64,000 nucleotides of DNA from Subtercola lobariae. GTDB lineage: Bacteria; Actinomycetota; Actinomycetes; Actinomycetales; Microbacteriaceae. Shown here one piece after another: positions 1 to 64,000 of the stretch. The position numbers and the translations under genes were made by a program. Under the pieces are notes generated by a model. It saw only the letters and a program-made list of their open reading frames with translations, made no database searches and was not told where the DNA came from. Location: positions 310,001-374,000 of the forward strand of contig NZ_BMGP01000006.1 in NCBI RefSeq assembly GCF_014640255.1, written 5' to 3'. How positions within the stretch are numbered: the stretch's first letter is position 1; every line of letters starts with the position of its first letter.

Positions 1-1449
1 GCCGTCATCGTTTCGGCCGGCTGGTGGGTGGCGCTCGTCGAACTCGTGCCCGCCTCGATGCGGCCGTACGTGGGCGGTTCGCAGAACAACGACTTTCTCG
101 AGCTGACCTTCGGCTACAACGGATTCGGCCGGCTCACCGGCGCCGAAACCGGCAGCGTAACCGGCGGCGGCACAGCACTGGGCGGCGGCCAGTGGGGCGC
201 TACCGGAATCACGCGCCTGCTCGACGGCGAATTCGGCGGCCAGATCGCCTGGCTCATTCCCGCCGCACTTGTGCTCATGCTCGTGTCGTTCGTTCTGCTG
301 CGCAGGCAGAGGCGAACGGATGCTCGGCGAGCCCTCTTCATCATGTTCGGTGGTTGGCTGGTTCTCACCGGGTTGCTGTTCAGTTTCATGGCGGGCATCT
401 TTCACGCGTACTACACCGTGGCTCTCGCACCGGCTGTCGCGGGCCTCGTGGGCGCCGGCGCCATCATGCTCTGGAACACCAGACGGTATCTCTGGGCGCG
501 CCTGCTCTCTGCCGCCCTGATACTGACGACGGGAATCTGGGCGTTCGCACTGCTGACCCGAGCCACCGACTGGCTGCCGTGGCTGAAGTTCGTTGTGCTG
601 GTGCTGTCGATCGTGGCGGCCGGGCTGCTGGTGATGCGGTGGAGGCTGCCGTCGCTGCGCATCACGACGGTGGTGGTCACGCTCGTTGCGGCACTGCTCG
701 CGCCGACCGCCTACACGCTGCAGACCATCTCGACTGGGCACACCGGGTCGATCGTGACCGCAGGGCCCGCGGTGGCATCGTCGACGGGCTTCGGCGGCGG
801 CGGCGGTTTCGGCCGCGGAGGTGGCGGAACGGGCATCCGGCAGGGCGGCGGGGCTGCAACGCGCGGCGGAACTCCGCCCGCGGGCCTCGGCCAGCCGGCC
901 GCGGGTGGTCAGGGCGCGGGTGGTACCGGTACCGGTACGGGTACGACGGGCGGAGCGAACGGCGTGGCTGGCGCCGGCACGACGGGCGGCACAGGAACGA
1001 CGGGTGGCTTGGGCACCGGATCGACCGGCGGCGCAGGTACTCGCGGCGGCTTCGGTGGTGGTGGCGGTGGCGGCCTGCTCGGCGGCGCAACCGTCAGTTC
1101 GCAGGTCAGCGCGCTCCTCGCCGCAGACGCCGCGAGCTACACCTGGGCGGCGGCCGCTGTCGGCTCGCAGAACGCCGCGAGCTACCAGCTGGCCAGCCAG
1201 GCCGCGGTCATGCCCATCGGCGGGTTCAACGGAAGCGACCCCTCACCCACTCTCGAGCAGTTCGAGCTTTACGTGGCGCAGGGCAAGATTCACTATTTCA
1301 TCTCGTCGGGTTCCATCGGCACACCCAACGGCGGCAGTTCGGTCTCGTCGGAGATCAGCAGCTGGGTCACTTCCCACTTCACCGCCCAAACCGTCGACGG
1401 CACCACCCTCTACGACCTGACGTCTCCCACCGCGGCCGCCACAAGCTGA
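1..1449 (+). CDS. ArnT/YkcA-like membrane glycosyltransferase, 3' part
   Basis: The reading frame is open from base 1, so the gene starts upstream; 482 residues are visible. The sequence PYVGG...NND followed by LTFGYNGFGRLTG is the periplasmic-loop signature of GT39/ArnT-like glycosyltransferases of the YkcA/YkcB group, which move a sugar from a polyprenyl-phosphate carrier to an envelope acceptor. Next come about six hydrophobic segments (roughly residues 80-98, 113-132, 138-158, 165-185, 195-215, 220-240). A Gly/Thr-rich linker (about 260-360) follows, and then a soluble C-terminal domain with the pattern ASYQLAS..VMPIGGFNG, typical of the YkcA/B C-terminal domain. The catalytic N-terminal Asp motif lies outside the window, so activity cannot be judged. 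The acceptor is unknown. Confidence 0.8.
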   Translation, partial: AVIVSAGWWVALVELVPASMRPYVGGSQNNDFLELTFGYNGFGRLTGAETGSVTGGGTALGGGQWGATGITRLLDGEFGGQIAWLIPAALVLMLVSFVLLRRQRRTDARRALFIMFGGWLVLTGLLFSFMAGIFHAYYTVALAPAVAGLVGAGAIMLWNTRRYLWARLLSAALILTTGIWAFALLTRATDWLPWLKFVVLVLSIVAAGLLVMRWRLPSLRITTVVVTLVAALLAPTAYTLQTISTGHTGSIVTAGPAVASSTGFGGGGGFGRGGGGTGIRQGGGAATRGGTPPAGLGQPAAGGQGAGGTGTGTGTTGGANGVAGAGTTGGTGTTGGLGTGSTGGAGTRGGFGGGGGGGLLGGATVSSQVSALLAADAASYTWAAAAVGSQNAASYQLASQAAVMPIGGFNGSDPSPTLEQFELYVAQGKIHYFISSGSIGTPNGGSSVSSEISSWVTSHFTAQTVDGTTLYDLTSPTAAATS

Positions 1450-1487
1450 CGCCTTTCGGGTTTTCGCCCGCGCCACGAACCGTCGAT

Positions 1488-1535
1488 TTTACGCAAAAGC
1501 ACTCAATGTGAGCCTTTAAGGTGTTTTTTCGTAAA
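1488..1535. terminator. Imperfect stem-loop after the glycosyltransferase
   Basis: TTTACG..AAAA..CAC on the left pairs with GTG..TTTT..CGTAAA on the right, with small bulges. The element lies 39 bases after the glycosyltransferase stop and ends in a T-rich run, so it could end transcription. Its sequence resembles the hairpin at 41341-41382 (both start ACGCAAA and contain AAGGTG), so it may belong to a dispersed palindromic repeat family. Confidence 0.4.
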
Positions 1536-1661
1536 GTGGACGGGTGCCGATCGAGGCGCAGGAGCGGCGAGTCCGGAGCGGGCAGGCACGGGAGCGTGGG
1601 CGCGTGCGAGCAGCGCGCGGGCGCGGGTAGGCTGGCGGCGTCGTGACGAAAGGGGCCGCTG

Positions 1662-2528
1662 GTGGGCCGGGTGTTTGTGGTGGGGTCGCTGAACGTCGAC
1701 TCCGTGGTGCGGGTGCAACGGCATCCACTGCCCGGCGAAACGGTTCGCGGGGGAGACTTGCACACGTTCTGGGGCGGCAAAGGCGCCAATCAGGCGGTTG
1801 CCGCCGCCGAAGCCGGAGCCGAGGTGGTGTTCGTCGGGCGGGTCGGTGACGATGCCGACGGGGCGAGCTACCGGGCACGGCTCGCCTCGCGCTCGATCGA
1901 CGTGCGATCCCTCACCGTGACGAGGAGTGTCAGCACCGGGCACGCGCTGATCGCCGTCGACGACGGCGGCGAGAACACCATCATCGTGTCGCCGGGAGCG
2001 AACGCGCGCGTCACGTTCGACGACCTCGAGGTGCTGCGGGGCGCCGGCGGCCTCGATACCACCGACACGGCCTACGAGTCTGAACCGAACGGCATGACCG
2101 CCGCCGATGTGCTGCTCGTGTCGCTCGAACTCGACCTCGAGGTTGTGGCGGCCGCGGTGCGAATCGCAGCGGATGCCCGGGCCCGCGTCGTGCTCAACCT
2201 CGCCCCCTTCGCGCTGCTGTCGCCTGAGGTTCTGGCGCTCGCCGACCCCGTGGTGGTGAACGAGCTCGAGGCTGATGGGCTGCGGGCATCCGGAACCGAA
2301 CCGGGCTCGGTGCTCGTGACGCTCGGCTCTCGCGGCTCACGGTGGGGCGACGTGAAAGTGGATGCGGCGGCCGTCACACAGGTGGTCGACACGACGGGCG
2401 CCGGCGACAGCTACTGCGGTACCCTCGCCGCGCGGCTCGCGGCGGGCGATTCGAACGAATCCGCCATGCGTGCCGCCAGCGCGGCGGCGGCACGGTCGGT
2501 GGGGTGGGCTGGCGCGCAGCCGGAGTAG
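1662..2528 (+). CDS. rbsK: Ribokinase, PfkB family
   Basis: 288 residues, the usual size for bacterial ribokinase, which phosphorylates D-ribose at O5 with ATP in the cytoplasm. Visible motifs are GSLNVD near the N-terminus (substrate binding), GGKGANQA at 38-45 (PfkB signature 1) and DTTGAGD at 243-249 (signature 2, with the catalytic Asp 249 and the anion hole GAG). The GTG start at 1662 has a GAAAGG Shine-Dalgarno about 9 bases upstream. No ribose transporter is adjacent, so ribose may come from nucleoside salvage. A related carbohydrate kinase specificity cannot be excluded, because PfkB members are hard to separate by eye. Confidence 0.88.
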   Translation: MGRVFVVGSLNVDSVVRVQRHPLPGETVRGGDLHTFWGGKGANQAVAAAEAGAEVVFVGRVGDDADGASYRARLASRSIDVRSLTVTRSVSTGHALIAVDDGGENTIIVSPGANARVTFDDLEVLRGAGGLDTTDTAYESEPNGMTAADVLLVSLELDLEVVAAAVRIAADARARVVLNLAPFALLSPEVLALADPVVVNELEADGLRASGTEPGSVLVTLGSRGSRWGDVKVDAAAVTQVVDTTGAGDSYCGTLAARLAAGDSNESAMRAASAAAARSVGWAGAQPE

Positions 2529-2573
2529 CCTGCGGCCTGGCGAGTGGAAAACGACGATGACCGAGTTCAGAAG

Positions 2574-3791
2574 ATGACGGAGTTCAGCGTTGAGCGAATT
2601 GCGATTCCTCAGTCGCTCGACGGCCCCGATGCCCGCGACTTCGTGGCCGGGGTCGAGGTGCGCAACGCGAGCGAGACGCGGGCGTATGGCACCTCTGAGG
2701 TCAGCTATCCAGCGGCCGAAATGTTGCCGACGTGGCTCGACCCGCACGAGCCGAAAGCGCTGTGGGTGGCGCGCGCGGCCGGAACCGTCGTGGGCCGCGC
2801 CGTGCACGAGACCCAACTCGACCCGTCAGCTCCCGGCGGCGTTTCAGAAGTCGGCTGGATCGATGTGGATGTTCACCCGAACTTCGAGGGGCGGTCGATC
2901 GGCACGGCGCTCGCGACCGTGGTCGAGCAGTATGCGCGAAGCCTCGGCCAGACCCGCCTCGTCTGTTACGCCGTCTCGCCCGTCGCGCGCGTCGCGGGCG
3001 GAGAGCAGCTACGGCCGCCCACGGGTTTCGGCAGCGTCGCCGCCCAGAACCGCGAGGTGCGCTTTCTGCTTGCCCGCGGCTACCGCCTCGAGCAGGTGGA
3101 GCGCGCCAGCCGCTTCACCTTGCCCGCTGACGCTTCGCGCCTGGCGGCCCTCCGCCGCGAGGCCGAGTCGGCCAGCGAGACGAAGCGCGGCGAGGTCGAC
3201 ACTGCTGCCGACCTGTCTGAGAACTCGAACCGCGTGGCCGAGTCGGCGGCTGGCGAGACGAAGCGCCATGGCGCCGACGCCGCAACCGATTCGTCAGTGC
3301 GCTCGCCCTACCGCGTGCACACCTGGGCAGGCCCCACTCCCGCTGAATGGCTCGCCGACCTGGCGACGCTGCTCACGCGCATGTCGACCGATGCCCCCAC
3401 CGCCGGCCTCGACGAGCCCGAAGACATCTGGAGCGCCGAGCGGGTCGCAGCGTCGGATGCCCGTTGTGCCGCCAGCACGCGCGACACCCTCACCGCGGCC
3501 ATCGAGCACCTACCGACGGGCAGGCTCGTCGCCTTCAGCCAGCTGGCCGTTCCGAACGATCGGGCTCGACCCGTCAGCCAAGAAGACACCCTGGTGCTGC
3601 GCGAACACCGCGGTCATCGCCTCGGCCTTCTCGTCAAGGTCGCGAATCTGCAGTTTCTCGAGCGCGAGCACCCCGGGCATCCATCGGTACTCACCTGGAA
3701 CGCCGAAGAAAACCGCCCCATGCTCGACGTCAACGAGGCCCTCGGCTTCGTGCTCCTCGGCTACGAGGGTGCGTGGCGCCTCGACCTCTGA
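2574..3791 (+). CDS. Tandem-domain GNAT N-acetyltransferase
   Basis: 405 residues from ATG 2574; an in-frame GTG at 2544 would add 10 residues. It holds two GNAT folds. The first (about 1-190) has the acetyl-CoA loop pattern VDVHPNFEGRSIGTALA near residue 99-113. The second (about 245-405) ends with the NxxMLDVNEALGF signature seen in the C-terminal half of tandem GNATs of the mycothiol synthase/Eis-like type. Between them, residues about 195-245 form a Glu/Ser/Thr/Lys-rich low-complexity linker in which ETKR recurs. The substrate is unknown; the gene follows rbsK at close distance and may share its mRNA. Confidence 0.75.
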   Translation: MTEFSVERIAIPQSLDGPDARDFVAGVEVRNASETRAYGTSEVSYPAAEMLPTWLDPHEPKALWVARAAGTVVGRAVHETQLDPSAPGGVSEVGWIDVDVHPNFEGRSIGTALATVVEQYARSLGQTRLVCYAVSPVARVAGGEQLRPPTGFGSVAAQNREVRFLLARGYRLEQVERASRFTLPADASRLAALRREAESASETKRGEVDTAADLSENSNRVAESAAGETKRHGADAATDSSVRSPYRVHTWAGPTPAEWLADLATLLTRMSTDAPTAGLDEPEDIWSAERVAASDARCAASTRDTLTAAIEHLPTGRLVAFSQLAVPNDRARPVSQEDTLVLREHRGHRLGLLVKVANLQFLEREHPGHPSVLTWNAEENRPMLDVNEALGFVLLGYEGAWRLDL

Positions 3792-3795
3792 TGAC

Positions 3796-4392
3796 TTAGT
3801 CGCTCAGCACCTTGGCCGCCATGAGCCTCAGAAGCTCGTCAGGGTTCATGCTGGCATCGGCGCGCCGGAGGGCTTCAAAGTAGACGGGATCGTCGTTCCA
3901 GTCGAAGATTTGGTTGCCGGTCATGGCCAGCAGCAGTGCCGATGCTGAGTTCGCGAACCCGTATGGCACCGCCCACTTCTAGATGCTGCCGTAGCATGCC
4001 GCGTGGATATCGGTCAGTGCGTATGGCGTGGTGAGGTCGTCAGTGCTGAGCTCGCCGGAGCTGATGCCCGCGTACAGCTCTTCGCGCGCATCTGCCAAAG
4101 CCTGCGCCTCAGCCCGCATACAAGTCGGCTTTGGTGTCGAAGCGAACGCCGTCGACGAATGCTTCCGCGTCATCAGGCTCGACAGGGTGTCGTTATAGGG
4201 GCTGCGAAACTCAGCCAACGGTACGGTACGGTGCGAGTGCGCTTTGAGCCGCTTTACGAGATCGCCGCTACCGACCGCTCGAACACGGGGCGACGTGATA
4301 GGCGTGCGCCCCTCGATCTTCATGGTTTTCATGGTCGATTCGACAACGGTCTCACTGAGCCGCCGTGCACTGACGAACTTCTTCGACGCCAT
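3796..4392 (-). pseudogene. Decayed hypothetical gene with in-frame stop and frameshift
   Basis: The frame opens at ATG 4392 (AGGGGGTG about 8 bases upstream) and runs to a TAG at 3979-3981. After that stop the same frame continues for 60 natural-looking codons (WAVPYGFANSASALLLAMTG..., then MNPDELLRLMAAKVLSD) to a TAA at 3796-3798. In the middle, the next frame also reads like protein (VEPDDAEAFVDGVRFDTKADLYAG) up to a TGA at 4109-4111, while the main frame there is Ser/Thr/Lys-rich and unnatural. This suggests a second lesion, a frameshift. The family is not recognised. Sequencing error is possible but would need two separate errors. Confidence 0.55.
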
Positions 4393-4461
4393 ACCCGCAC
4401 CCCCTCTCTCGTTCGCGCCTAGAATACTCCCCGAGCGGGCCTGCATACCCGGCACGGCACG

Positions 4462-5748
4462 CTACGGCAGGCGCACCGCCGCCAGGGTCTCGTCGATGGT
4501 GCTGTCGTCGAAGAGGCGGCGGCCGAGCAGCACCACCGTGGCCGAGGTCCAGCCGTGCAGGGTGATCGTGCCGTAGCGCGAGTTCGGCAGCACGAGCGAG
4601 CCGTCGACCACGTTGTACTTTTCGTAGAGCTGGCCGGTCTCGTCGTAGTTGCGTGAGATGGTCGACACGATGCGCGAGGCGATCTCACGCGATTCGTCGG
4701 CGAAGCCGTAGCGATCGAGGCCCCAGCACGCCATGATGTGCAGCGGCGGCCAGCCGGCAGGGTACGTCCACTGCAGATCTTCGTAGGGCAGCGCGAAGAG
4801 CTCGGGGTCTGGCCGTGAGGCCTCGGTGGTCGAGAGGCCGTGCGGTTCGAGCAACTGCGGCAGAGCATCCACCATCGCCGCCGCCTGTTCGTCAGTGGCC
4901 ACGCCCGCCCAGAGCGCCCAGTACGACGTGGCGCCGAGCACCGAAACGTGCGTTCCGGTGACGAAGTTGTAGTCGAGGTACTGCCCGCGCTCTTCGCTCC
5001 AGCAGTATTGCCGAATGAGCGCCGCACGAGCCGCAGCCTGCTCGAGATACGACTCGCGGATGCTCGGCGAAAGCCCGAGGCGGTCGGCCATCGCTCCCAG
5101 GGTCTCGGCGTAGACCACAAGAGCGCAGTTCGTCAGAACGGGGTTGGTCTGGGTGATGTCGCCGTCGTACTGGGTGGTCCAGTCGAGCCCGGTCTCGGCC
5201 TCGGCAGAGAGTCGCGGGTCGAGAGTGGGGTCGCCCAGGTCGCGGTTCGTGACGAGACCGGTGGGTGTGGCGTGGTGCGGCGCGAGCCAGTACTCGGTGT
5301 ACTCGCGAACGAGCAGCGGGTAGGCCCTGGCGAGCAGTTCGTCGTCGCCGGTGAGCTGAACGTAACGCCAGATGCTGTCGGGAAACAGCGGAATCTGCGA
5401 CCGAGTGGCGAGCGCGACCTCGTTGCCGTTCGGCATGTATCCGAAACGTTTCACCATGAAGAGGTAGTTCTCGATGGCGTTGCGCACGAGCTCTGGCCGG
5501 CCGTGCACGAGCAGTGCGAGATTGCTGAAATACGCGTCCCAGTTGAACATTGTCGTGTACCAGTCGGGCGAGGTGGGGGCGGCCCCTGCAACGTACGGGA
5601 AGGGCAGCGCGATCGACTCTACGGCGGCGCGACGCGGGTCGTCTGCGTCGACGACGTCTGTCGACCACCAGCCGCGAATGACCTCATCGAGCGCGTCGAA
5701 CGACGGCCGCAACAGGTCTGTAGAATTCGATATGACACGTTTCATCAT
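4462..5748 (-). CDS. Trehalase-fold (GH37/GH63-like) glycoside hydrolase
   Basis: 428 residues from the first of two adjacent ATGs, with GAGGTG 6 bases upstream. No signal peptide is visible, so it is cytoplasmic. NWDAYFSN (early) and LQWTYPAGWPPLH (about 323-336) match the two trehalase-family signatures, and the region between is an (alpha/alpha)6-barrel pattern. Proteins of this type include trehalases, glucosylglycerate hydrolases and other exo-alpha-glycosidases, so the substrate is open. Given the neighbours, a disaccharide imported by the divergent ABC system is likely. The gene is divergent from the binding-protein gene; one LacI-type palindrome overlaps codons 2-6 and another lies 54 bp further upstream, so it is probably repressed with the locus. 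Confidence 0.72.
   Translation of the reverse strand: MMKRVISNSTDLLRPSFDALDEVIRGWWSTDVVDADDPRRAAVESIALPFPYVAGAAPTSPDWYTTMFNWDAYFSNLALLVHGRPELVRNAIENYLFMVKRFGYMPNGNEVALATRSQIPLFPDSIWRYVQLTGDDELLARAYPLLVREYTEYWLAPHHATPTGLVTNRDLGDPTLDPRLSAEAETGLDWTTQYDGDITQTNPVLTNCALVVYAETLGAMADRLGLSPSIRESYLEQAAARAALIRQYCWSEERGQYLDYNFVTGTHVSVLGATSYWALWAGVATDEQAAAMVDALPQLLEPHGLSTTEASRPDPELFALPYEDLQWTYPAGWPPLHIMACWGLDRYGFADESREIASRIVSTISRNYDETGQLYEKYNVVDGSLVLPNSRYGTITLHGWTSATVVLLGRRLFDDSTIDETLAAVRLP
5733..5744. promoter_or_regulatory. LacI-type operator overlapping a start codon
   Basis: Read on the minus strand it is TGAAACGTGTCA, one base away from the copies at 5787, 22084, 25151 and 25165. It overlaps the second ATG and the next codons of the trehalase-fold gene, a position where a bound repressor would block elongation or initiation. 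Its coding position makes it less certain than the others. Confidence 0.5.
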
Positions 5749-5786
5749 TGACACCTCATCGTTGCAGTGCATATATTTGGTTCGGA

Positions 5787-5798
5787 TGAAACGTATCA
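5787..5798. promoter_or_regulatory. LacI-type operator TGAAACGTATCA
   Basis: This near-palindrome lies in the divergent intergenic region between the trehalase-fold gene and the ABC binding-protein gene. On the plus strand it sits between TTGGTT (5777-5782) and ATAATT/TAATTG (5800-5806), that is, in the spacer of a plausible promoter for the transport operon. Its centre is 54 bp (about five helical turns) from the copy at 5733, which would suit looping by a LacI tetramer or two dimers. Confidence 0.65.
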
Positions 5799-5898
5799 AA
5801 TAATTGTCAGATCCGCGAGAGGGTCGACATGCCCTGGTGCACGTTCATCTCTCACCCTCCCGAAACACACCACACCACCAAGAGAAGGACGTGACGAA

Positions 5899-7224
5899 GT
5901 GGTCACCAAGAAAGGCGCAGTCGCACGCATTGCTGCGACAGCACTCGTCGTCGGGCTCACCGGCGCAACGCTCTCAGCCTGCAGCTCGCCGAGCGGCGGC
6001 AGCGACAGCTCAGCAGACCCGACGAGCGGCAGCTTGTCGATCGGGATGAACCAGGGGCTCATTCCCCAGTTTCAGACCTATGTCGACGACTACAACAAGA
6101 CCAACCCGGGCGTGAAGATCACGCTGTCTCCCGTACCCGACAATCAGTCTGACTACATCCAGCAGCTGGTCACCGAGGGTTTGAGCAACACGGTTCCCGA
6201 TATCGTGTTTAACTACGACACTTTGAACACGACGCTGCAGTCGAATGGCCTGCTCTTCGACCTCAAGCCGTGGCTCGACGCCGGCAAAGACGGTCTCTCG
6301 GGCAGTAACTACGTTCCGGCGTTCTTGAACCAGTACAACTCCGACGACGGCAGCCAGATCACCGGCATTCCGGTCAGCGCCGACTCGACCATGCTGTTCT
6401 ACAACAAGACGCTCTTCGCCAAGGCCGGCATCACCGACCTGCCCACCTCATCGTGGACGATGGATGACCTCTACCGAGTCTCCAAGGAGATCACCACTGC
6501 TTCGGGCGGCTCCTATTGGGGCATCCGCACCCCGATGGGTGCCGGAGACGCCATCTTCGTGGACTACCCCGCGCTGAAGGCCGGCGGTAGCACCATCTAC
6601 AACCCCGACACGAAGAAGTTCGAGTTCGCCGACGCCAAGGGCATCGCGGTATGGAAGACGCTGCTGCAGCCCTACACCGAAGGTTGGGGCTCGCCCTACC
6701 CTGATTCCGCGCAAGACGTGAACTACTTCTCTGGTGGTCAGGCGGCCATGTCGCTCGATACCCGCCCCGCTATCGCGAAAGACCGCACGACGCTGACGGA
6801 CGATTGGGATGTGGCGAACTTGCCGACTCTCGACGGCAACCCCATCGTGGGTGGCGGCTCATACGCCCTCTCGATCAGCGCCAAGTCGAACAACAAAGAC
6901 CTGGCCTGGGCGTTCATGGCCTGGTTCTACTCCGCTGACGGCGGTATGGCTGCTGCGGCACCGAACGGTGTCATTCCGGCAACCACCCAGGGTCTGACGA
7001 ACGGTGCGTGGCTGAAAGACTCCAACCCCGTGCCGGCGAACCTGATTCCGGCAACGCAGTACGCGGTGACCAACGCGGCTCTGCCGCCCGCGATTCCACA
7101 GGCAGCGGCAACCCAGTTGGCTCCGACGCTGAAGCAGGCCGCGCAAGAGGTCGTGCTGGGTGGCAAGACCGTTGAAGAGGCGTACGGCGAAGCGCAAGAC
7201 ACGCTGAACGCGCTGCTGCAATAG
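5899..7224 (+). CDS. ABC sugar-binding lipoprotein (family 1 extracellular SBP)
   Basis: 441 residues from GTG 5899, preceded by AGAAGGA. A lipoprotein signal peptide ends at the lipobox LSAC with Cys28. The mature part follows the MalE/UgpB-like family: an early SIGMN..LIPQFQTYVDDYNKTNPGVKI strand, then YNKTLFAKAGI...PTSSWTMDDL, typical of CUT1 carbohydrate-binding proteins. It would bind an oligosaccharide outside the membrane and deliver it to the two permeases downstream. It is the first gene of an operon (SBP, leader ORF, two permeases, GH78). A strong stem-loop after its stop probably protects its mRNA, so that more binding protein than permease is made. Confidence 0.9.
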   Translation: MVTKKGAVARIAATALVVGLTGATLSACSSPSGGSDSSADPTSGSLSIGMNQGLIPQFQTYVDDYNKTNPGVKITLSPVPDNQSDYIQQLVTEGLSNTVPDIVFNYDTLNTTLQSNGLLFDLKPWLDAGKDGLSGSNYVPAFLNQYNSDDGSQITGIPVSADSTMLFYNKTLFAKAGITDLPTSSWTMDDLYRVSKEITTASGGSYWGIRTPMGAGDAIFVDYPALKAGGSTIYNPDTKKFEFADAKGIAVWKTLLQPYTEGWGSPYPDSAQDVNYFSGGQAAMSLDTRPAIAKDRTTLTDDWDVANLPTLDGNPIVGGGSYALSISAKSNNKDLAWAFMAWFYSADGGMAAAAPNGVIPATTQGLTNGAWLKDSNPVPANLIPATQYAVTNAALPPAIPQAAATQLAPTLKQAAQEVVLGGKTVEEAYGEAQDTLNALLQ

Positions 7225-7259
7225 TTCTCGCCCCGTCACCCGAATAAGTACAGGAGGAA

Positions 7260-7297
7260 GAGGGGAATGCCGGCCGAAGCCGGTCGGCATTCCCCTC
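7260..7297 (+). terminator. Intercistronic stem-loop between SBP and permease
   Basis: GAGGGGAATGCCG (7260-7272) and CGGCATTCCCCTC (7285-7297) form a perfect 13-bp stem with a 12-base loop. No T-run follows, so it is more likely an mRNA-stabilising or attenuating element than a full terminator. It contains the start codon of the leader ORF at 7267 and follows a perfect AGGAGG (7252-7257). Confidence 0.7.
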
Positions 7298-7308
7298 GCT
7301 CGTCATGA
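7267..7308 (+). CDS. 13-residue leader peptide coupled to permease
   Basis: ATG 7267 stands 9 bases after a perfect AGGAGG. It opens a 13-codon frame (MPAEAGRHSPRSS) whose TGA at 7306-7308 overlaps the permease ATG (7305-7307) as ATGA. The permease itself has no recognisable Shine-Dalgarno in the seven bases between stem and start, so its translation most likely depends on ribosomes that finish the leader. The leader codons form the whole 13-bp stem-loop, so translating it would melt the hairpin. The peptide shows no family resemblance, and its role as a translational coupler is inference. Confidence 0.5.
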   Translation: MPAEAGRHSPRSS

Positions 7309-8189
7309 AAACCCGTACCCGCTACTCGAAGCTCGATGCCTTCACCGCCTGGTCGTTTCTGACCCCGGCCCTGATTCTGTTCATCGTCTTCATCGTCATT
7401 CCGACGATCGCCGGAATCGTTCTGAGCTTCTTCAGCTGGAACTTCTTCAATGAACCCAAGTTCGTCGGTCTCAACAACTTCGCGAAACTTTTCAACGACC
7501 CGTCGGCCTGGAGTTCGCTCGGCGTCACGATGGAGTTCATCGTTCTGGGGGTCATCCCCACCACCATCATCGGCTTCATGCTCGCGGTGCTGGTCAGCGC
7601 GAACATGCCCGCCGTCGGCGCGATTCGCGTTCTGTACTTCATACCCGTGGTGCTCTCGGTGGCCGTCTCGGCCGTGCTCTGGGTCTTTCTGTACGACCCG
7701 CGCCAAGGCCCCATCGCAGCCGCGTTCCGAGCGGTGGGCATTCAGATACCCAACATCTTGCAGACCCAATCCACGGCCGTACCCGCGCTCGTCGTGATGA
7801 TGGTCTGGCTCGCGCTACCCATCGTGATCATCCTGTACCTCGCCGCACTGCAGCGCGTGCCTGACGACATCTATGCCGCGGCTGCTCTCGACGGCGCCGG
7901 CGCCTGGCGCACGCTCTGGTCGATGACCTGGCCGAACGTACTGCCGACCACGCTTATCGTGGCGGTTCTGCAAGTCATCAACTTCGCCTCGAGCTCGCTC
8001 GACGTCTCACTCATCATGACCAATGGTGGCCCGCTGAACGCCAGCCGGTCGCTCGGCCTCTACTCCTATCAAGAGGCCTTCACTCATCAAGACGTGGGCT
8101 ACGCCAGCGTGCTCTCGGTTTTGCAACTCGTGGTCATCGTTGCCATCGTCGTTGTGGGCCGCGCCGTTACTTCAAGGAGCAGCAAATGA
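7305..8189 (+). CDS. ABC sugar permease, MalF/UgpA type
   Basis: 294 residues with six hydrophobic segments (the first around 15-40). The EAA loop YAAAALDGAGAWRTLW...P at about 190-215 is the contact site for the ATPase and the mark of binding-protein-dependent permeases (CUT1). The gene is preceded by a coupled leader ORF (ATGA overlap) and its own stop overlaps the next permease start by 4 bases. No ATP-binding subunit is encoded nearby. Many actinobacterial CUT1 systems share a distant MsmK-type ATPase, which is the likely case here. Confidence 0.9.
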   Translation: MKTRTRYSKLDAFTAWSFLTPALILFIVFIVIPTIAGIVLSFFSWNFFNEPKFVGLNNFAKLFNDPSAWSSLGVTMEFIVLGVIPTTIIGFMLAVLVSANMPAVGAIRVLYFIPVVLSVAVSAVLWVFLYDPRQGPIAAAFRAVGIQIPNILQTQSTAVPALVVMMVWLALPIVIILYLAALQRVPDDIYAAAALDGAGAWRTLWSMTWPNVLPTTLIVAVLQVINFASSSLDVSLIMTNGGPLNASRSLGLYSYQEAFTHQDVGYASVLSVLQLVVIVAIVVVGRAVTSRSSK

Positions 8190-9010
8190 AACCCGGAAAG
8201 ATTCGGCTGGGGCGCTACACCAGCATCGTCATCTTCGGCGTGATCATCGCGCTGCCGCTGCTCTATCTGCTCTCGGGTTCTCTGATGAGCTACAAAGACA
8301 TCGTTCAGTACCCGCCGCGGTTGCTGCCTTCGTCGCCGCAGTGGGACAACTTCGTACAGGCGTTCAACTACCTCACCCCGCAGACCATTGGTAACTCGTT
8401 CGTCTTCGTGGGCGGCGTTCTGATCATTCAGCTCGGCATCTGCTTGCCAGCTGGCTTTGCGCTTTCGAAGATTCCGTTTCGGTGGGCGACCCCGGTTTTC
8501 GCGCTCTTTCTCGTTCCGTTGTTCATGCCGACGAACCTGATCTTGATTCCGACGTACATCGTGACGTTCAAGCTCGGCCTCATCGGCACGTTCTTCGGCA
8601 TGATCTTGCCGGTCGCCGGCCAGGCCTCCATCGGTGTGCTGCTGTTTCGACAGTTCTTCGCCGGGCTGCCGAACGGCCTCATCGAAGCTGCACGCATCGA
8701 CGGCGCCAACTGGTGGCAGGTGTTCACGCGAATCGCGCTGCCGCTGGCGAAGCCGATCATCGCGGCGTACTCAGTGGTCACCTTCTTGACCGCTTGGAAC
8801 CTCTACATTTGGCCGTTGTTGTCTGGGCCAGGCGTCGGTACGCGCGTGCTGACTGTGGCGCTCGCCCCACTCGCGGGTGGCAAATTCTCGTCGATCTCGC
8901 CGTCGATCAGTTTCGCGGCAGCCGTCATCAGCATGCTGCCGGTGCTCATTGTGTTCATCGTGTTCCAGAAATGGTTCACCAAGGGCGTCGCCGGTTCAGG
9001 GCTCGAGTAA
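8186..9010 (+). CDS. ABC sugar permease, MalG/UgpE type
   Basis: 274 residues, six membrane segments. The EAA loop IEAARIDGANWWQVFTRIALPLAKP starts at about residue 166. It pairs with the MalF-type permease (ATGA overlap) to form the channel of a CUT1 importer. It is followed after six bases by the GH78 rhamnosidase gene, which implies that the transported substrate carries alpha-L-rhamnosyl residues. Confidence 0.9.
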   Translation: MKPGKIRLGRYTSIVIFGVIIALPLLYLLSGSLMSYKDIVQYPPRLLPSSPQWDNFVQAFNYLTPQTIGNSFVFVGGVLIIQLGICLPAGFALSKIPFRWATPVFALFLVPLFMPTNLILIPTYIVTFKLGLIGTFFGMILPVAGQASIGVLLFRQFFAGLPNGLIEAARIDGANWWQVFTRIALPLAKPIIAAYSVVTFLTAWNLYIWPLLSGPGVGTRVLTVALAPLAGGKFSSISPSISFAAAVISMLPVLIVFIVFQKWFTKGVAGSGLE

Positions 9011-9016
9011 ACGACC

Positions 9017-11833
9017 GTGACCACTTCACTCGAACGCTCGAGCGTCGAGGGTGAGCCGCACTACCGGGCCTCGGTAGACGGTATTCTTCGCTTCGAGCAG
9101 CTTCAGCCGACCCTACGAACGCGCCTTGGGGGCGGTGGTGAGGGCGACGGCGACGGCTTGAGCGCTGGTATCACCGTTGTCGGTACTGCGAGGCCGCGGT
9201 TGTCGTGGCGGTATGCCTCCGCTGAACCCGGGTGGCGCCAACGCGGGGTCGAGCTCGAACTCACTCGGGCTGATGGGTTTCGCACGGGCATCCATCTCGC
9301 CGGAGACGAACAGGCTCTGGTGGCGTGGCCGTTCGGGCCGTTGACCTCGCGTGAGCGAGTAGCGGTGCGGATGCGCGCGTGCGCCGAGGTTGCTGGTGAG
9401 GCGAGCGACGCGACTGGCGCTACGGCTGGTCACGCCCACGGCGGCAGCAAGGCGGTCGCGGTGGCTGACTCGGCGTGGAGCGCACCCGCCTACGTCGAGG
9501 CCGCCCTGCTCGAACCGGGCGACTGGAGCGCACAGTGGATCACCCCGGCGACCGGCGGCGGCATCTTTGACCCCGCGCCCGTACTCGGCACCCGGTTCGA
9601 CGTCAGCGACGGGCTCGTGGATGCCCGGCTGCGCATCACCGCCCTCGGAATCTTCGAGGCGCGCATCAACGGTGCGCTCGTGAGCGAAGACCACTTCGCT
9701 CCCGGCTGGTCGTCGTACGACCACCGATTGCGTTACCAGAACTACGACGTGACCGCACTGCTGCAGCCCGGCGAGAACGACCTCGAGGCGCTGCTGGGCA
9801 ACGGATGGTATCGCGGCAGAATCGCTTCGTTCAGCTTGCACCGCGGGCATCCGTACGGCGAGAAGCTGGCGTTGCTGGCGCAACTCGAGCTCACGTTCGC
9901 CGATGGGCGGCGCGAGACCATCGGCAGCGACGGCGGTTGGAGCGCCGGTGGCTCGCGGGTGCTGGCCAATGACTTCTACGACGGGCAGACCACCGACCTG
10001 CACCTGCCCGTGCGCCCCGCGCGTGACGGAGCAGTCACGGTTGTGCCGTCGCCCGGGGTCGAACTGGTTGCGCCGGTTGCGCCTGCGGTGCGCGAAACGC
10101 AGACGGTGCCAGCGGTTTCGACCACTCTGACCGCGAGCGGGCGGCTGCTCGTCGACTTCGGGCAGAACGTGGTGGGCTGGGTGCGGTTGCGTGTGCGCGG
10201 GGAGGCCGGCCAGCGCGTCAGCGTTCGCCACGCGGAGGTGCTCGAGAACGGCGAGCTGTCGCTTCGGCCGTTGCGGTCGGCGAAGGTGACCGACACGTAC
10301 ATTCTGGCGGGAACCGGCGATGCCGGCGCCGCTTGGGATGCCGCTGGCGGTGTGGCTGGTGTGGCTGGTGCGGCTGGTGCCGCCGGCGTGGCGAGCGTGG
10401 CTGCCGAACTCGGCGAGCTTCTCGAGCCGAACCTCGTGTTTCATGGTTTTCGCTACATCGACATCGACGGCCTGAATGCCGCGGAGGATCCCGCCACCGA
10501 ACTGCTCAGCGTCGAAGCCGTCGTGCTCGGCAGCGACCTCGAACGCACCGGCTGGTTCGAGACCTCGAGTGTCGAGCTCAACCAACTCCACCAGAACGTG
10601 GTGTGGGGCATGCGAGGCAACTTTCTCGACGTGCCCACCGACTGCCCGCAGCGCGACGAACGACTCGGCTGGACGGGCGACATTCAAGTATTCGCCCCCA
10701 CCGCGACCAGCCTTTTCGACGTCTCCGGTTTTCTGAGCTCATGGCTCGCCGACCTCGCCGCCGACCAGCTGCCCGATGGCACCGTGCCCGCCGTGATTCC
10801 GCGCGTCTTTCTCGAAGAGAAGCCGCTTGCGGGCTGGGGTGACGCAGCGGTCATCGTTCCGTGGGCGCTGTATGAGGCGTACGGCGACCGCGCCATTCTC
10901 GAACGCCAGTACCCGAGCATGACTCGGTGGCACGACCGCGTGACCGCCGACACCACCGACAATCTCTGGCTGGGTGGTGACCAGTTGGGTGACTGGCTCG
11001 ATCCACTCGCGCCGCCAGATGCGCCCGCCAAAGCACAAGCCGACCCTGATGTTGTGGCGAGCGCGTACTACGCGAGATCGATAGACCTGTTGGCCCGAGT
11101 GGCTGCGGTGCTTGGCCGACACGATGAGGCCGAGCGGTACGAGCGCTTGGCCACGGGCATCCGTGCCGCCTTCAATAGAGAGTTCGTGTCGCCTGAAGGC
11201 ATCGTGCGAAGCGACTGCCAGACCGTCTATGCGCTCGCCATTCGGTGGCGACTCATCACCGACGCAGACGTGCTGGCGCTCGCCGGTCAGCGGCTTCGTG
11301 AACTCGTCGACGAGCGAAACTTCACCGTGGCCACGGGTTTCTTGGGCACTCCGGTGATTCTCGATGCGCTGCTCGACGCCGGCCAGCTCGACGCGGCATA
11401 TGCGATGGTGCTCGGGCACGAGCATCCGTCGTGGCTGTATTCGGTCGACCTCGGCGCTACCACCGTGTGGGAGCGATGGGACAGCCTGCTGCCCGACGGC
11501 TCGGTGAACCCGGGCGAAATGACGTCGTTCAACCACTACGCGTTCGGTGCGGTGGCCGACTGGATGCACAGGGTGATCGGCGGGCTCACCCCCACGTCAC
11601 CCGGCTATCGTGACGTAAGCATCGCGCCGCGCCTCGGCGGCGACCTCACCTCAGCGAGCATCTCGCACCTCTCGCCCTTCGGGCTGATCGCGGCCGACTG
11701 GTGCCTCAACGGCGGCGTCTTCGCCCTCGCGCTCACCGTGCCGGTGGGCGTCACCGCGGCCGTGACTCTGCCCTCGGGCGAGCACCACCGCGTCACCCAC
11801 GGCGAGCACGTCTTCACCTGCGACGTGCCCTAG
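9017..11833 (+). CDS. Alpha-L-rhamnosidase, GH78 (first copy)
   Basis: 938 residues from GTG 9017, no signal peptide, so it is intracellular and acts on imported substrate. The N-terminal beta-domains (Bac_rhamnosid_N: GDWSAQWITPA...) lead into the (alpha/alpha)6 catalytic domain with DCPQRDERLGWTGD. Glu548 in DERLGW is the expected general acid and Glu819 in VWERWDSL the expected base of inverting GH78 enzymes. A Gly/Ala/Val repeat (VAGVAGAAGAAGVA, about residues 440-460) interrupts the beta-domain and looks like a lineage-specific insertion. It is the last gene of the transport operon. It releases L-rhamnose from the non-reducing end of glycans or glycosides. Confidence 0.92.
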   Translation: MTTSLERSSVEGEPHYRASVDGILRFEQLQPTLRTRLGGGGEGDGDGLSAGITVVGTARPRLSWRYASAEPGWRQRGVELELTRADGFRTGIHLAGDEQALVAWPFGPLTSRERVAVRMRACAEVAGEASDATGATAGHAHGGSKAVAVADSAWSAPAYVEAALLEPGDWSAQWITPATGGGIFDPAPVLGTRFDVSDGLVDARLRITALGIFEARINGALVSEDHFAPGWSSYDHRLRYQNYDVTALLQPGENDLEALLGNGWYRGRIASFSLHRGHPYGEKLALLAQLELTFADGRRETIGSDGGWSAGGSRVLANDFYDGQTTDLHLPVRPARDGAVTVVPSPGVELVAPVAPAVRETQTVPAVSTTLTASGRLLVDFGQNVVGWVRLRVRGEAGQRVSVRHAEVLENGELSLRPLRSAKVTDTYILAGTGDAGAAWDAAGGVAGVAGAAGAAGVASVAAELGELLEPNLVFHGFRYIDIDGLNAAEDPATELLSVEAVVLGSDLERTGWFETSSVELNQLHQNVVWGMRGNFLDVPTDCPQRDERLGWTGDIQVFAPTATSLFDVSGFLSSWLADLAADQLPDGTVPAVIPRVFLEEKPLAGWGDAAVIVPWALYEAYGDRAILERQYPSMTRWHDRVTADTTDNLWLGGDQLGDWLDPLAPPDAPAKAQADPDVVASAYYARSIDLLARVAAVLGRHDEAERYERLATGIRAAFNREFVSPEGIVRSDCQTVYALAIRWRLITDADVLALAGQRLRELVDERNFTVATGFLGTPVILDALLDAGQLDAAYAMVLGHEHPSWLYSVDLGATTVWERWDSLLPDGSVNPGEMTSFNHYAFGAVADWMHRVIGGLTPTSPGYRDVSIAPRLGGDLTSASISHLSPFGLIAADWCLNGGVFALALTVPVGVTAAVTLPSGEHHRVTHGEHVFTCDVP

Positions 11834-11869
11834 CCAGCTGCACCTCCAGCGAAAGCGGAGAGCACGCCC

Positions 11870-11885
11870 CTCATCATATAATGAG
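11870..11885 (+). promoter_or_regulatory. Promoter and palindrome of the TAC cassette
   Basis: A consensus -10 box TATAAT (11877-11882) lies inside an inverted repeat CTCAT...ATGAG. Such an arrangement fits autorepression by the HTH antitoxin encoded two genes on. Transcription would start near 11889, just before the toxin ATG at 11898. No clear -35 is seen, and the role is inferred. Confidence 0.5.
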
Positions 11886-11897
11886 TAATGATCGTTG

Positions 11898-12341
11898 ATG
11901 CGATCGCAAGGCTGGCTCACGTGCCTCGCGGCGGATCATGCTGAGGGCGAGCCCTGGCCAGACGAACGGCAGCCTGATGACGTGGTGAAGCTCATGGCGA
12001 TAGTGATGAAATTTGCAGATGACGGCACACCGGCCCATAGCACCGCCGCGCAGGTGCTCGAAGACGGCGTGTGGGAGTTCAAGGTCAGTAGAAAGCGCTT
12101 CACGTTCTACGACACCGACGGAACCGGATCGTTTCAGCCAAAACATCGAATCAGGAATCGTGACGCGTCTCCACATCGTGAGGACGACTATTGGTGGTTC
12201 CCCGATTTCGACGACTCCGTTCGACTCGGCTTCGTTTTTGCTAAGACAGGCCAGACCGCAGGCCAGAACAACATTCATGAGTCGATTCGAGTGAGAAAAG
12301 AGGACTTGAGCCATGACGAAAATCCAGCCATCGAAGGCTGA
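11898..12341 (+). CDS. HigB/RelE-like toxin of a TAC module (putative)
   Basis: 147 residues from ATG 11898 (a shorter form from ATG 11994 is possible). The core DGVWEFKVSRKRFTFYDTDG and the C-terminal GFVFAKTGQTAGQNNIHESIRV follow the phage Gp49/HigB pattern (ILELR...FRVLFF, then AFYKxxQKTPKxxI). In that family the protein is a ribosome-dependent mRNA interferase. An insertion of about 25 residues (KHRIRNRD...WWFPDFDD) separates the two halves. It overlaps the antitoxin gene by 29 bp. The resemblance is by motif only. Neighbouring HTH and SecB-like genes in the order known from Mycobacterium tuberculosis Rv1955-Rv1957 strengthen the call. Confidence 0.6.
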   Translation: MRSQGWLTCLAADHAEGEPWPDERQPDDVVKLMAIVMKFADDGTPAHSTAAQVLEDGVWEFKVSRKRFTFYDTDGTGSFQPKHRIRNRDASPHREDDYWWFPDFDDSVRLGFVFAKTGQTAGQNNIHESIRVRKEDLSHDENPAIEG

Positions 12342-12900
12342 CGCGCCTGCTAGGCGGTCACGTCGTCGAGCCGCCGACGACAATCGGGTGTCTCTCTTAG
12401 ACGAGATGGAAGCCGACCCGTCGGTCGCAGTCGAATTGGCAGCAGCCTCGCTGATGAATCAATTCCATTCCTTGCTTCAGTCAGCTTTTCAGAATCGACC
12501 AGACATCAGCCAGGCCGCGTTGGCGCAGCTGCTGCACGTTTCCGCAGGCAGAGTCTCGCAGGTGCTCGGGGGTGAGGAGAATTTGAGGGTCTCCACCGTA
12601 GGTCGATACGCACGAGCGCTGGGGTATGACGTCTCCGTCTCCTTCGTTCCGCGCGAGCGAGTCGCCCCTCCGCTCAGTTCGAACCGTCGCGGTGCGGGCT
12701 CTGAATGGAATGACCTGTACGCTTCTGTCGTTTCAGATGGGCAACATCAGGCGCCACAATTCACTATTTCGCCCGCCCTCCCGGCAGCCATTCAGACGGT
12801 CGGGCCCCAGATTCATGTTGGACGAATCGATATAGACCGCACGGCGATTGCGTACGAGCTGCTTCGCCCAGAAGGCGCGCAGCGGGAGTCAATAAAGTGA
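12313..12900 (+). CDS. HigA-like HTH antitoxin with C-terminal extension
   Basis: 195 residues; ATG 12313 with AGAGGA upstream. A Cro/C1-type HTH is visible (ISQAALAQLLHVSAGRVSQVLGG, then LRVSTVGRYARALGYDVSVSF). The N-terminal 30 residues are basic and disordered. The roughly 80-residue tail after the HTH contains the aromatic stretch EWNDLYASVV. In TAC systems such a tail is the chaperone-addiction (ChAD) segment, which makes the antitoxin aggregation-prone until SecB-like protein binds. That function is inferred from gene order. It probably binds the palindrome at 11870-11885. Confidence 0.68.
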   Translation: MTKIQPSKADAPARRSRRRAADDNRVSLLDEMEADPSVAVELAAASLMNQFHSLLQSAFQNRPDISQAALAQLLHVSAGRVSQVLGGEENLRVSTVGRYARALGYDVSVSFVPRERVAPPLSSNRRGAGSEWNDLYASVVSDGQHQAPQFTISPALPAAIQTVGPQIHVGRIDIDRTAIAYELLRPEGAQRESIK

Positions 12901-13343
12901 CCGACGAACTGAGTTTTTCGATCACCGACGTGGTCGTGCTTGAAACGTACTCCCGGCGTCGAGCGAATATTCAAACCGACGGTGTTACCGCGGAGATCAA
13001 TTTCGAAGTAGTGCTCGCCACCATCGCAGTGAGTACGAATGCCCTCTATGTCGAGTCGCAGTATGTCGTCACACTTCGCGCGGAGAAGGACGCCGCTGGC
13101 GACCCTGAGCTGGCGCTCGCTCGCACAAGGGTCGGCGTGGTGATGGCTCCCAGTCGGCCCATCTCAGCCGAAGAGGTAGACGATGGGTCACTCCTTCCGT
13201 CTCAGCAACTCGCAAATCAGGCGGCCCAGCCGTATCACCGTCAATCGCTCCTGCACTTGTTCGTGCAGCTGGGTATGCCGCCCTTCATGCTTCCGGCCGA
13301 ATTCGCTGCATCCGTAAGCGATCACTCTGTGCTCAAGGCTTAG
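12897..13343 (+). CDS. SecB-like chaperone of a TAC module
   Basis: 148 residues; GTG 12897 overlaps the antitoxin stop as GTGA. Weak but ordered SecB features are seen: beta-strand pattern IQTDGVTAEINFEVVLATIAV, then YVVTLRAEKDA, then the C-terminal QPYHRQSLLHLFVQLGMPPFMLPAEF. That last part lines up with the SecB/Rv1957 helix PYxRExxxDLxxRxGxPPLxL. Solitary SecB-like genes directly behind a HigBA pair are the mark of toxin-antitoxin-chaperone systems. Its role would be to fold and protect the antitoxin. The MFS gene converges from the right, 62 bases away. Confidence 0.62.
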   Translation: MTDELSFSITDVVVLETYSRRRANIQTDGVTAEINFEVVLATIAVSTNALYVESQYVVTLRAEKDAAGDPELALARTRVGVVMAPSRPISAEEVDDGSLLPSQQLANQAAQPYHRQSLLHLFVQLGMPPFMLPAEFAASVSDHSVLKA

Positions 13344-13405
13344 GCAAAACAGACGCGGAGAAGTGCCCGGCTCTTCGGTGGAGGCGAGCCGCAGTCGGGC
13401 GCGGG

Positions 13406-14815
13406 TTAGTGGAAGGCGTGGCCGAGGGGGATGCGACGGGCGAAGTACGACGCGCACGCGGTGATGAGCGCCCCGAGGCCCAGCGCGATGGCCATTTGGC
13501 CGGCGAGAGCGGAGGGGTTCACTGCGGTGAGGCTCGTGTTGCCGCCGCCGATGGCCGCCGCCGCGATGCCGGTGATCAGCGCCAGACCCACCGACGACCC
13601 GACCTGGCCCGAGGTGGTGATCAGGCCGCCGGCAAGGCCCGCGCGGTGCGGCGGCAGCGAGCGAGTGGATGCCGCGGTCAGCACCACCACGGCCGTGCTC
13701 GCCCCCACCGCCTCGAGCACGATCAACGGAACCATCACGTAGAACGGCGGCTCGAACAGCGCCACCACGGCCAGCAGCGCGAGCGCGATCGCCGCCACCA
13801 GCGGCGCCGCAGTTCGAACGCTCTTCTCGCCGAGCCTTGTGATGACCCGCGGAACGAGCTTGCTCGTCACCGCCCCCGCCACCGCAGAGGGCAGCAGCCA
13901 CAGCGCGGTCTGCACGGGGCTCAACCCGGTTACGATCTGCGCGTACAGCGACGTGTAGAACCCCATCACCGAAAGCCCGGCGATGAGCAAGATCGCGGCT
14001 CCGTTGGTGATTCCCACCCGCTTCGTGAACACGATCGCCAGGGGCAGAATCGGATGCTCGCTGCGCCGTTCGACCAGAACGAACACTCCGAGCGCCAGCA
14101 GCGCGACCACCGCACCTGCCAGACGAATCTGAATCTCGACCGAACTCGTCACGGCGAGCGTGACGCAACTGATGCCCACCAGAAACAGAAACGAACCGGG
14201 AATGTCGAAGTGCGCGCGCCGCAAGCGCTCTTCGCTCACCTGTCGCCTGCGGCCGATGTTTCGGGTCATCAGCAGCAGAACCGGGGCGATGGCGACGTTG
14301 ATGAGCAGGGTCCAGCGCCAGTCGAGCACCTGCGTAAGCGTGCCGCCGACGAGTGCCCCGACCGTGCCGCCGACGGTGGCCGTCACCGACCAGGTGGCGA
14401 TGGCGCGTTCGCGATCGTGCCCCGGCGAAGTCGAATCGGTGAGTAGAGCGAGCCCTGCCGGGGAGAGCAGGGCCGCGCCAAAGCCCTGCATTACCCGGAA
14501 GAAGAGCAACCATCCGAACGTGGGCGAGAGCCCCGCGCCAAGGCTCGCGAGGGCGAACAGCCCCAGCCCGAACCGCAGGCAGGGCACCGCGCCGAACAGA
14601 TCGGCGATGCGCCCGCCCAGCAGCAGGCTGCCGGCGACGGCCAACGCATAGGCGTTCGCGACCCACGGCAGGCTGGCTACGGGTACGTTCAGGTCGGCCG
14701 CGAGCGACGGCAGCGCGATGGTGAGCACGGCGCCATCGAGCACAACGATCAGCTGCGTTACCGATGCCACGGCGACGGCGCGGCCCGAATGCGCCGCCGA
14801 ATGAATCGCCGTCAT
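13406..14815 (-). CDS. MFS transporter, DHA2 (14-TM) family
   Basis: 469 residues with about 14 hydrophobic segments. Motif A, GGRIADLFGAVP, follows TM2, and a long hydrophobic pair in the middle separates the two halves. The N-terminal DGAVLTIALPSLAADL...LPWVANAYAL is the DHA2 signature. These are proton-driven drug exporters as a rule. Here the gene is the last of a four-gene overlapping operon with GH78 and GH43 enzymes (its ATG overlaps the GH43 stop as ATGA), so an oligosaccharide or glycoside importer/exporter is possible. Substrate not determinable. Confidence 0.82.
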   Translation of the reverse strand: MTAIHSAAHSGRAVAVASVTQLIVVLDGAVLTIALPSLAADLNVPVASLPWVANAYALAVAGSLLLGGRIADLFGAVPCLRFGLGLFALASLGAGLSPTFGWLLFFRVMQGFGAALLSPAGLALLTDSTSPGHDRERAIATWSVTATVGGTVGALVGGTLTQVLDWRWTLLINVAIAPVLLLMTRNIGRRRQVSEERLRRAHFDIPGSFLFLVGISCVTLAVTSSVEIQIRLAGAVVALLALGVFVLVERRSEHPILPLAIVFTKRVGITNGAAILLIAGLSVMGFYTSLYAQIVTGLSPVQTALWLLPSAVAGAVTSKLVPRVITRLGEKSVRTAAPLVAAIALALLAVVALFEPPFYVMVPLIVLEAVGASTAVVVLTAASTRSLPPHRAGLAGGLITTSGQVGSSVGLALITGIAAAAIGGGNTSLTAVNPSALAGQMAIALGLGALITACASYFARRIPLGHAFH

Positions 14816-16584
14816 CGACCGCGAGTACTGCCTGTGGGTGCTCCAACGTCGGCGAACGAGGTGAACGAGTACGACGTGGCCGTCACGCCGCTGAACCGCG
14901 CAGGCTCGATGCCTGTGGCGGTGCCGTTAATCGCGACCAGGGCGAACCGAACTCCCACGAAGGTCTCTGCGGTTTCGGCCGAGAGAAGCCGGGCGGTTCC
15001 TCTCCCAACCTCGGTCAAGGCGCCGGGCGCTGCCGCGTCGCCGAGGCGAATCGAGAATGCGTACGCCGCGGCCGTCGCTTCGATGCGAAACAAAACCGAG
15101 CCGCTAGCCGCGCCGAGGTCGATGACAGCCTCCGAGGTGAGATCGTCGAGGGTTCGAGTGAAGCGCGCCTGGTGTGAACCATCGGCGAGAGTCGAGACGA
15201 GCAGCGAGAAGTAGTGGTTCTCGTCGCCGTAGGCCGCGATTCCGGCCGCAGCCGGCGCATCCGGAATCGAGTCGAGCGTCGCCTCGAACACCGCATCGTC
15301 TTCACGCTGCGCGAGAAAGACCGCACCGAGTGCGATGGTGCCGCCGTTGCTCGCAAGGTCTGTGCCGAACGGCAGACTCACGCTATCGACAGTCTGCGCG
15401 CTAACGGCGGCAACGGGTGCGCCGGCACCCGCGGGGGTCACCTCCGGCCCGGTAGCCGCCGTGCTGTTGACCACGTTCGCGTCTACACCGCTGCGCTCGC
15501 TGAAGCCTTGCGCGTCGAGGCCGTCGGGCGCGATACCTACCGTGTTCCACCCCGCACGCCAGAATCCGTGCGCAGCGCGAATGATGTCGAGCGGGATCTC
15601 TCTCGCAGTGACGGCCGAACTCGCGACCGAGGCGCCGGGCAGAGCGCGCCCGGGCCTCACCACGAGTTCGGTGGTTCCCGCGCTACCGATCACCGGCCAT
15701 CCGTCGACCCAGTCGACTGGAAGCAGAAACGTCTCGCGTCCGAGGTTGTGGTGCGACACGAAGCCGCCGTGTGCGAGGTGCCGCGTGCCGAGGCAGACTG
15801 CCCACCACGATCCGTCGGGCGCGTCGACCAACTCGGCGTGACCGAGGGTCTGAATGGGATGCCCGACCCGGTTGCGATGCGTCAGAACCGGGTTGTTCGG
15901 GGCGGGCTCGAACGGCCCCCACGGCGAACGGCTCCTCGCGCACGACTGCATGTGCCCCTTCCAGCTGCCGCCCTCGGCGCTGAACAGGTAGTACCAGTAG
16001 CCGATGCGGTACAGGTGCGGGCCTTCGATGTCGTTGGTGACGAATCCGCCGTAGTTCTGGGTCAGTTCGCGCAGTTCACCGAGTTCACCGGTTGTGATGT
16101 TGAGTTCGGCCTGAACGACCGGGCCCAGCCGCCCATCGGCCCGGGGCGCGAGCGTGCGACGGGTGTAGTACCAGGTTCCGTTGTCGTAGAGCAGCGAGGG
16201 GTCGAAGGCGACGGTGTCGATCCAGACGGCGTCAGACCACTCGCCCGCCGGATCGGTGGTGCTCACCACGAAGTTGCCCTGCTCGTCTGCGACATTCGTG
16301 CACACCAGGTAGAACGTGCCCTCGGCGTAGCGCAGGGTTGGTGCGAAGAGCATGAGACCGCCGGGCTTGCCGTCGCGACGGTACTGGGCAGGCCGAGTGA
16401 TGGCGCCGCCGATGATGCGCCAGTTCACCAGATCGGTGGAATGCCGAATCGTCACCCCGGGCAAGAAGTTGAACGTCGAGGTGGCGAGGTAGAAGTCGTC
16501 GCCCACTCGAATCAGCGAAGGGTCGGGCGCAGTGCCTTTGACCACAGGGTTCTCGTACACGGTTTCGGTCACGGTGTCAGACAC
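14812..16584 (-). CDS. GH43 glycosidase, xylosidase/arabinofuranosidase type (first)
   Basis: 590 residues; GTG 16584 chosen because AGAAGGA lies 5 bases upstream and the conserved domain begins 10 residues later. The five-bladed propeller carries the three GH43 carboxylates: Asp21 (APDPSL, base), Asp128 (AFDPSL, pKa modulator) and Glu187 (IEGPHLY, acid). The C-terminal about 220 residues are the concanavalin-like GH43 C2 domain, interrupted by an Ala/Gly/Pro-rich insert. No signal peptide. It probably removes beta-xylosyl or alpha-arabinosyl groups from imported oligomers. It overlaps the second GH43 gene by 8 bp and the MFS gene by 4 bp. Confidence 0.88.
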   Translation of the reverse strand: MSDTVTETVYENPVVKGTAPDPSLIRVGDDFYLATSTFNFLPGVTIRHSTDLVNWRIIGGAITRPAQYRRDGKPGGLMLFAPTLRYAEGTFYLVCTNVADEQGNFVVSTTDPAGEWSDAVWIDTVAFDPSLLYDNGTWYYTRRTLAPRADGRLGPVVQAELNITTGELGELRELTQNYGGFVTNDIEGPHLYRIGYWYYLFSAEGGSWKGHMQSCARSRSPWGPFEPAPNNPVLTHRNRVGHPIQTLGHAELVDAPDGSWWAVCLGTRHLAHGGFVSHHNLGRETFLLPVDWVDGWPVIGSAGTTELVVRPGRALPGASVASSAVTAREIPLDIIRAAHGFWRAGWNTVGIAPDGLDAQGFSERSGVDANVVNSTAATGPEVTPAGAGAPVAAVSAQTVDSVSLPFGTDLASNGGTIALGAVFLAQREDDAVFEATLDSIPDAPAAAGIAAYGDENHYFSLLVSTLADGSHQARFTRTLDDLTSEAVIDLGAASGSVLFRIEATAAAYAFSIRLGDAAAPGALTEVGRGTARLLSAETAETFVGVRFALVAINGTATGIEPARFSGVTATSYSFTSFADVGAPTGSTRGR

Positions 16585-18424
16585 GGGTTCCTTCTGAGTT
16601 CGACGGTTGGGGCAGAGAGTCGGCAGATGTGGAGGTTCTGGTCGGGTCGGCGCCCGAACGCCAGCCGCTGAAGTGTGCCGCGGGCGAAGTGGATGCTCGG
16701 CCACCGTCACCCGAATACATTCCGTTTGCGGCATATGCGTCGTCGTGTGTGCGCCGTGCACCGTGGGCATACATGCCGATCACGGTTCCGGTGAACCCGG
16801 CGGCGACCTCGGTAGAGAGGTAGCGACTATCCAATGTGGCGAGCATGTGCCACCCCGCTTCGTCGGAGACGAGATAACTGAATTCGAAGAATCCGCTGCC
16901 CGTAATGGGATTCGTCTCGAGATTAGGCACAGCCTGAACCTTCAGTCGCACGGCGCCCGATGACACGGATGCGCCCGCCACCACCTGCGTGAGGTCGCCG
17001 ATTCGCGTTATCACCTCGACGGCGTAGCGATCGGCGCCGGGCGGAGCGTCAGACCCGGCACCGCGATCCGCGATCGTGATGCGGTAGTGATGGCGTTCGT
17101 CGCGGCGAGCCACAAGGCCGCCCTCGAGAGACTCCGCCGCGTCGTCGTGCTCCGCCGCGTCGTCGAGCCGCACGGTCACCTCCGCGAAGTAGCTGTGCGC
17201 GCTCTGCCGCCGCCCCACGAAGGCCGGAGTGCCGGCGTCATCGAGGGTGGCCGCGGTTGGCGCGAGCGCGAGTTCACCGTTACCGACGCGAGCGAAGGTG
17301 GGGTGGGCGGTACGGATGAAGAGCCATCCAGGGTCGAGAGTGCCCGACACGAAGTCGTCGGCGAACGCTGACGAGACCGGGGTGCCCGCGAGGCCTGTGG
17401 TCAGCGCCACACGTTTGTCGGTGCCGAAGACGGGCCACCGGGCATCCGCTTCGCCCTGCCACGACACCGAAACGAGAAACGTTTCTCGGCCGAGCAACTG
17501 GTAACCGTGGCCGCCGAGGGGCCGACTGCCGAGAACGACCGCGAACCATTGACCGTTCGGAGTCTCGACGAGATCGGCGTGCCCCACCGACTGAATTGGC
17601 GACGACAGGCCGCGGTGGGTGAGCACCGGATTGTCGGGATGCGGCTGATACGGCCCCTCGATGGCAGTCGACCGGGCGACGGTGACCGCATGGCCGGCGC
17701 TCGTGCCGCCCTCGGCGATGACGAGGTACCAGTACCCGCCGACGAGGTAGAGGTGCGGGCCTTCGGGGGCGTTGCCGCCGGTGCCCGCCCAGAGTTCGAC
17801 CTCGTCGCTCAGGGGTTCGCCCGTGCTGAGGTCGATGAAGAAGCCGCGGATGCTCGTTCCGGTCGAATAGTGAAAGAACGCCCGGTCGCCAGCATCTGCG
17901 CCGCGGCCGTCGCCAGCGAGGTAGTCGCCGTGACTGACGCCGTGACTTGCGCCGTGACTGACGCCGTGACTTGCGCGGTGACTCGCGCGGTGACTCGCGC
18001 CGTCGTCGCGTGCTGCGACCGCGCCCTCTCTCGGCACGAACACCAACGACGGATCCCACCCCGACCCCGCGATGCGAACCGGGTCGCTCCACGGCCCCGC
18101 AGCGCTTTGGGCTGTCATCAGAAAGTGCCCCCAGCCCACCAGCGTGCTGGTGAGGTAGAACGTGCCCGCGTGGTGCCGCAGCGTGGGAGCGAATAGCCCC
18201 AGCGACGACGGCGCAGCGCTCAGGTCGAGCTGGCTGTCGCGTGTGACAACATTGCCGATCTGGCGCCAGCTCACGAGGTCGGTGCTCGTGTAGACGGGCA
18301 AGCCCGGCAGGTATTCGTTGGTGCTGGTGACCAGAAAGTAGTCGTCGCCGACCCGGCAGATGCTGGGGTCTGGGTGAAAGCCCGGCAGTATGGGGTTCGG
18401 AGCGTCAGAACGTGCGCGGTGCAC
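16577..18424 (-). CDS. GH43 glycosidase, xylosidase/arabinofuranosidase type (second)
   Basis: 615 residues from GTG 18424, inside the end of the upstream rhamnosidase gene (20-bp overlap), so translationally coupled. Catalytic triad: Asp19 (HPDPSI), Asp124 (GWDPSL), Glu221 (PEGPHLY). The C-terminal beta-sandwich GH43 C2 domain is present. Between residues about 140 and 170 the protein holds a [GR][AV]SH four-residue repeat, encoded by six 12-bp units at 17930-18001, within an otherwise conserved domain. About 40-45% identical by eye to the neighbouring GH43 in the core, so an old duplication. The substrate may differ from its neighbour. Confidence 0.88.
   Translation of the reverse strand: MHRARSDAPNPILPGFHPDPSICRVGDDYFLVTSTNEYLPGLPVYTSTDLVSWRQIGNVVTRDSQLDLSAAPSSLGLFAPTLRHHAGTFYLTSTLVGWGHFLMTAQSAAGPWSDPVRIAGSGWDPSLVFVPREGAVAARDDGASHRASHRASHGVSHGASHGVSHGDYLAGDGRGADAGDRAFFHYSTGTSIRGFFIDLSTGEPLSDEVELWAGTGGNAPEGPHLYLVGGYWYLVIAEGGTSAGHAVTVARSTAIEGPYQPHPDNPVLTHRGLSSPIQSVGHADLVETPNGQWFAVVLGSRPLGGHGYQLLGRETFLVSVSWQGEADARWPVFGTDKRVALTTGLAGTPVSSAFADDFVSGTLDPGWLFIRTAHPTFARVGNGELALAPTAATLDDAGTPAFVGRRQSAHSYFAEVTVRLDDAAEHDDAAESLEGGLVARRDERHHYRITIADRGAGSDAPPGADRYAVEVITRIGDLTQVVAGASVSSGAVRLKVQAVPNLETNPITGSGFFEFSYLVSDEAGWHMLATLDSRYLSTEVAAGFTGTVIGMYAHGARRTHDDAYAANGMYSGDGGRASTSPAAHFSGWRSGADPTRTSTSADSLPQPSNSEGTRV
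17930..18001 (-). repeat. Six 12-bp tandem repeats inside the GH43 gene
   Basis: Units follow GTGACTSRCGCS on the plus strand, at 17930, 17942, 17954, 17966, 17978 and 17990. Because 12 is a multiple of 3 the repeat adds the peptide unit Gly/Arg-Ala/Val-Ser-His without breaking the frame. Copy number can therefore vary by slippage with the enzyme kept intact. Confidence 0.9.
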
Positions 18425-21400
18425 TCGTGAACCCCACTCGACCCACTCTGAATTCGAACCAGTGCGGGCCGTCGCCTTCGGGCAGCGGCAGCCAAGGGCC
18501 TCGCCCGGTGTCGTGCACATCGCTCCAGCGAATGCCCACGGCCACTTCGATTACAGCGCTGCGGCCGGGCCAGTCGCCCACCTCGAGCGCCACGCGGTTC
18601 CAGGCGATTGGCAGCGGCCGGGCGTGCGCAGTGCGAACCGTGCCGTCGGCCGAGGTGAGGCGCAGCATCGGCCTCACTCGCCGGCCCACCAGCCCGGGCC
18701 CGTCGACGTCGAAGCTCGCGAATGCGAACGCGGCGTCGCTCAGGTCGAACGTGCGGCCGCCGGAGTCGAGCACGAGCCACTCGTCGACGTCGGGCCTGAA
18801 ATCGGCGAGCGTCACGGTGAGCGTCGGGGCGGGCAGCGGCTCGTGGTACACGGGGGTGCAGATGATGTCGTGCTCGTCGAGGCGAACCGCTGCGGTGGTG
18901 CTCTGCGGCAGCCACGTGCTCGAGACTCCGTCAGACAACCAGGTCTCGCCCGAGAGGGCTCGGCGGTTCGGCTGAGCAGCAGGGTCGTGGCGTTCGGGTA
19001 AAACGACGGCCGCCTTGACAAAGTGGATGCCCGGGCCGAACACGAGCATCCGCTCACCACCGGGTGCCTCGGCCCCGCCGACGAGCACCGATCGCGTTGC
19101 CGCCTCCGCCGGTGCCACGACTGAGCCAGTGGCCAAACCGGCCCCCTCGACGGCAGACGCGACAGTCGCCACCTCGGCCCCGTCGACGAGCACCGCGCCG
19201 GTTACCTCGCCCGGCAGGGCCACCTCGGCCACCGCGCCCACCGGAACGGTCACCTCGAGGCAGTACTCGCCGCCCTCGTACGACCACTGCGCCCGAATAT
19301 CGCCGCGCGGCGTCAGTCGCTCGAACGACATCGAATTGACGAGCCCGACGAGCGCGGGGGCGATGGTGAACCGCCGGAACCCCGGCTCAGTCGCCCGCAG
19401 TCCCGCGACGTACCGCCAGGCCCAGGCCGCGTACGGAGCCCCGAGGCCGATGTGATCGAGCGAGGCGACGCCCACGTTCTCGTTGTCGATCCACCAGGTC
19501 TCCCAGAAGGTGCCCGGGCCGTCGACGAGCATCGATCCGATGCCGGGTTGCTCGCGCTGGCGAATCGCCGCCAGCAGCGCAGTGCCACCATCGGCACGCG
19601 CGAGTGCCTCCACCACGGCTTTCGTGCCAGGGAACCCGCTCGAGAGCCGATCGCCACGAGCCGCGACGGCGAGCCGCAACCGGTCGCTCAAGAACTCGTG
19701 GTCTGCGGGCTCGGCCAGCCCGGTGACGATGGCGACGGCGTTCGAGCCTTGTGAATCGTTGCCCCAGGTGAGCTCGACGTCGTCGCGCAGGTGCCTGCGC
19801 GCCCCCTCGACAACAGCGTCGGCCTGCTCGCGGCGCAGAGCGGCCTCGTGCGGTGCGCCCGCGGCCTCCTCGAGATCGGCGAGCTGACGAAGCGAGGTCA
19901 CCACCGCGCCGGTCTGCAACAGCACCGGCGGAGTCTGCTCAAATGCGAGCCAGTCGGCGCCGTAACTGATGTCGGCCCGGGTCACGATGCCGTCGTCGAG
20001 CGCGTTCACCTGCCAATCGGCCCAGCGGTGCATGGCCGGCAGTAGCTCGGTGATGATCGAGGCATCGCCGGTGGCCCACCACGTTTGCCACGGAATCTCG
20101 GTCATCGCCGAACCCCACACCGGGTCGGCGGGCTGAACACCCTCGGGCCCGAGCAGGTTCGGCGAGACGCCGACGATTCCGCCGTCGGGTTGGGCGTCGA
20201 GCGCCACATCGGCCAGCCAGTTGCGGTACACGCCCGTGAGGTCGATGTGCGCCAGACCCGCTTCGGCTGAGATCGAGGCGTCGCCCGTCCATCCGCCTTG
20301 CTCGCGGGTGGGGCAGTCTGACGGATACCCCGGCGTGTTGTTGTACTGCGTTCGCGCCGCCATCTCGACCAGGCTGTTCAGCTCTGGTGAGTCTGACGTG
20401 AGGGTGCCGATCTGCTCGGCCGCCGAGTGCAGCACCCCGGCCGTCAGCGTTGCACCGACGTCGGGCGCGATGTTGCGCACCTCCACGTACCGAAAGCCGA
20501 ACGAGGCAAACCACGGTTCGGCCGTTTCGTCGCCTCCCTTCGCGGTGTACGCGAAGACCTGTCGTTCTCGCTCGCGGTCGTTGGGCAGCCGGATGTTCGT
20601 GGTGTCGACCCGCCCGTTCGCATCGAGTTTCTCGCCGTGCACCACCTCGAGCCGCACTCCGGCGGTCACCCCGTGCAACTCGAGTGACACCCGTGCCGAA
20701 ACGTTCTCGGCCAGTTCGTAGACGCGAACATCCGGAGCCGGCGCGCCGATCTGCGTCGCGTTCAGACGCCGCACGATACGAATGGGCGGCCCGGCGTCGG
20801 GTTCGATGACGCCCGAGTGCCCGGTGCGGTCGGAGCTCGGGGTGGTTGCCGGGGGAGCGGGCGTGCCCACTGCGGGGGTTCCCGCCGCGGCGGCGGCGTC
20901 ATTGGCGGCGGCCGATTCGGTGAGAATTGCGGCCACGGAGGCGGTTGCTGCCTCGGAGAAGAGGGCGACCGGGTCGGCGTGACGGCCAGCATCGCCGATG
21001 GGCCTGCCACCGGGTGCGGCCCATGAGTCTGCAATTCGGTTGTCGTGTTCTTCGAGATAAAACGGGTCGTCGGCGATGAGCGAGGTGCGGGAGAGCTGCC
21101 ACTCGGGCGAGGTGCCGATGCTCTGCACCGAGTCGTCGCTGAACTCGATGCGTAGCTCGGCGATGACGCGGGGCTGGTCGAGAACGAGGCGGTAGTGGCT
21201 CAGAATGGCGGCAACTGCGAACCGGTGGGTCGTGCCGGTGGCCATGAGGAGGTGCGTGACGTCATAGCTTCGCGATATGGAACGTTTCAGCGAAGAATCA
21301 GTCGGGTCGTTCGCGTCGGGGTTCACGGCGGTTCCGTCGATGAACGGCCGAATCCGGCCCGCCCCGGCGAAGTGCACGGTGGCGCGCGTGATGGCTGGGG

Positions 21401-21986
21401 TGCCTGTGCCGACATCGAGTGCGCGGGCGCCCAGTTCGAAGTCGATGAACGCCGCTTCGGTGGAGGCGAACGTGATCCACAACGCGTTCCAGTCGGCCGC
21501 GCTGAACGGGCCCGTCACGATTTCGGCAGGAGCCGACCATCCCGAAACATCACCGTTTTCGTCGGTGACGCGCACGGCCCACCACGCCTGTGAATGCGGG
21601 GCAAGAGGGGTGCCACCCCAGGCGATCGCACGGTTTTCCGCCGATTCCACCCGGCCAGAGGCCCAAACAAGCCCCAATGGTTCTGTTCGAGAGTCACGGA
21701 ATGGCGCGTCGAGGTCGCCGTCTGCCTGAGCGTCACGCGCCTCCAACGGTTCGCCCGCGGTCAGCGCAGCGAGTTCGAGAGCCGTGCGCGCCGCGACGAT
21801 TTCGTAGGCGACCTGCTGCTGTAAATTGCGAACGAGCGGCACGACCCACGAGAGGCGGGGGGTGGGCGACGACGCGACGGGAAGCGCGACGCCCGGTTCG
21901 TGGTCGTCGGCGAGGCGATCATCCACCATCAGGCGAATGGGTACCGAAACCTCGGCGGCGTGTGCCGAACCGTGTGTGTGCTGCAT
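18405..21986 (-). CDS. Alpha-L-rhamnosidase, GH78 (second copy, extended C-terminus)
   Basis: 1193 residues from ATG 21986 (AGAGG 7 bases upstream). The longer open frame upstream of that start is not coding, since it crosses the promoter. GH78 order is complete: N-terminal Ig-like and rhamnosidase-N domains, the catalytic barrel with DCPTREQGGWTGD (Glu562, acid) and FWETWWID (Glu829, base), then the beta-sandwich C domain. A further about 200 residues (from HFVKAAVVLPERH) form an extra beta-rich domain ending in GPHWFEFRVGRV, possibly a carbohydrate-binding module. An Ala/Pro/Thr-rich insert lies at about residues 350-395. First gene of the four-gene minus-strand operon; a LacI-type palindrome sits 26 bases before its start. 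Confidence 0.9.
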   Translation of the reverse strand: MQHTHGSAHAAEVSVPIRLMVDDRLADDHEPGVALPVASSPTPRLSWVVPLVRNLQQQVAYEIVAARTALELAALTAGEPLEARDAQADGDLDAPFRDSRTEPLGLVWASGRVESAENRAIAWGGTPLAPHSQAWWAVRVTDENGDVSGWSAPAEIVTGPFSAADWNALWITFASTEAAFIDFELGARALDVGTGTPAITRATVHFAGAGRIRPFIDGTAVNPDANDPTDSSLKRSISRSYDVTHLLMATGTTHRFAVAAILSHYRLVLDQPRVIAELRIEFSDDSVQSIGTSPEWQLSRTSLIADDPFYLEEHDNRIADSWAAPGGRPIGDAGRHADPVALFSEAATASVAAILTESAAANDAAAAAGTPAVGTPAPPATTPSSDRTGHSGVIEPDAGPPIRIVRRLNATQIGAPAPDVRVYELAENVSARVSLELHGVTAGVRLEVVHGEKLDANGRVDTTNIRLPNDRERERQVFAYTAKGGDETAEPWFASFGFRYVEVRNIAPDVGATLTAGVLHSAAEQIGTLTSDSPELNSLVEMAARTQYNNTPGYPSDCPTREQGGWTGDASISAEAGLAHIDLTGVYRNWLADVALDAQPDGGIVGVSPNLLGPEGVQPADPVWGSAMTEIPWQTWWATGDASIITELLPAMHRWADWQVNALDDGIVTRADISYGADWLAFEQTPPVLLQTGAVVTSLRQLADLEEAAGAPHEAALRREQADAVVEGARRHLRDDVELTWGNDSQGSNAVAIVTGLAEPADHEFLSDRLRLAVAARGDRLSSGFPGTKAVVEALARADGGTALLAAIRQREQPGIGSMLVDGPGTFWETWWIDNENVGVASLDHIGLGAPYAAWAWRYVAGLRATEPGFRRFTIAPALVGLVNSMSFERLTPRGDIRAQWSYEGGEYCLEVTVPVGAVAEVALPGEVTGAVLVDGAEVATVASAVEGAGLATGSVVAPAEAATRSVLVGGAEAPGGERMLVFGPGIHFVKAAVVLPERHDPAAQPNRRALSGETWLSDGVSSTWLPQSTTAAVRLDEHDIICTPVYHEPLPAPTLTVTLADFRPDVDEWLVLDSGGRTFDLSDAAFAFASFDVDGPGLVGRRVRPMLRLTSADGTVRTAHARPLPIAWNRVALEVGDWPGRSAVIEVAVGIRWSDVHDTGRGPWLPLPEGDGPHWFEFRVGRVGFTSAPRTF

Positions 21987-22011
21987 TGCAAGAGCCTCTC
22001 CGGGCGCGAAA

Positions 22012-22023
22012 TGAAACCTTTCA
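22012..22023. promoter_or_regulatory. LacI-type operator (variant) before the GH78 operon
   Basis: TGAAACCTTTCA, a symmetric variant of TGAAACGTATCA. On the minus strand a TAAAAT -10 box lies at 22042-22037, so the palindrome would cover about +6 to +18 of the transcript, a classic repression site. It is 72 bp from the copy at 22084 across the divergent region. Confidence 0.6.
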
Positions 22024-22083
22024 GCGCCAGGCTCATATTTTAGCCACAGATCGCTTCGGGGCGATAGTTCTGGTAGAATCCTA

Positions 22084-22095
22084 TGAAACGTATCA
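22084..22095. promoter_or_regulatory. LacI-type operator TGAAACGTATCA in divergent region
   Basis: Exact match to the copies at 5787, 25151 and 25165. A possible plus-strand -10 (TAGAAT, 22074-22079) lies just before it, so it would repress the lacI gene that starts 190 bases later (autoregulation). The rest of the 300-base intergenic region (21987-22286) shows no other gene, only a GC-rich 5' leader for the regulator. Confidence 0.65.
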
Positions 22096-22286
22096 GCCGA
22101 CGATGGCGGTCGGGGCCGGAATGTGGCACGGTTGCTGGCGCGTCGTCGTCGGGTGAACACGATGAACACGGCTGGCGGCAGGCGGCGGGCGCACTTCGCG
22201 CGAATGGCCGGCCAGATGCTCCGGTTATGCGACGAGCTGGGCCAGCGACAACAGGGGATGAGCGGCAACAAACGAATGGTGAGCAC

Positions 22287-23411
22287 ATGAAACCCAACGT
22301 CGGAATTCGGGAGGTGGCCGAGCACGCCGGAGTGTCGGTCGGCACCGTGTCGAACGTGCTGAATCACCCGAAGAATGTCACGCCCGCCAACTTGGCGAAG
22401 GTTCAGCGGTCGATGCTCGAACTCGGTTTCGTGCGCAACGACCTCGCGCGTCAGTTGCGTATGGGTGCAGGCAGCACCATCGGGCTGGTGGTGCTGAACA
22501 TCTCGAACCCGTTCTTCGCCGATCTGGCGCACGCGCTCGAGGCCGAGGCCGAGCTCAACGGCCACACGGTCATCCTGGGCTCGAGCGACCAAAACGCCGA
22601 ACGCGAAGACCGTTACATCGACCTCTTCGAGGAGCAGCGTGTGCGCGGAATGCTCATTGCTCCGCTCGACGGCGTCACTCCGCGCCTGTCGCGGCTGCGT
22701 TCGCGCGGAACCCCGGTGATCTTGTTCGACAGCTCTGCCGACCCTGAGCACTTCTGCTCGGTGACCCTCGACGGCACGGCGGGTGGGTACATGGCCACGA
22801 GCCACTTGATCGAGACGGGCAGGCGCAGCATCCTGTTCGCCGGCGGCCCGTTCTCGCAGGTGGGCGAACGACTCACCGGTGCGAGCAAAGCCGCTCGCGA
22901 GCACGAGGGTGTGACGCTCTCGCTGATGGAGACGAACGACCTCACCGTTGCCGAGGGGCGAGAGGTGGGCGACAGAATTCTCGCGATGCCCGCGGCGTCG
23001 CGACCCGATGCGATTTTCGCGGCCAACGACCTGCTCGCAGTCGGCATTCTGCAGTCGCTCATTCTCGCGTCTGACCTGTCGGTGCCCGACGATATTGCGC
23101 TGATCGGCTACGACGACATCGACTTCGCCGCCTCGACCATGGTGCCGCTCTCGACCATTCGCCAACCGCGCGACCTGATTGCGCGCGAGGCGCTTCGGCT
23201 GCTGCACGAAGAGGCCGACGCGGGTTCGGGGCACGTGCACGGTCGACACTTGTTCATGCCCGAGCTCGTGGTGCGCGAGAGCACGCGGTCTGCCGGTGCC
23301 GCTGCGGGTGCCGCGGGTGCTGCGGGTGGCGCGGGTGTCGCGGGTGGCTCGGTGGCCAGCTCCGACGCCTCAACCGCCCGCGGCACCGCGGCGAAGCGCA
23401 CCGGTGCCTGA
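22287..23411 (+). CDS. LacI-family transcriptional regulator (first)
   Basis: 374 residues. ATG 22287 is chosen because the HTH begins 6 residues later (VGIREVAEHAGVSVGTVSNVLNHP, with the VSNVLN recognition helix and hinge). The periplasmic-binding-like effector domain follows (IGLVVLNISNPFFADL; ILFDSS; AIFAANDLLAVGIL; LIGYDDIDFAA). The last about 40 residues are an Ala/Gly/Val repeat, unusual for LacI proteins. It is the most likely binder of the TGAAACGTATCA palindromes, in competition with its paralogue at 35463. The effector is presumably rhamnose or a rhamnosyl oligosaccharide. The next gene starts inside its 3' end. Confidence 0.9.
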   Translation: MKPNVGIREVAEHAGVSVGTVSNVLNHPKNVTPANLAKVQRSMLELGFVRNDLARQLRMGAGSTIGLVVLNISNPFFADLAHALEAEAELNGHTVILGSSDQNAEREDRYIDLFEEQRVRGMLIAPLDGVTPRLSRLRSRGTPVILFDSSADPEHFCSVTLDGTAGGYMATSHLIETGRRSILFAGGPFSQVGERLTGASKAAREHEGVTLSLMETNDLTVAEGREVGDRILAMPAASRPDAIFAANDLLAVGILQSLILASDLSVPDDIALIGYDDIDFAASTMVPLSTIRQPRDLIAREALRLLHEEADAGSGHVHGRHLFMPELVVRESTRSAGAAAGAAGAAGGAGVAGGSVASSDASTARGTAAKRTGA

Positions 23412-25110
23412 CGTTTACGCGGCCGATCAGCTGCCGCTCTTCACGACCACGCGCACACAGGATGCCCGGCTCGCCGCCTCGTTCGATCGCCTCTGCCAGC
23501 CCGACTACGACACCGCGGCGGTCATCGCCGAGACCATCGTCGACGCGTGGCCCGGCGATCTCGCAGGCCGCCTTCTGCTCTCGCTGTCGCGTTTCGCGCG
23601 CGCCGGATTTCCCGCCCTGCCGCACGCCACCGAACTCGTCGAGGGCATGCTCGAAGCGGTGAATGCCGAGGGGTACTTCGGCGAGGTGCTGGGTGAGGTG
23701 GTCGACGAGCAGCAGGTGGCCTGCCACGGCTGGGTCGTGTCAGGCCTGTTGCAGTATGCGGCGGTCAGTGGGGATGCCCGGGCATCCGTCGCCGCGTTTC
23801 GCATCGTCGACGCGCTGCTGTTGCCCGCCCTTGCGCGGCTCGACTCGTACCCATTCGAGCGCGACACCTCGGCTGATGTGGGGGAGGCCTCGGGTAGCGC
23901 CGAGGTCATTCTGAACGGATGGCGACTCTCGACCGACATCTGGTGTGTGTTTCTCGCTTTGAACGGGCTGGTTCCGAGCTTTCAGCAGTCGGGGCGGTCT
24001 GACATCGCGGCGGCCATCGTTTTGCTGCGCGCGGTGCTCGACCGGGTCGACGTGGTGGCCAAGCGGGCGCAGCTGCACGCTACCCTCGCGGCTGCGCGCT
24101 GCCTGGCCGACTTCGCGGAGGCTGGCGGGGTCGCTGCCCGACCCGCGGTGGCCGGCGGGGCGGGTGGCCCGGTCGACTCGTCGCGGGATACAGCCGTTGT
24201 CGCGGACGCGAACGGTAGCGCCGATGCCACCGCCGCTGCCGCTGCCACCGCCACCGCCACCGCCACCGCCGAGTTTCGTGCCGCCGCGGCAACCGCCGTC
24301 CGGCTCTACAACGCGTACGCAGCCCACGGCCGCACGCTCAACTACGCCACCTTCAACTGGTTCGGCCGCCCCGATTCGTGGACCGAGCCGTGCGCCATCG
24401 TCGACTCCCTCGCCCTGGCCTACACGCTCTGGCGGCTCACCGGCGAACAGCGCTACCTCGACGACGCTCAGCGGATCGAGTACAACGCCCTCGACACCGC
24501 TGAGCGCGCGAACGGCAGCTTCGGGCTCGATTCAGTGATGACTCCCGAGCATCCTGAGCTGCGCGAGGTACACCCCGACGCACGCTGGTGCTGCACCATG
24601 CGCGGAGCGCTCGGCCTGCTCGAAGCGCGCGAGAACTCCGTGGCGCTTGCCTCAACGGCGGCGCCGTCGTCGTCAGCGTCAGCACCCGTGTCGGCTCGCG
24701 GCGCCTCGGCGCCAGTGAACGGGGTGGCGATCGTGCCGACATCGGGGCTCGCGCTAGACATCGTCGGCTTCCACTCCGGCACGATCGCGGTTGCTGCAGG
24801 CTCCGCAGGCGAATGGATGCTCCGCGAAACCACCGCGTACCCCGCCGCCCCCGAAGTGCGCTTCGACGTGATTCGCGCGCCCGAGAACGCCGTGCCGCTC
24901 ACCCTCACGCTGAGGTACCCCGGCGGCAGCCAGACGCTCGTGCTCGCCCCGCGGGTGGGCGCGGCAGTCGAGGCCGAGATTCCGCTGGCGGTCACGGAAG
25001 AGTCGGTGGGCAGCGGGCTTGTGGCGGTGTTTCGCGGCCCGGTGCTGCAGAGCATCCATTCGGCTGGCACACAGCAGGCGTTACAACCCGACCTGACCTC
25101 AAAAGCTTGA
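23404..25110 (+). CDS. GH127-like (DUF1680) glycosidase
   Basis: 568 residues from GTG 23404, overlapping the lacI stop by 8 bp. The core WTEPCAIVDSLALAYTLWRLTGEQRYLDDAQRIEYNAL (from about residue 326) matches the GH127/GH146 beta-L-arabinofuranosidase region (ETCAsxxMxxwxxxLxxLTGexxYaDxxExxLYNxxL). Cys396-Cys397 (WCC) lie where that family has its zinc-bound cysteine cluster and catalytic Cys. The fit is good but divergent, since a Glu-Pro-Cys replaces Glu-Thr-Cys. An Ala/Thr run encoded by GCCACC repeats (24225-24275) interrupts the alpha-barrel at about residues 275-292. Cytoplasmic; the substrate is probably a furanosyl or rhamnosyl branch. Confidence 0.68.
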   Translation: MPDVYAADQLPLFTTTRTQDARLAASFDRLCQPDYDTAAVIAETIVDAWPGDLAGRLLLSLSRFARAGFPALPHATELVEGMLEAVNAEGYFGEVLGEVVDEQQVACHGWVVSGLLQYAAVSGDARASVAAFRIVDALLLPALARLDSYPFERDTSADVGEASGSAEVILNGWRLSTDIWCVFLALNGLVPSFQQSGRSDIAAAIVLLRAVLDRVDVVAKRAQLHATLAAARCLADFAEAGGVAARPAVAGGAGGPVDSSRDTAVVADANGSADATAAAAATATATATAEFRAAAATAVRLYNAYAAHGRTLNYATFNWFGRPDSWTEPCAIVDSLALAYTLWRLTGEQRYLDDAQRIEYNALDTAERANGSFGLDSVMTPEHPELREVHPDARWCCTMRGALGLLEARENSVALASTAAPSSSASAPVSARGASAPVNGVAIVPTSGLALDIVGFHSGTIAVAAGSAGEWMLRETTAYPAAPEVRFDVIRAPENAVPLTLTLRYPGGSQTLVLAPRVGAAVEAEIPLAVTEESVGSGLVAVFRGPVLQSIHSAGTQQALQPDLTSKA

Positions 25111-25134
25111 CATACCCCCGAAGGGGGGTAAAAC
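25107..25134 (+). promoter_or_regulatory. Promoter with C5/G6 palindrome in the spacer
   Basis: TTGACA (25107-25112, a perfect -35) and TAAAAC (25129-25134) flank the palindrome TACCCCCGAAGGGGGGTA (25113-25130). Similar C-tract/G-tract palindromes occur upstream of the beta-propeller gene (51584-51600) and the secreted-protein gene (55451-55467). In actinobacteria, CsoR-type copper sensors use sites of this general form; which regulator acts here is not known. It could also serve as a stem-loop terminator for the GH127-like gene, whose TGA lies in the -35 box. Confidence 0.5.
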
Positions 25135-25150
25135 TGAACCTGCTCGAAAT

Positions 25151-25176
25151 TGAAACGTATCAGATGAAACGTATCA
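25151..25176 (+). promoter_or_regulatory. Two tandem LacI-type operators
   Basis: Two perfect copies of TGAAACGTATCA, at 25151-25162 and 25165-25176, separated by 2 bases (14-bp period). They lie about 17-40 bases after the TTGACA/TAAAAC promoter and 31 bases before the GH99-like ATG, so they would cover the transcription start or 5' leader. This is the only place in the window with paired sites. Confidence 0.75.
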
Positions 25177-25207
25177 CTCACATGCTCGAGCAGGAGGAGC
25201 AACACGA

Positions 25208-26866
25208 ATGACGAAGTTCGACGACCCTTCAGAGAAGAAGGACGCTGTGCCTTCAGCGGAGAAGGAATCAGGTTTCACCACACCCCGGCGCTCGTTTCTG
25301 ATCGGCTCGGCGGCCGCAGCAGCAGGGGCTGCAGCACTCGCCGTTTCAGGCGCCAGCCCGGCTTTCGCGGCGGGGCCGCCGTTGCCCAACCCAGGGCCTC
25401 AGCCCGACTTCAGTAGCCCGAACAGCCTGGGCCAGGCCGCTCGAAACCGCGGTTCGTCAGCCAGCGCCAATCGCAAGGCGACGCAAATCGGCATCGGCTA
25501 CGAGACCTGGTTCGACGCCGTGGGTTGGCCTCGACCCGAAGCCGAACCGATTCTCGGCCACTACAGCTCGCTCGACGAAGGCGTCATTCGCCAGCACGCC
25601 GCCTGGATCACCTACGCCGGAATCGACCACATCATCGCCGACTGGTCGAACAACCTCGGCGGTAACTGGACGAGCGGAACAGCGGCGAAGATCATCGCGG
25701 GCACCGACAAGGTGTTCGAGGTCTACTCGAAGATGCCGGCCAACGCTCGCCCGCAGATCGCGATTCTGCTCGGCGTCGACAATGGCCAGGCCGGCACCGA
25801 CAACTTCAACGCGCAGATCGATCAGATCAAGACGAAGTACCTGGCGAACAAGGCCTACAACTCGTTGCTGGTGCAGCACGACGGAAAGCCGCTGCTCACC
25901 ATCTACACTGGTGCCCGAACCACCGACCCGCCGACCTGGTCAGACCCCGCATTCACCGTGCGCTGGATGGGCGCGTTTCGCGAGATCGTGCTGAACCCGG
26001 GCGGCCAGTGGAGCTGGGTAGACCGCGTCGCGTACGCCAATGGAGCCGAGACCGCCATTTCGGCCTTCGACTCGGCCGCGTTTTCGGGCTGGAGCGCCGA
26101 TGCGCCCTGGTCGGTGCAGAAGGTCACCACTCAGCCGGCGTTCAACGTGTCGCTCGATGAGGTGATCGCCACCTCGCAGCCTTCGGGCAACGCCGACCAG
26201 AAGACCGGAAACCTGACCAGCGCCCCGTTCACCATCACTCAGCGCGTCATCTCGTTCAACGCCATCGGATTCGACATGAGCGCCGGTAGCGACCTGCCGA
26301 ACCTCGATGGGCGAAACGTCTATCTGCTGAAAGACGCCACCACCGGCGCGATTCTGCGGTCGGCCGTGCCGCCGGGCGACTCGACCCGGCTGTATGTGCG
26401 GCAGTGGAACGTCGCCGATCTCGTCGGCCGCAGCGTCGTATTTCAGGCAGTGAACAACAGCACGCTCGGCGGATTGGGCTGGTTCGGGTTCACCGCGCTC
26501 ATTCAGCAGCGGCCCGAGCAGATGACGGCCGTAGTCGCCAACCCGGGCAACGAAGGCCCGGGGTCGTTCGCCAACTGGGACACGCACAACCGCAACTCGG
26601 GCGCCAACCTGGTGGAGATGATCGCGAACGCCTACCGCATCGAGCCCGAGTTCTTGACGATTCAGCAGTGGAACGAGTTCGGTCGCCCCGACCAGTTCAG
26701 CGTCGCAGGCAGCAACGACATCGAGCCCACAAAGATCACCAAGCTCGCGGGCGCCGACTCCGACGGGTGGGGGTTCTACTACCTCAAGCTCGTGCGCGAC
26801 CTGGTAGATCAGTACCGCTCGGGTGCGGCGTTCCCGGCGGTGACGCTCGACAGCCGGTACCCGTAG
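25208..26866 (+). CDS. Tat-exported GH99/GH71-like glycan hydrolase
   Basis: 552 residues; AGGAGGAG precedes ATG 25208. A Tat signal peptide (PRRSFLIGSAAAAAGAAALAV...FA, cleavage near residue 55) marks it as exported folded. The mature part begins IGIGYETWFDAVGW...ILGHYSSLDEGVIRQHAAWITYAGIDHIIADWS, the (beta/alpha)8 start shared by GH99 endo-mannosidases and GH71-like proteins with WxxxGxD elements. Near the C-terminus FLTIQQWNEFGRPD carries a likely catalytic Glu. A beta-insert lies at about residues 265-420. As the only clearly exported glycosidase of the locus it may make the first cut in an extracellular polymer. The exact family needs a profile search. Confidence 0.68.
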   Translation: MTKFDDPSEKKDAVPSAEKESGFTTPRRSFLIGSAAAAAGAAALAVSGASPAFAAGPPLPNPGPQPDFSSPNSLGQAARNRGSSASANRKATQIGIGYETWFDAVGWPRPEAEPILGHYSSLDEGVIRQHAAWITYAGIDHIIADWSNNLGGNWTSGTAAKIIAGTDKVFEVYSKMPANARPQIAILLGVDNGQAGTDNFNAQIDQIKTKYLANKAYNSLLVQHDGKPLLTIYTGARTTDPPTWSDPAFTVRWMGAFREIVLNPGGQWSWVDRVAYANGAETAISAFDSAAFSGWSADAPWSVQKVTTQPAFNVSLDEVIATSQPSGNADQKTGNLTSAPFTITQRVISFNAIGFDMSAGSDLPNLDGRNVYLLKDATTGAILRSAVPPGDSTRLYVRQWNVADLVGRSVVFQAVNNSTLGGLGWFGFTALIQQRPEQMTAVVANPGNEGPGSFANWDTHNRNSGANLVEMIANAYRIEPEFLTIQQWNEFGRPDQFSVAGSNDIEPTKITKLAGADSDGWGFYYLKLVRDLVDQYRSGAAFPAVTLDSRYP

Positions 26867-26877
26867 CGGGCGGGCGT

Positions 26878-26924
26878 GGGGTGCCCGGCACGTTTCGTGC
26901 GGTCGCGCGCGGGTCGGGCACCCC
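26878..26924 (+). terminator. Nested stem-loop after the GH99-like gene
   Basis: GGGGTGCCCG (26878-26887) pairs with CGGGCACCCC (26915-26924), and inside it GCACG TTT CGTGC (26888-26900) forms a second hairpin. It sits 11 bases after the stop codon. No T-run follows, as is common in actinobacterial terminators. Confidence 0.55.
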
Positions 26925-26964
26925 GAGGCCCACAATTGAGTCAGCAGTTTTAGAAGGAGTCGCC

Positions 26965-27849
26965 GTGTCATCACCCATCGCTGCCGCTGCCGCTGCCGCC
27001 GCCGCTGTCGTCGTGACCGATCGGCTCGTCACGTTCGGCCACGAGGGCGAGCCGGCCATCTCGGTGCCGGTTCGCGTGTATTCCACTGGCGGTGCGGCAT
27101 CCGCAGACATTTTCGTGTGGATGCACGGCGGCGGCTTCACGGGCGGTGACCTCGACATGCCCGAGTCCGACTGGGTGTGTCGCGAGCTCGCCGCGCGAAC
27201 CGGGCGAACCGTCATCGCGGTCGACTACCGCCTGGCGACCCCCGACGGGCCGCACTACCCGATTCCGTCAGACGACGTTGTCGCGGTCTGGCGCGCGGCC
27301 TCGGCCAACCCTCGAAGTTTCACCGCGCACTCAGCCGTAGGCGAATCGGGGTCGCGCATTTCGATGGGCGGAGCTAGCGCTGGAGCGAACCTCGCCGCGG
27401 GGGCGGTATTTCGATTGAGGGATGCCGGGCATCCACTGCCCGACTCGGTGGTGCTGGTCTACCCGACCTTGCACGCCGACCAGGGGCCGCACTCAGCCGC
27501 GACTATGCAATCGTTGAGCGTCGTGCAGCCGGGCGAGCCGCGCTTTGAGCCGCTGGCCATCGCCGCGATGTACGCCACCTATCTCGGGGCCGAGCCTCCG
27601 TTCGGCCCTTCGCCGGCCGTGCCGGGCCTGCTTGCACCCGCCGACTTTCCGCCGACCTTCATCGTCACGAGCGACATCGACGACCTGCGCACATCGGGCG
27701 AGCTCTTCGGCGCGGCGCTTGCGCTCGAGGGGCGCGAGGTGCACATCGTGCGGGAGTACGGCACGCGGCACGGGCATCTGAACAGCCCCGAGCATCCCGG
27801 TGCCGCCTCCTCGATCGCGCGCATCGCAGCGTGGCTCGACGCCCACTGA
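26965..27849 (+). CDS. Alpha/beta hydrolase, hormone-sensitive-lipase type
   Basis: 294 residues from GTG 26965 with AGAAGGAG upstream; an Ala-rich N-terminus precedes the fold. The oxyanion motif HGGGF, the nucleophile elbow GGASAGAN (Ser), an Asp in TSDIDDLR and the terminal His in RHGHLN give a full triad of the HSL/BD-FAE-like group (acetyl-esterase type). Beside glycosidases such enzymes often deacetylate sugars, so a carbohydrate esterase role is plausible. Shares the plus-strand run with the GH99-like gene but is separated from it by a stem-loop. Confidence 0.78.
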   Translation: MSSPIAAAAAAAAAVVVTDRLVTFGHEGEPAISVPVRVYSTGGAASADIFVWMHGGGFTGGDLDMPESDWVCRELAARTGRTVIAVDYRLATPDGPHYPIPSDDVVAVWRAASANPRSFTAHSAVGESGSRISMGGASAGANLAAGAVFRLRDAGHPLPDSVVLVYPTLHADQGPHSAATMQSLSVVQPGEPRFEPLAIAAMYATYLGAEPPFGPSPAVPGLLAPADFPPTFIVTSDIDDLRTSGELFGAALALEGREVHIVREYGTRHGHLNSPEHPGAASSIARIAAWLDAH

Positions 27850-27910
27850 TCGCGTCTCGACTGCCGTGACTGCGGCTCGATCTTGCCGGCGACAGCTTGA
27901 CGACCGGCCC

Positions 27911-27967
27911 CGTCTGACGTCGGCTACCCTCTCTGACGTCGGCTACCCCGTCTGACCTCGGCCAGCC
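27911..27967. repeat. Three 19-bp tandem repeats
   Basis: Units of the form STCTGACGTCGGCTACCCY at 27911, 27930 and 27949 (the third diverged), lying between two convergent alpha/beta hydrolase genes. No gene is seen in 27850-27975. Confidence 0.9.
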
Positions 27968-27975
27968 CCTCTGCC

Positions 27976-28944
27976 TCAAACGGTGAGGATTCGAGCCGTG
28001 AAGCTGGCGAGCGCCGCGGTTGCGGCCCGCGAAACGGCCGCGTTCGGCACGAGAACGGGGAAGGCGTGAAATCCGCCGGCCCACACGTGCAGCTCGGCGT
28101 TGATGCCGGCCGCCCAGAGCCCACTCGCGTAGGCGACCGCTTCGTCACGAAACACCTCGGCGCTTCCGCAGTCGATATACGTCTGCGGCAGGCCCGAGAG
28201 ATCTGTCGCTCGTGCCGGAGCCGCGTAGACAGACACATCGTCACCACCGCGACGGTCGCCGAGCAGGGAGCTCCAGCCGAAATTGTTCGCCTGCCTGTCC
28301 CACACCCCGACGCCGTCGATCTGCTCGGCTGAAACAGTGCGGTCGCGGTCGTCGAGCATGGGGCACATCAGAATCTGCGCGTGAAGCGCCGGGCCCTGAC
28401 GGTCGCGCGCCAGCAGAGCGGTTCCTGCTGCGAGGCCACCGCCCGCGCTCGTTCCCACGATCACGATGCGCGCCGGGTCGATGCCGAGCAGGTCGGCGTT
28501 CGCTGCCGTCCACTCGAGCCCGGCGTAGCAGTCTTCGACCGGGAAGGGGTCTGGATGCTCGGGGGCGAGCCGGTACTCCACGGTCACCATGACGGCGTCG
28601 TGAACGAACATCCATTCGTCGAACGAAGCCAGGTTGTCGAGGCGGCTGCCCACGATCATCCCGCCACCGTGAATCGTGTAGAAGCAGGCAGCCGAGCCCG
28701 TGTGCCCGGGGCGTGAAATCGTCGAGACCACGATCTCGTCGCCGCGGTACCCGCTGATGGTGAAGTCGCGTCGTTCGAGCCCGCGCGCTCGCAGGGCCTC
28801 GTCGATCTCTTCATCGCTGAGGTCAGGAGTTCGCGCGAACGGCAGCATGTCGGCCGTCATGGCGAAAGGCGTATCGGTAAGCGATGCGCCGTACAACGCG
28901 GCGAGTTCGGGGTCGAACGGCGGGTGGGGGCGTTGGGCGGTCAC
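27976..28944 (-). CDS. Alpha/beta hydrolase (HSL family), second esterase
   Basis: 322 residues from GTG 28944. Motifs: HGGGM (oxyanion), GTSAGGGLA (nucleophile Ser), GSAEVFRDE (Asp) and GGFHAF (His), plus PEHPDPFPVEDCYAGLEW, typical of the HSL/AB-hydrolase-3 family. The start is uncertain. No strong Shine-Dalgarno precedes GTG 28944, and an in-frame ATG at 29067 would add 41 residues that consist wholly of a five-residue repeat encoded by the minisatellite upstream. Converges with the other esterase; about 25-30% similar by eye. Substrate unknown, perhaps acetylated or feruloylated sugars. Confidence 0.8.
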   Translation of the reverse strand: MTAQRPHPPFDPELAALYGASLTDTPFAMTADMLPFARTPDLSDEEIDEALRARGLERRDFTISGYRGDEIVVSTISRPGHTGSAACFYTIHGGGMIVGSRLDNLASFDEWMFVHDAVMVTVEYRLAPEHPDPFPVEDCYAGLEWTAANADLLGIDPARIVIVGTSAGGGLAAGTALLARDRQGPALHAQILMCPMLDDRDRTVSAEQIDGVGVWDRQANNFGWSSLLGDRRGGDDVSVYAAPARATDLSGLPQTYIDCGSAEVFRDEAVAYASGLWAAGINAELHVWAGGFHAFPVLVPNAAVSRAATAALASFTARILTV

Positions 28945-28947
28945 GAT

Positions 28948-29097
28948 TGAGCGGTGCGCGGGTGAATGGGGCACCGCTGAGCGGTTCGCGGGTGAATGGT
29001 GCGCGGCTGAGCGGTGCGCGGTTGAATGTGGCGCAGCTGAGCGTGGCGCGGCTGAGCGGTGCCCCATTGACCGGAGCGCGGCTGAATGGTCACGGCC
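28948..29097. repeat. Ten 15-bp tandem repeats
   Basis: Ten units from 28948, alternating between TGAGCGGTGCGCGGG-like and TGAATGGTGCGCGGC-like 15-mers, so the higher-order period is about 30 bp. On the minus strand the array is an open frame joined to the esterase gene and would encode His-Arg-Ser-Ala-Ala / His-Ser-Pro-Ala-style pentads. On the plus strand every unit starts with TGA. It covers the whole gap up to the next gene. Confidence 0.9.
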
Positions 29098-29103
29098 GGC
29101 CGC

Positions 29104-29418
29104 TCACGACGGGTCGACCGGCAGCGCAGAATACGGGTGGGCTGCGATGCGCATCGGGGGCTCGGCGAGCAGATCGATGATCTCATCGCGCAGCTCGTCG
29201 GCGAGATCGCTGTTCTCGTACGCAGCCTTCGACTCTTCAGAGGTGAACACTTCGACGTTCCACAGCACATCGGGGTCGTCGTCTTCGCGCAGAATCGTGT
29301 ACCGGTTCGACGAGTTCGACTTCTGCATGCCGACCGTGGCCAGTTCGAAGAGCCGGTCGCCCATTCCGGGCTTGGCGTGCATCTTGATGATGTAGGCGGG
29401 CTGATCCTGAAGTGCCAT
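29104..29418 (-). CDS. Antibiotic-biosynthesis-monooxygenase (ABM) domain protein
   Basis: 104 residues, ATG 29418 with GGAG 8 bases upstream. PAYIIKMHAKPGMGDRLFEL...LWNVEVFTSEESKAAYENS is the ferredoxin-like ABM fold found in small monooxygenases, LsrG-type isomerases and stress proteins; these work as dimers. The length resembles L-rhamnose mutarotase, but that enzyme's conserved His/Tyr/Trp positions are not seen. The role is open. A second ABM protein lies at 60244. Divergent from a TetR gene, which may regulate it. Confidence 0.72.
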   Translation of the reverse strand: MALQDQPAYIIKMHAKPGMGDRLFELATVGMQKSNSSNRYTILREDDDPDVLWNVEVFTSEESKAAYENSDLADELRDEIIDLLAEPPMRIAAHPYSALPVDPS

Positions 29419-29512
29419 GTCATTCTCCGATTCGCTTACTCCGTACACCGTTCGATGTAGTGTTGTTCCCACGGTACACGTGCATGATGGTGGTGACAAG
29501 CAAGGAGATTGG

Positions 29513-30256
29513 ATGCCCGACAAGTCGTTCGAGAGGCCATCGGTCGATCGCGCGCTCATCTGGGCTCGGCCGGAGCGTTCGGCGAAAGGCCCCGCTCCCG
29601 CCCGCAGCCGCAACGAGATCGCTGCAGCGGCCGTCGCCTTGGCTGACGCCCACGGCATTGAGGCGGTCTCGATGCGCAAACTCGCGGCCACTCTCACCAT
29701 CGGCGCGGCCTCGCTCTACAGCTACGTGCTCAGCAAAGACGAGCTGCACGACCTCATGGTCGATTGGGTCGAGGGTGCGGATGCCCCGCTGCCGCCCCTG
29801 ACCGGCGACTGGCGAGCCGATCTCACCGACCTCGCGCACCGAATTCGGCGCACCATTCACCGGCACCCGTGGCTCACCAGTCTCGCGGCCGGTCGGCCGA
29901 GTTTCGGCCCGAACTCGCTCGCCTCCATAGAGCACGGCCTTGCGGCGATGGATGCTCTCGACCTCAGCATCGACGACAAACTCGTCACCAGCGAGGCCCT
30001 GCACTCCTTCGTACGCGGATTCGTCACGCGAGAACTCGCCGAAGAGCAAGCCCTGCAACGAGGTGGCCTCACCGCCGAGGCGTGGGGGCGCGCCGCCCGG
30101 CCGTACATGGAGTCGATCATCGAGGGCGGCCTGTACCCCCGCTTCGCTCACGTTGTTCGAGACGCACAACTGCCCCACGAGCCAGACAGCCGCGCGCTGA
30201 TTTTCTCAACCGCGCTCAACCGCGTATTGAACGGCCTGATCGCGGGCGCTCCCTAG
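29513..30256 (+). CDS. TetR-family regulator
   Basis: 247 residues, ATG 29513 with AGGAG upstream. The N-terminal HTH is SRNEIAAAAVALADAHGIEAVSMRKLAATLTIGAASLYSYVLSKDEL (about 32-78), of the TetR class with the LY-YV helix. The C-terminal domain (AWLTSLAAGRPSFGPNSLASIEHGLAAM) resembles the Tet repressor C-terminal class that senses small hydrophobic ligands. It is divergent from the ABM gene, so a local repressor of that gene is the simplest reading. It converges with rhaB, 17 bases apart. Confidence 0.85.
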   Translation: MPDKSFERPSVDRALIWARPERSAKGPAPARSRNEIAAAAVALADAHGIEAVSMRKLAATLTIGAASLYSYVLSKDELHDLMVDWVEGADAPLPPLTGDWRADLTDLAHRIRRTIHRHPWLTSLAAGRPSFGPNSLASIEHGLAAMDALDLSIDDKLVTSEALHSFVRGFVTRELAEEQALQRGGLTAEAWGRAARPYMESIIEGGLYPRFAHVVRDAQLPHEPDSRALIFSTALNRVLNGLIAGAP

Positions 30257-30273
30257 ACCCGGTTCTGCGACGT

Positions 30274-31833
30274 CTATCGCCGCGGTTCGTACCGAACGGG
30301 CGCGAAAGTGGTTGCCACAAGGGCCCGCAACGACTCGAGTGACGCATCGGCGCCCACGAAGCCGGCGGCGCGCGCCTGCACGAGCACGTTACCGATCGCG
30401 GTCGCCTCCACCGGCCCCGCGAGCACGGTTCGGCCGGTGCGGTCGGCCGTCAGCTGGCACAGCAGCCCGTTCTGCGACCCGCCGCCCACAATGTGAATGA
30501 CCCGGATGCTCGACCCCGACAACTCCGCGGCCTGCTCGATGGTCGTGGCATACGCCGCCGCCAGGCTCTGCAGAATCGACCGCGTGAACTCGGCAGGCGT
30601 CTGCGGTGCGGCGAGCCCACGCTCAACGCACCATGCCGCAATGCGCGCGGGCATGTCGCCGGGCGCGATGAACCGCTCGTCTGCGGCATCGAACTCAGAG
30701 ACGGGCGCGGTGACGGCGGCAGCCTGCGCGAGCAGCACCGTCAGGTCGATCGCGGCCCCCGATTCACGCTCCCAGGTACGCACCGACTCCGACAGCAGCC
30801 ACAGCCCCGAAACGTTCTTCAGAAACCGCACCCGCCCATCGACGCCGCCCTCGTTCGTGAAGTTCGCGGCTCGCCCGGCCTCACTGATCACCGGTTGCTC
30901 GAGCTCCACCCCCACGAGTGACCATGTTCCACTCGAAATGTACGCGAACTCATCACTCGTCACCGGAACCGCCACCACCGCCGACGCCGTATCGTGCGAC
31001 CCCACCGCTACCACGCTCAACCCGCGGCCGCGGCTGCCCGTACCGCCGCCGAGTCCGCCTGCGCCGCCGAGTCCGCCCGCGAGCCCAAGTCCGCCCGCGA
31101 GCCCGAGCCCGCTCGCGCGACCTCCATTCCTCCGCGGCGCTCCGAGCGCTTCCGCCACGTCGGGCAACAGCCCGCCCAGCACGTTCCCGGGCTCGATGAG
31201 CGGGGGCAGCAGTGCTGGCGCGATGCCCAGGAGGTGCAGAAGCTCGGCATCCCACGCCCGCGTCGAAGGGTTCAGCAGCCCTGTGGTCGACGCGTTCGTG
31301 ATCTCGGCCGCACCGACACCCGTGAGCCAGTACCCGATCAGGTCGGGAATCAGCAGCGCGCCATCGGCCAGCGCCAGGTCTCCGGATGCCCGGTCGGCGG
31401 CCAGCTGAAACACCGTGTTGAACGGCAGATGCTGCAACCCAGTGCGCCGATAGAGCTCCTCGGCAGAGATGCGTTCGTGCACATCGGCGACCGCTGCAGA
31501 AGTGCGGTCGTCGCGGTAGTGATACGGAACCCCGAGCATCCGCCCCCCGCGCAGCAGCGCGTAGTCAACGGCCCACGAGTCGACGCCGATCGATGCCAGC
31601 TCGGGCTCTTCGCGCACGGCCGTGCGCAGCCCCGCGAGCGCTGAGCGGTACAGCTCGACGATGTTCCAATGCAGCCCGAACCCAGATGCCTCGTAGAGCC
31701 GCACGGGCTCGTTGGCGAACCGCGCCACCGACCGCAGCGAGAGCTCATTCGGCCCGACGCGGCCGAGCATCACCCGGCCGCTGGTGGCGCCCAAGTCGAC
31801 GGCGGCGACGACGCCGCGCTCGCCCGAACTCAT
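30274..31833 (-). CDS. rhaB: Rhamnulokinase (FGGY)
   Basis: 519 residues; phosphorylates L-rhamnulose at C1 with ATP. FGGY signs: VDLGATSGRVMLG at the N-terminus, GVDSWAVDYALL (substrate), VVAVGSHDTASAVVAVP (about 266-282) and HIVGGGSQNGLLCQLTADRTG (ATP). ATG 31833 overlaps the rhaD stop as ATGA, so it is translated after rhaD. A Gly/Leu repeat (GLAGGLGLAGGLGGAGGLGG, about 240-260) sits just before the adenosine-binding loop; most RhaB proteins lack it and are about 480-490 residues. Last gene of rhaI-rhaD-rhaB. Confidence 0.93.
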   Translation of the reverse strand: MSSGERGVVAAVDLGATSGRVMLGRVGPNELSLRSVARFANEPVRLYEASGFGLHWNIVELYRSALAGLRTAVREEPELASIGVDSWAVDYALLRGGRMLGVPYHYRDDRTSAAVADVHERISAEELYRRTGLQHLPFNTVFQLAADRASGDLALADGALLIPDLIGYWLTGVGAAEITNASTTGLLNPSTRAWDAELLHLLGIAPALLPPLIEPGNVLGGLLPDVAEALGAPRRNGGRASGLGLAGGLGLAGGLGGAGGLGGGTGSRGRGLSVVAVGSHDTASAVVAVPVTSDEFAYISSGTWSLVGVELEQPVISEAGRAANFTNEGGVDGRVRFLKNVSGLWLLSESVRTWERESGAAIDLTVLLAQAAAVTAPVSEFDAADERFIAPGDMPARIAAWCVERGLAAPQTPAEFTRSILQSLAAAYATTIEQAAELSGSSIRVIHIVGGGSQNGLLCQLTADRTGRTVLAGPVEATAIGNVLVQARAAGFVGADASLESLRALVATTFAPVRYEPRR

Positions 31834-33866
31834 CGCAGAAACGCTGCCGCCACGCCCGCGTCAACAGGAATGTGCAGCCCCGTGGTGTGGGTGAGATCGG
31901 CCCCCGTCAGCACCGCGACCGCGTTCGCCACGTGATCGGGCAGCACCTCGCGCCCGAGAATGGTGCGCTTGGCGTAGTACGCGCCGAGCTCCTCTTCGGG
32001 CACCCCGTAGACCGCCGCGCGCTTGGCGCCCCAGCCGCCCGAGAAGATTCCCGAGCCGCGCACCACCCCGTCGGGGTTGATGCCGTTCACCTTGATTCCG
32101 TGCTCGCCGAGCTCTACCGCGAGCAACCGCACCTGGTGCGCCTGGTCGGCCTTCGTCGCCGAGTACGCGATGTTGTTCGGCCCCGCGAACACCGAGTTCT
32201 TCGACGAAATGTAGATGATGTCGCCGCCCATCTGCTGGTCGATGAGCACGCGAGCCGCGGCCCGTGACACCATGAACGAGCCCTTCGCCATGACGTTGTG
32301 CTGCAGATCCCAGTCGGCATCGGTCGTCTCGAGCAACGGCTTCGAGAGCGAGAGCCCCGCGTTGTTCACCACGAGATCAAGTCCGCCGAACTGCAGCACG
32401 CAGGCGTCGATGGCGGCCTGGATTTCGGTGGGCGAGGTGACGTTGGCGGCAACCCCGATGGCGACGTCGGTCGAACCGAGCTCTGCCGCGGCATCCTGAG
32501 CCTTCTGCAAGTCGAGATCGGCGATCACCACGCACGCACCTTCGGCGGCGAGCCGGGTGGCGATGGCCTTGCCGATGCCCGAGGCGGCGCCGGTGACCAA
32601 CGCGATTCGGGTCGCGTGCGACGCAGGCTTGGGCAGCCGCGCCAGCTTGGCCTCTTCGAGCGCCCAGTATTCGATGCGAAACTTCTCGGCCTCGTCGATA
32701 GGCGCGTACGTCGACAGCGCTTCGGCCCCGCGCATCACGTTGATGGCGTTGATGTAGAACTCGCCCGCAACGCGCGCGGTCTGCTTGTTCGCGCCGTACG
32801 AGAACATTCCCACGCCCGGAATCAGCACGATGGCCGGGTCGGCCCCGCGCATCGCGGGCGAGTCGGGCGTCGCGTGCCGGTCGTAATATGCGGCGTACTC
32901 CTCGCGGTACAACGCGTGCAGCTCTTTCAGGCGCGCGATTGACTCGTCGACCGACGCCGAAGCCGGCAGGTCGAGAATGAGCGGCTTCACTTTGGTGCGC
33001 AAGAAGTGGTCGGGGCATGAGGTGCCCAATGCTCCGAGCCGCGGATGCTCGGCCGAACCCAAGAAGTCGAGCACCACCTCGGCGTCACTGAATGACCCCA
33101 CCACGGGCCTGTCGCTCGACGCCAGCCCCCGAATAGTGGGGGCCAACGCCGCCGCTTTCGCGCGTCGTTCGGCCTCGGGCAGGGCGCCGTAGCCCTCGAG
33201 GGCCGGCCCGAACGGCAACTCGCGGCCGTTCGCGGCGATGTACGCGGCCGCGGTGTCGATGATCCACAGCGAATTCGCCTCCGACTCGTCAGACGTGTCA
33301 CCCCAGGCCGTGATGCCGTGCCCGCCGAGAATGCACCCGAGGGCATCCGGATTCGCCTCTTTGATGGCGGCGATGTCGAGCCCGAGCTGAAAGCCGGGCC
33401 GGCGCCACGGCACCCAGACGACCTTGCCGCCGAAGACCTTCGACGTGAGCTCTTCGCCGTCTGCCGCGGTGGCAATGGCGATGCCCGAGTCGGGATGCAG
33501 GTGGTCGACGTGCGCCGCATCGACCAGGCCGTGCATGGCGGTGTCGATCGATGGAGCCGCCCCGCCCTTGCCGAAGAGGGTGTAGTCGAAGGCGGCCACC
33601 ATCTCGTCTTCGCGCTCGACGCCGGGGTAGACGTTCACCAGCGAACGCAGGCGGTCGAGTCGCAGCACGGCGAGCCCCTGTTCTTTCAGGGTGCCGAGGT
33701 CGCCGCCCGAGCCTTTGACCCAGAGCAGCTCGACGTTTTCAGCCGTTACCGGGTCTCGTTCGACGCCCTTGGCCGAGGTGTTGCCGCCGGCGTAGTTGGT
33801 GTTCTTCGGGTCGGAGCCGAGCCGATTCGAGCGAGCGATCAGCTCAGCGGCGGTGGGGTTCGTCAT
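31830..33866 (-). CDS. rhaD: Bifunctional rhamnulose-1-phosphate aldolase / SDR
   Basis: 678 residues from ATG 33866 (AAGGA upstream); a GTG at 33899 is an alternative. Residues 1-400 are a class II aldolase (AraD/FucA-like) domain with the zinc ligands in HVDHLHP (about 119-125), splitting rhamnulose-1-P into DHAP and L-lactaldehyde. Residues from about 415 form a short-chain dehydrogenase: VTGAASGIGKAIA, NNAGLS, and Ser-Tyr-Lys in YISSKN...YSATK, expected to oxidise L-lactaldehyde to lactate. This fusion is the usual actinobacterial and Bacillus form (RhaEW type). Between rhaI and rhaB. Confidence 0.93.
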   Translation of the reverse strand: MTNPTAAELIARSNRLGSDPKNTNYAGGNTSAKGVERDPVTAENVELLWVKGSGGDLGTLKEQGLAVLRLDRLRSLVNVYPGVEREDEMVAAFDYTLFGKGGAAPSIDTAMHGLVDAAHVDHLHPDSGIAIATAADGEELTSKVFGGKVVWVPWRRPGFQLGLDIAAIKEANPDALGCILGGHGITAWGDTSDESEANSLWIIDTAAAYIAANGRELPFGPALEGYGALPEAERRAKAAALAPTIRGLASSDRPVVGSFSDAEVVLDFLGSAEHPRLGALGTSCPDHFLRTKVKPLILDLPASASVDESIARLKELHALYREEYAAYYDRHATPDSPAMRGADPAIVLIPGVGMFSYGANKQTARVAGEFYINAINVMRGAEALSTYAPIDEAEKFRIEYWALEEAKLARLPKPASHATRIALVTGAASGIGKAIATRLAAEGACVVIADLDLQKAQDAAAELGSTDVAIGVAANVTSPTEIQAAIDACVLQFGGLDLVVNNAGLSLSKPLLETTDADWDLQHNVMAKGSFMVSRAAARVLIDQQMGGDIIYISSKNSVFAGPNNIAYSATKADQAHQVRLLAVELGEHGIKVNGINPDGVVRGSGIFSGGWGAKRAAVYGVPEEELGAYYAKRTILGREVLPDHVANAVAVLTGADLTHTTGLHIPVDAGVAAAFLR

Positions 33867-33976
33867 GTGAGTGGTTCCTTCAGGTTGTTCGTTAGTCACG
33901 GGCGACCGGATGCCCGGCGGAGGTCAGAGCGCAAGCGAGCGGTTCGCGGGGTAGCCGGCCGCGCGTGCGGTGGCCG

Positions 33977-34079
33977 GCCGGCTATTTGCCGGCGCTGCCG
34001 ACGAGATGTCATCGCGGGCGACAGGCGGGCCGGTTATCTGCCGGCGTTGCCAACGCGGTGTCATCGCGTGCGACGGGTA
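33977..34079. repeat. Two 52-bp direct repeats between rhaI and rhaD
   Basis: Units start GCCGGYTATYTGCCGGCG at 33977 and 34029 and share about 40 of 52 positions. They fill half of the 224-base gap between rhaI and rhaD. The flanks (GTGGCCGGCCGGC) can pair with the unit starts, so the region may fold in the mRNA. No gene seen here. Confidence 0.8.
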
Positions 34080-34090
34080 GGCCACGATGC

Positions 34091-35260
34091 TCACGCACCC
34101 CACGACGACTGCGTGCCACCGACGCGGGTCTCGGCGATCTGCTGCTGGTAGCCCGAGGCTGCGTAGGCGGCCATCGGGTCGGCGGGAAGCCCGCGAGATT
34201 CGCGCCACTCGGCGAGATCAGGGCGAACGTCGGTGTAGAACGCATCCATCAGCACGCCGTTCGCGCCGAGCACGTCTTCGGCGTTCTGCGCGGCTTCGAG
34301 CGCGGTGGTGTCGACGCTGAGAGCGCGCGCCGTCATCTCTTGCACGTTCAGCACCGAGCGAATCTGGCCCGGAATCTTGTCTTCGACGTTGTGGCACTGG
34401 TCGAGCATGAACGCCACCGGCGACGAGGAGCCGTAACCACCACCGCGTACCACCTCGAACAGAATACGAAAGAGCTGAAACGGGTCGGCCGCCCCCACGA
34501 TGAGGTCGTCGTCGGCATAGAAGCGTGAGTTGAAGTCGAACGAACCGAGCTTGCCGAGGCGCAGCAATTGCATCACGATGAACTCGATGTTCGTGCCGGG
34601 AGCATGGTGACCGGTGTCGAGGCACACCATTGCGCGGTCGCCGAGCGCCGCGACCTGGGCGTACGAGGTGCCCCAATCAGGAACATCCGTGTGGTAAAAA
34701 GCCGGCTCGAAGAACTTGTATTCGAGCACCAGACGCTGCTCGGCGCCGAGCCGGTCGTAGATCTTCTGCAGCGAGTCGGCGAGACGGTCTTGGCGACCAC
34801 GCAGGTCGCCCTGGCCGGGGTAGTTGGTGCCGTCGGCGAGCCAGATCTTCAGGTCGGCCGAACCCGTAGCGTGCATCACCTCGATGCACTCGAAGTGGTG
34901 GTCGATGGCCTTCTGGCGAATGCCCGCATCGATGTGGGTCAGGCTGCCGAACTTGTAGGCGTCGTCTTGAAACGTGTTCGAGTTGACCGTGCCGATGCTC
35001 ACGCCGAGGTCTGCGGCCGTCTGCTTTAGAGCGGCGTAATCGTCGACCTTGTCCCAGGGAATGTGCAGGGCGACCTTCGGCGAGAGGCCGGTCAGTTTGT
35101 TGACCTGGGCCGCGTCGGTCAGCTTTTCTTGGATGCTGCGGGGCGTGCCCGGGGTGCTGAAGACCTTGAAGCGGGTGCCCGAGTTGCCGAACGCCCACGA
35201 CGGCAATTCGATGACCTGAGACTCGAGCTGGCTGAGTACGGTGGGGCTGAGGGTGTTCAT
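34091..35260 (-). CDS. rhaI: L-rhamnose isomerase (RhaI type)
   Basis: 389 residues; ATG 35260 with AAGGAAC upstream. The sequence follows the Pseudomonas stutzeri-type rhamnose isomerase (xylose-isomerase-like TIM barrel): ALHIPWDKVDDY, HFECIEVMHATGSADLKIWLADGTNYPGQ, LEYKFFEPAFYHTDVPDWG (metal-ligand Glu/Asp) and CLDTGHHAPGTNIEFIV, DFNSRFYADDD (His/Asp ligands). It converts L-rhamnose to L-rhamnulose and starts the rhaI-rhaD-rhaB operon. Two LacI-type palindromes lie in the divergent region before it, so it belongs to the same regulon. Confidence 0.93.
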   Translation of the reverse strand: MNTLSPTVLSQLESQVIELPSWAFGNSGTRFKVFSTPGTPRSIQEKLTDAAQVNKLTGLSPKVALHIPWDKVDDYAALKQTAADLGVSIGTVNSNTFQDDAYKFGSLTHIDAGIRQKAIDHHFECIEVMHATGSADLKIWLADGTNYPGQGDLRGRQDRLADSLQKIYDRLGAEQRLVLEYKFFEPAFYHTDVPDWGTSYAQVAALGDRAMVCLDTGHHAPGTNIEFIVMQLLRLGKLGSFDFNSRFYADDDLIVGAADPFQLFRILFEVVRGGGYGSSSPVAFMLDQCHNVEDKIPGQIRSVLNVQEMTARALSVDTTALEAAQNAEDVLGANGVLMDAFYTDVRPDLAEWRESRGLPADPMAAYAASGYQQQIAETRVGGTQSSWGA

Positions 35261-35317
35261 GAAGGCGTTCCTTTTCTCGCCGCCGTGAAGCGGGCACATC
35301 TCCTGTCTACCACATTT

Positions 35318-35329
35318 AAAACGTTTCAT
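35318..35329. promoter_or_regulatory. LacI-type operator (variant) before rhaI
   Basis: TAAAACGTTTCA, with the symmetric core AAACGTTT. It lies 58 bases before the rhaI ATG, within the divergent rhaI/lacI region, where a minus-strand promoter is expected. Confidence 0.6.
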
Positions 35330-35372
35330 AAAGCGCCAGAATACGAATTCAGGCAACGTGGTGCGATGGATA

Positions 35373-35384
35373 TGAAACGAATCA
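35373..35384. promoter_or_regulatory. LacI-type operator (variant) between rhaI and lacI
   Basis: TGAAACGAATCA, one base from the consensus TGAAACGTATCA. Its centre is 55 bp from the other rhaI operator, the same spacing (54-55 bp) as at the 5.7-kb divergent promoter, which suggests a shared looping geometry. Confidence 0.6.
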
Positions 35385-35462
35385 ATTTGCGATCATGCAG
35401 ACGTAGCCTCCCGCGCACTACATTGATGAAGAGCACACGAGAGCGACAGGAGGCGAGCACAG

Positions 35463-36473
35463 ATGGCAGCAGTGAGCGTTCGCGACGTCGCCGCCCTCGC
35501 CGGTGTCTCACTCGGCACCGTCTCCAACGTGCTCAACACCCCCGATCGCGTCTCTCCGGCGACCCAGAAACGCGTTCTCGACGCCATCGAGAAACTCGGA
35601 TTCGTGCGCAACGACGCTGCCCGTCAATTGCGAGCCGGCCGCAGTCGCAGCATCGGGCTCGTCGTTCTCGACATCGGCAACCCGTTCTTCACCGACCTCG
35701 CCGAGGGTGCAGAAGACCGTGCCGCCGAAGCAGGCTTCGCTCTGCTGCTCGGCAACAGTCACGGCACGGCCGCCCGAGAAACCCGCCACCTCGAACTCTT
35801 CGAAGAGCAACGTGTGCGCGGCATGCTCATTTCGCCGGTGGGCGAGATCGAACCTCAGTTGGCGCGGTTGCGTTCGCGGGGCATCCCGAGCGTGCTCGTC
35901 GACCGGTCGATTGCCGACCAATCGTTCTCGTCGGTGTCGGTCGATGACGTTGCGGGCGGGATGCTCGCGGTCAACCATTTGCTCGACGTCGGCCGGCGTC
36001 GCATCGCTTTTGTGGGCGGCCCCACCCGCATCCATCAGGTCTCAGACCGGCTCGAAGGCGCGAGTCGCGCAATCTCGGCGGTTACCGGAGCAACCCTCGA
36101 AGTTCTGAGTACCGAAGCTCTCACCGTGCTCGAAGGCCGTCGCATCGGCGCGGCACTGGTCGACCGGCCCCCCGCCGTGCGCCCCGACGCCGTGTTCGCG
36201 GCGAACGACCTGCTCGCCACCGGACTCTTACAGGCGCTCACGATGCTGAACGGCGTGCGGGTGCCTGACGACATCGCCCTCGTCGGTTACGACGACATCG
36301 CTTTCGCGTCGACCGCCGTCGTTGCGCTCACTTCCATTCGGCAGCCGAGTGCCCTGCTCGGCCGCACCGCCGTCGAACTGCTGCTCGCCGAATCGGAGGC
36401 CGCCGAGGGCCACGAGCCGCGCCAGGTGGTCTTCACGCCCGAGCTCGTGGTGCGCGAATCGACGGCGCCGTAA
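35463..36473 (+). CDS. LacI-family transcriptional regulator (second)
   Basis: 336 residues, the normal LacI length. HTH VSVRDVAALAGVSLGTVSNVLNTPDRV at 4-30, hinge, then effector domain (IGLVVLDIGNPFFTDL; VFAANDLLATGLL; LVGYDDIAFAS). It is about 55-60% identical by eye to the regulator at 22287, with the same VSNVLN recognition helix, so both probably read the same TGAAACGTATCA-type site. Divergent from rhaI, whose operators it would bind first; it is the likely rhamnose-catabolism repressor. Confidence 0.9.
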   Translation: MAAVSVRDVAALAGVSLGTVSNVLNTPDRVSPATQKRVLDAIEKLGFVRNDAARQLRAGRSRSIGLVVLDIGNPFFTDLAEGAEDRAAEAGFALLLGNSHGTAARETRHLELFEEQRVRGMLISPVGEIEPQLARLRSRGIPSVLVDRSIADQSFSSVSVDDVAGGMLAVNHLLDVGRRRIAFVGGPTRIHQVSDRLEGASRAISAVTGATLEVLSTEALTVLEGRRIGAALVDRPPAVRPDAVFAANDLLATGLLQALTMLNGVRVPDDIALVGYDDIAFASTAVVALTSIRQPSALLGRTAVELLLAESEAAEGHEPRQVVFTPELVVRESTAP

Positions 36474-36482
36474 GTCGCTTCG

Positions 36483-36526
36483 CAGTCGCGCGGCAGTCGC
36501 GCGGCAGTCGCGCGGCAGTCGCGGGG
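36483..36526. repeat. Four 11-bp tandem repeats
   Basis: CAGTCGCGCGG at 36483, 36494, 36505 and (last base pair changed) 36516. A looser 24-bp duplication (GCCGCTTCRTAGTCGCAGG) follows to 36570. All lie in the gap after the lacI gene. Confidence 0.9.
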
Positions 36527-36573
36527 CAGCCGCTTCGTAGTCGCAGGTAGGCCGCTTCATAGTCGCAGGCCAA

Positions 36574-36620
36574 CCGTTTCAGGGCACCGTCCCAGCCACA
36601 TCGCAACCCGCCTGAAACGG
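36574..36620. terminator. Inverted repeat after the second lacI gene
   Basis: CCGTTTCAGG (36574-36583) and CCTGAAACGG (36611-36620) are perfect inverted copies with a 27-base loop. It could end the lacI transcript. The half-sites also contain GAAACG, but the 27-base gap argues against a single LacI operator. Confidence 0.45.
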
Positions 36621-36668
36621 CAGCACACCAGAAACACCCCGGCAACACGTCGGCGCTAGGCTCGCACC

Positions 36669-38564
36669 ATGGTTGACCTGTTCGCCGGCTATGGCGCCAC
36701 CCTTTTGCCCCGAAAGCCCATCAAAGGGCCGGCCGCCTATGACGAGATGTTTCCCGAGCCCGACTCGTCGTCACCGGTAGAGGCGCGCGCCGCCTACAAA
36801 GACATATACAACGCACTGGCCCGTATGACCCAAGAAGAACTGCGCGGGCGAACGGATGCTCTGGCCAGTTCGTACCTCGCACAGGGCGTCACCTTCGACT
36901 TCGCGGGCGAAGAGCGCCCCTTTCCGCTCGACGCGGTTCCTCGCGTCATCGAGCAGAAGGAGTGGGTGGGCGTCGAGAAGGGCATCAAGCAGCGCGTTCT
37001 CGCTCTCGAGGCTTTTCTCGCCGACATCTACGGCTCGCAGAACGCCATTCGCGACGGCGTGATTCCGGCCGGTCTCGTCAGCTCGTCGAGCCACTTCCAC
37101 CGCGAAGCCGCAGGAATCGTGAGCGCCAACGGCGTGCGCATTCAGGTCTCGGGCATCGACCTCATTCGCGACGAGAAGGGCGGCTGGCGCGTTCTCGAAG
37201 ACAACGTGCGCGTGCCGTCGGGCGTGAGTTACGTCATCTCGAACCGCCGAGTCATGGCCCAGACCTTGCCCGAGCTCTTCGTCTCCATGCGGGTGCGCCC
37301 GGTCGGCGACTACCCGAACAAACTCCTGCAGGCGCTGCGAGCCGCCGCGCCCGAGGGAGTCGAAGACCCGAACGTGGTCGTTCTGACCCCCGGCGTCTAC
37401 AACTCGGCGTACTTCGAGCACACCCTGCTCGCGCGATTGATGGGCATCGAGCTCGTCGAGGGCCGCGACCTATTCTGCTCCGGCGGACGGGTATGGATGC
37501 GCACGACGGCCGGGCCGACGCGCGTCGACGTGATCTACCGCCGCGTCGATGACGAGTTTCTCGATCCGTTGCAATTCAGGGCCGATTCGATGCTGGGTTC
37601 GCCGGGCATCCTGCTCGCCGCCCGGCTCGGCAACGTCACCATTGCGAACGCGGTCGGAAACGGGGTGGCCGACGACAAGCTCGTCTACACCTATCTGCCC
37701 GACCTGATCAGGTATTACCTCGGTGAAGAGCCGTTGATCGCAAACGTCGACACCTGGCGGCTCGAAGACCCCGGAGCACTCGAAGAGGTGCTTGACCGCC
37801 TCGACGAACTCGTGGTCAAACCCGTCGACGGCTCGGGCGGCAAGGGACTCGTCGTGGGGCCGGCCGCCTCGCCGAAAGAGCTCGAAGCCCTGCGAAAACG
37901 GCTGATCAAAGACCCGAGGGGGTGGATAGCGCAGCCGGTGATACAGCTGTCGACCATCCCGACCCTCGTTGAAGACGGTATGCGCCCGCGGCACGCCGAC
38001 CTGCGGCCGTTCGCCGTGAACGACGGCAAAGACGTGTGGGTGCTGCCCGGCGGCCTCACCCGCGTGGCGCTGCCCGAGGGTGAGCTCGTGGTCAACTCGT
38101 CGCAGGGCGGCGGGTCGAAAGACACCTGGGTGGTGGGCTTCGCGGGCGGATTCTCGCCGGTCGACGGCACCGCGGTCATCGCGCAGAACATTCAGGGCCT
38201 CGTCGCCGATCAGGCCGCCAATACGCAAGCCATTCCGATCGTGGGCAAACACGCTCCCGACCATTCGCCCTACGACAAGCCGCGCTCACACCAAGACCAG
38301 CAAGAGCAGCAGCAGCAACAGCTCGCGGCAGCACCCCCCGCCCTCGCACGGCGCTCCGCCGGGCATCCGGATGCCCGCGGCCGCCTCCCACGCCCGCCAC
38401 TCACCCTCGGCGAACCCCTCGCGACCCCCTCCGCGGGCGACCGCGACCTCTCCACACGAGAGCGCGAGGTTTGCGGACGAGCGCGACCGCCGCGGCCATC
38501 GCGCTCGTCCGCAAACGTCGCACCCGCCGCCGCAGCCACCGAAGGCGAGGCGGGCGCATGCTGA
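36669..38564 (+). CDS. Circularly permuted ATP-grasp type 2 protein
   Basis: 631 residues. The body matches the CP_ATPgrasp_1/2 family (formerly DUF404/DUF407): YDEMFPEPD, QRVLALEAFLADIYG, DLIRDEKGGWRVLEDNVRVPSGVSYV, then KPVDGSGGKGLVVGP (ATP loop) and LRPFAVNDGKDVWVLPGGLTRVAL. The partner genes that follow (alpha-E and transglutaminase) are the standard set, thought to make or attach a peptide-like product, function unproven. After about residue 530 comes a Gln-rich and then Pro/Arg/Ala tail of about 95 residues that contains an 18-bp hairpin in the DNA. That tail is not part of the family. Confidence 0.85.
   Translation: MVDLFAGYGATLLPRKPIKGPAAYDEMFPEPDSSSPVEARAAYKDIYNALARMTQEELRGRTDALASSYLAQGVTFDFAGEERPFPLDAVPRVIEQKEWVGVEKGIKQRVLALEAFLADIYGSQNAIRDGVIPAGLVSSSSHFHREAAGIVSANGVRIQVSGIDLIRDEKGGWRVLEDNVRVPSGVSYVISNRRVMAQTLPELFVSMRVRPVGDYPNKLLQALRAAAPEGVEDPNVVVLTPGVYNSAYFEHTLLARLMGIELVEGRDLFCSGGRVWMRTTAGPTRVDVIYRRVDDEFLDPLQFRADSMLGSPGILLAARLGNVTIANAVGNGVADDKLVYTYLPDLIRYYLGEEPLIANVDTWRLEDPGALEEVLDRLDELVVKPVDGSGGKGLVVGPAASPKELEALRKRLIKDPRGWIAQPVIQLSTIPTLVEDGMRPRHADLRPFAVNDGKDVWVLPGGLTRVALPEGELVVNSSQGGGSKDTWVVGFAGGFSPVDGTAVIAQNIQGLVADQAANTQAIPIVGKHAPDHSPYDKPRSHQDQQEQQQQQLAAAPPALARRSAGHPDARGRLPRPPLTLGEPLATPSAGDRDLSTREREVCGRARPPRPSRSSANVAPAAAATEGEAGAC
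38469..38516. repeat. Perfect 18-bp inverted repeat inside the ATP-grasp tail
   Basis: GTTTGCGGACGAGCGCGA (38469-38486) and its exact complement (38499-38516) enclose a 12-base loop. It lies in the low-complexity 3' tail of the ATP-grasp frame, 42 bases before the alpha-E start codon. It may be a dispersed hairpin element that the frame reads through, or an mRNA processing signal. Confidence 0.85.
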
Positions 38565-39490
38565 GCCGCATCGCAGAGTCGCTGTTCTGGATCGGGCGCT
38601 ACATCGAGCGCAGCGACGGCACCGCGCGCATTCTCGACGTGCACCTTCAGCTGCTGCTCGAAGATCCGTGGATCGAAGAGAACCTCGCCTGCCGGAGCTT
38701 GCTCGCCGTAATGGGCAGCGAGATACCGCCGGATGATCACGAATTAACCCGTGCCGACGTTCTCGACATCTTGGCGGTCGATCGCACGCAACCCGCATCT
38801 ATCGCCTATTCGCTCGGCGCCGCTCGCGAAAACGCCAGGCGCGCTCGCGAGATCGTCTCGACCGAGCTCTGGGAGTGCCTCAACACGACCCGCGCCCGCA
38901 TGCCTCGCCGCGTTTCCGTCGAGAAGACGCACGAGTTCTTCGCGTGGGTCAGGGAGCGCTCGGCCCTCGCGGTGGGCATTCAAGAGGCCGCGGCATCCCG
39001 TGACGAAGCGTGGCACTTCTTCACGCTCGGCAGGTCGCTCGAGCGGGCCGACATGACCGCGCGGTTGCTCGCAACCCGCAGCCTCACCGAGGCTAGCGGG
39101 CCCTCGTGGACCACCATCTTGCGTTCCTGCGGAGCCTACGAGTCCTACCTGCGCACCTACCGCGGCGTGCCCTCCGCACGCAACGCCGCAGAGTTCTTGC
39201 TGCTCGACCGTCTCTTTCCGCGTTCCATTCTCTTCTCGGTGACCCGTGCCGAGCAGAGCCTGCACGACATCGAACCCCGAAACACCCGGCTCGCGGTCAC
39301 CGACCAGGCGCAGCGCCTGCTCGGCCAGATTCGCAGCCAACTGGAGTACCGACCCATCATGGACATACTGCACGACCTGCCGCACCAGATGGATCTCGTT
39401 CAAGAGGCCACCAGCGAGGCATCCGAAGCCATACGGCAGCGCTACTTTCCCACGAACACCGCGCCGAGCTGGGTGGGTGAGCACGTATGA
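38558..39490 (+). CDS. Alpha-E domain protein (DUF403)
   Basis: 310 residues; ATG 38558 overlaps the ATP-grasp stop by 7 bp. The start MLSRIAESLFWIGRYIERSDGTARILDVH is the hallmark of the alpha-E family; the whole protein is helical (RERSALAVGIQEAAASRDEAWHFFTLGRSLERADMTARLL in the middle). It always travels with the ATP-grasp and transglutaminase genes and is probably their partner; the biochemical role is not known. Ends with a 4-bp overlap to the next gene. Confidence 0.88.
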   Translation: MLSRIAESLFWIGRYIERSDGTARILDVHLQLLLEDPWIEENLACRSLLAVMGSEIPPDDHELTRADVLDILAVDRTQPASIAYSLGAARENARRAREIVSTELWECLNTTRARMPRRVSVEKTHEFFAWVRERSALAVGIQEAAASRDEAWHFFTLGRSLERADMTARLLATRSLTEASGPSWTTILRSCGAYESYLRTYRGVPSARNAAEFLLLDRLFPRSILFSVTRAEQSLHDIEPRNTRLAVTDQAQRLLGQIRSQLEYRPIMDILHDLPHQMDLVQEATSEASEAIRQRYFPTNTAPSWVGEHV

Positions 39491-40332
39491 CCCGCCTGCG
39501 CATCAAACACGTCACCGGTTACCGCTACGAAGGCGAGGTCGCCGCGTCATACAACGAGGCACGGATGCTCCCCGTGACCTCTGAGGGGCAATTCGTACTC
39601 TTCTCGAACCTCGACATATCGCCCATTTCGTCGAACCACTCGTACGTCGATTACTGGGGAACGCGCGTTTCGTCGTTCGAGGTGCTGACTCCGCATCAGG
39701 AGTTGTCACTCACGGCGAACTCGTTGATCGAGGTGCGGCCGCGCGAGCATCCATCGCACCAACTGTCGTGGGATGACCTGGCCGACGCCTCGGCGAAAAT
39801 CACCTCGACGGTCGAGCAGATCAAGCAGACAAAGCTCACCGACCCGCCGGCCGAGGTGGCCGCGCTCGCGGCCGAGATCGCGAACGGCTTCAACGACCCG
39901 TGCGAGGCCGCGCTCGAGATCTGCACTGAGATCGGGCGGCAGGTGGAGTACATGACCGGCGTCACCGGGGTGCACACCAATGCCCGCGAGGCGTGGGTGG
40001 AGAAGAAGGGTGTGTGCCAAGACATCACGCACATCGCGCTCGGGGCCTTACGTTCGGTCGGAATTCCGGCGCGTTACGTGTCGGGGTATCTGCACCCGAA
40101 GCCCTCGGCGCCAATCGGCGAGACCGTGACGGGCGAGTCGCACGCGTGGGTGGAGTGGTTCTGCGGCGAATGGCGCGGGTTCGACCCCACCAACCAGATT
40201 GACATCGGTGACAGGCACGTGACCGTGGGTCGCGGGCGAGACTACAACGACGTGGCACCGTTGCGCGGCGTCTACGCGGGCCCCTTCGGCTCGCGCCTGT
40301 TCGTGAAGGTGGAGATCACCCGCGAGGCGTGA
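39487..40332 (+). CDS. Transglutaminase-like cysteine peptidase family protein
   Basis: 281 residues. N-terminal Bact_transglu_N domain (RIKHVTGYRYEGEVAASYNEARMLP) and C-terminal transglutaminase core with the triad Cys in KKGVCQDITHIALGALRSVGIPARYVSGYL, His in ESHAWVEWF and Asp in FDPTNQ. No signal peptide. Third gene of the ATP-grasp/alpha-E/transglutaminase set (ATGA overlap), where it may cleave or transfer an amide bond in the product made by the ATP-grasp ligase. Known family, unproven reaction. Confidence 0.88.
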   Translation: MTRLRIKHVTGYRYEGEVAASYNEARMLPVTSEGQFVLFSNLDISPISSNHSYVDYWGTRVSSFEVLTPHQELSLTANSLIEVRPREHPSHQLSWDDLADASAKITSTVEQIKQTKLTDPPAEVAALAAEIANGFNDPCEAALEICTEIGRQVEYMTGVTGVHTNAREAWVEKKGVCQDITHIALGALRSVGIPARYVSGYLHPKPSAPIGETVTGESHAWVEWFCGEWRGFDPTNQIDIGDRHVTVGRGRDYNDVAPLRGVYAGPFGSRLFVKVEITREA

Positions 40333-40435
40333 TCTGCTGTCGGCTCCCGCGCGCGCGAGAGGCGTGACTCGTCTTTAGCCACGCCGGTTCGACGCCCTGT
40401 GAGCCTCGCTCAGGTGCGTGAGGCATGATGGGTGG

Positions 40436-41293
40436 GTGCCAACATTCATCGATGAATCGGGCGTCTCGATCACCTACTACGTGTGGGCGATCGACCGGCC
40501 TCGCGGCATCGTGCAGATTTCGCACGGCCTCGGCGAGCACGCCACGAGGTATGTTCAGGTCGCTCGCGAGCTGAATGACGCGGGTTACAGCGTCTACGCG
40601 AACGACCACCGCGGTCACGGGCAGACCGGCCTCGATCAGTACGGCGGCGACCACAGCCAGCTCGGCAAGCTCGGCCCGGGCGGCCTGCGGGCCACTGAAG
40701 CGAGCATTCGGCAATTCAGCACCCTGATCCGGTCGAAGAACCCCGGAATGCCGATCGTTCTGCTCGGCCACAGTTGGGGTTCACTGATGGCGCAGAAAGT
40801 CATCAATCGATCATCCGCAGGTTACGCCGGTGCAGTACTCTCGGGCACCGCCTATCGCATGCCAGGCTCGATGGATGGCGGTGACCTCAGTCGCAAGCAC
40901 CGCCCCGCCGACGGCTCCGGCCATGGCTACGAATGGCTGAGCCGCGACCTCGACGTTCAGCAGGCGGCCGTCGACGATGAGCTGATGTTCGAGGCGAAGG
41001 TGCTGAAGCTCTTCGGAGTGCGCGACGGGCTACGACTCTACGGCCGGCCCGCTGCCTCGTTCGCCACCGACCTTCCCCTTCTGATTCTGGCGGGTTCTGA
41101 TGACATTCTCGGCGGTGAAAAGAGCGTGCTCAAGCTCGCCGACGCATACCGCAAGGCTCAACTGCACGACGTCACGGTGAAGATCTACCCGGATGCTCGG
41201 CACGAGGTTCTGCTCGAAACGAACCGTGACGAGGTGGTGGCCGACCTCATCGCCTGGCTCGATCACCGCCTGGTGCTGCCCACCTCCCGCTGA
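40436..41293 (+). CDS. Alpha/beta hydrolase, monoacylglycerol-lipase type
   Basis: 285 residues from GTG 40436; in-frame GTG 40418 is an alternative. ISHGLGEHATRY, NDHRGHGQT, the nucleophile elbow LLGHSWGSLMAQ, Asp in ILAGSDDILGG and His in YPDARHEVLLET follow the S33 / monoglyceride lipase family. No signal peptide, so intracellular; likely splits monoacylglycerols or similar esters. Flanked by the transglutaminase gene and a strong bidirectional hairpin. Confidence 0.85.
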   Translation: MPTFIDESGVSITYYVWAIDRPRGIVQISHGLGEHATRYVQVARELNDAGYSVYANDHRGHGQTGLDQYGGDHSQLGKLGPGGLRATEASIRQFSTLIRSKNPGMPIVLLGHSWGSLMAQKVINRSSAGYAGAVLSGTAYRMPGSMDGGDLSRKHRPADGSGHGYEWLSRDLDVQQAAVDDELMFEAKVLKLFGVRDGLRLYGRPAASFATDLPLLILAGSDDILGGEKSVLKLADAYRKAQLHDVTVKIYPDARHEVLLETNRDEVVADLIAWLDHRLVLPTSR

Positions 41294-41340
41294 CGCCCGC
41301 CGCCGCCCGCCCGCCCGCCGCCCCCGCGCTCAGCCGTTTC

Positions 41341-41382
41341 ACGCAAAGGCGCCTTATTCGCCCCCATAAGGTGCCTTTGCGT
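41341..41382. terminator. Strong 17-bp stem-loop
   Basis: ACGCAAAGGCGCCTTAT (41341-41357) pairs with ATAAGGTGCCTTTGCGT (41366-41382) with a single G-T mismatch and an 8-base loop. It lies 48 bases after the lipase stop. It probably ends lipase transcription before the lipoate ligase gene. Related in sequence to the element at 1488-1535. Confidence 0.75.
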
Positions 41383-41477
41383 CAATCGAAAGGGTGCCGT
41401 GCCTCGGTAGGCTCGAAACATGCACGCGCGCTGGAGTTATGGCGTCTGCGCCGAAGACAAGATGAATAGGTTCAACT

Positions 41478-42527
41478 ATGCACGGTGAATACAAGGTGCC
41501 CGGCGGCAAGCTCGTGGTGGTCGACCTCGAGGTGAAAGGCGGCAAGCTCGCAGACTTCCGGCTCGCGGGCGACTTCTTTCTCGAGCCCGACAGCGCGCTC
41601 GACGACATCAACGCGGCAGTGAACGGGCTCGCCGCTGACAGTGAGGCCGCTACCATCGCCGCCGCGATCAAGGCGGCGTTGCCGAAGGATGCCACGCTGC
41701 TGGGTTTTTCGGCCGAGGGCGTTGCGGTGGCCATCCGGCGCTCGCTTGCCAAGGCGACGAGTTGGCGCGATTACGACTGGCAGATCATCCACTCGAAGGC
41801 AGTCGCGCCTGTCATGCAGATGGCGCTCGACGAAGTGCTCGCGGTTGAGGTGGGGGAGGGGCGCCGGCAGCCGACACTGCGCATCTGGGAATGGGATTCG
41901 CCCGCCGTGGTCATCGGCAGCTTTCAGTCGTTGAAGAACGAGGTCGACCCCGAGAACGCGGCGAAGTACGGCTTCGACGTGGTTCGCCGGGTCAGCGGTG
42001 GTGGCGCCATGTTCATGGAGGCGGGGTCTGTTGTGACCTACTCGATCTACGCCCCCGCCGACCTCGTGCAGGGCCTGAGTTTCGCCGATTCGTACGCGTT
42101 TCTCGACGAGTGGGTGCTCGTGGCGCTGAAGTCGCTCGGAATCGACGCGACCTACGTGCCGCTGAACGACATCTCGAGCCCCACCGGCAAGATCGGCGGC
42201 GCCGCCCAGAAGCGCCTCGGCAACGGTGCGGTGCTGCACCACGTCACCATGAGCTACGACATCGACGGCGAGAAGATGGTGCAAGTGTTGCGCATCGGCC
42301 GCGAGAAGATGAGCGACAAGGGCACGAAGTCGGCCGCAAAGCGGGTCGACCCCCTGCGCAGCCAGACCGGTTTGACGCGCCAAGAGATCATCGAGCGCAT
42401 GATGGAGACCTTCACCACGCTCTACGGCGCCACCCCCGGCGACATCACCGCCGACGAATACGCGAAAGCCGAGCATCTGGTCGAAACCAAGTTCGGCACC
42501 CGCGAGTGGATCGAGCGCGTGCCCTAA
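41478..42527 (+). CDS. Lipoate-protein ligase A with LplB-like domain in front
   Basis: 349 residues. Residues 1-100 (MHGEYKVPGGKLVVVDLEVKGGKLADFRLAGDFFLEP) match the accessory domain that in E. coli LplA is C-terminal and in archaea is the separate LplB. Residues about 115-349 are the BPL/LplA catalytic core (MALDEVLA...PTLRIWEWDSPAVVIGSFQS, DVVRRVSGGGAMF, GKIGGAAQKR with the adenylate Lys). It charges lipoyl domains of 2-oxoacid dehydrogenases with scavenged lipoate. The domain order is reversed relative to E. coli, a fusion seen in other actinobacteria. Confidence 0.82.
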   Translation: MHGEYKVPGGKLVVVDLEVKGGKLADFRLAGDFFLEPDSALDDINAAVNGLAADSEAATIAAAIKAALPKDATLLGFSAEGVAVAIRRSLAKATSWRDYDWQIIHSKAVAPVMQMALDEVLAVEVGEGRRQPTLRIWEWDSPAVVIGSFQSLKNEVDPENAAKYGFDVVRRVSGGGAMFMEAGSVVTYSIYAPADLVQGLSFADSYAFLDEWVLVALKSLGIDATYVPLNDISSPTGKIGGAAQKRLGNGAVLHHVTMSYDIDGEKMVQVLRIGREKMSDKGTKSAAKRVDPLRSQTGLTRQEIIERMMETFTTLYGATPGDITADEYAKAEHLVETKFGTREWIERVP

Positions 42528-42572
42528 TCACGCCTGACCCGAATCGCGCCCGCCGACCTCCACCGGCCGTTC

Positions 42573-43253
42573 TCACACCAGCAGCTGGCCAGCCTCGAAG
42601 TCGACCAGCACGCTGTCATGGTGATGACCGAGCCGGGCGGGCAGATGCGACCCGGGGTACAGCCCGCGCAGCCCCTCAGCGCTCACCGGATTGCCGATGC
42701 TCACACGATACGGCGATGCCTCGGGCGGCAAGACCGTCATCGTCACGAGATGAATTTCGCGGTCGCGGTAGTCGTGAAATCCCAGGTAGCGCGACGAGAC
42801 AATGGTGACCGCGATCAGTTTGCCGTTCGCAGTGAGCCAGTCGGCGCTACCCGTGTCAGCCTCATCCGAGTGCGGCGGCCGGCCCATGCGCACACAGGGC
42901 GCAGGTCGAGTGAGGTCGATCGTGATGCGGGTTTTGTCATGAGCATCCACCCAGACCGCGCGAGACTCGGTGCCAGAATTCAGCTGAGCGATGTGGATGT
43001 CGGGCACACGCTGGTAGGCCGTGGCCATGAACGGCAGCCCGCCTTCGGAGACCACCTGCAACAAAATGGCGCAGGTGGTCTCGTGCATTCCGTCGTCGCC
43101 GATGCCCCCGCCGATCAGCGTGTCGCCACCGCGGCGGCCCGGCGTAACCGAGACGATTGTGCCGTGCCCGGGCACCCCCGTTTTGATCAACTCACTATCG
43201 GCCACGCCGAAGGTGCGCGAGGCGGCAGACGACGCTTTTGAGAAGAATCCCAT
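42573..43253 (-). CDS. Conserved hypothetical protein, two-repeat beta domain
   Basis: 226 residues; not recognised. The N-terminal half reads GVPGHGTIVSVTPGRRGGD...CAILLQVVSEGGLPFMATAYQRVPDIHIAQLNSGTESRAVWVDAHDKTRITIDL. This is the pattern of small actinobacterial proteins in which a GxGxI strand is followed by a conserved VxVxxDP-like end, here twice (the second ending LPARLGHHHDSVLVDFE). No signal peptide or membrane segment. Monocistronic, convergent with the lipoate ligase. Confidence 0.6.
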   Translation of the reverse strand: MGFFSKASSAASRTFGVADSELIKTGVPGHGTIVSVTPGRRGGDTLIGGGIGDDGMHETTCAILLQVVSEGGLPFMATAYQRVPDIHIAQLNSGTESRAVWVDAHDKTRITIDLTRPAPCVRMGRPPHSDEADTGSADWLTANGKLIAVTIVSSRYLGFHDYRDREIHLVTMTVLPPEASPYRVSIGNPVSAEGLRGLYPGSHLPARLGHHHDSVLVDFEAGQLLV

Positions 43254-43321
43254 GCGCCTAGCCTACGTCATAACTGAGAGTTGCTCGAATAAAGCCTTTC
43301 GGCCAGCGGCCCCAGCCCGGC

Positions 43322-43609
43322 TCAGCCCCGCTCGACCAGCTCGTGGTACTCGGGGTGCTCGTCGATCCAGCGCGCCATGAACGGGCACTGCGGCACCACC
43401 TTCAACCCCGTCGAGACCCGCACGTCGTCGAGCGCACCCTTCACGAGCTCGCCGCCGATACCCTTGCGCCGCCTGGCCGGGTCGACCTCGGTGTGGGTGA
43501 AGACAATCTCGTCGCCGTGCAGCCGATAGTCGATGAACCCGGCCTCTGCTCCGTCGTCGAGCAGCACGTAGCGATTGTTCTCGGGGTGATTGGTGATCTC
43601 GGTACTCAT
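43322..43609 (-). CDS. YidJ-type small GNAT acetyltransferase
   Basis: 95 residues from ATG 43609. The sequence NRYVLLDDGAEAGFIDYRLHGDEIVFTHTEVDPARRRKGIGGELVKGALDDVR...VVPQCPFMARWIDEHPEY is the full-length Gcn5-related YjdJ/DUF4509-like family. It has the acetyl-CoA loop RRRKGIGGEL and the conserved CPF Cys. Substrate unknown. Divergent from the DNA methyltransferase gene. Confidence 0.85.
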   Translation of the reverse strand: MSTEITNHPENNRYVLLDDGAEAGFIDYRLHGDEIVFTHTEVDPARRRKGIGGELVKGALDDVRVSTGLKVVPQCPFMARWIDEHPEYHELVERG

Positions 43610-43678
43610 CGTGCTCCCGAGGGTACGCCGGGGTTCTGGCTGGTGCCAGCACCACGCGGGGGCTGTCACAATGAGACA

Positions 43679-44575
43679 ATGCCTGCTACGTCGCCTCCAT
43701 CTTCGGCACCGGATGCTCAGGCGCTCGGCACCGGGGGCCGCATCGTTCAGGCGAACAACCTCGACGTACTACCCACCCTCGCCAGCGGGTCGTTCACTCT
43801 AATCTACCTCGACCCGCCGTTCAACACCGGCCGCGTGCAACGGCGGCAGGGCACAACGGCGGTTCGGGCATCCGCCGGCACCGGAACAATCACCGGATTC
43901 AAGGGCAACAGTTACGACCGCATCAAGGGCGACCTGCTGCGCTACGACGATGTTTTCGAGAATTATTGGGAGTTTCTCGAGCCCCGCCTGCTCGAGGCCT
44001 GGCGCCTGTTGGCTGACGACGGAACCCTCTACCTGCACCTCGATTACCGTGAGGCGCACTACGCCAAAGTGCTGCTCGATGCGCTCTTCGGCCGCGAAAG
44101 CTTCTTGAACGAGATCATCTGGGCCTACGACTACGGGGCGAAGTCGAAGACGCGCTGGCCCACTAAGCACGACACGATTCTGGTCTACGTGAAGAACCCC
44201 GACGCCTACTTCTTCAACTCAGAAGAGGTCGACCGCGAGCCGTACATGGCGCCGGGCCTCGTGACGCCCGAGCGTGCTGCACGCGGCAAGCTGCCCACGG
44301 ATGTGTGGTGGCACACCATCGTCTCGCCCACGGGCCACGAGAAGACGGGTTACCCCACCCAGAAGCCCGAGGGCATTCTGCGTCGCATCGTGCAGGCCTC
44401 GTCGAGGCCCGATGACGCGGTGCTCGACTTCTTCGCCGGCAGCGGCACCACCGGCGCCGTGGCCTCGGCCCTCGGCCGTCGCTTCACGCTCGTCGACCAG
44501 AATCCCGAGGCCATCGCGGTCATGCGCGCCCGCCTCCCCGGCGCCACCTTCGAGGCCCTTGACTCTCGAGCCTAA
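43679..44575 (+). CDS. Orphan beta-class DNA methyltransferase
   Basis: 298 residues from ATG 43679. The catalytic motif IV DPPF (in YLDPPFNTGR, about residues 44-50) precedes the SAM motif I DFFAGSGTTGAVA (about 250), which is the beta-class order of N6-adenine or N4-cytosine methylases. DPPF is somewhat more common in amino-methylases of CcrM-like type. The target-recognition region lies between (WAYDYGAKSKTRWPTKHDTILVY). No restriction enzyme gene is adjacent, so it may be an orphan regulatory methylase; target unknown. Confidence 0.85.
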   Translation: MPATSPPSSAPDAQALGTGGRIVQANNLDVLPTLASGSFTLIYLDPPFNTGRVQRRQGTTAVRASAGTGTITGFKGNSYDRIKGDLLRYDDVFENYWEFLEPRLLEAWRLLADDGTLYLHLDYREAHYAKVLLDALFGRESFLNEIIWAYDYGAKSKTRWPTKHDTILVYVKNPDAYFFNSEEVDREPYMAPGLVTPERAARGKLPTDVWWHTIVSPTGHEKTGYPTQKPEGILRRIVQASSRPDDAVLDFFAGSGTTGAVASALGRRFTLVDQNPEAIAVMRARLPGATFEALDSRA

Positions 44576-44642
44576 GCGAGTAATACTCGATTAAGCTCGC
44601 GGTCGATTCGGGGGAACTACCGCCTAATCGAGTGGGTGGGGC

Positions 44643-44855
44643 ATGTCATCTTCGAAGCACATTGTGCACGGCATTATTGCGGCGTCAGTGGCTATTGCGG
44701 TGTCGGCCGTGGGGGTGCAAACGGTACAGGCGGCAGAAGTGCCGAAGATCTCGCTTGCGACGGTCCGTGATCCCAGCCACCTGCTTCCGCCCTACCCAGG
44801 CCCCATTTCGAAATCCGGCGCAAAACGACTTCAGCCGATGGTCGATCGCGGCTAG
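44643..44855 (+). CDS. Small secreted protein, unknown
   Basis: 70 residues. The N-terminal 31 residues (KH, then IIAASVAIAVSAVGVQTV, then QAAEV) form a clear Sec signal peptide with cleavage after VQA-A; the mature part is about 39 residues with several prolines. No family recognised. No strong Shine-Dalgarno. Inverted repeats lie in the 67 bases before it: GAGTAATACTC (44578-44588), and ACTCGATTA / TAATCGAGT (44585-44593 and 44625-44633). They may fold in its leader or bind a regulator. Convergent with the MFS gene. Confidence 0.55.
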   Translation: MSSSKHIVHGIIAASVAIAVSAVGVQTVQAAEVPKISLATVRDPSHLLPPYPGPISKSGAKRLQPMVDRG

Positions 44856-44867
44856 GGCCGCCCGAAC

Positions 44868-46811
44868 TCAGCCGTGGCGGGGCTGGCGCGGCTCCTCACC
44901 CGCGGGCGCAGCCGGAGCCGCAGGCGCCGTCGAGGTGGCCGCGGGGGCGGCGGTGCCGGCGCTCGCACCCGCGGCGGAAGGCTCGCCGGCGAAGCCGGGG
45001 GCCTCCGCTCCGGCTGCGTCTACCGAGACCGGGATGCCGTTTGGCTGCTCTGACGAGGTGCCGGGCTCGATCATCGCGCCCGCGATGTTGGCTGCCGCAA
45101 CAGCTTCGGCGGCCAGAACGTCGTCACGGGCATCCAAGTCGCTCGCCTCTTGCATGGCCGACTTCGCACGCAGCGGCGGAGCCTTCAAGAACAGCGCCAG
45201 CACGAAGGCCACCACTACGACGGCCAGCGTGATCCAGAACACCGCAGCGATAGCATACGAGAACCCGCTCAAGAACGGGAACGCGAGTCGCGGGTCGATC
45301 ACGTTCAAGAACGCCGTGTCGCCGTTCAGCGCGTTGCCGATGGCGGTGATGTCGTTCGTCTGAATCCAGCCGAGAATCTGCGTGTTCGCCGGGTTGCTGG
45401 TGACGCTCGGGTCTGCCGCCGCGGCCGCGATTCCGGCCTGAGTGGATGGCCACGAGAACGCGTCGGCGACGGTCGTGGGCAGGCGCGTGAAGATGAACGA
45501 GAACACGACAGCGGTGCCCAGCGTTCCGCCGATGGAGCGGAAGAACGTCGAGGCGCTCGTGGCTACGCCGATGTCTCGTGGCCCGACGGAGTTCTGCGAT
45601 GCGATGGTGAGCGTCTGCATCATCTGGCCGAGCCCGAGACCGATGACGAACATACCGGTCATCACGTACCAGAGCTGTTTGTCGACCGTCAAGAACGTCA
45701 TCATGAAGAACCCGATGGCCATTAAAGCCGTGCCGATGACGGGAAACTTCTTGTACCGCCCGGTGCGCGCGATGAGCTGACCCGAAACGATGGAGGCGAT
45801 CATCAACCCCAGAATCATGGGCAGCATCAAGAAGCCCGACTCGGTGGGTGTTGCACCCTTCACGATCTGCAGGTAGAGCGGAACGGTCAGCAGCGCCCCG
45901 AACATCCCGAAACCAACGAGCACGCCGAGCACCGTGGCCACCGAGAACGTCGACGATTTGAACAGTTTCAGCGGTATCAGCGCGTCGTCGCCCATTCGGC
46001 GCTCGACGAAGATGAACGCGATGATGCCGATGAACGAGAGGGCGTAGCAGGCCCAGGCGCCACCAGAGCCCCAGCCCCAATCGCGGCCCTGCTCGGCGAT
46101 GAGCAGCAACGGCACGAGTGCAAGCACCACCATCGCGGCGCCCCACCAGTCGATGCGGGCGTTTCGCTTGGTGTGCGGCAGATGCAGGTACCGCAGCACG
46201 ACCACGAGCGCCACAACGCCGATGGGAATGTTGATCAGAAACACCCAGCGCCAGCCGGTGATGAACAGAATCGAGTCTGCGCCCGAGAGCAACCCGCCGA
46301 GCAGCGGGCCGATGACGCTCGCGATACCGAAGGTCGCCAAGAAGTAACCCTGGTACTTCGCGCGTTCGCGGGGCGCGAGCATGTCGCCCATGATCGCGAG
46401 CGGCAGCGCCATCAGCCCACCGGCGCCCGCGCCCTGGATGCCCCGGAACACCGCCAGCTCGTACATCGAGGTCGACAACCCGGCGAGCAACGACCCCACC
46501 AAGAAAATGGTGATGGCGATGATGAACAGCGGCCGCCGCCCGAAGATGTCAGAGAGCTTGCCGTAGATCGGTGTTGAAATGGTCGACATGATCAGGTAGG
46601 CCGTGGTCACCCACGCCTGCAGGCTGAGCCCGTGCAGATCGTCAGAGATCGTACGCATCGAGGTGCCCACGATGGTCTGGTCGAGGGCGCCTAGGAACAT
46701 GCCGGCCATGAGTGCGACGATGATCACCAGAATCTGCCGGTGAGTCATCACTCCGCCCGCGTCTTTGATCTGCTGAGCCCGGTCTTTACCGGTTGTGCTT
46801 GTGCGCGACAT
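44868..46811 (-). CDS. MFS multidrug transporter, DHA2 (EmrB/QacA) family
   Basis: 647 residues from ATG 46811; 14 membrane segments. Signature GALDQTIVGTSMRTISDDLHGLSLQAWVTTAYLIMSTISTPIYGKLSDIFGRRP (motif D1 and A) and RGIQGAGAGGLMALPLAIMGDMLAPRERAKYQG (motif C neighbourhood). An extra about 100 residues after TM14 are Ala/Pro/Ser-rich. Likely a proton-coupled drug exporter. No adjacent TetR gene; the intergenic region to the right (168 bases) has no obvious operator. Confidence 0.88.
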   Translation of the reverse strand: MSRTSTTGKDRAQQIKDAGGVMTHRQILVIIVALMAGMFLGALDQTIVGTSMRTISDDLHGLSLQAWVTTAYLIMSTISTPIYGKLSDIFGRRPLFIIAITIFLVGSLLAGLSTSMYELAVFRGIQGAGAGGLMALPLAIMGDMLAPRERAKYQGYFLATFGIASVIGPLLGGLLSGADSILFITGWRWVFLINIPIGVVALVVVLRYLHLPHTKRNARIDWWGAAMVVLALVPLLLIAEQGRDWGWGSGGAWACYALSFIGIIAFIFVERRMGDDALIPLKLFKSSTFSVATVLGVLVGFGMFGALLTVPLYLQIVKGATPTESGFLMLPMILGLMIASIVSGQLIARTGRYKKFPVIGTALMAIGFFMMTFLTVDKQLWYVMTGMFVIGLGLGQMMQTLTIASQNSVGPRDIGVATSASTFFRSIGGTLGTAVVFSFIFTRLPTTVADAFSWPSTQAGIAAAAADPSVTSNPANTQILGWIQTNDITAIGNALNGDTAFLNVIDPRLAFPFLSGFSYAIAAVFWITLAVVVVAFVLALFLKAPPLRAKSAMQEASDLDARDDVLAAEAVAAANIAGAMIEPGTSSEQPNGIPVSVDAAGAEAPGFAGEPSAAGASAGTAAPAATSTAPAAPAAPAGEEPRQPRHG

Positions 46812-46979
46812 GAGATTCCTGACCAGAAAACGGCGAATGGATGCACGAAAAAAGTTTGCGGTGTCTGCAAAGTTACACCCGGCGAAAGATGGGTGCAAGC
46901 TGAGAGCGCAGGGCACACTCTCCCGTGGCTCACACGCCAGTCATACCGAATCCATAGGTTCGGGTGATGGTCTGGGTGG

Positions 46980-47861
46980 GTGTTAACAACCCGTCGTGCC
47001 TTTCTCACCCTCGCTGCCGGTTCTGGCCTGATGGCGTTGGCGGGGTGCGCGGCGCTCAGTGCCTCGGGTGAGGAATCGAGGGCCGGTACGCCCACTCCGA
47101 CGCTCTCGGCCGGGCCCGCGGTGACTGCCGCGAGTGTCGCGATCGGGTCGCTCTCAGGCGGTACGACGGTGCGGTTGACCGGGTCGTCGCTCGCCGAGGT
47201 TGTGGGGGTGACGGTGGGGGCGAACCCTGCAGCATCCATTGCCCTGATCGACGCGAACACGGTGAGCTTTGTGACGCCGGCGGCCGTCGACTATCAGCCC
47301 GCTAACGCGCCGATCACGCTGACTCAGGCCGACGGAACGGTGATCGACACCGCGAAACAGTTCTCGTACCAGGCGGTTACCTCCGTCGACAAACAGCTGC
47401 AGTACGCCTTCACCTATTGGCAGAACTACAACCTTGCCGAATGGGGAATCTTCAGCGACAACGACTGCGGCAACTTCGTGAACCAGACGCTCGTCGCTCG
47501 CGGTTGGGCGCAGAACACCGACTGGTACAGCGACTATGTGTCGAACGGTGATTACAGCCTGAGCTGGATTCGCGGCACCGAGATGGACGACTACCTTGCC
47601 TCGCGGCCCGACACCACACGCCTCGAGCTGGCCGATCGAGCCCGGCTGAAAATCGGTGACGTGGTGATGTTCGACTGGGATCCGCAGAACAACAACGGCC
47701 CCGACCACACCATGGTGGTGTCGCGGGTGGTGCCGAACGACGACGGATCGATCTCGATCAAGCTCGTGGGGCACACCGTCGATGCGCAATACCGCGACCT
47801 CGACCAAGCCATCACGGTCGACAACCCGGGGGGTACGGCGCACTTCTACAGCATCGCCTGA
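46980..47861 (+). CDS. Secreted protein with TIG and amidase-like domain
   Basis: 293 residues from GTG 46980. The start TTRRAFLTLAAGSGLMALAGC is a twin-arginine lipoprotein signal with the lipobox Cys at about residue 23. An IPT/TIG-like beta-domain (VAIGSLSGGTTVRLTGSSLAEVVGVTVGANPAASI) follows. The C-terminal domain has NDCGNFVNQTLVARGW and DHTMVV..., the Cys-Asn and His of Amidase_6-type (NlpC/P60-related) wall hydrolases. It probably acts on peptidoglycan or a surface peptide. The last 16 bases overlap the convergent fic gene. Confidence 0.7.
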   Translation: MLTTRRAFLTLAAGSGLMALAGCAALSASGEESRAGTPTPTLSAGPAVTAASVAIGSLSGGTTVRLTGSSLAEVVGVTVGANPAASIALIDANTVSFVTPAAVDYQPANAPITLTQADGTVIDTAKQFSYQAVTSVDKQLQYAFTYWQNYNLAEWGIFSDNDCGNFVNQTLVARGWAQNTDWYSDYVSNGDYSLSWIRGTEMDDYLASRPDTTRLELADRARLKIGDVVMFDWDPQNNNGPDHTMVVSRVVPNDDGSISIKLVGHTVDAQYRDLDQAITVDNPGGTAHFYSIA

Positions 47862-48823
47862 GTCTGAGTCTGATCCCCTCCATAGATGTGGTCGAAGGTG
47901 CCCTTCAGCTGCGTGAAATCGCCCGTCTGCTGGTAGGCGCGGTTGGCGATGATCATGTCGCTACGCGAGCCCGACGGGAGGCAACTCGCCGGGTCGATTG
48001 GAATACCGAGGTGCGCGCTCATCCACAGGGTGAAGACGAACATGGTGCGGCCGTTTCCGTCGCGAAAGGGGTGTACTGCATTGAGTTCGCCACATTCGGC
48101 CAGTCGCTCGAGCTTTTCGGGGCGGCTCAACGACGTGTTCGCCAACACGAGCTGCAGGTGGGTGAAGATGGCGGTAGCGGCCTCAGAGATTTCGGGGCCC
48201 GGGTAGTACTGTTCTCGCACGAGAATTGCCTCGGGGTCGCCCGGCGCGTACTGGGTGCTGTCGCGGGCGTATCTGACGAGGGGGGTATCTGGGCCGACTC
48301 GTTCGGTGCCGGCCCAGTCGAAGATGTCGGAGAAGATGCGGCGGTGAGTGAGTTTCAGGTGGTCGTAGTCGAAGTAGCCTTCTGCGGGGTTGAAGGTCAA
48401 CTCGACCAGTCGCAGATGCGTGATCTGAATCTCGAGTTCGCGAAACAGCCTGGTGTCGTCGATGCCGTCGGGGTGCTCATCGTCAACCAACCGGTTGCGC
48501 AGGCCGATGGTGCCGGGAATCAGGTAGTCCTCGAAGGAGCGAGCTCGAAAGGTGCGACGCTCAGAGCGCCGCAGACCCGCTGCGTGAATGGTCTCGAGCA
48601 CGGCATCGTCGGCCGACATGCGTTCGGCGGCGACAGCGGTGACGCGGGCGCGATGCTGGCCGGCGGCTTCGGGGCCATCGACCATGCTGATGACGGCTTG
48701 CGCCCATTGCATTCGCTGCGCGATCTCGTCTGGGCTGATCGCCGGGTGAGGTGGGCGCGTCGAGTTCGGCGGTGGCGTTGGCTGTGCTGGTTGTGCTGGT
48801 TGTGCTTGCCAATCAATCGTCAA
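47846..48823 (-). CDS. Fic-family AMP-transferase with VbhA-like N-terminus
   Basis: 325 residues from TTG 48823 (GAGGAAT 5 bases upstream). The Fic core is complete: DYLIPGTIGLRNRL, then HPFRDGNGRT at about 252-261 with the catalytic His and the ATP-binding Arg, so it can AMPylate a hydroxyl target. Residues about 28-80 (SPDEIAQRMQWAQAV...DGPEAA, then MSADDAVLETI) resemble the VbhA-type antitoxin helix. The inhibitory S-x-x-x-E-G is replaced by I-x-x-x-D-G. A Pro/Gln-rich segment precedes it. The target is unknown. The 3' end overlaps the TIG/amidase gene tail to tail. Confidence 0.85.
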   Translation of the reverse strand: MTIDWQAQPAQPAQPTPPPNSTRPPHPAISPDEIAQRMQWAQAVISMVDGPEAAGQHRARVTAVAAERMSADDAVLETIHAAGLRRSERRTFRARSFEDYLIPGTIGLRNRLVDDEHPDGIDDTRLFRELEIQITHLRLVELTFNPAEGYFDYDHLKLTHRRIFSDIFDWAGTERVGPDTPLVRYARDSTQYAPGDPEAILVREQYYPGPEISEAATAIFTHLQLVLANTSLSRPEKLERLAECGELNAVHPFRDGNGRTMFVFTLWMSAHLGIPIDPASCLPSGSRSDMIIANRAYQQTGDFTQLKGTFDHIYGGDQTQTQAML

Positions 48824-48959
48824 TTTGATTCCTCTACAACCGGGTCATTCGCAAGCTAATAAGAGCTTTCGTCACTTCGTACGATAGCGAAGATGTCTCG
48901 CTTTATGCAAGCGGTCTCCCGCTGCTCCCTGCGTCAGGCGGTCGCTCTAAGCTAGGCGG

Positions 48960-49952
48960 GTGTTGAATTCGTCGCAGCCCGGGCTGCCTTATGCGCCCAA
49001 ATCGGGGTCTGGGTCGGGGCAGGGCTCTGGGGCCGGTTCAGGCGAGACAACTGGGCAGCCGTCGGGGTCGGGGTCGGCTCCGGATGCTCACTCCCGCGTC
49101 ACGGCGCGGCGAGTGGTTGCGGCGTCACTCGTTGTCATCGTGGTGGCGCTGCTCGTCATCGTGACGGTTGTGGTGGTGAAGGTTGCTGCTCCGCGCGAGT
49201 TGGCGGCGGTGGCTGGCACGGCATCGCCGTCTGCCTCGGGGGAGGGTGCGGCATCCACTGGCCCGACGACGACCGCGACACCGACCGCAACTGACGTGCC
49301 GACGCCGGCCCCGCCGACGCCCGCAGGGTTCGACAAGACGAAGTACTCCATCGACGACCCGAACAGCATCTGGTTCGTGGTGAATAAGCTGCGGCCGATT
49401 GCTGACGGCAAAGATTTCGTTCCGCAGAACCTCGTCGACCTGCCCGCAGACATGCCGAACCCGAACGACTACCAACTGCGCGGTGACGCCGCAGCTGCGC
49501 TCGCGACCATGTTCGCGGCCGCGAAAACCGAGATCGGTAAGCAACTCGTCGCCCAGAGCGGCTACCGTTCGTACAGCGTTCAGGTCGACTCGTACAAGTA
49601 CTACGTCAACCTCGATGGGGTCGCCGGCGCCGATCAGACCAGCGCGCGCCCTGGCTTCAGCGAGCACCAGACCGGTCTCGCCATGGATATTCTCGACACG
49701 ACCAGCGGATGCTCGACCGACGGCCTCTGCTTCAGCACAACCACCGCGGGGCAGTGGCTGGCGGCGAACGCCTACCGTTTCGGCTACATTCTGCGTTACC
49801 CTGCCGACAAGACCGCCGTCACGGGGTACGAGTACGAACCGTGGCACTTCAGGTACGTCGGAGTGGATCTCGCGACCGAGATGCACAACACCGGGGTCGA
49901 AACCCTCGAGGAGTTCTTCGGCCTGCCAGCGGCGCCCGGCTACGCCGGGTAG
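48960..49952 (+). CDS. D-Ala-D-Ala carboxypeptidase, VanY family
   Basis: 330 residues from GTG 48960. A cytoplasmic Gly/Ser-rich tail, a single membrane anchor (VVAASLVVIVVALLVIVTVVVV, about 46-70) and an Ala/Thr/Pro linker lead to the peptidase domain. VAQSGYRSYSVQ, PGFSEHQTGLAMDI (His and Asp zinc ligands, about 230-245) and YEPWHFRYVG (Glu and His) are the VanY/DacB metal-site motifs. It trims the terminal D-Ala of peptidoglycan stems outside the membrane. Monocistronic. Confidence 0.88.
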   Translation: MLNSSQPGLPYAPKSGSGSGQGSGAGSGETTGQPSGSGSAPDAHSRVTARRVVAASLVVIVVALLVIVTVVVVKVAAPRELAAVAGTASPSASGEGAASTGPTTTATPTATDVPTPAPPTPAGFDKTKYSIDDPNSIWFVVNKLRPIADGKDFVPQNLVDLPADMPNPNDYQLRGDAAAALATMFAAAKTEIGKQLVAQSGYRSYSVQVDSYKYYVNLDGVAGADQTSARPGFSEHQTGLAMDILDTTSGCSTDGLCFSTTTAGQWLAANAYRFGYILRYPADKTAVTGYEYEPWHFRYVGVDLATEMHNTGVETLEEFFGLPAAPGYAG

Positions 49953-50056
49953 CTGCGCTCAGTCTGCGTCGGGTGGCATCTCGTCGCGGCCGTACCGCAG
50001 AACCGCGACAGCGACTTTGTGGCTTGTCTGTCGAGCGGCGCGCGGGCGAGCCCGAG

Positions 50057-51562
50057 TCAGCCGTCGACCTCGGGCAGATGGCCACCCTGGCCGGCCTGGC
50101 CGGATGCGGGCGGAAGAGTCGGTGACTGGCTCTGCCTGGGCTCGGGCGCCGGAGCCGACGGTGACGGGGTGGCGGTGGGCGGTGTTGTCGACGTCGGTGG
50201 GGTTGTGGGGGGCACGGTCGGCTGAGTTGTGGGCGGCACCGTGGGCGGATCGGTCGGCGGCACCGTAGGCGGCGGCGTCGCGGCCGGGTCGATCGTCAGG
50301 TCGAGTTCGCGAATTGTCGAGCCCGCGTCATTCGTCGCTGCGACGGTGAACGAGCTGTGCCCGGCCCTCGTCGGAATTCCCACGATCGCACCCGCCTCCG
50401 TATCGATGCGCAACCCGTCGGGAAGGTGCCCGGCCACCACGCTGAACGCAGGCGCCGGGTCGCCGGTGAACGCGAGCTGACCCCCGCTGTACGCGGAACC
50501 TGCGACCGCGTCAGGCAGCATTCTCGTTGAAATCACGGGCGACTCCTGACGCTGGATGACCGTGATGTCGCCTGAGGTTTCGTTTGTCACATAGAGCTGC
50601 CGAGCATCCGGAGCCACGGCGACAGCAGTCGGGGCCGAGCCGCCCGTGCTCCACGGTGGGAGAAACTCTGCGGAGTCGACCGAATACGCCGTCATCTGGT
50701 TGCCGTTCTCTCCGGTCACGTAGACGGTCTGACCGTCGGGGCTGACTGCGACGCCTTCGGGGCGGTCGATTCCGGTTGGCATGGGAGCTGAGAAGGTGTG
50801 CGTTGCGGTGTCGAAAACCTGAAAGTCGTTCGAGGTGATGTTCGTGATGTACACGTGCGCGCCGTCGGGGCTGATGGCGGCCCGGGTGGGGTTCGCGCAT
50901 CCGGAGTGAAGTGTCGGTTCGAAGAGGCCGGTCGCCGCGTCGTAAATGGCGAGGTCGCCCGAGCCGCTGTCGGTCACATAGGCGTGGGCGCCGTCGGGGC
51001 TCACCGTGACGCCTTGCGGGCTGTCGCCCCCGGTTTTCTCAGGCAGGGCGAAAGTGCCGGTTGCGGTGGTGAAAACGGCGAGGTCGCCCGAGTTGTGATC
51101 GACCACGAAAACGTGAGCGCCGTCTGCGCTGACGGCTACGCCCGTGGGGTCGACACCGCCGGTCGGTATGGATGCCCCGAACCGGCCCGTCACCGTATCG
51201 AGTACCGTGAGCGTGCCCGAGTTGGCGTTGACGACGTACACGTGCACGCCGTCGGGGCTCACGGCGACCCCATCGGGCTCGGAGCCGCCGGTCTTGATCG
51301 GCGCCCCGAACGTGCCCGCCGCAGTGTCGAACACCGAGAGGTCGTCAGAGCCGAAGTTGGCCACATACACGTGAGCGCCGTCGGGGCTGACAGCCAGCGC
51401 TATGGGGGAGTGTCCGCCCGTTTTCACCGGCGACGAGGGGGCCGGTTGGTAGCGCGTGTCGGCCGTGGCGGTTTGGGCGGCGAGCCCGGTAGAGAGCACT
51501 GCGAAACTCGCAGCGGCCGCGAGCATCGCTGCGCGGAACACCTTCAAATTAGATGAGATCAT
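50057..51562 (-). CDS. Secreted seven-bladed YVTN beta-propeller with Ig domain
   Basis: 501 residues with a Sec signal peptide (AAMLAAAASFAVLSTGLAAQTATA). Seven repeats of about 43 residues of the form xxTGGxxPxGVAVSPDGAHVYVxNxxSGDLxVFDTATGxF (from residue about 44 to 345) make a full propeller. A putative-Ig He_PIG domain (MLPDAVAGSAYSGGQLAFTGDPAPAFSV...) follows, and a 70-residue Pro/Thr tail that may span the wall. Likely a surface adhesion or S-layer-like protein; no sorting motif seen. A TACCCCC/GGGGGCA palindrome lies 22-38 bases before its ATG. Confidence 0.82.
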   Translation of the reverse strand: MISSNLKVFRAAMLAAAASFAVLSTGLAAQTATADTRYQPAPSSPVKTGGHSPIALAVSPDGAHVYVANFGSDDLSVFDTAAGTFGAPIKTGGSEPDGVAVSPDGVHVYVVNANSGTLTVLDTVTGRFGASIPTGGVDPTGVAVSADGAHVFVVDHNSGDLAVFTTATGTFALPEKTGGDSPQGVTVSPDGAHAYVTDSGSGDLAIYDAATGLFEPTLHSGCANPTRAAISPDGAHVYITNITSNDFQVFDTATHTFSAPMPTGIDRPEGVAVSPDGQTVYVTGENGNQMTAYSVDSAEFLPPWSTGGSAPTAVAVAPDARQLYVTNETSGDITVIQRQESPVISTRMLPDAVAGSAYSGGQLAFTGDPAPAFSVVAGHLPDGLRIDTEAGAIVGIPTRAGHSSFTVAATNDAGSTIRELDLTIDPAATPPPTVPPTDPPTVPPTTQPTVPPTTPPTSTTPPTATPSPSAPAPEPRQSQSPTLPPASGQAGQGGHLPEVDG

Positions 51563-51583
51563 CTCAGCAAACTACGACCGGTG

Positions 51584-51600
51584 TGCCCCCAATGGGGGTA
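51584..51600 (-). promoter_or_regulatory. C-tract/G-tract palindrome before the beta-propeller gene
   Basis: On the minus strand TACCCCCATTGGGGGCA, matching in form the elements at 25113-25130 and 55451-55467. The remaining 220 bases to 51820 show no gene. Confidence 0.5.
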
Positions 51601-51820
51601 AGTGGATGCTCGACACGCCGTGTGGCCCGCGCACATTGTCGCGTGGTGCACTCCGACGTGTCGCGTCGTGTACTTCTAGCTCCGCGACATGCACCCCGCA
51701 ACTTTCCGTCACCCGTGGCAGCTCAACGGGCGCGAATCTGCCGGGTGCGCCAGCCACGACCATCCACCTCGCGGTGTCGCGCTACCCGCGACCATCCGCC
51801 GCGCGCTGTTCGGCGATGAT

Positions 51821-52027
51821 CTACTGCGTGATCATCCACTTCACCGCGTCGCGCGCCCACTCGAGTGCCTTCGTGGCGACCTCAACCGCGACGGTCTCGT
51901 CGCGCCACTCTTCGTTGAACGAATCGGGCGTCATCACGATCTTGCCCTCGGCGTGCAGACGCTGCAGCAGTTCGAGGTTTTCGACGATCGACTCGTAAAT
52001 GTGTGCGGCGACATTTGCCGGCGGCAT
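51821..52027 (-). CDS. Small hypothetical protein
   Basis: 68 residues with a good Shine-Dalgarno (GGGAGAATGAC) before ATG 52027. Amphipathic and acidic: VAAHIYESIVENLELLQRLHAEGKIVMTPDSFNEEW and ETVAVEVATKALEWARDAVKWMITQ, mostly helical. No family recognised. It sits 20 bases before the phosphoglucomutase gene's 3' end on the same strand and may be transcribed with it. Confidence 0.6.
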   Translation of the reverse strand: MPPANVAAHIYESIVENLELLQRLHAEGKIVMTPDSFNEEWRDETVAVEVATKALEWARDAVKWMITQ

Positions 52028-52047
52028 GTCATTCTCCCCCGAATAAC

Positions 52048-53673
52048 TTAGGCGCCGAGTGCGGCGTCGACGATGAGTTTCGCCTCTGCCTGAACCTCTG
52101 CGAGGTGCTCGGCCCCCAAAAACGACTCGGCGTAGATCTTGTAGACGTCTTCGGTTCCCGACGGTCGGGCGGCGAACCAGGCGTGTTCGGTGGTGACTTT
52201 CACTCCACCGACTGCGGCGTCGTTGCCCGGGGCGCGACTGAGCTTGGCCGTGATGGGCTCGCCCGCCAGCGTGTCAGCCGGAATATCGTCGCCGTCGAGC
52301 TTGGCGAGTTGCGCCTTCTGGGCCTTCGTCGCGGCGGCGTCGATGCGCTCGTACACCGGGTCGCCGAACTGCTCCACCAACGCCGCATAGTGCTGCGACG
52401 GCGTCTTGCCCGTCACAGCCAGAATCTCTGAGGCGAGCAGGGCGAGAATGATGCCGTCTTTATCAGTCGTCCACACGCTGCCGTCGAACCGCAAGAACGA
52501 TGCCCCGGCCGACTCTTCGCCACCGAACGCCACGCTGCCGTCGATGAGCCCCGGAACGAACCATTTGAACCCCACCGGCACTTCCCACAGCCGCCGACCC
52601 AGCGACTCGGCGACTCGGTCGATCATCGAACTCGACACGAGCGTCTTACCGATCGCCGCATCTGGCCGCCAATCCGACCGATTCTCATAGAGATACTGAA
52701 TCGCCACGGCGAGGTAGTGATTCGGGTTCATAATGCCGGCGTCTGGGGTGACCACACCGTGCCGGTCGGCATCCGCATCGTTGCCGGTCGAAATGTCATA
52801 GTCGTGCCGGCGTGCCACCAGCGACGCCATGGCGTAGGGCGACGAGCAATCCATGCGAATCTTGCCGTCCCAGTCGAGCGTCATGAACGCCCACTGCGGG
52901 TCGACCGTAGTGTTAACCACGTCGAGATTGAGCCCGTACCGGTCGCGAATCAGCTCCCAGTACTCCACGCTCGCGCCGCCCAGTGGGTCTGCGCCGATGT
53001 GGATGCCCGACTCGGCGATCTTCGTCATGTCGATCACCCTCGACAGATCTGACACGTAGTTCTCGCGAAAATCGTAGATGTCGCTGGGAATCGGTTCACC
53101 GCGCTGCACCTCGACCAGCCCCGCGGCGATGATCTCGTTGGCGCGCTCGGCGATCCAGCTTGTGGCGTCAGAATCGGCCGGCCCGCCGTGCGGCGGGTTG
53201 TACTTGAAGCCGCCGTCGCGCGGCGGGTTGTGGCTCGGCGTGATGACGATTCCGTCAGCCTGATCGGTGTGACCGGTCTCGGGGTGGTTGTACCGCAGAA
53301 TCGCGTGCGAGACGGCGGGCGTCGGAGTCCACGAGTCACGCGAATCCGTCCACACCGTCACCCCATTCGCGTTCAGCACCTCGAGTGCGGTGACTTCGGC
53401 TGGCTTCGACAGCCCGTGCGTATCCCGGCCGATGAACAGCGGCCCCGTCACGCCCTGCGTTGCCCGGTACTCCACGATCGCCTGAGTTATAGCCAGAATA
53501 TGGTTCTCATTGAACGCCGTATCGAGCGAGCTGCCCCGATGGCCACTGGTGCCGAAAATCACCTTCTGCTCGGGGTTGGTGACATCAGGTTTGAGGTCGT
53601 AGTAGGCGCCCACGAGCGCATCGACATCGACCAGATCTTCGGGGAGGGCCTGCAGCCCGGCGCGCTCGTTCAT
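52048..53673 (-). CDS. pgm: Phosphoglucomutase, alpha-D-glucose-specific
   Basis: 541 residues from ATG 53673, the length of E. coli Pgm. It interconverts glucose-1-P and glucose-6-P. Visible: [17 protein letters not shown] at the N-terminus, the phosphoserine loop [15 protein letters not shown] (about 137-151), the metal loop [12 protein letters not shown] (about 293-304), the sugar loop [12 protein letters not shown] and the phosphate-binding C-terminal domain ([19 protein letters not shown]). A stem-loop at 53737-53764 separates it from the secreted-protein gene upstream. Confidence 0.95.
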
Positions 53674-53736
53674 GCCTTCAGTCTGGCACCCCACGCCCCT
53701 CCCGGCGTAGCCCTTTCCTTCACCTGTGCAAAGCTT

Positions 53737-53764
53737 TTCCCTCCCCACGGTTGTGGAGAGGGAA
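53737..53764 (-). terminator. 12-bp stem-loop between secreted gene and pgm
   Basis: TTCCCTCCCCAC (53737-53748) and GTGGAGAGGGAA (53753-53764) pair with one mismatch and a 4-base loop. It lies just past the 3' end of the 53803-55428 gene, which is transcribed leftwards, and before pgm. Confidence 0.65.
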
Positions 53765-53802
53765 TCGCTTCTGTGAGTCAGATCGAGGAATCGATCGATC
53801 AG

Positions 53803-55428
53803 TCAGTTCGTTACATGGATTGTCACCGTGACAGGCTGGCTGACGGCGTTGTGCGGCCCGTTGAGACGGTATCTGAACGTGTCGTCGCCGCTGTATCCAG
53901 GGTGGGGCGTGTAACTGAACGATCCGTTCGCGTTCATCGTAAGATCACCGTTCAGCGGCGCGTAGCCCTGCTGCACTGTCCAGCCATCCGTGCCCGTTGT
54001 GAACTGGTCGTTCGCGAGCAGACCATGGGCAACATCGACTGCAAGCGGCGCGTTCTTCGCAACGGTGTACGAATCGGCCACAGCTGAGGCGGGAGCGGCT
54101 ACCGTCACGGGCACTGCCGTCGGCAGGCTGGCGACCCCGGCCGAGTTCTCGGAGTAGACATACACCGTGTCGTCACCAACGTAGCTCGCGTTCGGCGCTT
54201 GATAGCTGATTGCATGCGTATTGCCGCTCCCGATTACGGCGAGTTGTCCGTCACCGCGCTGATCCCCCGTCCATACCTTCAACGTCGAGTCAGGCTGAGA
54301 TGTGCAGTACGCGCCGTCCAAAACGGTGACCGCGCCGCCTTGAGGAACGAGAGATCGCCCATTGAACGAAGAATTCGCGGTCGTGCACGTCGGTGCGCTC
54401 GGTCGAACCGTGAGAGTCGCTGCGGTAGAAGAGCCGTTCACATCAGCGAAAACCGTGTCACTGGAGGCGCCAGTCACCGTGTAATACAGAGTCGCGGTCG
54501 CCGATTTATTCGCATCCAAGTTCGGAATGAGGTAGACGAGAACCGCAGGATCAGCTGATGGCTCAGCGATCCAGCCCGCAGGGATCACTCTGTTCGAAGT
54601 TGCTTGCAGACCGATGGTACTCAGATGAACGAGAACCGAACCTGCCGTCTGTGCGGAAATGTTCAATTGATATTGCGCATCGCCGCCGGTCGTGGTCGCC
54701 GTGCTCGTCATCATGCTGCTTCCGACGTCGATCTGCGCTGGATCGTCCAAGTCGCCAGCGTCAGTTGCGGCGGTGAGAAAGCCTGACGATTGGCCGATGT
54801 ACGATCCCTTGCCGGCGTACCCCTTGCCATCGTTCTTGTTCCAGCCGACGGAGAGAATGTAGGGGGTACTTCCCGGCGAATCGTACTCGTACATCGCATC
54901 GGCCCGATAGTTTTTGTAGTACACGTTGATCAGAAAACACCCCCTGCCGTTCGGGCATGTGACATTGTCGTTCTCCTCAAACCCGAGCACACTGCCGGTG
55001 TTCGCGATGGTGCCATTTGCGAGCTGGGATACAGTCGCGTTGCTCACGCCAGTCTTTGGTGGAGAGTCGGAATACCGCGTGCAGAGGGCCGAACCGTTCG
55101 CGCCTGGAACGCAGCTGTACCCAGAGTCTGAAGAGGGAAACAGGCGCGGATCGTTAAGCACCTGCCACGGACTCTTGTCTTTAGTGTCGGTGAACATCGA
55201 GCGGTCGTAGCCCCAAGCATTGCCGGGGGTTCCACCTCCGCCTACATCGCCCCAGCCGCAGCCGTATTCAATTGAGATTCCAGACCCTCCACCGAGCATG
55301 CACACTACCGGTGCGTGTGCTGGTAAGCCATGGCCTCTGGCTTGTGCTGACGCCGCGCCGATGGTGGCAGATCCCACTAGCAAAAGCACGGTCAGAGCCG
55401 GGCCCCACACGAATTTCGAAAGTCTCAT
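53803..55428 (-). CDS. Secreted protein with Ig-like/VCBS C-terminus, unknown
   Basis: 541 residues; ATG 55428 preferred over ATG 55446 because AAAGGAA lies 10 bases before it. A Sec signal peptide (FVWGPALTVLLLVGSATIGAASAQA) is followed by a Gly/Cys-rich region with at least six Cys (likely disulfides). Then comes a DUF11-like beta stretch (VLVHLSTIGLQATSNRVIPAGW) and, at about 430-541, a cadherin-like/Ig-like repeat (DSYTVAKNAPLAVDVAHGLLAND...SFSYTPHPGYSGDDTFRYRL). No family known for the body. The GC content is visibly lower than in the neighbours, so it may have been acquired. Confidence 0.7.
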   Translation of the reverse strand: MRLSKFVWGPALTVLLLVGSATIGAASAQARGHGLPAHAPVVCMLGGGSGISIEYGCGWGDVGGGGTPGNAWGYDRSMFTDTKDKSPWQVLNDPRLFPSSDSGYSCVPGANGSALCTRYSDSPPKTGVSNATVSQLANGTIANTGSVLGFEENDNVTCPNGRGCFLINVYYKNYRADAMYEYDSPGSTPYILSVGWNKNDGKGYAGKGSYIGQSSGFLTAATDAGDLDDPAQIDVGSSMMTSTATTTGGDAQYQLNISAQTAGSVLVHLSTIGLQATSNRVIPAGWIAEPSADPAVLVYLIPNLDANKSATATLYYTVTGASSDTVFADVNGSSTAATLTVRPSAPTCTTANSSFNGRSLVPQGGAVTVLDGAYCTSQPDSTLKVWTGDQRGDGQLAVIGSGNTHAISYQAPNASYVGDDTVYVYSENSAGVASLPTAVPVTVAAPASAVADSYTVAKNAPLAVDVAHGLLANDQFTTGTDGWTVQQGYAPLNGDLTMNANGSFSYTPHPGYSGDDTFRYRLNGPHNAVSQPVTVTIHVTN

Positions 55429-55450
55429 CGTCGTCGTTCCTTTCATGTAA

Positions 55451-55467
55451 CACCCAAATGGGGGGTA
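55451..55467 (-). promoter_or_regulatory. C-tract/G-tract palindrome before the secreted gene
   Basis: On the minus strand TACCCCCCATTTGGGTG, flanked by CTGGTC about one turn upstream and TTACAT just downstream, so it may occupy a promoter spacer as at 25113. Third copy of this element; the arms are imperfect. Confidence 0.45.
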
Positions 55468-55593
55468 TGACCAGTCGGCGCTCTTCGCCGGGATGTTCTA
55501 TGAGGAGAGAGTGTCGAAGCGCAAATTCATTACGCCGTTTCTCAGAAATAGTCGCCACCTCTCGAGGCAAGTCAGCGCAGTAGGCTCGTGGGC

Positions 55594-56526
55594 ATGCCCG
55601 ACACGTACAGCTACCTCGGCCCCACCGGCACGTTCACCGAGGCGGCCCTCGCCCAAGTGCCCGAGGCTGCCGGAAAGAACTGGCGCAGCGTCAACAACGT
55701 GGGCGAAGCGCTCGACGACGTCACGAGTGGCCGCAGCGTGGCCGCCATGATCGCCATCGAGAACTCGGTGGAGGGCGGGGTCAGCGCTACCCAAGACGCG
55801 CTGGCGAGCATCCCGAACCTGCGCATCATCGGCGAATACCTGGTGAAGGTGCAGTTCGCGCTGGTCGCCCGCCCCGGCATCGAGCTTTCAGACGTGCACG
55901 TCATCAACGCGCATCCGGTCGCCTACGCGCAGTGCCGCAATTGGCTCGAGGCGAACTTGCCGACTCATGGGCACATTCCGTCGACGTCGAACGTCGCCAG
56001 CGCGCTCAGCCTCTTCGACAGCGATCTGGCCGACGCCGCCATTGCACCGCCGCGAATCGTCGAACACCACGACCTGCGGCTGCTCGCAGAGAACATCGGC
56101 GACAACCAGAACGCCGTGACGCGGTTCGTGCTCGTGGGCCGTAATTCGGCGCTGCCCGCGCCGACCGGAGCCGACAAGACGAGCATCATCGCCGAGCTGC
56201 CGGATGATCGTTCCGGCGCCCTGCTCGAACTGCTCGAGCAGTTCTCGACCCGCGGAGTGAACCTGAGCCTGCTGCAATCGCGGCCCATCGGTGACGCCCT
56301 CGGGCGGTACCGTTTCGTGATCGACGCCGACGGGCACGTTTTCGATGAACGGGTCGCCGATGCGCTGATGGGCGTGCGGCGGTTCAGCCCGAAGGTGATC
56401 TTCTTGGGATCGTACCCCCGCGCCGACCGCGCCCCGGTGGAGTACGTCGACCGATACGACGACGAGGTCTTCATCGAGGCGCGCGACTGGTTGCGCTCGC
56501 TGATCTCAGGCGAGCCCGAGGCCTGA
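55594..56526 (+). CDS. pheA: Prephenate dehydratase
   Basis: 310 residues; ATG 55594 (GTG 55588 also in frame). PDT domain (YSYLGPTGTFTEAAL, AMIAIENSVEGGV, TRFVLVGR with the essential Thr-Arg-Phe) for decarboxylation and dehydration of prephenate to phenylpyruvate. The C-terminal ACT domain (SGALLELLEQFSTRGVNLSLLQSRPIGDALGRYRF) binds Phe. The usual ESRP of the regulatory site reads QSRP. First gene of the conserved pheA - DAGK - serS - HAD neighbourhood. Confidence 0.94.
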   Translation: MPDTYSYLGPTGTFTEAALAQVPEAAGKNWRSVNNVGEALDDVTSGRSVAAMIAIENSVEGGVSATQDALASIPNLRIIGEYLVKVQFALVARPGIELSDVHVINAHPVAYAQCRNWLEANLPTHGHIPSTSNVASALSLFDSDLADAAIAPPRIVEHHDLRLLAENIGDNQNAVTRFVLVGRNSALPAPTGADKTSIIAELPDDRSGALLELLEQFSTRGVNLSLLQSRPIGDALGRYRFVIDADGHVFDERVADALMGVRRFSPKVIFLGSYPRADRAPVEYVDRYDDEVFIEARDWLRSLISGEPEA

Positions 56527-56563
56527 GCCGGGCATCCACCCCGACCCGCCACCACGCCAACCG

Positions 56564-57598
56564 CTAGACGCGAACCCGCAACGCCCCCGGGTCGACCGAC
56601 ACGTGAATCGTCGTCGCCTCACCAAACTCATCCCCGTCGAGCTGTATCTCCTGCGGTGTCTCGAGCTTCAGCCGCAGATCGATGCCCTGCCGGTAGATCA
56701 CGTCGTCGACGTTCGGCGAAATGTCGATCAGTTTGCGCCCCGCCTTCGTGCGCCGAAGCACCCCGTTCTCAATGGTCACCTTGTTCCACACCCGCACCCA
56801 GCCGAGCGCGCCCTGGGGTCGAATCGCGAGAAAGTCGAGCACCCCGTCGTCGGGTTTCGCGTCAGGTATCAGCAGAATTCCGCCCGGCAGCAGCCCGCAA
56901 TTGCCGGCCATCACCGAGTGCGCACTCACGCTTCGCCAGGGCTCTTTGTCGATGCTGACCTTCATCTTTACGGCCTTGAGCTCTGGCAGCGCGCGCATCG
57001 TTCCGTCTATATAGGCGAGCCAGCCGAACGTCTTCTTCAGCCCCGGGTTCGTCTTCGCGATCATCTTCGCATCGATTCCGAGCCCCGCGATCACGAGAAA
57101 TACGTGAGTGGATGCGGAGCCGTCAGCCCGCCCCACCTGAATGAGCCCGAGATCGATCGACCGGTCGTACCCCGTGAACATGAGCTCGATGGCCTCGTCG
57201 ATGTTCAGCGAGAGGTTGAGGTTTCGGGCCAGCAGGTTGCCCGTTCCGATGGCGAGCAGCGCGAGCGGCACAGATGTTCCGCGAAGTGCCTCAGCGACCG
57301 CCCGAACCGTGCCGTCGCCGCCCGCAGCCATCACAACACTCGCCCCGCTTCGCACGGCTTCGGCCGTCAGAAGCTGGCCCGCGTCATCCCGAGTCGTCTC
57401 GTACCAGTCGGTCTGCGCGAACCCGTGCTTCACCTCGGCGGCCCCCACCAGGGCTTTCAGCCGTTCGGCGTCGATCTTCAGCGGGTTGTAGACGACAGCA
57501 GCGTGCCGTTGTGGCACTGTTTCCCCTGCGACGGTCACCTTCCATACGGTACTACGGCCGCCCCGGCCCGCGACGCGGGCGAGCGCCCAGGCGCCCAT
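56564..57598 (-). CDS. Diacylglycerol/sphingosine kinase-family lipid kinase
   Basis: 344 residues from ATG 57598, or shorter from an internal GTG (residue about 18). DAGK catalytic domain: GGDGTVRAVAEAL at 93-105 (nucleotide loop), GTGNLLARNLNL, and IAGLGIDAKMIA, then a C-terminal beta domain (IDLRLKLETPQEIQLDGDEFGEATTIHVSV). It phosphorylates a membrane lipid such as diacylglycerol. Divergent from serS, starts 17 bases apart. Confidence 0.85.
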   Translation of the reverse strand: MGAWALARVAGRGGRSTVWKVTVAGETVPQRHAAVVYNPLKIDAERLKALVGAAEVKHGFAQTDWYETTRDDAGQLLTAEAVRSGASVVMAAGGDGTVRAVAEALRGTSVPLALLAIGTGNLLARNLNLSLNIDEAIELMFTGYDRSIDLGLIQVGRADGSASTHVFLVIAGLGIDAKMIAKTNPGLKKTFGWLAYIDGTMRALPELKAVKMKVSIDKEPWRSVSAHSVMAGNCGLLPGGILLIPDAKPDDGVLDFLAIRPQGALGWVRVWNKVTIENGVLRRTKAGRKLIDISPNVDDVIYRQGIDLRLKLETPQEIQLDGDEFGEATTIHVSVDPGALRVRV

Positions 57599-57614
57599 GG
57601 CTAGGATTACTTAG

Positions 57615-58904
57615 GTGATAGATCCCGTTCTTTTGCGCGAAAACCCTGACGCCATCAAGCTCTCGCAGGCGGCGAGGGGCGCGTCGGTCGACCTGGTCGA
57701 TGAGGCACTTCTGGCCGATGCCGAGCGCCGGGCATCCATCACCGAGTTCGAGAACCTGCGCGCCAGTCAGAACGCGTTCGGCAAACGCGTCGCACAAGCC
57801 GCAAAAGACGAGAAGAAAGCCCTGGTCGCCGAAGCGCAATCGCTCGCCGCCGAGGTTAAGGTCGCCGGCCAGCGGGCAGCGGATGCCGAACAGACCTTTC
57901 TCGCCGTCACAGGCCGCATCGCCAACCCCATCATTGCGGGCGTGCCCTCGGGCGGCGAAGAGAACTTCATCACCCTGCGCGAGGTCGGCACGCGCCCCGC
58001 CTTCGACTTCGAGCCCCGCGACCACGTCGAACTCGGCGAGTTGCTCGGCGCCTTCGACCTGCAGCGCGGCGCCAAAGTCAGCGGCGCCCGCTTCTACTTC
58101 TTGACCGGCATCGGCGCCCGCCTCGAGCTCGCCCTCATGAACCTCGCCCTGCAGAAAGCGCTCGACGCCGGTTTCACACCCATGATCACGCCCACCCTCG
58201 TTCGCCCCGAAATCATGCGTGGCACCGGCTTTCTCAACGAGCACGCCGACGAGATCTACTACCTGCCGGCCGACGACCTCTACCTCACGGGTACGAGCGA
58301 GGTGGCGCTCGCCGGGTTCCATGCCGATGAGATTCTCGACCTCGAGGCCGGCCCCCTGCGTTATGCGGGCTGGTCGACCTGCTACCGCCGTGAGGCAGGT
58401 TCTGGCGGAAAAGACACGCGCGGCATCCTGCGCGTTCACCAGTTCAACAAGCTCGAGATGTTCACATACGTGCTGCCCGAGAATGCCGAAGCCGAACATG
58501 AGAAGCTGCTGAGCTATCAAGAAGAGCTGCTCACTTCGCTCGGCCTCAATTACCGCGTCATCGACGTGGCTGCCGGCGACCTGGGCTCGAGCGCCGCCCG
58601 CAAGTTCGACATCGAGGCCTGGGTTCCCACGCAGGGCACCTTCCGCGAGCTCACCTCCACCTCGAACTGCACCACCTACCAGGCGCGGCGACTGGATGCC
58701 CGCTACCGCACCGAATCGGGCAAAACCGCCCCCGTCGCCACCCTCAACGGCACGCTCGCCACCACGCGCTGGATCGTCGCCATTCTCGAAACCCACCAAC
58801 AGGCCGACGGGTCGGTTCTGGTTCCCGAGGTCTTGCGCCCCTACCTCGGCGGCCTCGAGGTCATCGAGCCGCTCGCGCCGGCCGCATCCGGGCGCCGCAC
58901 ATGA
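57615..58904 (+). CDS. serS: Seryl-tRNA synthetase
   Basis: 429 residues from GTG 57615, the normal length. N-terminal coiled-coil arm (about 1-105) and class II core: [17 protein letters not shown], motif 2 [34 protein letters not shown], and motif 3 [14 protein letters not shown]...[18 protein letters not shown]. It charges tRNA-Ser and tRNA-Sec with serine; a tRNA-Ser(UGA) gene lies 1 kb downstream. Its stop overlaps the HAD gene start by 4 bp. Confidence 0.97.
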
Positions 58905-59704
58905 GCGAACCCTGGCTGATCACGCTCGACATCGACGGCACCATTCTGCACGAAGACGGCTCCATCTCTGACGCCGTCATCGACCAGGTCGCCCGTCTCA
59001 GCGGCCTCGGCCATGAGATCATGCTCGCCACCGGTCGCTCTGTTGCCGCAACCCTGCCCGTGCTCGACTTGCTCGGCATCACCCCCACCTACGTGGTCTG
59101 CTCGAACGGCGCCATCACCCTGCAGCGAGATGTGGATGCACCGCTCGGCTATCGCCGCGAAATAGTGGAGACGTTCAACCCCAGCGCGGTGCTTCAGCAG
59201 ATTCGCGGTCACCTCGCCAACGCCCACTACGCGGTAGAAGACGAAGAGGGTTACTTTCGCTACACCGGCGAATTCCCCTCGTCATCGATGGGCGTCGGCG
59301 GCGAACAGGTCGCGTTCGAAGACCTGCTCTCGATCGACGCCACGCGCGTGGTCGTCATCTCGCCCGGTCACGACATGGAAGACTTTCTCGCCGTGGTCGA
59401 GAAGATGGGCCTGCACCGCGTCTCGTACTCCATCGGCTGGACAGCCTGGCTCGACATCGCCCCCGACGGCGTCAACAAATCAACCTCGCTCGAACGAGTT
59501 CGCTCCCGCCTGGGCATCCCGTCTTCGCGGCTTCTCGCCGTGGGCGATGGCCGTAACGACATCGAAATGCTGCGCTGGGCGGCAGTGGATGGTCGTGCCG
59601 TAGCCATGGGCCAGGCCCCCGATGACGTGCGTGCCGCCGCTACCTCGGTCACGGCATCCATCTACGATGACGGCCTGGCAAAGGCGCTCGCCGCGCTCGT
59701 CTAG
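58901..59704 (+). CDS. HAD-superfamily hydrolase, Cof/YbiV type
   Basis: 267 residues. Catalytic loop LDIDGT with Asp10 and Asp12, motif II TGRS (Ser/Thr), Lys of motif III within [11 protein letters not shown], and motif [14 protein letters not shown]2B cap lies between, so it is a Cof-type sugar-phosphate phosphatase (IIB). Substrate not fixed; coupled to serS by ATGA overlap, a common arrangement in Microbacteriaceae. Confidence 0.88.
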
Positions 59705-59781
59705 CGGACTGGTTGGTCTGCTCGGCCCGAGTATGTGCGCTCCCGATCACGTGCGCCGCGCGTGCTGGGGCGCACGGGCCC

Positions 59782-59854
59782 GGGAGTTTCGTCGGAGCAC
59801 AGCGTTCATGAGGCCGTATTGTCGACATGGCGGCTCTGCTCCGACGAAAGTCCC
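59782..59854. terminator. Long inverted repeat between HAD gene and tRNA-Ser
   Basis: GGGA-g-TTTCGTCGGAGCA (59782-59799) and TGCTCCGACGAAA-g-TCCC (59837-59854) are complementary at 17 of 18 positions with a 37-base loop. It stands 78 bases after the HAD stop, so it probably terminates that operon ahead of the tRNA. The 207-base gap 59705-59911 shows no gene. Confidence 0.7.
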
Positions 59855-59911
59855 ACGCCCCGGATTCGGCTACACTTGGCCATGTCTGTTCGCGTTCATC
59901 GCGGCGGGCAT

Positions 59912-59996
59912 GGAGGGCTGTCCGAGTGGCCGATGGAGCCAGTCTTGAAAACTGGTGGGCGGAAACGTCTCGTGAGTTCGAATCTCACGCCCTCCG
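59912..59996 (+). tRNA. tRNA-Ser (anticodon TGA)
   Basis: 85 nt: acceptor GGAGGGC (59912-59918) pairs with GCCCTCC (59989-59995), discriminator G59996. Anticodon stem CCAGT/ACTGG encloses the loop CTTGAAA with anticodon TGA at 59946-59948. Long variable arm (GTGGGCGGAAACGTCTC) of the class II type and T-loop TTCGAAT are present. CCA is not encoded. The 3' end joins directly to the integrase-like remnant at 59999. Confidence 0.95.
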
Positions 59997-59998
59997 CA

Positions 59999-60088
59999 CT
60001 AAAATCCCTGGTCAGAGCCAAATTTGTGCTGCCCCGTGCCCACATTCTGCCCACATCTGAAAGGCAATCCGCTCACCTTGACCAACAG
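59999..60088 (-). pseudogene. Possible integrase C-terminal remnant at tRNA-Ser
   Basis: On the minus strand a 30-codon open stretch ends with TAG at 59999-60001, three bases from the tRNA discriminator. Its end reads RCGQNVGTGQHKFGSDQGF, in the style of actinobacterial tyrosine-integrase tails that run up to an attachment site in a tRNA gene. An in-frame TGA at 60089-60091 cuts it off upstream, and no integrase catalytic domain is present. The recognition is from memory of such tails and is not strong. The rest of 60001-60243 has no gene. Confidence 0.35.
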
Positions 60089-60243
60089 TCAGCAAAACGG
60101 GCTCTCGACGTATAATTGATCATCGGCGGACGCTACTCGTCCGTCGGTCCGAGCGGCTTGTTCAGGGTCACGGTTTAGGGAGTCACTCAACTGCTGGCTG
60201 ATGAAGATCGAGACGCATCAAGCTGGTTTCTTCGCGAACTGTG

Positions 60244-60609
60244 CTATTCCAGGGTGCCGATTTCGGAGTCTGACTGTCGATTGGCCTCGCTCTCTAGCGG
60301 CCAGGTGTCGGTTTGATACCGGTCGACGACTAGGTTCATGATCACGGGCTCGCTTGTAACACTGTCGGCCAGCGCGGCGAGAACCGCCGCAAGTGCAGGT
60401 GATTCGTCGTGGTTATCTGAACCCGACTGCCCGTCGTAGATTTCGTACATTGCGATGCTGTCGGGCTCGCCGACGACGCTCAAGAGCGTCCATTCGAGGG
60501 TGCCCGGTTCGTTCTGGGTGTGAAGTCGATTCGCTTCGATTAAAGCCATGAAGTCGTCTTTCCGTTCCGGGCGCAGCGTGAGATAGACGAATTTCGCCAG
60601 GTGGGGCAT
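60244..60609 (-). CDS. ABM-domain monooxygenase-like protein (second)
   Basis: 121 residues; AGGAG before ATG 60609. HLAKFVYLTLRPERKDDFMALIEANRLHTQNEPGTLEWTLLSVVGEPDSIAMYEIYDGQSGSDNHDESPALAAVLAAL is the ABM/LsrG-like dimeric ferredoxin-like fold (EPGxxxW core). A short acidic C-terminal tail follows. Follows two SDR genes on the minus strand, so it may isomerise or oxidise their product. Distinct from the ABM at 29104. Confidence 0.78.
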   Translation of the reverse strand: MPHLAKFVYLTLRPERKDDFMALIEANRLHTQNEPGTLEWTLLSVVGEPDSIAMYEIYDGQSGSDNHDESPALAAVLAALADSVTSEPVIMNLVVDRYQTDTWPLESEANRQSDSEIGTLE

Positions 60610-60632
60610 GTGTTTCTCCTCTTCGTGTAGTT

Positions 60633-61412
60633 CTAGACGTAGCGGTGCGAGCCGGCGTCGACCGGGTAGGCGGCTCCGGTGATCTGGCGGGCGGGGGCGG
60701 AGGCGAGAAACACGGCAGCGGCTGCTACGTCTTCAGGTTCATTCATGCGACCGAGCGGCAGCTGCCGCATATCCCGCGCGAAATGCGTTTTCGTCTCGTC
60801 GAACGTCTTGCCGAGTTCTTTCGACATGCTGACCAGAAAATCGTCCATCGCCGGCGTCGCAGTCGGTCCGGGCGAGATGCAGTTCGAACGGATGCCCTTG
60901 GGTCCGAACTCGATTGACAGCGACTTTGACAGGCTCAACACGGCCGATTTCGTAACGGCGTAATCGACGAAGAACGGATCGGGCTGTCGACCCGCGTCGC
61001 TGGCGAGGTTGACGAGAGCTCCGCCGCCGCCTTTGACCATGTGTGGGATGACCGCGCGACTGGTTCGGATCATCGCGAACAGGTTGACCTCGAGCAGGGC
61101 CTTCCACTGGGCGTCGGTGACGTTCAGAAAGCCATCCCGATACGGTGCGAGCCCAACATTGTTGACCAGCACGTCGATTGCGCCGAATTGCGCCGCCGCA
61201 TCGGCCACCCACGACTCGATCTGTTGCGGCACGGTGAAATCGACGGCCGTGAAGACCGGTGGCCGTGCTGCAACGACCGGTATCTCTGGTTCGTTCAGGT
61301 CTGCGGCGACGACCTGTGCCCCCTCTGCCGCGAATGCTGTGACGATAGCCAACCCGATTCCGCGGGCGGCGCCGGTCACGAGCACGACCTTGCCGTCGAG
61401 TCCGAGATCCAT
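60633..61412 (-). CDS. SDR-family oxidoreductase (first)
   Basis: 259 residues; AAGGAGC before ATG 61412. Classical SDR: TGAARGIGLAIV (NAD(P) loop), NNVGLAPY, catalytic Ser in LASDAGRQ, and Tyr-Lys in DYAVTKSAV, with C-terminal TGAAYPVDAGSHRYV (usually DGG). Oxidises or reduces a sugar or polyol; NAD preference is suggested by Asp in AADLNE. Second gene before the ABM protein, downstream of another SDR. Confidence 0.9.
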   Translation of the reverse strand: MDLGLDGKVVLVTGAARGIGLAIVTAFAAEGAQVVAADLNEPEIPVVAARPPVFTAVDFTVPQQIESWVADAAAQFGAIDVLVNNVGLAPYRDGFLNVTDAQWKALLEVNLFAMIRTSRAVIPHMVKGGGGALVNLASDAGRQPDPFFVDYAVTKSAVLSLSKSLSIEFGPKGIRSNCISPGPTATPAMDDFLVSMSKELGKTFDETKTHFARDMRQLPLGRMNEPEDVAAAAVFLASAPARQITGAAYPVDAGSHRYV

Positions 61413-61436
61413 GATGTGCTCCTTATAGAGTTTGCG

Positions 61437-62210
61437 TTAGCGGAGCAGCTGGCCGCCATCGACGCTGTAAACCTGCCCGGTGATCCACGAAGCGTCTTCG
61501 GAGAGCAGAAAAGAGACCGCTGACGCGATGTCTTCGGGCAGGCCGAGCCGATCCGAGTGGATCGTGTTGCGTACCTTCTCATGCCACTCCGGTCGCTCCG
61601 ACGCTTCGGCCAACACGACCTCTGTGCGAGTGAGACCGGGGGCGACCGCATTCGATCGAATGCCGTCTTTACCCCAGCGAGCCGAAGTATGGCGCATGAG
61701 CGCGGTCACGCCGGCCTTTGCAACGCCGTACGCGACCTTCGTAGGCTCCCCCATGAACGCGGCCGTCGAGGAGGTGTGCACGATCGCACCTCCGCCGTTC
61801 GCCAGCATCGCAGGAACTGCATGCCGCACGAGGTAGAAGTGGCCCTTCAGGGCGACATCCAGAGTGCGATCCCAGACGTCGTCAGGTGTGTTCGTGGCGT
61901 TGTCGTCGCGGCCGAAGGTGCGGGCTGAGAGGTCGGCCGCGTTCGCGTGCAGACCGTCGAGGCGGCCGTGCTGTCGCACAACGCTCTCGATGAGTTCGGC
62001 CACCGAATCGTCGTCGGTGATGTCGAAGCCGGTGGCAGTGACGTTACCGCCGGCGCCGGAAAGACGCGCCGCGGTTGCCTCGGCCTTCTCGATGTTCACG
62101 TCACCGATCACGACCTTCGCGCCCTCCCGCGACAGTCGGTCGGCGACGGCGGCACCGATGCCGGTCGCTCCACCCGCGACGATGATGATCTTGTCTTGTA
62201 GTCCTTGCAT
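61437..62210 (-). CDS. SDR-family oxidoreductase (second)
   Basis: 257 residues; of two near ATGs, 62210 is chosen because AAGGA lies 10 bases before it (ATG 62219 is too close). GGATGIGAAVA loop (AGGATG instead of TGGATG), HANAADLSARTF, Ser in HTSSTAAF, and Tyr-Lys in YGVAKAGV, C-terminal VDGGQLLR. About 30% similar to the SDR downstream. Works with the ABC system upstream, likely in oxidation of an imported sugar. Confidence 0.9.
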   Translation of the reverse strand: MQGLQDKIIIVAGGATGIGAAVADRLSREGAKVVIGDVNIEKAEATAARLSGAGGNVTATGFDITDDDSVAELIESVVRQHGRLDGLHANAADLSARTFGRDDNATNTPDDVWDRTLDVALKGHFYLVRHAVPAMLANGGGAIVHTSSTAAFMGEPTKVAYGVAKAGVTALMRHTSARWGKDGIRSNAVAPGLTRTEVVLAEASERPEWHEKVRNTIHSDRLGLPEDIASAVSFLLSEDASWITGQVYSVDGGQLLR

Positions 62211-62262
62211 GTGCTTCATTCCTTGTCTGTCGTGATGGCACGAGCGGTTGCCGTGCCTGGCT

Positions 62263-63321
62263 TCAGTGTGATGTCTTTGCTGCAAGCTCTTCTGGCGCGG
62301 TAATCGATTCTGGCGGTTGCGTCCCACTCGTTTCCGTCGTGCTTTTCGTTCTGCGCCGCAGCCCGATTCGATCGGCGAGCACGGCGACGACGAGAATGAC
62401 GCCGGTTACGATCTGCTGCCAGAAACTGGGCACGCCCGCGATGCTGAGTCCGTTCGAGAGCACGCCAATGAAAAGCACACCAAAAGCGGTGCCGACGACT
62501 CCCCCGGTGCCACCACTGAGTGCAGTTCCACCGAGCAGCACCGCTGCGATCGCCTGTAGCGGCAGGTTCGCATCGACCTGGGGTGAGGCGACACCGATGC
62601 GGGAGATTGCGACTATTCCGGCGATCGCTGCGCATAGTCCGGAGAACGCGTAGACCAGGATGATGGTGCGCGGCACCCTGATGCCGGAGAGTCGTGCTGC
62701 GCTGATGCTGCCGCCGACGGCGTAAACGTCGCGACCGAAAAAGGTGCGCTGCTGAATGAACAGGGTCACGACGAAGATGATGATCATGATCCAGACCGGC
62801 CCGGAGAGGCCGAGGAACCGAGTCACTGCGAGGTTGAGGATGACCGGCTCATTCACGGGGATCGACTCGGTGTTCGACCAGAGGTTGACGATACCCGTGA
62901 ATGCGGTGAGTGTGCCCAGCGTCACGACGAAGAACGAGACATTGAATCGCCCGATCAAGGTGCCGTTCACGAGGCCGCCCAGCGCCGCCCCGCCGACGAG
63001 GCTGATGATGATCGCGAGCCAGGCAGGGATGCCGGCCTGCAACAGCTTCGCCAACAGGATGCCCGCCAGCGCGCCGATGGGAGCGACCGAGAGATCGGCG
63101 CCAGCCGTGATCAGCACGAGTGTCATGCCCATCGCGACGATCCAGAGCACCGAGATCGAGGTGAGAAGGTTCTGCAGATTCTGTGCCGATGCGAAGACCG
63201 GCTGTGCGATCGCGAGAACCACGAAGACCACCACGAGCACCACGAAGACGGGCCGGAATGGGCGGGATCCCTTCCACGTACGTGCCCAGATCGAGGGCTG
63301 GGAGAAATGTTCAGTCGTCAA
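62263..63321 (-). CDS. RbsC-type sugar ABC permease
   Basis: 352 residues from TTG 63321, with AGGAGG 5 bases upstream and 11-bp overlap with the ATPase gene. CUT2 permease (BPD_transp_2) with about eight to ten segments; ALAGILLAKLL, FVVTLGTLTAFTGI, GRDVYAVGGSISAARLSGIRV and LGGTALSGGTGGVVGTAFGVLFIGVLSNGL are hallmarks of RbsC/YtfT/RhaQ. Imports a monosaccharide with the RbsA-type ATPase and a binding protein likely just outside the window. Confidence 0.9.
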   Translation of the reverse strand: MTTEHFSQPSIWARTWKGSRPFRPVFVVLVVVFVVLAIAQPVFASAQNLQNLLTSISVLWIVAMGMTLVLITAGADLSVAPIGALAGILLAKLLQAGIPAWLAIIISLVGGAALGGLVNGTLIGRFNVSFFVVTLGTLTAFTGIVNLWSNTESIPVNEPVILNLAVTRFLGLSGPVWIMIIIFVVTLFIQQRTFFGRDVYAVGGSISAARLSGIRVPRTIILVYAFSGLCAAIAGIVAISRIGVASPQVDANLPLQAIAAVLLGGTALSGGTGGVVGTAFGVLFIGVLSNGLSIAGVPSFWQQIVTGVILVVAVLADRIGLRRRTKSTTETSGTQPPESITAPEELAAKTSH

Positions 63322-64000
63322 GGTGTCCTCCTGATAGGCGCGAGAGTTTGGCCTCGTCGGCATCGACTCTGGCAACGGTGGCGACGACGCGGCCGCGGAG
63401 CATGACCACGATCCGGTCGCAGATGTTCAGCAGTTCGTCGTTCTCTGACGAACTGACGAGCAGGGCGACGCCCCGGTCGGCGAGATCGACAAGAATCTGG
63501 TGGATCTCAGCCTTCGCTGCGACGTCGACGCCGCGCGTCGGCTCGTCGAGAAGAAGCACTCGAGGCGGGTCGATGAGCCACTTGCTGAGGGCGACCTTCT
63601 GCTGATTGCCGCCGCTCAGGGTGCTGACCGCGACGCCGAGATCGTGGGTGCGGATGCTGATGGACGAGCCTATGGCGCTCACAGCCTGCACATCGCGCCG
63701 TGTTCCCGGCGGTCGGAGGCGGAATCGGTCGCTGCTGGCGACCATCATCGCGTTGTCCACCACACTCATGCCGAGCACCACGCCCTGCGTCTTGCGGTCG
63801 GGCGGAACGTAGCCGATTCCGCGTCTGATCGCGGCGGAGGGGCGGCCGGGCGCCAAGGTGACGTTCTCGATGAGCACGTCGCCCGTTCGCGGGCGAGCCC
63901 CGAAAATGGCTTCGAGGAGGTCACTCCGACCCGCACCCACGAGCCCGGCGAGTCCAACGATCTCGCCGGGGCGGAGCGAGAGTTCGACATTGTGCAAGTC
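63311..64000 (-). CDS. RbsA-type sugar ABC ATPase, C-terminal part
   Basis: The 5' end lies beyond base 64000; 229 residues of the second ABC domain are seen. VGAGRSDLLEAIFG (degenerate Walker A, GLVGAGRSD), the signature LSGGNQQKVALSKWL, Walker B VLLLDEPTRGVDVAAKAEI and a His-less switch (SSSENDE) are those of CUT2 ATPases with two fused domains (RbsA/MglA/XylG). Energises the RbsC-type permease that overlaps its 3' end. Family clear; sugar unknown. Confidence 0.9.
   Translation of the reverse strand, partial: DLHNVELSLRPGEIVGLAGLVGAGRSDLLEAIFGARPRTGDVLIENVTLAPGRPSAAIRRGIGYVPPDRKTQGVVLGMSVVDNAMMVASSDRFRLRPPGTRRDVQAVSAIGSSISIRTHDLGVAVSTLSGGNQQKVALSKWLIDPPRVLLLDEPTRGVDVAAKAEIHQILVDLADRGVALLVSSSENDELLNICDRIVVMLRGRVVATVARVDADEAKLSRLSGGHLDD

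What the first reader, a model, noticed from the sequence alone, without database searches (positions are those of the whole stretch)
11870..13343. Probable toxin-antitoxin-chaperone (TAC) module inside a rhamnose locus
Three overlapping plus-strand genes follow a TATAAT box set in a palindrome. Seen: gene 1 ends with a HigB/Gp49-like pattern; gene 2 has a clear Cro/C1 HTH plus an about 80-residue tail; gene 3 (148 residues) has SecB-type strands and a PYxRQ...LGMPPFML end. Known: in Mycobacterium tuberculosis Rv1955-Rv1956-Rv1957 has the same gene order, and the SecB-like partner protects the antitoxin. Inference: this is a divergent TAC of a new sequence type. The antitoxin has a long N-terminal basic extension, and the toxin an insert of about 25 residues. 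It also breaks up a sugar locus, which suggests recent arrival.
Basis: partly seen in the sequence, partly recalled or inferred. Interest (0 to 1): 0.8.

Follow-up and report, generated by a model that had tools for sequence, protein, structure and literature searches.

The report
Truncated HigB-type toxin-antitoxin-chaperone module
Three overlapping genes inserted beside a sugar-degradation gene belong to a divergent family of bacterial toxin-antitoxin-chaperone modules, but in this copy the start of the toxin gene is missing, so it is probably disarmed.

Summary

The TATAAT palindrome is not that operator. So this copy is a 5'-truncated, probably disarmed TAC. Relatives often sit near phage or defence genes; phage defence is the likeliest family role (inference). 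Gene 3's own fold could not be predicted.

The parts
11818..13406 (.). Inserted segment carrying the module; absent from the same place in a same-genus genome (G008), which has 22 bp there
   Evidence: flanks 82% and 85% identical. 1 of 11 other same-genus genomes showed both flanks together
11834..11954 (.). 121 bp of unknown origin where relatives have the operator and the toxin N-terminus
   Evidence: no match of 16 relatives' toxin N-termini here; no second copy in the genome; operator absent
11870..11885 (.). Palindrome CTCAT-N6-ATGAG holding TATAAT (11877-11882); same arm and gap size as the relatives' operator, different letters
   Evidence: 5-bp arms are common by chance
11895..12341 (+). 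Gene 1: HigB-type toxin ORF, N-terminally truncated; homology to relatives begins at 11955
   Evidence: (model positions 43-171 of 172)
12108..12221 (+). Family-specific insert in the toxin (38 residues between the RxxF and RLG motifs)
   Evidence: alignment
12313..12900 (+). Gene 2: HTH (HigA-type) antitoxin, 195 aa, with basic N-terminal extension
12628..12897 (+). Antitoxin C-terminal tail of 90 residues, candidate chaperone-addiction (ChAD) region
   Evidence: function inferred
12897..13343 (+). Gene 3: SecB-like chaperone, 148 aa
13230..13295 (+). C-terminal PYHRQ...LGMPPFMLP motif of gene 3, the most conserved part of the family

Best explanation
The segment 11818-13406 is a horizontally acquired toxin-antitoxin-chaperone module of a divergent, mostly actinobacterial TAC family. 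In intact members the toxin has the fold of ribosome-dependent HigB mRNA-cleaving toxins; the HTH antitoxin blocks it and probably represses the operon at the palindrome TTTANNNTTNNCTAAA that lies at the toxin start; the SecB-like protein binds the antitoxin's C-terminal tail and keeps it folded, so that loss of the chaperone (for example to a phage structural protein) frees the toxin. Shown here by computation: gene order, fold of an intact toxin, sequence relation of gene 3 to Rv1957, the tails, the operator, the insertion. Inferred from known TACs: toxin target, repression, chaperone dependence, trigger, defence role. In this copy the operator, the first two strands and the first helix of the toxin are missing while antitoxin and chaperone are whole, so the module is most likely disarmed, either a relic or a retained antitoxin-chaperone pair.
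Against: The window's gene 1 and gene 3 alone match no Pfam, NCBIfam or PDB entry. In one search the two aligned stretches are weak one by one (i-Evalue 0.11 and 46). No fold prediction of gene 3. Residues of gene 1 that are invariant in the family outside the lost part are kept (alignment), so decay, if any, is recent. L035, the closest relative, matches the operator at only 8 of 11 positions (p 0.12), L042 at 5 and L047 at 7. 3 of 28 relatives have no SecB-like third gene (L043, L047, L065). No experiment.
Confidence: 0.8

Rival explanations
1. The window module is whole and working: gene 1 simply has a shorter N-terminus and is driven from the TATAAT box at 11877.
For: The rest of gene 1 is 53% identical to L035 over 142 columns and keeps the family's invariant residues; TATAAT with a palindrome of the same geometry as the family operator lies just upstream.
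Against: 24 of 24 unbroken relatives have the N-terminus; it forms two strands and the first helix of the model, and the solved RelE/HigB structures align from about model residue 10; no operator; no promoter pair.
Confidence: 0.12
2. Genes 2 and 3 are kept as a working antitoxin-chaperone pair that neutralises related HigB toxins (anti-addiction), the toxin being dead.
For: Genes 2 and 3 are whole while the toxin is truncated. In the family the toxin frame is broken in 5 of 29 loci, window included, the antitoxin HTH region in 0 of 29. The closest relative lies on a phage-like contig. Loci with antitoxin and chaperone alone ('AC') are mentioned in PMC4257090 (passages).
Against: No test of expression or of selection on genes 2 and 3; recent decay gives the same picture, since a toxin must be lost first.
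Confidence: 0.15
3. The three genes are an ordinary HigBA pair with an unrelated third gene.
For: Gene 3 alone has no database match and gene 3 families are very divergent (mean column identity 29%); one relative has DUF6941 in that place.
Against: SecB-like third gene in 25 of 28 relatives, 7 of them outside the profile that found them (one of these, L034, close to a member); Rv1957 is the only or best PDB hit.
Confidence: 0.04

Closest known systems
Mycobacterium tuberculosis TAC, HigB1-HigA1-SecB-TA (Rv1955-Rv1956-Rv1957)
   Different: Low sequence identity (11% for the toxin); 33-40-residue stretch in the toxin; own operator; window copy truncated.
HigBAC of E. coli (anti-phage TAC with a Gp49-type HigB)
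   Same: TAC with HigB and SecB-like chaperone (passages of PMC11980606); relatives here near phage and defence genes.
   Different: Not compared by sequence here; no defence activity tested; window copy truncated.
CmdTAC (anti-phage TAC)
   Same: TAC architecture with a SecB-like chaperone as sensor (abstract and passages of PMC11618068).
   Different: CmdT is an ADP-ribosyltransferase; this toxin family has the HigB fold.

Membership tests
TAC module | Order toxin, antitoxin, SecB-like chaperone in one tight operon | tested here: met
   window overlaps of 29 and 4 bases; 25 of 28 relatives
TAC module | Chaperone homologous to SecB / SecB-TA | tested here: met
   by profile: Rv1957 1.6e-6 and 5.8e-8; fold of gene 3 not predicted
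TAC module | Antitoxin carries a C-terminal extension (ChAD) that makes it chaperone-dependent | tested here: inconclusive
   90-residue tail present; dependence not testable here
TAC module | Toxin that is active and neutralised only with antitoxin plus chaperone | not testable with these tools
   the window toxin is truncated; experiment needed
HigB / PF05973 Gp49 toxins | RelE/HigB fold | tested here: met
HigB / PF05973 Gp49 toxins | Match to the Pfam model | tested here: inconclusive
   10 of 18 members at E up to 1, best 6.1e-6; the window protein none
HigB / PF05973 Gp49 toxins | Complete fold including the N-terminal strand and first helix | tested here: not met
   window copy only: model positions 43-171 of 172, E12-15 and H25-35 missing
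HigA-type antitoxin | Cro/C1-type HTH downstream of the toxin | tested here: met
Canonical (solitary) SecB, PF02556 | Match to the Pfam SecB model | tested here: not met
   1 of 19 third-gene proteins at E 0.069, the window's none; no match in the window's genome

The most novel reading that the evidence does not exclude
The copy is a naturally disarmed, phage-derived TAC kept as an antitoxin-chaperone pair: it neutralises the HigB-type toxin of related incoming modules and so acts as an anti-addiction or counter-defence device rather than as a relic.
Probability: 0.15. Interest if true: 0.65.

Novelty: new member of a known kind. Interest (0 to 1): 0.42.

Why it matters
It marks out a TAC family whose chaperone Pfam and NCBIfam models hardly detect (1 of 19 members each, E 0.069 and 0.019), with a shared operator and very variable antitoxin tails, several members lying near phage or defence genes. 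Its natural exceptions (no third gene with a short tail, DUF6941 in the third place, broken toxins with whole antitoxins) are a ready series for testing how chaperone dependence is gained and lost and whether these modules sense phages.

Tried and rejected
Searches with little or no result. Gene 3 alone: only itself in 199 related genomes, nothing in plasmids or phages. Gene 1 alone: nothing in plasmids; two weak hits in Microbacterium phages (E 0.01 and 0.5), taken for chance because the aligned phage protein lacks the conserved C-terminal half. Of 22 genomes listed for gene 1 at E up to 0.1 I kept the window and the two below 1e-20 and dropped the other 19 (0.007-0.1). Gene 2: no relative in genome contigs; in plasmids only HTH-region matches. 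Viral contigs: one relative (same contig), two further scans none. Intact relatives' toxins in phage and plasmid records: none.

DUF6941 as a regular substitute for SecB: rejected; 0 of 30 DUF6941 loci had a toxin or antitoxin of this family (35 places were listed, 30 had loci). A common ChAD core: a motif chosen after looking is in 6 of 28 tails (shuffle mean 0.17, maximum 3) but not in the window; not used. Repeats at the insertion ends: none convincing. Promoter/terminator scan: not above chance. PHROGs on the toxins: a family of unknown function in 9 of 18, best 3.7e-4; PADLOC: one weak match among 18.

Rows left out. Toxin alignment A12 holds 18 rows; the four two-frame toxins (L034, L046, L024, L065), L029, L039 and the other genome-search loci (L020, L021, L023, L064, L066) are not in it. 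Tree: 23 of 25 rows; L064 and L066 dropped because the coordinates I gave translated with stops; their frames are whole. Operator scan: 23 of 28 relatives (not L023, L024, L064-L066), pattern chosen after reading the starts. Neighbour scans used proteins I picked.

Full report
What is there. Three plus-strand ORFs overlap at 11895-12341, 12313-12900 and 12897-13343. Alone, gene 1 and gene 3 match no Pfam or NCBIfam family and no PDB sequence at E up to 10; gene 2 has a sub-threshold HTH_31 match (E 2.7e-5). PADLOC gave only weak matches.

Relatives. Gene 1 against 396 genomes of the phylum gave two clear relatives, G516 and G507 (E 1.7e-27 and 1.4e-22). Profiles from these gave more: 7 of 396 genomes of the order and 6 of 394 of the class, the window's own included in both; one viral contig; and 20 loci in genome contigs from Mycobacterium/Mycolicibacterium, Asanoa, Micromonospora, Paractinoplanes, Nocardioides, Microbacterium, Curtobacterium, Sinomonas, Isoptericola, Ornithinimicrobium, Mycetocola, an Actinomycetes MAG and a MAG labelled Planctomycetaceae (L035). 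With repeats of one genome removed there are 28 relatives (listed). Profiles built without the window row find each window gene as the best of 1,074 segments.

Gene 2 is an HTH antitoxin. A profile of nine members is nearest to HigA2 7ewc (E 5.8e-6), with LacI-type and other HTH proteins also listed. The tail after the HTH is 90 residues in the window. In 28 rows (window and 27 relatives; L065 not included) the tail is 51-125 residues in the 26 with a SecB-like partner, 89 beside DUF6941 (L043) and 32 in L047, which has no third gene. One case proves nothing, but it is what the chaperone-addiction model predicts (PMC5105189, passages; PMC6377645, abstract and passages).

Gene 3 is SecB-like. 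The 19-row profile hits one PDB sequence at E up to 10: 5mtw, the TAC chaperone Rv1957 (E 1.6e-6, profile 9-129 of 150). A 15-row profile without mycobacterial rows gives Rv1957 at 5.8e-8, H. influenzae SecB at 0.22 and an actin-binding protein, surely chance, at 0.58. Pfam SecB is matched by 1 of 19 members at 0.069, an NCBIfam SecB model by 1 of 19 at 0.019. PMC4257090 already reports TAC chaperones outside PF02556 (passages). 25 of 28 relatives have a SecB-like third gene; 7 of the 25 were not in the profile that found them (E 1.7e-44 to 0.0013, the first from L034, whose proteins closely resemble those of member L032). The exceptions are L043, L047 and L065.

This copy is truncated. In 24 of 28 relatives the toxin is whole in one frame, in four it is split over two frames (L034, L046, L024, L065), and the window alone has model positions 43-171 of 172. 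Homology to L035 starts at 11955, L035 residue 49; the first 48 residues of 16 relatives have no match at 11700-11954 in any frame. The missing part holds strands 4-7 and 12-15 and helix 25-35 of the model, and most of the solved RelE/HigB chains listed align from about model residue 10. Of 23 relatives scanned for TTTANNNTTNNCTAAA at the toxin start, 15 match 11 of 11 fixed positions, three 10, one 9, two 8, one 7, one 5; L035 matches 8 (p 0.12). The window's best is 6, as in shuffles (p 0.77). The TATAAT palindrome at 11870-11885 is therefore not this operator. What fills 11834-11954 is unknown; it has no second copy in the genome.

How it arrived. One same-genus genome (G008) of 11 others has the two flanking genes 82% and 85% identical with 22 bp between them where the window has 11818-13406. 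The neighbours are an alpha-L-rhamnosidase (6gsz, 5.3e-185) and a convergent ORF that reads like an MFS transporter (my reading, not tested); no gene is split. The three genes have GC 56-60% against 68-69% in those neighbours. In the toxin tree the window joins L035 (91/87, under the tool's threshold for a firm branch) and not the Microbacteriaceae rows. The window's host shares its family with G507, which I infer to be Microbacterium suaedae because L004 and L043 show the same genes at the same contig place. L035's contig carries a minor tail protein and a helicase 61% identical to that of Mycobacterium phage Squirty and 60% to those of Gordonia phages, so it is probably a phage contig and its label doubtful.

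Role. Pfam on 10 neighbours that I picked in 9 loci gave phage or defence proteins in 5 loci: SIR2-like and ResIII helicase (L029), integrase (L042), capsid (L044), HsdR (L045), minor tail protein (L035); L036 gave a GAF/HTH_8 protein, L037, L038 and L041 nothing. PHROGs on 10 proteins of 6 loci gave hits for three: helicase (L035), major head protein (L020), repressor (L026). There is no control set for these neighbours. HigBAC and CmdTAC are reported to be triggered by a phage tail protein and a capsid protein (passages). I infer phage defence as the likeliest role of intact members. For the window copy the loss of the toxin start argues for a relic or an antitoxin-chaperone pair; in the family the toxin frame is broken in 5 of 29 loci (window included), the antitoxin HTH region in 0 of 29 (draft assemblies may add false breaks).

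Novelty. The search listings showed me no paper that describes this family; the survey of TAC distribution by Sala et al. 2013 is not held, so earlier mention cannot be excluded. I file it as a new member of a known kind.

Noticed in passing
L028-L032 and L034, third gene (328-335 aa): In the six loci of the mycobacterial branch the SecB-like protein continues into a C-terminal extension of about 170 residues, and some are followed by a further conserved ORF (140 aa in L029).
   Followed up: no
L043:7010-7408 (same as L004:2399-2797): A DUF6941 protein (Pfam 4e-10) starts directly after the antitoxin, in the place of the SecB-like gene; 0 of 30 other DUF6941 loci show this partnership.
   Followed up: yes
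L047:5992-7749: Toxin and antitoxin without a third gene; the antitoxin tail is the shortest of 28 (32 residues).
   Followed up: partly
Toxin starts of 23 relatives, e.g. L031, L034, L037: A palindrome TTTANNNTTNNCTAAA lies at or overlaps the toxin start across divergent antitoxins; in L031 and L034 its arms extend to 14 and 17 bp.
   Followed up: partly
L034, L046, L024, L065: Toxin reading frame split over two frames while the antitoxin is in one frame; L065 also lacks the third gene.
   Followed up: partly
L035 (8.8 kb contig, MAG labelled Planctomycetaceae): The contig looks like an actinobacteriophage (helicase 61% identical to that of phage Squirty; minor tail protein), so the label is probably wrong.
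   Followed up: partly
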